From: a bacterium
GTDB lineage: Bacteria > SM23-31 > JAUVVT01
DNA: 7,715 nucleotides
Assembly (NCBI GenBank): GCA_030616165.1
Contig: JAUWXV010000179.1
Span: 1 to 7,715 of the forward strand
Direction of reading: 5' to 3'
Shown: piece by piece, positions 1-7,715 of the stretch
Position numbering within the stretch: position 1 is the stretch's first letter
How the letters are laid out: every line of letters begins with the position of its first letter
Translations under genes and position numbers: made by a program
The notes under the pieces: generated by a model
Database searches by the model: none
What the model was told of the DNA's origin: nothing
Seen by the model: the letters and a program-made list of their open reading frames with translations, nothing else

Positions 1-1
1 C

Positions 2-1342
2 AGGGAATATGACATAAGGGGGTTGGTAGAACCCGACCTTACCGATGATGTTGTGGAGAATATAGGTAAAGGATTCGGCACCTATATAAAACAAAAAGGT
101 GGAAAAAGGGTCAGTGTAGCCAGAGATGTAAGACCGAGTTCTGTCCGTTTTCGGAATTATCTGATAGACGGCATACTCTCCACAGGTGTGGATGTTATTG
201 ACCTCGGAGAAGTTCCCACTCCATTGGGATACTTCAGCTTTTTTCATTATGAGTTAGATGGAGGTATAATTATTACAGCAAGTCACAATCCTCCTGAATA
301 TAACGGATTTAAAGTAGGAGTTGGCAAAACCACAATCTATGGTGAAGAGATTCAGGCATTCAGAAGATTAATCGAAAGTGAAAAATTCGATTCAGGAAGC
401 GGCAAATGTGAAGAGGTCGATATTATAACCCCCTATATCGATACAATAAAGTCAAAATTTCAATTCAAAAAGGAACTAAATATCGCTATTGATGCTGGTA
501 ACGGGATGGGTGGAATTATTGCTCCCTCCCTTTTAAGAGAACTCGGATGTAAAGTGACAGATCTCTATTGTGAACCGGATGGAAATTTCCCCAATCACCA
601 TCCTGACCCTGGCGTTGATGAAAACCTTCAAGACCTGATTGAAACGGTCAAAGAAAAATCGCTGGACATCGGGATTGCATTTGACGGAGATGCGGACAGG
701 ATTGGTCCAATTGATGACCTTGGCAGAATTATCAGGGGAGACCAGCTTGCCGCTGTATATGCCCGCGATGTTCTAAAAAAGTGTGGAAAACAAAAGATTT
801 TATTTGATGTCAAATGTTCCCTGGGGCTTATTGAAGATATTAAAAATCATGGAGGCATCCCCTTTATGTGGAAAACCGGACACTCACTTCTTAAAAATAA
901 AATGAAGGAAGAAAAAGCCCTATTCGCAGGAGAGATGAGCGGGCATATGTTTTTTGCTGACGATTACTATGGATACGATGATGCTATATATTCTGCATGC
1001 AGACTTGTTCAGATTGTTTCAGAAACAGATTTGAAATTTTCACAAATAATGGACTCGATTCCTCAATATTTTTCTACACCAGAAATAAGAGTAAAAGCCA
1101 AAGAAGAAGAAAAATTCGACATCGTATCAAAGTTGAAAGAATACTTCAAAAAGGAATACGATACAATTGATATAGATGGGGTAAGGATAGTATTCCCGGA
1201 TGGGTGGGGACTGGTTAGAGCGTCTAACACACAGCCTGCTTTGGTGGTAAGATTCGAAGCAAAATCCAAAGATAGACTCGAAGAAATTAAAAATCTTGTG
1301 ATGGTAAAAATCAAAGAATTCGGGGAGATTGAGTTTGTGTAG
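2..1342 (+). CDS. Phosphomannomutase/phosphoglucomutase, 5'-truncated by the window edge
   Basis: Alpha-D-phosphohexomutase, which interconverts the 1- and 6-phosphates of mannose or glucose in the cytoplasm to supply sugar-nucleotide precursors for surface polysaccharide. The frame is open from base 2 and reads REYDIRG, the family's conserved N-terminal motif. The TTG at 23 is therefore an internal Leu codon and the true start lies off the window. Of 446 visible residues, the phosphoserine loop TASHNP has its Ser at about 94, the metal-binding loop DGDADR is at 228-233, the sugar-specificity loop GEMSGH at 310-315 and the phosphate-binding loop RASNTQP at 406-412. Loop spacing matches Pseudomonas AlgC (from memory), with about 14 fewer residues before the motif here. 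GEMSGH points to the PMM/PGM subfamily rather than GlmM, which usually has GEQSGH. The metal loop has Ala where DGDGDR is commonest, a tolerated variant. Sugar preference cannot be read from sequence, so no symbol is assigned. Confidence 0.93.
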   Translation, partial: REYDIRGLVEPDLTDDVVENIGKGFGTYIKQKGGKRVSVARDVRPSSVRFRNYLIDGILSTGVDVIDLGEVPTPLGYFSFFHYELDGGIIITASHNPPEYNGFKVGVGKTTIYGEEIQAFRRLIESEKFDSGSGKCEEVDIITPYIDTIKSKFQFKKELNIAIDAGNGMGGIIAPSLLRELGCKVTDLYCEPDGNFPNHHPDPGVDENLQDLIETVKEKSLDIGIAFDGDADRIGPIDDLGRIIRGDQLAAVYARDVLKKCGKQKILFDVKCSLGLIEDIKNHGGIPFMWKTGHSLLKNKMKEEKALFAGEMSGHMFFADDYYGYDDAIYSACRLVQIVSETDLKFSQIMDSIPQYFSTPEIRVKAKEEEKFDIVSKLKEYFKKEYDTIDIDGVRIVFPDGWGLVRASNTQPALVVRFEAKSKDRLEEIKNLVMVKIKEFGEIEFV

Positions 1343-1378
1343 TTTAACCTACTTTCTTTGAAATATTACATGGCAAAA

Positions 1379-1405
1379 GTAGAGACATGCCATGGCATGT
1401 CTCTA
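1379..1405 (+). repeat. GTAG-headed palindrome A (REP-like)
   Basis: Bases 1380-1405 form a perfect 26-base palindrome centred on CCATGG, with arms TAGAGACATGCC and its complement. A GTAG tetranucleotide occupies 1379-1382, and the palindrome continues directly from it. The right end reads CTAT, so the head is nearly but not fully mirrored. It begins 37 bases after the hexomutase stop. RNA from either strand would fold into a stable hairpin. It is classed with three other palindromes in this window that share the head but not the stem sequence (see 1611, 5742 and 6640). Confidence 0.75.
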
Positions 1406-1507
1406 TCTAAATCTATATTTTACAATTGATTTTTTTTCAGAAAAAAGATTTAAAACAAATTATTTGGACTTTTTGCCTAATCATCTTTTAAAGGAAGTGT
1501 AAGCAAA

Positions 1508-1542
1508 AAAACCCAGTTAAAAATAATACTGGGTTTTATTTT
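1508..1542 (+). terminator. Rho-independent terminator
   Basis: A perfect 10-bp stem, AAAACCCAGT (1508-1517) with ACTGGGTTTT (1528-1537), encloses a 10-base AT loop and is followed by ATTTTA. The A-run before and T-run after the CCCAGT/ACTGGG core are typical of an intrinsic terminator and would also work in reverse. It lies 166 bases past the hexomutase stop, so it either ends a long 3' UTR or ends a short independent transcript starting after palindrome A. Confidence 0.7.
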
Positions 1543-1610
1543 ATGGTCTACTGAAAAAAGAAATTATATATATTAAATACCTTTTCGCACAAATTATCAA
1601 TGCCAAATCC

Positions 1611-1632
1611 GTAGGGGCGGGTTTACCCGCCC
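1611..1632 (+). repeat. GTAG-headed palindrome B (REP-like)
   Basis: GTAG (1611-1614) directly abuts a perfect 8-bp stem, GGGCGGGT (1615-1622) with ACCCGCCC (1625-1632), closed by two T residues. The stem is wholly GC-rich inside an AT-rich spacer. The GTAG head is present on the left only, which orients the element on the + strand. GTAGGGGC elements of this look are familiar to me as dispersed intergenic repeats in several bacterial phyla. Confidence 0.75.
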
Positions 1633-1703
1633 TCTTGTTGAATAATTAATGAATAAGGTCTTAAGCAGTAACAGCACAATGAATTCTAAATTTTTGCAAA
1701 TTT

Positions 1704-1732
1704 TTATTAGCATACTTTAAAATTATTATAAT
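1704..1732 (+). promoter_or_regulatory. Possible rnr promoter (weak -35, perfect -10)
   Basis: A perfect TATAAT lies at 1727-1732. The hexamer 17 bases upstream, TTATTA (1704-1709), matches the -35 consensus at only three positions. If used, the transcript would carry a leader of about 150 bases that includes the degenerate repeat at 1742-1794. TATAAT-like strings arise easily by chance in such AT-rich DNA, so this is a weak call. Confidence 0.3.
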
Positions 1733-1741
1733 GTATCTGTT

Positions 1742-1794
1742 ATGCTGAACCCTGTGCTAAACTTGATTCAGTATTGTTTCAGGATCAGAATGAA
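1742..1794. repeat. Degenerate CTGAA/TTCAG-rich intergenic repeat
   Basis: The stretch contains CTGAA (1745), TTCAG (1767), TTTCAGGATCAG (about 1778) and GAATGA. It resembles a decayed copy of the dispersed CTGAAACAAGTTCAG-type repeats seen in many bacterial genomes. ATGCTGAA (1742-1749) can pair with TTCAGTAT (1767-1774) in an 8-bp stem with one G-T wobble. Only one copy is in the window, so repeat status rests on recall rather than on a second copy. Confidence 0.4.
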
Positions 1795-1890
1795 AGGACT
1801 ATGTTTTATTTAGTTTTAATAACTTTTAAACAGTATTAAAATATCCAAATATTATGCATTTTTGAAAACTTACAAAAGTTCTATTTTACT

Positions 1891-4005
1891 ATGAAAAACA
1901 CAGATATCGAACAAAAAATCCTGAAATTTCTTAATTTGCATCAGGGAACAACATTCAGTTCGCGGGTAATATTTAAGGAACTTAATCTTCCCAGGAGTAA
2001 ATATCGTTCACTTCGGCTTATTTTGAAAGACCTTGCCAATCAAAAAAGGATTGAAAAAGTCGGGAAAAGAACATACAAGATAAAAAAGCCGCCTCACATG
2101 TCAATTGGTACAATTTCAATGACGAAAACTGGATATGGATTCGTGACCAATCACACAGATAAAAAAGAGATATATATTCCAATAGGGATGACCGGGACTG
2201 CAATGGATGGAGATACTGTTAAAGTTGAAATATACGCCTCAAGAAGGGGGAAATCTTTAGAGGGGGAAGTTGTTGAAGTCATCAAAAGAGCAAAAAAGAA
2301 AATTATAGGAACATATATGGAGAGTAAATCATTCGGATATGTGATTCCGGATGATAAAAAATGTACAAGGGATTTATACATAATTAAAGGGAAAAATAAA
2401 GGGGCAAAACAGGGAGAGAAAGTGGTTGCGGAATTTATCAAATGGGAATCTGAATATATGTACCCCGAAGGGATAATAAAAGAGGTTTTAGGAGACCCAT
2501 TTAAACCTGGAATTGATATGACTCTAATCGAAAAGGCTTTCGAACTTCCGAGGGATTTTCCTCTAAAGGTCAAGAAAGAAATAAAACTTTTGGATTTCAC
2601 AATTTTTGATTCGGAAGTCAAAAATCGAATAGACCTGCGAAATAAATTTATTCTCACTATTGACCCGGAAGATGCAAAGGATTTTGACGATGCGGTATCT
2701 CTTGAAATGCTTGAAAATGGTAACTTTTTGCTCTCCGTCAATATTGCTGATGTTTCTTACTATGTCAAAGAAAATACGGCAATCGATGAAGAAGCATTTA
2801 AAAGGGGAACAAGTGTCTATTTCCCCGACAGATGCATACCGATGCTCCCTAAAAAACTTTCGGAAGATATTTGCAGTCTCAAGCAAAATAAAGACAAACT
2901 GACCTTCACCGTTTTTATGGAAATAAATCCAAAAGGGGAGGTAATAAACTATAAACTTGCAGAAACCGTTATAAAAAGTAAGTTTCGACTCACCTATGAA
3001 AAGGCTCAAAAACTAATTGACGATAAAAAAGATTCAGAACTCGGAAAAACAATCTTGATGATGTCTGACCTTGCAAAGCTGTTGAAAAAAAACCGCATCA
3101 AAAAAGGCAGTCTTGATTTCGACCTTCCCGAGATAAAATTTTCTTTTGACCCGCTTGGTATCATAGAGGAGATAAAACCCAAACCAAGGCTCGACAGTCA
3201 CAACCTTGTTGAAGAATTTATGCTGATGGCGAATAAAGTTGTCACTCAATATATAGAAGAAAAAGCGAATGAACTCAAAACAAAAATACCTTTTATTTAT
3301 CGGATTCACGAAAAACCAGATAAGAAAAAAGTTGAGGAATATGCAAACTTCTTAAAAATAATAGGAATAAAATTCACTAATATTCAAAGACCCACTCCAA
3401 AAAGTTTTCAGAAAATCCTGGAAAAAGTAAAGAATAAACCTGAAGAAAGACTGGTAGGAGAGATTACATTAAGAAGTATGATGAAAGCGGAATATTCTCC
3501 AAAAAATATTGGTCACTTTGGGCTGGCATTTAAAAAATATACTCATTTCACCTCACCTATCAGAAGATACCCCGACCTTGTAGTGCACAGAATATTGAAA
3601 TCCTGCCTTAAAGAAGAAGAAAAGGATATGGCAGTGAGGATGAAACCAAAACTCAACGATATTTGCAGACATTCATCCGATATGGAGAAAAGAGCAGAAG
3701 AAGCAGAAAGAGAAGCCATTAAGATAAAACAACTCGAATATATGAAAGGTAAGCTCGGTGAGGAATTTGACGGCATAATATCCGGTGTCAGACCTTATGG
3801 TCTTTTTGTTGAGATTGAAGGCATCTTAGCAGAAGGGCTTGTCCACATCAGAAGTATGGATGATGACTACTATCACTATAACGAGGAGACATTTTCATTA
3901 ACTGGGTATCATTCAGGGAAAACATACCGGCTGGGAGGCAAAGTAAAAGTTCAGGTTGCAAGGGTTAATCTTGAAGAGAAACAACTGGATTTGGTGATTG
4001 TGTAA
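1891..4005 (+). CDS. rnr: Ribonuclease R (RNB-family 3'-5' exoribonuclease)
   Basis: A processive hydrolytic 3'-5' exoribonuclease that degrades structured RNA, rRNA fragments and mRNA in the cytoplasm. The 704 residues show the full RNase R order: winged-helix N-terminus (about 5-64), two cold-shock/OB domains (about 70-130 and 138-200), RNB catalytic domain (about 245-570) and a C-terminal S1 domain (about 622-704). The catalytic acidic motif TIDPEDAKDFDDA gives Asp258, 264, 266 and 267, spaced exactly as in E. coli RNase R (272, 278, 280, 281). The second signature, FTSPIRRYPDL, is at 553-563. The N-terminal helix-turn-helix separates it from RNase II. It is shorter than the 813-residue E. 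coli protein and lacks the basic C-terminal tail. The ATG at 1891 has no Shine-Dalgarno; it is chosen because the winged helix begins right after it. The gene stands alone and converges on the transporter gene. Confidence 0.95.
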   Translation: MKNTDIEQKILKFLNLHQGTTFSSRVIFKELNLPRSKYRSLRLILKDLANQKRIEKVGKRTYKIKKPPHMSIGTISMTKTGYGFVTNHTDKKEIYIPIGMTGTAMDGDTVKVEIYASRRGKSLEGEVVEVIKRAKKKIIGTYMESKSFGYVIPDDKKCTRDLYIIKGKNKGAKQGEKVVAEFIKWESEYMYPEGIIKEVLGDPFKPGIDMTLIEKAFELPRDFPLKVKKEIKLLDFTIFDSEVKNRIDLRNKFILTIDPEDAKDFDDAVSLEMLENGNFLLSVNIADVSYYVKENTAIDEEAFKRGTSVYFPDRCIPMLPKKLSEDICSLKQNKDKLTFTVFMEINPKGEVINYKLAETVIKSKFRLTYEKAQKLIDDKKDSELGKTILMMSDLAKLLKKNRIKKGSLDFDLPEIKFSFDPLGIIEEIKPKPRLDSHNLVEEFMLMANKVVTQYIEEKANELKTKIPFIYRIHEKPDKKKVEEYANFLKIIGIKFTNIQRPTPKSFQKILEKVKNKPEERLVGEITLRSMMKAEYSPKNIGHFGLAFKKYTHFTSPIRRYPDLVVHRILKSCLKEEEKDMAVRMKPKLNDICRHSSDMEKRAEEAEREAIKIKQLEYMKGKLGEEFDGIISGVRPYGLFVEIEGILAEGLVHIRSMDDDYYHYNEETFSLTGYHSGKTYRLGGKVKVQVARVNLEEKQLDLVIV

Positions 4006-4020
4006 ATATTTTTCCTATTT

Positions 4021-4046
4021 GCAACTTTTTTTGAAAAAAAAGTTGC
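4021..4046. terminator. Inverted repeat between convergent genes, likely bidirectional terminator
   Basis: GCAAC plus seven T (4021-4032) is complementary to seven A plus GTTGC (4035-4046), a 12-bp stem with a two-base centre; in RNA the loop would open wider. It sits in the 74-base gap between the convergent rnr and transporter stops. It lacks a clean T-run after the stem on either strand, though the minus strand meets a run of eight T beginning at 4041. The position supports a terminator, but the structure is not canonical. Confidence 0.5.
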
Positions 4047-4079
4047 TCAAAAAAACTTTCAACATTTCATAGTGAGAAT

Positions 4080-5486
4080 CTAAATCGACGCTGGCATCTG
4101 GAATATGCAGAAATAACCGAAAACGACCGCAGCAATCGTCAGACCCACAATAAAAATCCAGTGTGGTTTGAGTATCTTCCATGCTTCAGTAGAAATAAGT
4201 TTCGGCAGAACCCACACCAGTCCTATCAAAACCAGAACAGCCTGAAAGGGTGTAAAAAGAAGCCCATCAAGAATTGCACTCATTTTAATTATAGATACAG
4301 GTTCTATCCCAAATGTGTATATAATAACAATATTTGTGATAAAAAACGTAGCAATAAAAATCCTGAACTGAGTTAACCACTGAAATTTTTTATTGAATTT
4401 AGGAACACAAATTCTCAAAGAATCGGCAATCAACCTTGGCCAACCAGCAAATTGACCGATAAGTGTGCTTATCAAAGCGGCACATCCAGCAATTATAAAA
4501 AGATATGCTCCAAATTTGCCCCATAGTTTGCCGAATACATTAGAAAGTTCAAGAGCAACTGAAGAACCCTGAGGTGCCAAATGCTCGGGACGAAGAATCC
4601 CCGAGCCGGATAACATAAAACCAGCAGTAACAACAATTCCTATTATCATTGCTACCGTAGCATCTACATAAACCACTCTGCACCATCCTTTTACCCTTTT
4701 TGCTGTTTCTCTTGTCATATTTTTCAGTGAATTGACATCGCACGGCTGACCATATTTTCTACCCTGTGCCATCCCATAACCTGCTCCAAAAACCCAGTAT
4801 GTATACCAGACCTGACTTGCAAAACCTCCCGCAGCCCATCCAATTAAGGGGAGTATTTCATTCCAGGGATTTGGAGATACACCCTCTAAACTTAACGCCC
4901 ACTGCGGAACCTCAGGAATATTAAATCCGATTACGCCTTTAAAAAATTCACCAAAACCAGGAAATGTATGAATTGCTACATATAATACACCCACTATTAT
5001 TATGAACACAAGCACACTCATTATATATTTTATTATATTAAATTTACCGGACCAAACCACAAAAATTGCAAAAATAGTAATAATCCATCCCCATATAAAT
5101 GGTTTAATAGGGATAATGGAATTAGCGAAAACTCCTGCAGCCGATGCAACTCCTCCAATAGAAATTGCTCCAGCGAGAAACTGACCGATAAGGATAATCC
5201 AGACTGCCCAGTTTCCTCTTCCGGGCATCCTGCTGAACATATCAATCATCCCTTCACCGGTACAGACTGTGTAACGCGCACCACTTAATCCTATGAAGTA
5301 TTTTAATAAGATTCCGACTACCGGTGCCCAAAGTACGGTGATACCAAGAATTGAACCCATTCTCGTTGCAAGTATCACCTCACCAGAACCAATATACTCA
5401 GCACACCAGACAAATGCAGGTCCAATAATCGCAAGAATCGCCAGCCCTTTCGGCGCTATACTGATATTGTTCTCATTCTTCATCAT
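4080..5486 (-). CDS. Nramp-fold transporter with altered metal-binding motifs
   Basis: Integral inner-membrane transporter of the Nramp family (LeuT/APC fold), 468 residues with about 11 hydrophobic segments. Family resemblance shows in GPAFVWCAEYIGSGEVILA in TM1 (about 22-40), the TM6 region (about 213-237) and the overall length. Classical Mn/Fe Nramps bind metal through DPGN in TM1 and an AMPH/MPH motif in TM6. Here the TM1 break reads GSGE (33-36), and the matching TM6 stretch reads about GGFASQVWY with no Met-Pro-His. An acidic Glu36 replaces the Asn, but the metal-ligating Asp and Met are gone, so manganese or iron transport should not be assumed. The first codons are TTG-ATG-ATG; the ATG at 5486 is preferred because AAGGGA lies seven bases upstream. 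The TTG at 5489 is too close to it, and the ATG at 5483 is an alternative. The gene is monocistronic by spacing and converges with rnr. A candidate operator lies at 5543-5561. Confidence 0.88.
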   Translation of the reverse strand: MMKNENNISIAPKGLAILAIIGPAFVWCAEYIGSGEVILATRMGSILGITVLWAPVVGILLKYFIGLSGARYTVCTGEGMIDMFSRMPGRGNWAVWIILIGQFLAGAISIGGVASAAGVFANSIIPIKPFIWGWIITIFAIFVVWSGKFNIIKYIMSVLVFIIIVGVLYVAIHTFPGFGEFFKGVIGFNIPEVPQWALSLEGVSPNPWNEILPLIGWAAGGFASQVWYTYWVFGAGYGMAQGRKYGQPCDVNSLKNMTRETAKRVKGWCRVVYVDATVAMIIGIVVTAGFMLSGSGILRPEHLAPQGSSVALELSNVFGKLWGKFGAYLFIIAGCAALISTLIGQFAGWPRLIADSLRICVPKFNKKFQWLTQFRIFIATFFITNIVIIYTFGIEPVSIIKMSAILDGLLFTPFQAVLVLIGLVWVLPKLISTEAWKILKPHWIFIVGLTIAAVVFGYFCIFQMPASI

Positions 5487-5542
5487 CAATTCATCCCTTT
5501 TTAAATCAATTTAACAAGAGTTTTTGATTGTATTCTAATGCC

Positions 5543-5561
5543 ATGTTAAATAACATATGTT
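5543..5561. promoter_or_regulatory. Candidate operator upstream of the Nramp-like gene
   Basis: ATGTTA-AA-TAACAT (5543-5556) is a perfect inverted repeat with 6-base arms. It overlaps a second palindrome, AACATATGTT (5552-5561), giving three alternating ATGTT half-sites. It lies 57-75 bases upstream of the preferred transporter start, just upstream of a TAGAAT (-10-like) on the minus strand (complement of 5532-5537). A dimeric repressor or activator site is plausible, but AT-rich DNA yields such repeats by chance. Confidence 0.35.
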
Positions 5562-5741
5562 CTTTTTTGTAATTTTTATTAAAAAAAGTTTACTGTAGTT
5601 AAGCACTTTTTTAATGATAAAATAAAAAAAGTTCCTTAATTTTTATATTTGTATAATTTTCAAAAATATGTTAACGGACAGACAAATGCCTGCACACTGT
5701 GTTATATCCCCACATAATAATCATTTGTTATTAAATATATT

Positions 5742-5766
5742 GTAGGGACAGGACATTGTCCTGTCC
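5742..5766 (+). repeat. GTAG-headed palindrome C (REP-like)
   Basis: GTAG (5742-5745) directly abuts a perfect 10-bp stem, GGACAGGACA (5746-5755) with TGTCCTGTCC (5757-5766), around a single central T. The stem itself contains tandem GGACA units. As in palindrome B, the head occurs only on the left, which orients the element. It lies about 98 bases beyond the radical SAM stop. Confidence 0.75.
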
Positions 5767-5863
5767 TTCTGTACTAAAGTAAAAGTTGATTTTATGTCGT
5801 TTATTATTTCTCCATTTCAAAAAGTTTCAAGAGAATATATATCATTTATTATTTAATAAGGCA

Positions 5864-6628
5864 CTAATATTTAAAAAACTTTCTATATCCTGCCTTTTCC
5901 AGGCGCATAACTGTGGTTTTATACGGGTCACACGTTTCTTCTTCAAAAAAGTCTGAATAGCCTATACTGTCAAGTTTTTTAATAATAGACCTCCTTTCAT
6001 CTCTCGGCATTAATCTCGAATCACTCATGCAGGCAGTATGAAAACTTATTCTATTTTTCATCAAATTCGAAATCGCAGCAAATGGCAGTTGATAGAATTC
6101 TCCGTCAGCACCTGTCCTCTTTTGAAAACCTTCAGGTGAACCTGCTTTCAGAGAAACTCTTACATGAATATTTTCGTAGTCTCCCAACTTTTTAACATAT
6201 TTTTCATCGTCACCGAATAAAATGCCATTGGTTTCAAGTATAAAAAGTAAATTTGTATTTTTTAATCTTCTCAGCACTCCAAACAAATGCTCTTTTGATA
6301 TAGTAGGTTCACCACCAGAAATCCTCACCTTCGACACCTTTTTAGTTTTAGCATTCTCAATCAGATTCTCTGCGACTTCTTCAGGAGTGAAGTATTCTCC
6401 GTACTCTTTTGGAAAATCTCTCGACCATTCGACCCAGCAAAAAACACATCTTAAATTACACCCAATCGTGTATCCTGTTGATATTCCCCCATAAACACCT
6501 GTACAATAAAATTTAGTATACTTTCTCGAATTACCCCTGCAAAATATTTTTTCACCCTCTTTAGAGACTTCAAGTGGATTGAATGGCTCGAAATTATCTG
6601 TTAAATATCCAGGATAAGACATAAACAT
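5864..6628 (-). CDS. Radical SAM enzyme of unassigned function (PFL-activase-like)
   Basis: A cytoplasmic radical S-adenosylmethionine protein of 254 residues. The 4Fe-4S ligand motif CNLRCVFC gives Cys57, Cys61 and Cys64, and the SAM-binding GGE motif reads RISGGEPTI (102-110). LETNGILFG (131-139) and HVRVSLKAG (155-163) follow as beta strands of the partial TIM barrel. Two Cys precede the cluster (30 and 42) and two follow it (200 and 233); these are too few and too scattered for an obvious second cluster. The layout resembles the radical SAM group related to pyruvate formate-lyase activating enzyme that I recall mainly from archaea. No glycyl-radical enzyme partner is present, so the substrate is unknown. 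Two ATGs are possible (6628 and 6622). The first is kept, though its Shine-Dalgarno is poor: GAGG lies 15 bases upstream, inside palindrome D. Confidence 0.9.
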   Translation of the reverse strand: MFMSYPGYLTDNFEPFNPLEVSKEGEKIFCRGNSRKYTKFYCTGVYGGISTGYTIGCNLRCVFCWVEWSRDFPKEYGEYFTPEEVAENLIENAKTKKVSKVRISGGEPTISKEHLFGVLRRLKNTNLLFILETNGILFGDDEKYVKKLGDYENIHVRVSLKAGSPEGFQKRTGADGEFYQLPFAAISNLMKNRISFHTACMSDSRLMPRDERRSIIKKLDSIGYSDFFEEETCDPYKTTVMRLEKAGYRKFFKY

Positions 6629-6639
6629 AAATTTTCTTT

Positions 6640-6672
6640 TCCGCCTCAGGTGAATACGCTGCGGCGGACTAC
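6640..6672 (-). repeat. GTAG-headed palindrome D (REP-like) in the radical SAM leader
   Basis: On the minus strand GTAG (6672-6669) directly abuts TCCGCC (6668-6663). This pairs with GGCGGA (6645-6640), then, after one mismatch, CAG pairs with CTG, around a 9-base loop. It is the only strongly GC-rich segment of the 171-base spacer. It ends 11 bases before the radical SAM ATG, so it would form a hairpin in that gene's 5' leader and enclose its only GAGG. The head is on one side only, oriented toward the gene. Confidence 0.65.
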
Positions 6673-6799
6673 TTTCTTTTCAAATAAAATAGATTATAAT
6701 AAAGTTCTTTAAAAATATATTATACTTATTTTATTTAATTACAAGAAAAAAATGAAAAATTGTCTAAAAATTAATTTCTTTATTTAGGGAGGTTTTGTC

Positions 6800-7384
6800 T
6801 TACGGACGAATATCAAAGAACAAAATTCCGACCACAGTTAAAATGATCGAAACACATATCAGCAGAGATAAAGAGATAATGAACTCAATCCGGTAATGCC
6901 TACTTGGCAACGCTCGCCGCCGTGTTTCCAGCCAACCTGCTAAAACAGCAGCTGCGAACCCAACGAGCCATGCAATACCAATTTCGGGTTGATTCTTCCC
7001 TAAGAAATACTCATGGATTGTCGGGAGGGTTTTTCGTATAAAGATGTAAACAATGATGTCGGCCAACCAACAGAAAACGAGTACATAACAACCTAAAATA
7101 ATCCCATCCCTTATTGGGTAGTATGTCCTGACCCGTCGATAGTAGATGATCTGGGCAAACAGGATGAGACCCACAACATCCATGATGTTGATGAGGATAT
7201 AATAGAGAAGCAGGTGTGGGGTGAGTAGATAAGTTAGCCCGTGGATTTCCTGCACGGGGAACAAAAACCAAAGAAAGAATCCTACCAGACTCAAAATACT
7301 GTATAAAGTCAGGATGACCAAAGTCAGGAAGAGAAACTTTCTCCACCAGGGATCGTTCTGCACTGATGCTTCTATACTTCTCAT
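6800..7384 (-). CDS. Hypothetical five-helix integral membrane protein
   Basis: I do not recognise this 194-residue protein. Hydrophobic segments are at about 17-42, 57-81, 94-116, 135-152 and 167-190. The loops carry Arg clusters (RRVR at 83-86, TRRR at 154-157), suggesting cytoplasmic loops after TM2 and TM4. There is no cleavable signal peptide; the N-terminus is a short polar stretch with a WWRK motif. The loop between TM3 and TM4 (about 117-134, RKTLPTIHEYFLGKNQPE) is polar and could be functional. The ATG at 7384 is supported by GGAG eight bases upstream. Hand-counted GC over 6901-7380 is about 45%, against about 35% in sampled parts of rnr, with many GCC, CCC and CGG-type triplets; this suggests a different origin. 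The gap to the radical SAM gene is 171 bases, so co-transcription is uncertain. Confidence 0.75.
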   Translation of the reverse strand: MRSIEASVQNDPWWRKFLFLTLVILTLYSILSLVGFFLWFLFPVQEIHGLTYLLTPHLLLYYILINIMDVVGLILFAQIIYYRRVRTYYPIRDGIILGCYVLVFCWLADIIVYIFIRKTLPTIHEYFLGKNQPEIGIAWLVGFAAAVLAGWLETRRRALPSRHYRIEFIISLSLLICVSIILTVVGILFFDIRP

Positions 7385-7485
7385 ATTTACTTCTCCGACG
7401 CAGCGGGCTAATTAACAATTAACTAAATAATTATTCTCTTATTATCCATTAGCAAATGAGTCTTAAGTCAATAACAACTTACTAT

Positions 7486-7505
7486 CTTGACTTCTGAAAG
7501 TCAAG
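7486..7505. promoter_or_regulatory. Perfect inverted repeat CTTGACTT/AAGTCAAG
   Basis: An 8-bp perfect stem with a CTGA loop lies between the divergent membrane-protein gene and the right-edge gene. A third copy of the half-site, AAGTCAA, is at 7465-7471. There is no T-run after either side, so a terminator is unlikely. A regulator binding site is possible. The minus strand also reads TTGACT (complement of 7466-7471) as a possible -35 for the membrane-protein gene, with GATAAT 19 bases further on, longer than ideal. Confidence 0.35.
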
Positions 7506-7600
7506 TAAATTGTTTTATTCATTTAGATTAATATTTAATAATAACAACGGGTTAAGACAATTTCCCCGCTCCGGACACTAGTGCGTTGTGACATAAATAC

Positions 7601-7629
7601 TTGACAATGTAATTATTTTATGGTATATT
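7601..7629 (+). promoter_or_regulatory. Strong sigma-70 type promoter for the right-edge gene
   Basis: A consensus -35 TTGACA (7601-7606) and a five-of-six -10 TATATT (7624-7629) are separated by the optimal 17 bases. Transcription would start near 7636, about 20 bases before the ATG at 7657, leaving a short leader with a strong ribosome binding site. This is by far the best promoter in the window. Confidence 0.75.
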
Positions 7630-7640
7630 ACCTTCTCACT

Positions 7641-7649
7641 AAAGGAGGT
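7641..7649 (+). promoter_or_regulatory. Consensus ribosome binding site
   Basis: AAAGGAGGT matches the anti-Shine-Dalgarno sequence over nine bases. Eight bases separate GGAGG from the ATG at 7657, which fixes that start. Confidence 0.85.
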
Positions 7650-7656
7650 AGTAACC

Positions 7657-7715
7657 ATGCAAGTTAAGAATAAAGTTAGATTAAAGCCCAAAGATCGAGC
7701 GTTATTAAAACAACT
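7657..7715 (+). CDS. N-terminus of a gene cut by the window edge, possibly an IS transposase
   Basis: Nineteen complete codons are visible: MQVKNKVRLKPKDRALLKQ, with the window ending inside the next codon. The start is secure from the consensus promoter and ribosome binding site. A short basic beta-like segment followed by L-K-P-K-D-R-x-x-L-x-x-L resembles the opening of IS630-type transposases, which often begin with a strand plus LxxxERxxL before the helix-turn-helix. This is recall-based and too short to be firm; any small DNA-binding protein could look similar. No terminal inverted repeat can be confirmed without the other end. Confidence 0.6.
   Translation, partial: MQVKNKVRLKPKDRALLKQ

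Follow-up and report, generated by a model that had tools for sequence, protein, structure and literature searches.

Four short palindromes, each directly preceded by GTAG and built on unrelated stems, lie in the intergenic spaces of a 7,715-nucleotide stretch (C136:1-7715; hereafter the window) of a 3.74-Mb draft genome from a sparsely sampled bacterial phylum; are these REP elements, and if so, how are stem and transposase matched? The initial annotation had read all four as GTAG-headed REPs of the kind recognised by RAYT transposases, while seeing no RAYT gene in the window. We found all four palindromes where it had placed them, and none of the genes encoded in the window (Table 1) is a RAYT; a comparison of the window with Rfam gave 0 matches. 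Two inverted repeats with A/T runs, at 1505-1540 and 4021-4046, stand 3' of the phosphomutase and exoribonuclease genes, respectively, and are probably ordinary terminators.

Table 1. Genes, palindromes and longer repeats of the window
Feature	Position	Strand	Remarks
Phosphoglucomutase/phosphomannomutase	23-1342
RNB-domain exoribonuclease, RNase R type	1891-4005
Nramp-like transporter	5489-4080
Radical SAM protein	6628-5864
Further predicted protein	7384-6800
Longer dispersed repeat around the 1379 palindrome	1343-1496		75-93% identity to 8 or more other sites in the genome sample
REP, AGAC-foot, near double-foot type (GTAGAGACATGCCATGGCATGTCTCTAT)	1379-1406		~25 genome sites; 13-bp perfect arms
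Longer repeat unit holding the 1611 REP	1541-1686		96.6% identity to C42:19578-19723
REP, GTAG + GGGCGGGT-TT-ACCCGCCC, single foot	1611-1632	+	Exact copies and in-gene RAYT copies
~335 bp repeat unit carrying the 5742 REP	5534-5870		At least 10 sampled copies, 84-96% identity, mostly partial
Decayed inverted partner REP (elsewhere ...CTGTGTTCTGTCCCTACATAATAATC)	5697-5715	-	From flank alignment of copies
REP, GTAG + GGACAGGACA-T-TGTCCTGTCC, single foot	5742-5766	+	31 exact copies, control 0
Imperfect hairpin TCCGCC...GGCGGA after GTAG	6640-6672	-	GTAG head not conserved

Three of the palindromes are members of GTAG-tagged REP families of a known kind. In the first, GTAG occupies 1379-1382 and the arms (1380-1392 and 1393-1405) begin at 1380, so the head's TAG is itself part of the palindrome, a near 'double foot' of the form GTAG...CTAT. 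The second has GTAG at 1611-1614, arms of 8 bp and a loop of 2 nt; the third has GTAG at 5742-5745, arms of 10 bp and a loop of 1 nt. Searched against the whole genome, each gave between 18 and 31 exact matches and its reversed control gave 0, bearing out the expectation of many copies per stem: 31 for GTAGAGACATGCCATGGCATGTCTC (the 1379 element), which correspond to about 25 sites with the strands merged because the pattern is palindromic; 18 for GTAGGGGCGGGTTTACCCGCCC (1611), rising to 31 at up to two mismatches; and 31 for GTAGGGACAGGACATTGTCCTGTCC (5742).

All three REPs sit in longer repeats, composites that are REPIN-like or MITE-like. Some other copies of the unit around 1611 carry a second, inverted REP (GTAGGGGCGGATTTATCCGCCC) about 77 nt off, which is absent in the window, and the unit around 5742, which here fills the intergenic space, elsewhere has its inverted partner about 37 nt upstream. 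This 335-bp repeat also stands at the starts of contigs C11, C13, C17, C32, C73, C79, C120, C286 and C321; being so often at contig ends, it is a probable cause of breaks in the genome assembly. Another dispersed repeat, about 50 nt long, lies apart from these at 1737-1797 (TGTCATgCTGAA..CCTGTGCTGAACTTGATTCAGTATTGTTTCAGgATC); it has no GTAG head and is found in at least 7 copies in the sampled genome, at 83-92% identity.

The fourth palindrome did not hold up as a GTAG-headed REP. Its GTAG reads on the minus strand from 6672 to 6669, directly before the imperfect stem, but GTAGTCCGCC had 2 matches in the whole genome against 2 for the control. The element lies within a dispersed repeat of 60-77 nt whose copies vary in the bases before the stem (GTAATC, GTGGTC and GTAAAC); its GTAG is therefore no conserved head, and possibly arose by chance. 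The dispersed element, seen at 6600-6700 and at L045:8903-8930, has the ends CTTTCTTTgAAAAGAAAG...AAAAGAAACTTT and a variable hairpin inside; one copy without the hairpin resembles an empty site.

The association of GTAG with hairpins extends far beyond the window. In a 543-kb sample of the genome, 109 of 1786 GTAG sites (6.1%) were directly followed by a perfect hairpin of at least 8 bp, compared with 0.04-0.5% for permuted versions of the head free of overlap with it (TAGG, which overlaps GTAG, reached 2.3% and was left out of the control range); the sample was partly picked via earlier matches, which should affect this head-against-head comparison little, but which means that the extrapolated figure of about 700 sites in the genome may be too high. 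We counted about 30 stem types under GTAG in this sample, and only 12 of 105 hairpin sites fell in open reading frames, though these make up 77% of it. An excess of GTAG before stems, several stem types under one head and an intergenic bias had all been anticipated by the initial annotation, as had Y1 transposases elsewhere in the genome: a PF01797 profile search yielded 7 loci, and adding a RAYT query raised the total to about 16 Y1/HUH loci.

Most of these loci are RAYT group 4 (TnpAREP subclass 2.4), judged by in-gene REP and linker anatomy. The prevailing type reads MKYNPEKHHRRSIRLKGYDYS...MPNHIHG...WQRNYYEHIIR, and most of its members carry a GTAG hairpin within the coding sequence; in most, not all, of the group-4-like copies a REP lies in frame between the HUH and Y motifs. 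Both motifs and WQ are present, the Y1 fold being seen on a homologue, and NCBIfam REP_Tyr_transpos was the top match for all five RAYTs scanned, with the four group-4-like ones among them scoring below its cut-off. The further proposal, that a RAYT would be found with a stem matching those of the window, stood in part. The 1611 element is exactly the in-gene hairpin of the RAYT genes on C283 and C302, and a close variant of the 5742 stem lies inside a RAYT fragment (C302:3202); for the 1379 stem we found no exact RAYT match in the genome, the nearest being that of an AGAC-foot RAYT (C329, L107) whose stem differs in the middle.

Around one RAYT of another type lie several copies of the REP that belongs to it, CCGAGCCTG..CAGGCTCGG. 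An other-type RAYT on C182 (L038, ~14400-15650) lies within a head-to-tail array of at least 7 GTAGCCGAGCCTGTCC(C/T)CAGGCTCGG repeats. A further RAYT is common to two genera of the phylum (L083 in one; L102 and L104 in the window's genome), and its linker contains tandem QAQGPANGKYG units beside in-gene REPs, as though a linker segment had been multiplied.

Quentin 2018 (PMC6006769) gave REPs inserted in frame between HUH and Y as the mark of subclass 2.4, that is, RAYT group 4; we had considered them as an unreported feature and dropped that idea on finding them there. What is new is that in-gene stems match flanking ones and that stems covary with two helices, alphaB and alphaC; neither observation was found in the accessible part of that paper, within a literature search of open-licence texts. 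A profile scan named 80 loci in at least 15 phyla, including the isolates Aquaspirillum serpens, Nostoc calcicola and Thermus arciformis, and additional genomes enlarged this collection to 174 distinct group-4 proteins. A GTAG hairpin is present in the HUH-Tyr linker of 142 of the 174 genes, compared with 1-13 genes for control heads not overlapping GTAG, and in the middle half of the 142 it lies 14-21 codons past the start of the HUH motif. These hairpins comprise 80 distinct half stems. Of the 82 genes that also have a flanking REP, 55 share its 10-nt half stem (mean 2.2, maximum 9 with shuffled flanks).

The hairpin is read in either of two forward phases or in the opposite orientation, so the peptide it encodes varies, and the linker loop is predicted to be disordered (pLDDT under 50 in the AlphaFold model of the A. 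serpens protein); together these argue that the DNA hairpin, rather than the peptide, is what matters. An apparent synonymous conservation of the hairpin (98% versus 51% identical codons) was dropped as circular, the genes having been grouped by identical stem.

We found that differences in stem are best explained by a protein segment around PKSGSLGAIVRGFKS, at alphaC and directly after the linker, with a partial correlation of 0.34 after controlling for overall protein distance (window median -0.02; permutations up to 0.05). Stem position 5 tracks column 91, where Pro goes mostly with A and Gly with G, and positions 6-8 track columns 92, 95 and 96. Position 10 tracks alphaB columns 53, 57, 60 and 61, ExxxTxxxR going with G and CxxxIPxHF mostly with A; position 9 had no clear partner column. 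The stems GGGCACGGCA and GGGCACGGCG, the latter that of A. serpens DSM 68, illustrate the division: an alphaC of the SIPTIIRSFK type is common to both and alphaB differs. A signal for the foot (positions 1 and 3) comes from only 8 genes, with two independent pairs. Column 119 was discarded as a foot partner: its correlation of 0.72 is carried by few genes and gave p=0.12 on independent pairs.

Mapped onto the AlphaFold model for A. serpens, the residues of the code fall on helices alphaB (58-73, one lying just past its end) and alphaC (119-138); those of alphaC (among them P120, T121, R124 and S125) share one helix face and those of alphaB (E66, T70, I73 and R74) lie at the helix end. Among solved structures the best match is 4er8, the E. 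coli RAYT with its REP (Z 12.8 over 129 residues, rmsd 3.2). There K82 of helix alpha3, which we take as alphaC since it precedes the WQ motif, contacts the stem, and the region around beta4 contacts GTAG (PMC8266576). The covariation map agrees with the E. coli complex for alphaC, and its alphaB part is new.

Taken together, we consider it probable that the REPs of the window are spread by RAYTs encoded elsewhere in the genome, that group-4 RAYT genes contain an own-family REP, and that separate protein surfaces choose separate bases of the hairpin. As REPs, the elements at 1379, 1611 and 5742 are small, non-autonomous and able to fold into hairpins as single strands. Each family is presumably mobilised by a Y1 (HUH, single-tyrosine) RAYT, and several families would coexist because the roughly 16 loci differ in specificity. 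GTAG would guide cutting as in characterised RAYTs; such cutting of single-stranded REPs has been demonstrated for groups 2 and 3 only (PMC8266576). Group-4 RAYTs have their own-family REP in the loop predicted to be disordered, often with another just outside the gene, the in-gene copy perhaps serving as the gene's own substrate or regulator. The covariation would then reflect recognition, possibly through direct contacts with the bases.

An alternative, which we regard as unlikely, is that REPs entered these genes passively, a flexible loop tolerating them, and that stem and protein are linked by common descent only. Passive insertion is how in-gene REPs are read in PMC6006769, the disorder predicted for the loop is in keeping with it, and REPs enter other genes as well (PMC3733652); tolerance of the loop itself is also compatible with recognition. 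Against descent alone, in leave-one-out prediction of positions 5-10, twelve code residues reached 0.82 and the other columns only 0.53, despite carrying more descent signal; the twelve were first selected on the same data as scored, leaving nested cross-validation and a set of 15 genes as the sole out-of-sample tests. In the former, with columns picked on half of the data, the values were 0.70 versus 0.55 and 0.46; in the latter, genes without an in-gene REP, the flanking stem was predicted at 4.0 of 6 positions versus 1.83 of 6 when shuffled.

Stem and residue changes also coincide on 65 tree-independent pairs, most strongly for position 10 (column 57, p=2.8e-10; column 61, p=1.9e-8), then for position 5 with column 91 (p=8e-5) and position 8 with column 96 (p=5e-4), and the same covariations recur in the 86 genes with perfect 10-bp stems (p=1e-5 to 3e-4). 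Among pairs at 50-70% identity elsewhere in the protein, the whole variable stem is shared in 44% of those with no code difference and almost never in those with five or more. Moreover, two helix faces carry the signal, and one of these lies some 30 residues upstream of the inserted REP, which also speaks against descent alone.

Quite improbable, in our judgement, is an exchange of segments between RAYT genes that carries the in-gene REP together with the adjoining alphaC codons and so mimics a code without recognition. Only a short distance separates the in-gene REP from the alphaC codons downstream of it, so part of the signal of these codons could be physical linkage, and columns 82-88, beside the REP, show a moderate signal as well; but position 10 follows alphaB, which is farther away and upstream of HUH, the conserved columns in between show nothing, and genes without an in-gene REP still fit. 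A reading of the palindromes as terminators of transcription or as inverted repeats due to chance, which their intergenic sites and AT-rich surroundings might suggest, is very hard to credit given the many identical copies with zero controls and the strict GTAG offset of the first three elements, and the presence of the same stem inside coding genes.

Within the favoured reading, in which proteins recognise the stems that they spread, we lean towards a modular code. One face of alphaC would probably choose the middle of the hairpin, the end of alphaB the apical pair, and an N-terminal Arg together with the strand after WQ perhaps the foot; each gene would hold its own substrate hairpin, and thousands of genes may thus be self-labelled for specificity.

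These elements resemble the GTAG-tagged REP families of Di Nocera 2013 (PMC3733652), in which GTAG lies directly at a stem of 6-13 bp and many families, several per genome and mostly intergenic, have repeat-specific transposases; the genome and stems differ, and the longer repeat units and REP pairs are reported here only. The proteins are like TnpAREP subclass 2.4, described in PMC6006769 as HUH-Y proteins without a C-terminal extension, with REPs between HUH and Y in the gene and both canonical and double-foot REPs. E. coli TnpAREP (4er8; PMC8266576) shares the fold, the GTAG contacts near beta4 and the alpha3 stem contact, but belongs to group 2, binds a bulged REP in which the upper stem is structural only, and has no described role for alphaB. 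The TnpA proteins of IS608 and ISDra2 (IS200/IS605) share the Y1 fold and hairpin recognition; unlike RAYTs, they belong to self-mobilising insertion sequences, use guide tetranucleotides and have no REP population.

Differing strategies of REP choice were described for two RAYT groups in 2021 in a study without group-4 data (PMC8266576). Since the REP lies inside the group-4 gene itself, one sequence supplies protein and substrate as a matched pair, and such pairs make RAYT specificity testable, by computation at scale and by swaps of a few residues. The in-gene REP of group 4 is thus a matched substrate label that reveals a likely recognition code; if true, this code would account for the coexistence of many REP families in a single genome.

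Follow-up and report, generated by a model that had tools for sequence, protein, structure and literature searches.

Nramp-related proteins form a large group that is paraphyletic to the canonical Nramps and carries diverse residues at the DPGN and MPH motifs (PMC12873925). A motif-less group of this kind has already been described (PMC12873925, PMC4072509, PMC10606218), and it has been proposed that an outgroup links the carriers of non-metal solutes to the metal Nramps (PMC4072509). Within the motif-less group the NRMTs carry Mg2+ (PMC8806188), Mn import has been reported for MumT (PMC5050338) and YcsG (PMC10448178), and growth of C. glutamicum on 5-oxoproline requires PxpT (PMC13274462); for YcsG both claims, Mn and 5-oxoproline, have been made. 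No report of sugar-acid transport by the Nramp-related group was found in the literature, coverage of which was partial. Here we analyse an Nramp-related protein encoded in a window of 7,715 nucleotides (the whole stretch of DNA under study). With the Nramp-related ('orphan outgroup') PF01566 proteins it shares the fold, the superfamily and the absence of DPGN, MPH and the proton path, and it is not an isolated case, the class being already known. What is new is the gene context, a linkage to MDR and SDR dehydrogenases that was not in the literature found; its clade is further set apart by invariant TM1 and TM6 signatures of its own.

Results

The transporter gene and its family assignment

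The features discussed below are all on the reverse strand of the window.

4083..5486, reverse strand: Nramp-related transporter gene, 468 amino acids from the ATG at 5486, stop codon at 4080-4082
5370..5408, reverse strand: TM1 signature W27-C-A-E-Y-I-G-S-G-E-V-I-L39, invariant in 24 aligned clade members save A29 and I38
5379..5390, reverse strand: GSGE tetrapeptide G33-E36 (GGT TCT GGT GAG, read 5390-5379), replacing the DPGN of TM1
5361..5363, reverse strand: R42 in TM1b, invariant in the clade and not conserved in canonical Nramps
5181..5183, reverse strand: Q102 in TM3, invariant across the clade
4794..4841, reverse strand: TM6 signature G216-W-A-A-G-G-F-A-S-Q-V-W-Y-T-Y-W231, replacing GATVMPHNLYLHS (from the clade alignment, the AlphaFold2 model and the mapping to DraNramp)
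4812..4820, reverse strand: ASQ, A223-Q225 (GCA AGT CAG, read 4820-4812), aligned by L-INS-i to DraNramp M230-P231-H232

A TTG at 5489 is an alternative start, which would give 469 amino acids. The window protein matches PF01566 (40.8 bits against a cut-off of 29.8) and the NCBIfam model NF037982, 'Nramp family divalent metal transporter' (124.8 bits against 50), and falls far under the cut-off of the MntH model (25 of 430 bits). The profile of the window clade alone found no PDB chain at E 1e-5, matches to ScaDMT being weak only, so Pfam, NCBIfam and the fold are the grounds for placing the protein in the superfamily. The window genome (G000) holds at least six PF01566 paralogues, on contigs C11, C37, C136, C143, C182 and C269, whose TM1 tetrads read, in contig order, GVGE, TAGS, GSGE, GTGS, GTGS and GSGE; no DPGN-type copy was found among its PF01566 proteins.

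Loss of the metal ligands and of most of the proton path

The original prediction read GSGE at 5379-5390 where Mn/Fe Nramps have DPGN, and ASQ at 4812-4820 opposite MPH; the bases are exactly as described in both places. The alignment to DraNramp is ungapped from G22/P23 (DraNramp G45/P46) and replaces D56 by G33, P57 by S34 and N59 by E36. The register of TM6 differs by two residues between two alignments, L-INS-i placing DraNramp M230/P231/H232 on A223/S224/Q225, in agreement with the prediction, and MAFFT-auto and HMMER placing them on G221/F222/A223. Neither register puts Met or His at the site, so the loss of the ligands stands whichever is right: D56, N59, M230 and H232 are all replaced, as had been proposed. 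The proton path on TM3 and TM9 is almost entirely lost as well, with D131, E134 and R353 mapping to I110, V113 and I376. E124, Q378 and N275 are also replaced, by I100, A404 and T287. R352, retained as R375, is the only mapped metal or proton-path residue of DraNramp that is kept.

The retention of the Nramp scaffold, also claimed at the outset, is borne out by the PF01566 match and by an AlphaFold2 model with a pLDDT of 94.4 and a pTM of 0.93. The model input comprised 67 relatives, canonical Nramps among them, so the fold match depends partly on that choice; the PF01566 match is independent of it. The best solved structure match is DraNramp (6d91; Z 39.8, rmsd 2.5 A over 393 residues), and the best matches are canonical Nramps, followed by EleNRMT (7qia, 7qji; Z 32-34, 33.5) and the YcsG model 9a52 (Z 33.2, 18% identity). 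As modelled, the window protein has the Nramp-type LeuT fold, with helix breaks at residues 31-33 in TM1 and 219-220 in TM6. It thus shares the 11-TM LeuT-type fold of canonical Nramp/MntH proteins (SLC11; DraNramp 6d91, BfraNramp 10ky), from which it differs by lacking DPGN, Met/His and D131/E134/R353 and by belonging to a separate clade. EleNRMT resembles it in fold and in the missing TM6 Met; NRMTs, however, keep the TM1 Asp (DxxG) along with TxxA/T, where the window protein has GSGE and GGFASQ.

A conserved clade with invariant TM1 and TM6 signatures

Scanning genome contigs with a six-row alignment of close relatives returned 23 loci at 46-80% identity, below which identity drops to about 30%. 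Their sources include Latescibacterota, KSB1, classes of Planctomycetota, one Acidobacteria and one Prolixibacteraceae bin. Searches of other phyla gave further members (one of them a fragment, another on the same contig as L040), and the clade comprises at least 30 relatives (45-81% identity). WC-EYIGSGEV and GGFASQV-Y are near invariant across it, and GSGE, FASQ and their flanking residues are without exception in 24/24 aligned members, so their presence is no accident. Invariant in these 24 are W27, C28, E30, Y31, I32, G33, S34, G35, E36, V37, L39, T41 and R42 in the TM1 region, and Q102, W208, E210, G216, W217, A219-V226, Y228, Y230, W231, D275 and T341 elsewhere. One KSB1 member (L057, 10001-11409) is split over three frames, through either frameshifts from assembly error or decay of the gene.

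In a quick maximum-likelihood tree (IQ-TREE, 60 rows) a branch with an SH-aLRT of 100 separates the 24 clade rows from the rest, and the DPGN group stands apart with a support of 100. The original prediction had named, as support for a new substrate class, a clade that is separate and well supported and that conserves GSGE and the aromatics of TM6; such a clade was thus recovered. In the same tree the clade is placed among other GxGE 'Nramp-related' proteins, and the GxGD proteins, thought to be kin of PxpT and YcsG, are found in another branch. The invariant signatures and the supported clade indicate that the loss of the motifs is inherited and strongly conserved, rather than the result of decay.

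Linkage to MDR and SDR dehydrogenases

A first survey of the neighbours of clade members gave scattered genes only (DUF362, DUF1611, M55, amide hydrolases). The phylum of genome G262 offers more, a linkage conserved in this one phylum. Here the clade gene is present in 11/68 genomes and an orthologue of a zinc-type MDR dehydrogenase in 13/68, the latter occurring in 8/11 carriers of the clade gene against 5/57 non-carriers (Fisher p 2e-5, uncorrected for kinship). In 6/10 loci, of three families by the grouping of the tool, the MDR gene lies within about 1-2 kb of the clade gene, usually accompanied by an SDR gene like gluconate-5-dehydrogenase (neighbours in GC-rich contigs were assigned by tblastn). 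Transporter, MDR and SDR follow each other in that order on one strand in L180, L224, L229 and L230; L228 has the transporter and then the MDR gene, and in L227 the MDR-SDR pair is convergent with the transporter. The best family match of the SDR is gluconate 5-dehydrogenase (about 250 bits against a cut-off of 279), and the MDR is nearest to scyllo-inosose, threonine and idonate dehydrogenases, under the NCBIfam cut-offs. Both enzymes score under their family cut-offs, so the matches fix the enzyme class only.

In the window genome, orthologues of MDR and SDR (64% and 73-75% identity) adjoin each other on another contig, with genes for glucuronoyl-esterase-like, acetyl-xylan-esterase-like and enolase-superfamily proteins nearby; the TGA seen in frame in this MDR gene is its stop codon. 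The MDR orthologue was not found in the nearest relative, G001, whose genome is 70% complete. Beside MDR-SDR pairs in genomes where the Nramp-related gene was not found, no replacement transporter was recognisable by eye. KSB1 members have recurrent neighbours of their own, a DgcN-like DUF1611 gene and a D-2-hydroxyacid dehydrogenase gene, which also encode small-acid enzymes.

Apart from these, three distant clade members have a DUF362 gene upstream of the transporter, one or two genes away.

L040 160-1224; L055 4388-5557; L057 8038-9018: DUF362 gene, with a twin-arginine-like start in L040 and L057

The wider GxGE group

GxGE is a common tetrad among Nramp-related proteins: regions fetched from a sample of 389 genomes gave 38 genes of the GxG[E/D/S] type and one GPGS gene, alongside 23 canonical DPGN genes. 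Within two genes of the canonical Nramps, DtxR/MntR-type iron-dependent repressor domains were found in 4/87 proteins and FeoA domains in 4. Among the neighbours of GxGE and GxGD genes, in contrast, the leading families are GFO_IDH_MocA, amidase, malate/lactate dehydrogenase, FAA hydrolase and enoyl-CoA hydratase, and DtxR/MntR and FeoA-type genes are absent from the recurrent GxGE neighbours among the 25 top families listed, where a single DtxR gene could hide. The difference between the two sets is a trend rather than an exact test.

GxGE relatives lie in threonate-type, altronate-type, galactonate and lactate gene clusters, their contexts comprising four-carbon-acid-sugar kinase/PdxA, UxaA, LutABC, MR_MLE/FucP/RhaM and DgoK/KDPG-aldolase. 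Streptomyces plasmids carry genes for a four-carbon-acid-sugar kinase, PdxA and an aldolase, and the gene that immediately precedes the GxGE transporter there encodes a 2-hydroxyacid dehydrogenase. In Rubrobacter a UxaA hydrolase gene adjoins one GxGE gene and lactate-utilisation genes adjoin another; a Fodinibius locus encodes a sugar-acid dehydratase-like enzyme, an SDR, a fucose permease and a rhamnose mutarotase, and a locus of a Bacteroidetes bin encodes DgoK and KDPG aldolase. Every plasmid homologue found (23/23), including those in sugar-acid and lactate clusters, bears the name 'Nramp family divalent metal transporter'.

Two further arrangements were seen. L153 has three tandem GxGE Nramp-related genes at 6781-11687 and a fourth at 73-1632, and in Eudoraea-like genomes (L083, L090, L111, L115, of which L083 and L090 were searched with Pfam) a GxGE gene is flanked by genes for a xylose-isomerase-like TIM-barrel protein and an Amidohydro_3 protein.

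Other features of the window

A 26-base palindromic intergenic repeat, GGACAGGACAATGTCCTGTCCCTACA, is present at 5741-5766 on the reverse strand and has 35 copies in the genome, 31 of them exact, against 0 in a reversed-pattern control. Copies often lie less than 300 bases from a contig start, so the repeat probably breaks the assembly. Between the convergent genes for RNase R (ending at 4005) and the transporter (ending at 4080), an inverted repeat, GCAACTTTTTTT/AAAAAAAGTTGC, at about 4014-4041 is likely a two-way terminator; it was seen by eye and was not reported by a consensus scan. A predicted membrane protein of 194 amino acids (6800-7384, reverse strand) has no Pfam or NCBIfam match; L041 encodes a homologue of it (18549-19112) close to the clade gene.

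Discussion

We propose, at about even confidence, that the window protein is an importer of an organic solute, probably a sugar acid, rather than a divalent metal transporter. It would act as a LeuT-fold secondary importer on the Nramp scaffold, working by alternating access on a sugar acid or a similar polyhydroxy or hydroxy carboxylate. The substrate site would lie between the broken helices of TM1 (GSGE) and TM6 (GGFASQVWYTYW), probably lined by E36, E30, R42, Q102, S224/Q225 and Tyr/Trp residues instead of metal ligands. The imported acid may then feed the MDR-SDR pair for oxidation and subsequent re-reduction, as in the idonate/gluconate or L-gluconate/D-idonate pathways. Idonate is converted to gluconate by a pair of dehydrogenases. 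The step from L-gluconate to D-idonate is catalysed by LgnH/LgnI (PMC12632266). The IdnD-IdnO-IdnT and LgnH/LgnI modules thus share the dehydrogenase pair with the loci described here, and Idn has an importer too; that importer, however, is GntP-type, whereas the one proposed here is Nramp-fold and the substrates of its enzymes are putative.

This reading draws on the gene context, i.e. the MDR-SDR linkage and the occurrence of GxGE loci in acid clusters, together with the lost metal ligands, and it has a precedent in PxpT, an Nramp-family protein required for growth on 5-oxoproline (PMC13274462). Against it, no catabolic gene adjoins the transporter in the window, where RNase R converges on it and the gene upstream encodes a radical SAM protein; the MDR orthologue was found in only 8/23 further clade genomes, some of them incomplete; and many MDR-SDR pairs have no adjoining transporter.

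The original prediction held that replacement of the motifs implies another substrate or coupling ion. Another substrate has the support, short of proof, of the gene context, which favours an organic acid; loss of the motifs alone is weak proof, because YcsG (PMC10448178) and MumT (PMC5050338) reportedly raise Mn and a triple mutant of EcoDMT without the Met and Asn (M235A/N54G/A232T) still moves Mn (PMC8806188). We therefore weighed the alternative that a divalent metal (Mn2+, Mg2+ or another) is still carried, through a site rebuilt from E36, E30, S224 or Q225 and backbone carbonyls, the catabolic neighbours merely being enzymes that require metal. This appears rather unlikely, if well worth considering: YcsG is reported to be regulated by MntR (PMC10448178), MumT raises the Mn of the cell (PMC5050338), NRMTs move Mg2+ with DxxG and TxxA/T (PMC8806188), and among the several PF01566 proteins of the window genome a DPGN one was not found. 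However, the TM1 Asp that is retained in NRMT and NRAT is gone from the window protein. The window has no Rfam match at the gathering threshold, to the M-box riboswitch or any other element, although the M-box, found with many NRMT members, is lacking in some of them too. Moreover, DtxR/MntR and FeoA-type genes recur beside canonical and not beside GxGE loci among the 25 families listed, and the family of the linked SDR is not known to require metal. The caution that a label of manganese transporter would mislead was fair.

A different class of organic substrate, such as D-amino acid derivatives, short peptides, N-acyl amino acids or a lactam like 5-oxoproline, is less probable still. It would suit the DgcN-like DUF1611 gene that precedes the transporter in KSB1, the D-2-hydroxyacid dehydrogenase gene in L050 (adjacent in L042 too), the M55 D-aminopeptidase gene downstream in L039, the linear amide hydrolases in L041 and L046 and the amidase in L181, but each such neighbour occurs in one to three loci only. 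PxpT again serves as a precedent, PxpT and YcsG being, like the window protein's relatives, Nramp-family proteins in catabolic operons; in the loci examined, however, 5-oxoprolinase genes were not found nearby, judged by the signature motif of PxpA as a marker of pxpABC linkage. A sensor or receptor that no longer transports, a role proposed for the Nramp-like domain of plant EIN2, would accord with the lost canonical ligands and was set aside as highly improbable, since an extra signalling domain is absent and both helix breaks and the glycine-rich hinges are kept and invariant.

Returning to the import of sugar acids, a broader proposal, which we put forward more tentatively and at less than even confidence, is that the GxGE branch as a whole consists of organic-acid importers, within which the window clade would serve aldonate-type sugar acids via the linked dehydrogenases and from which the metal Nramps would be a later offshoot. 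For many bacterial proteins the name 'Nramp family divalent metal transporter' comes from a profile match alone, and should organic acids be what the GxGE branch carries, such names would mislead reconstructions of metabolism and of metal homeostasis. If true, the proposal would also supply a missing step between the amino-acid-type LeuT-fold carriers and the metal Nramps, a link that has been proposed in the literature and for which few members have been tested, and the linked enzymes point to concrete candidate substrates.
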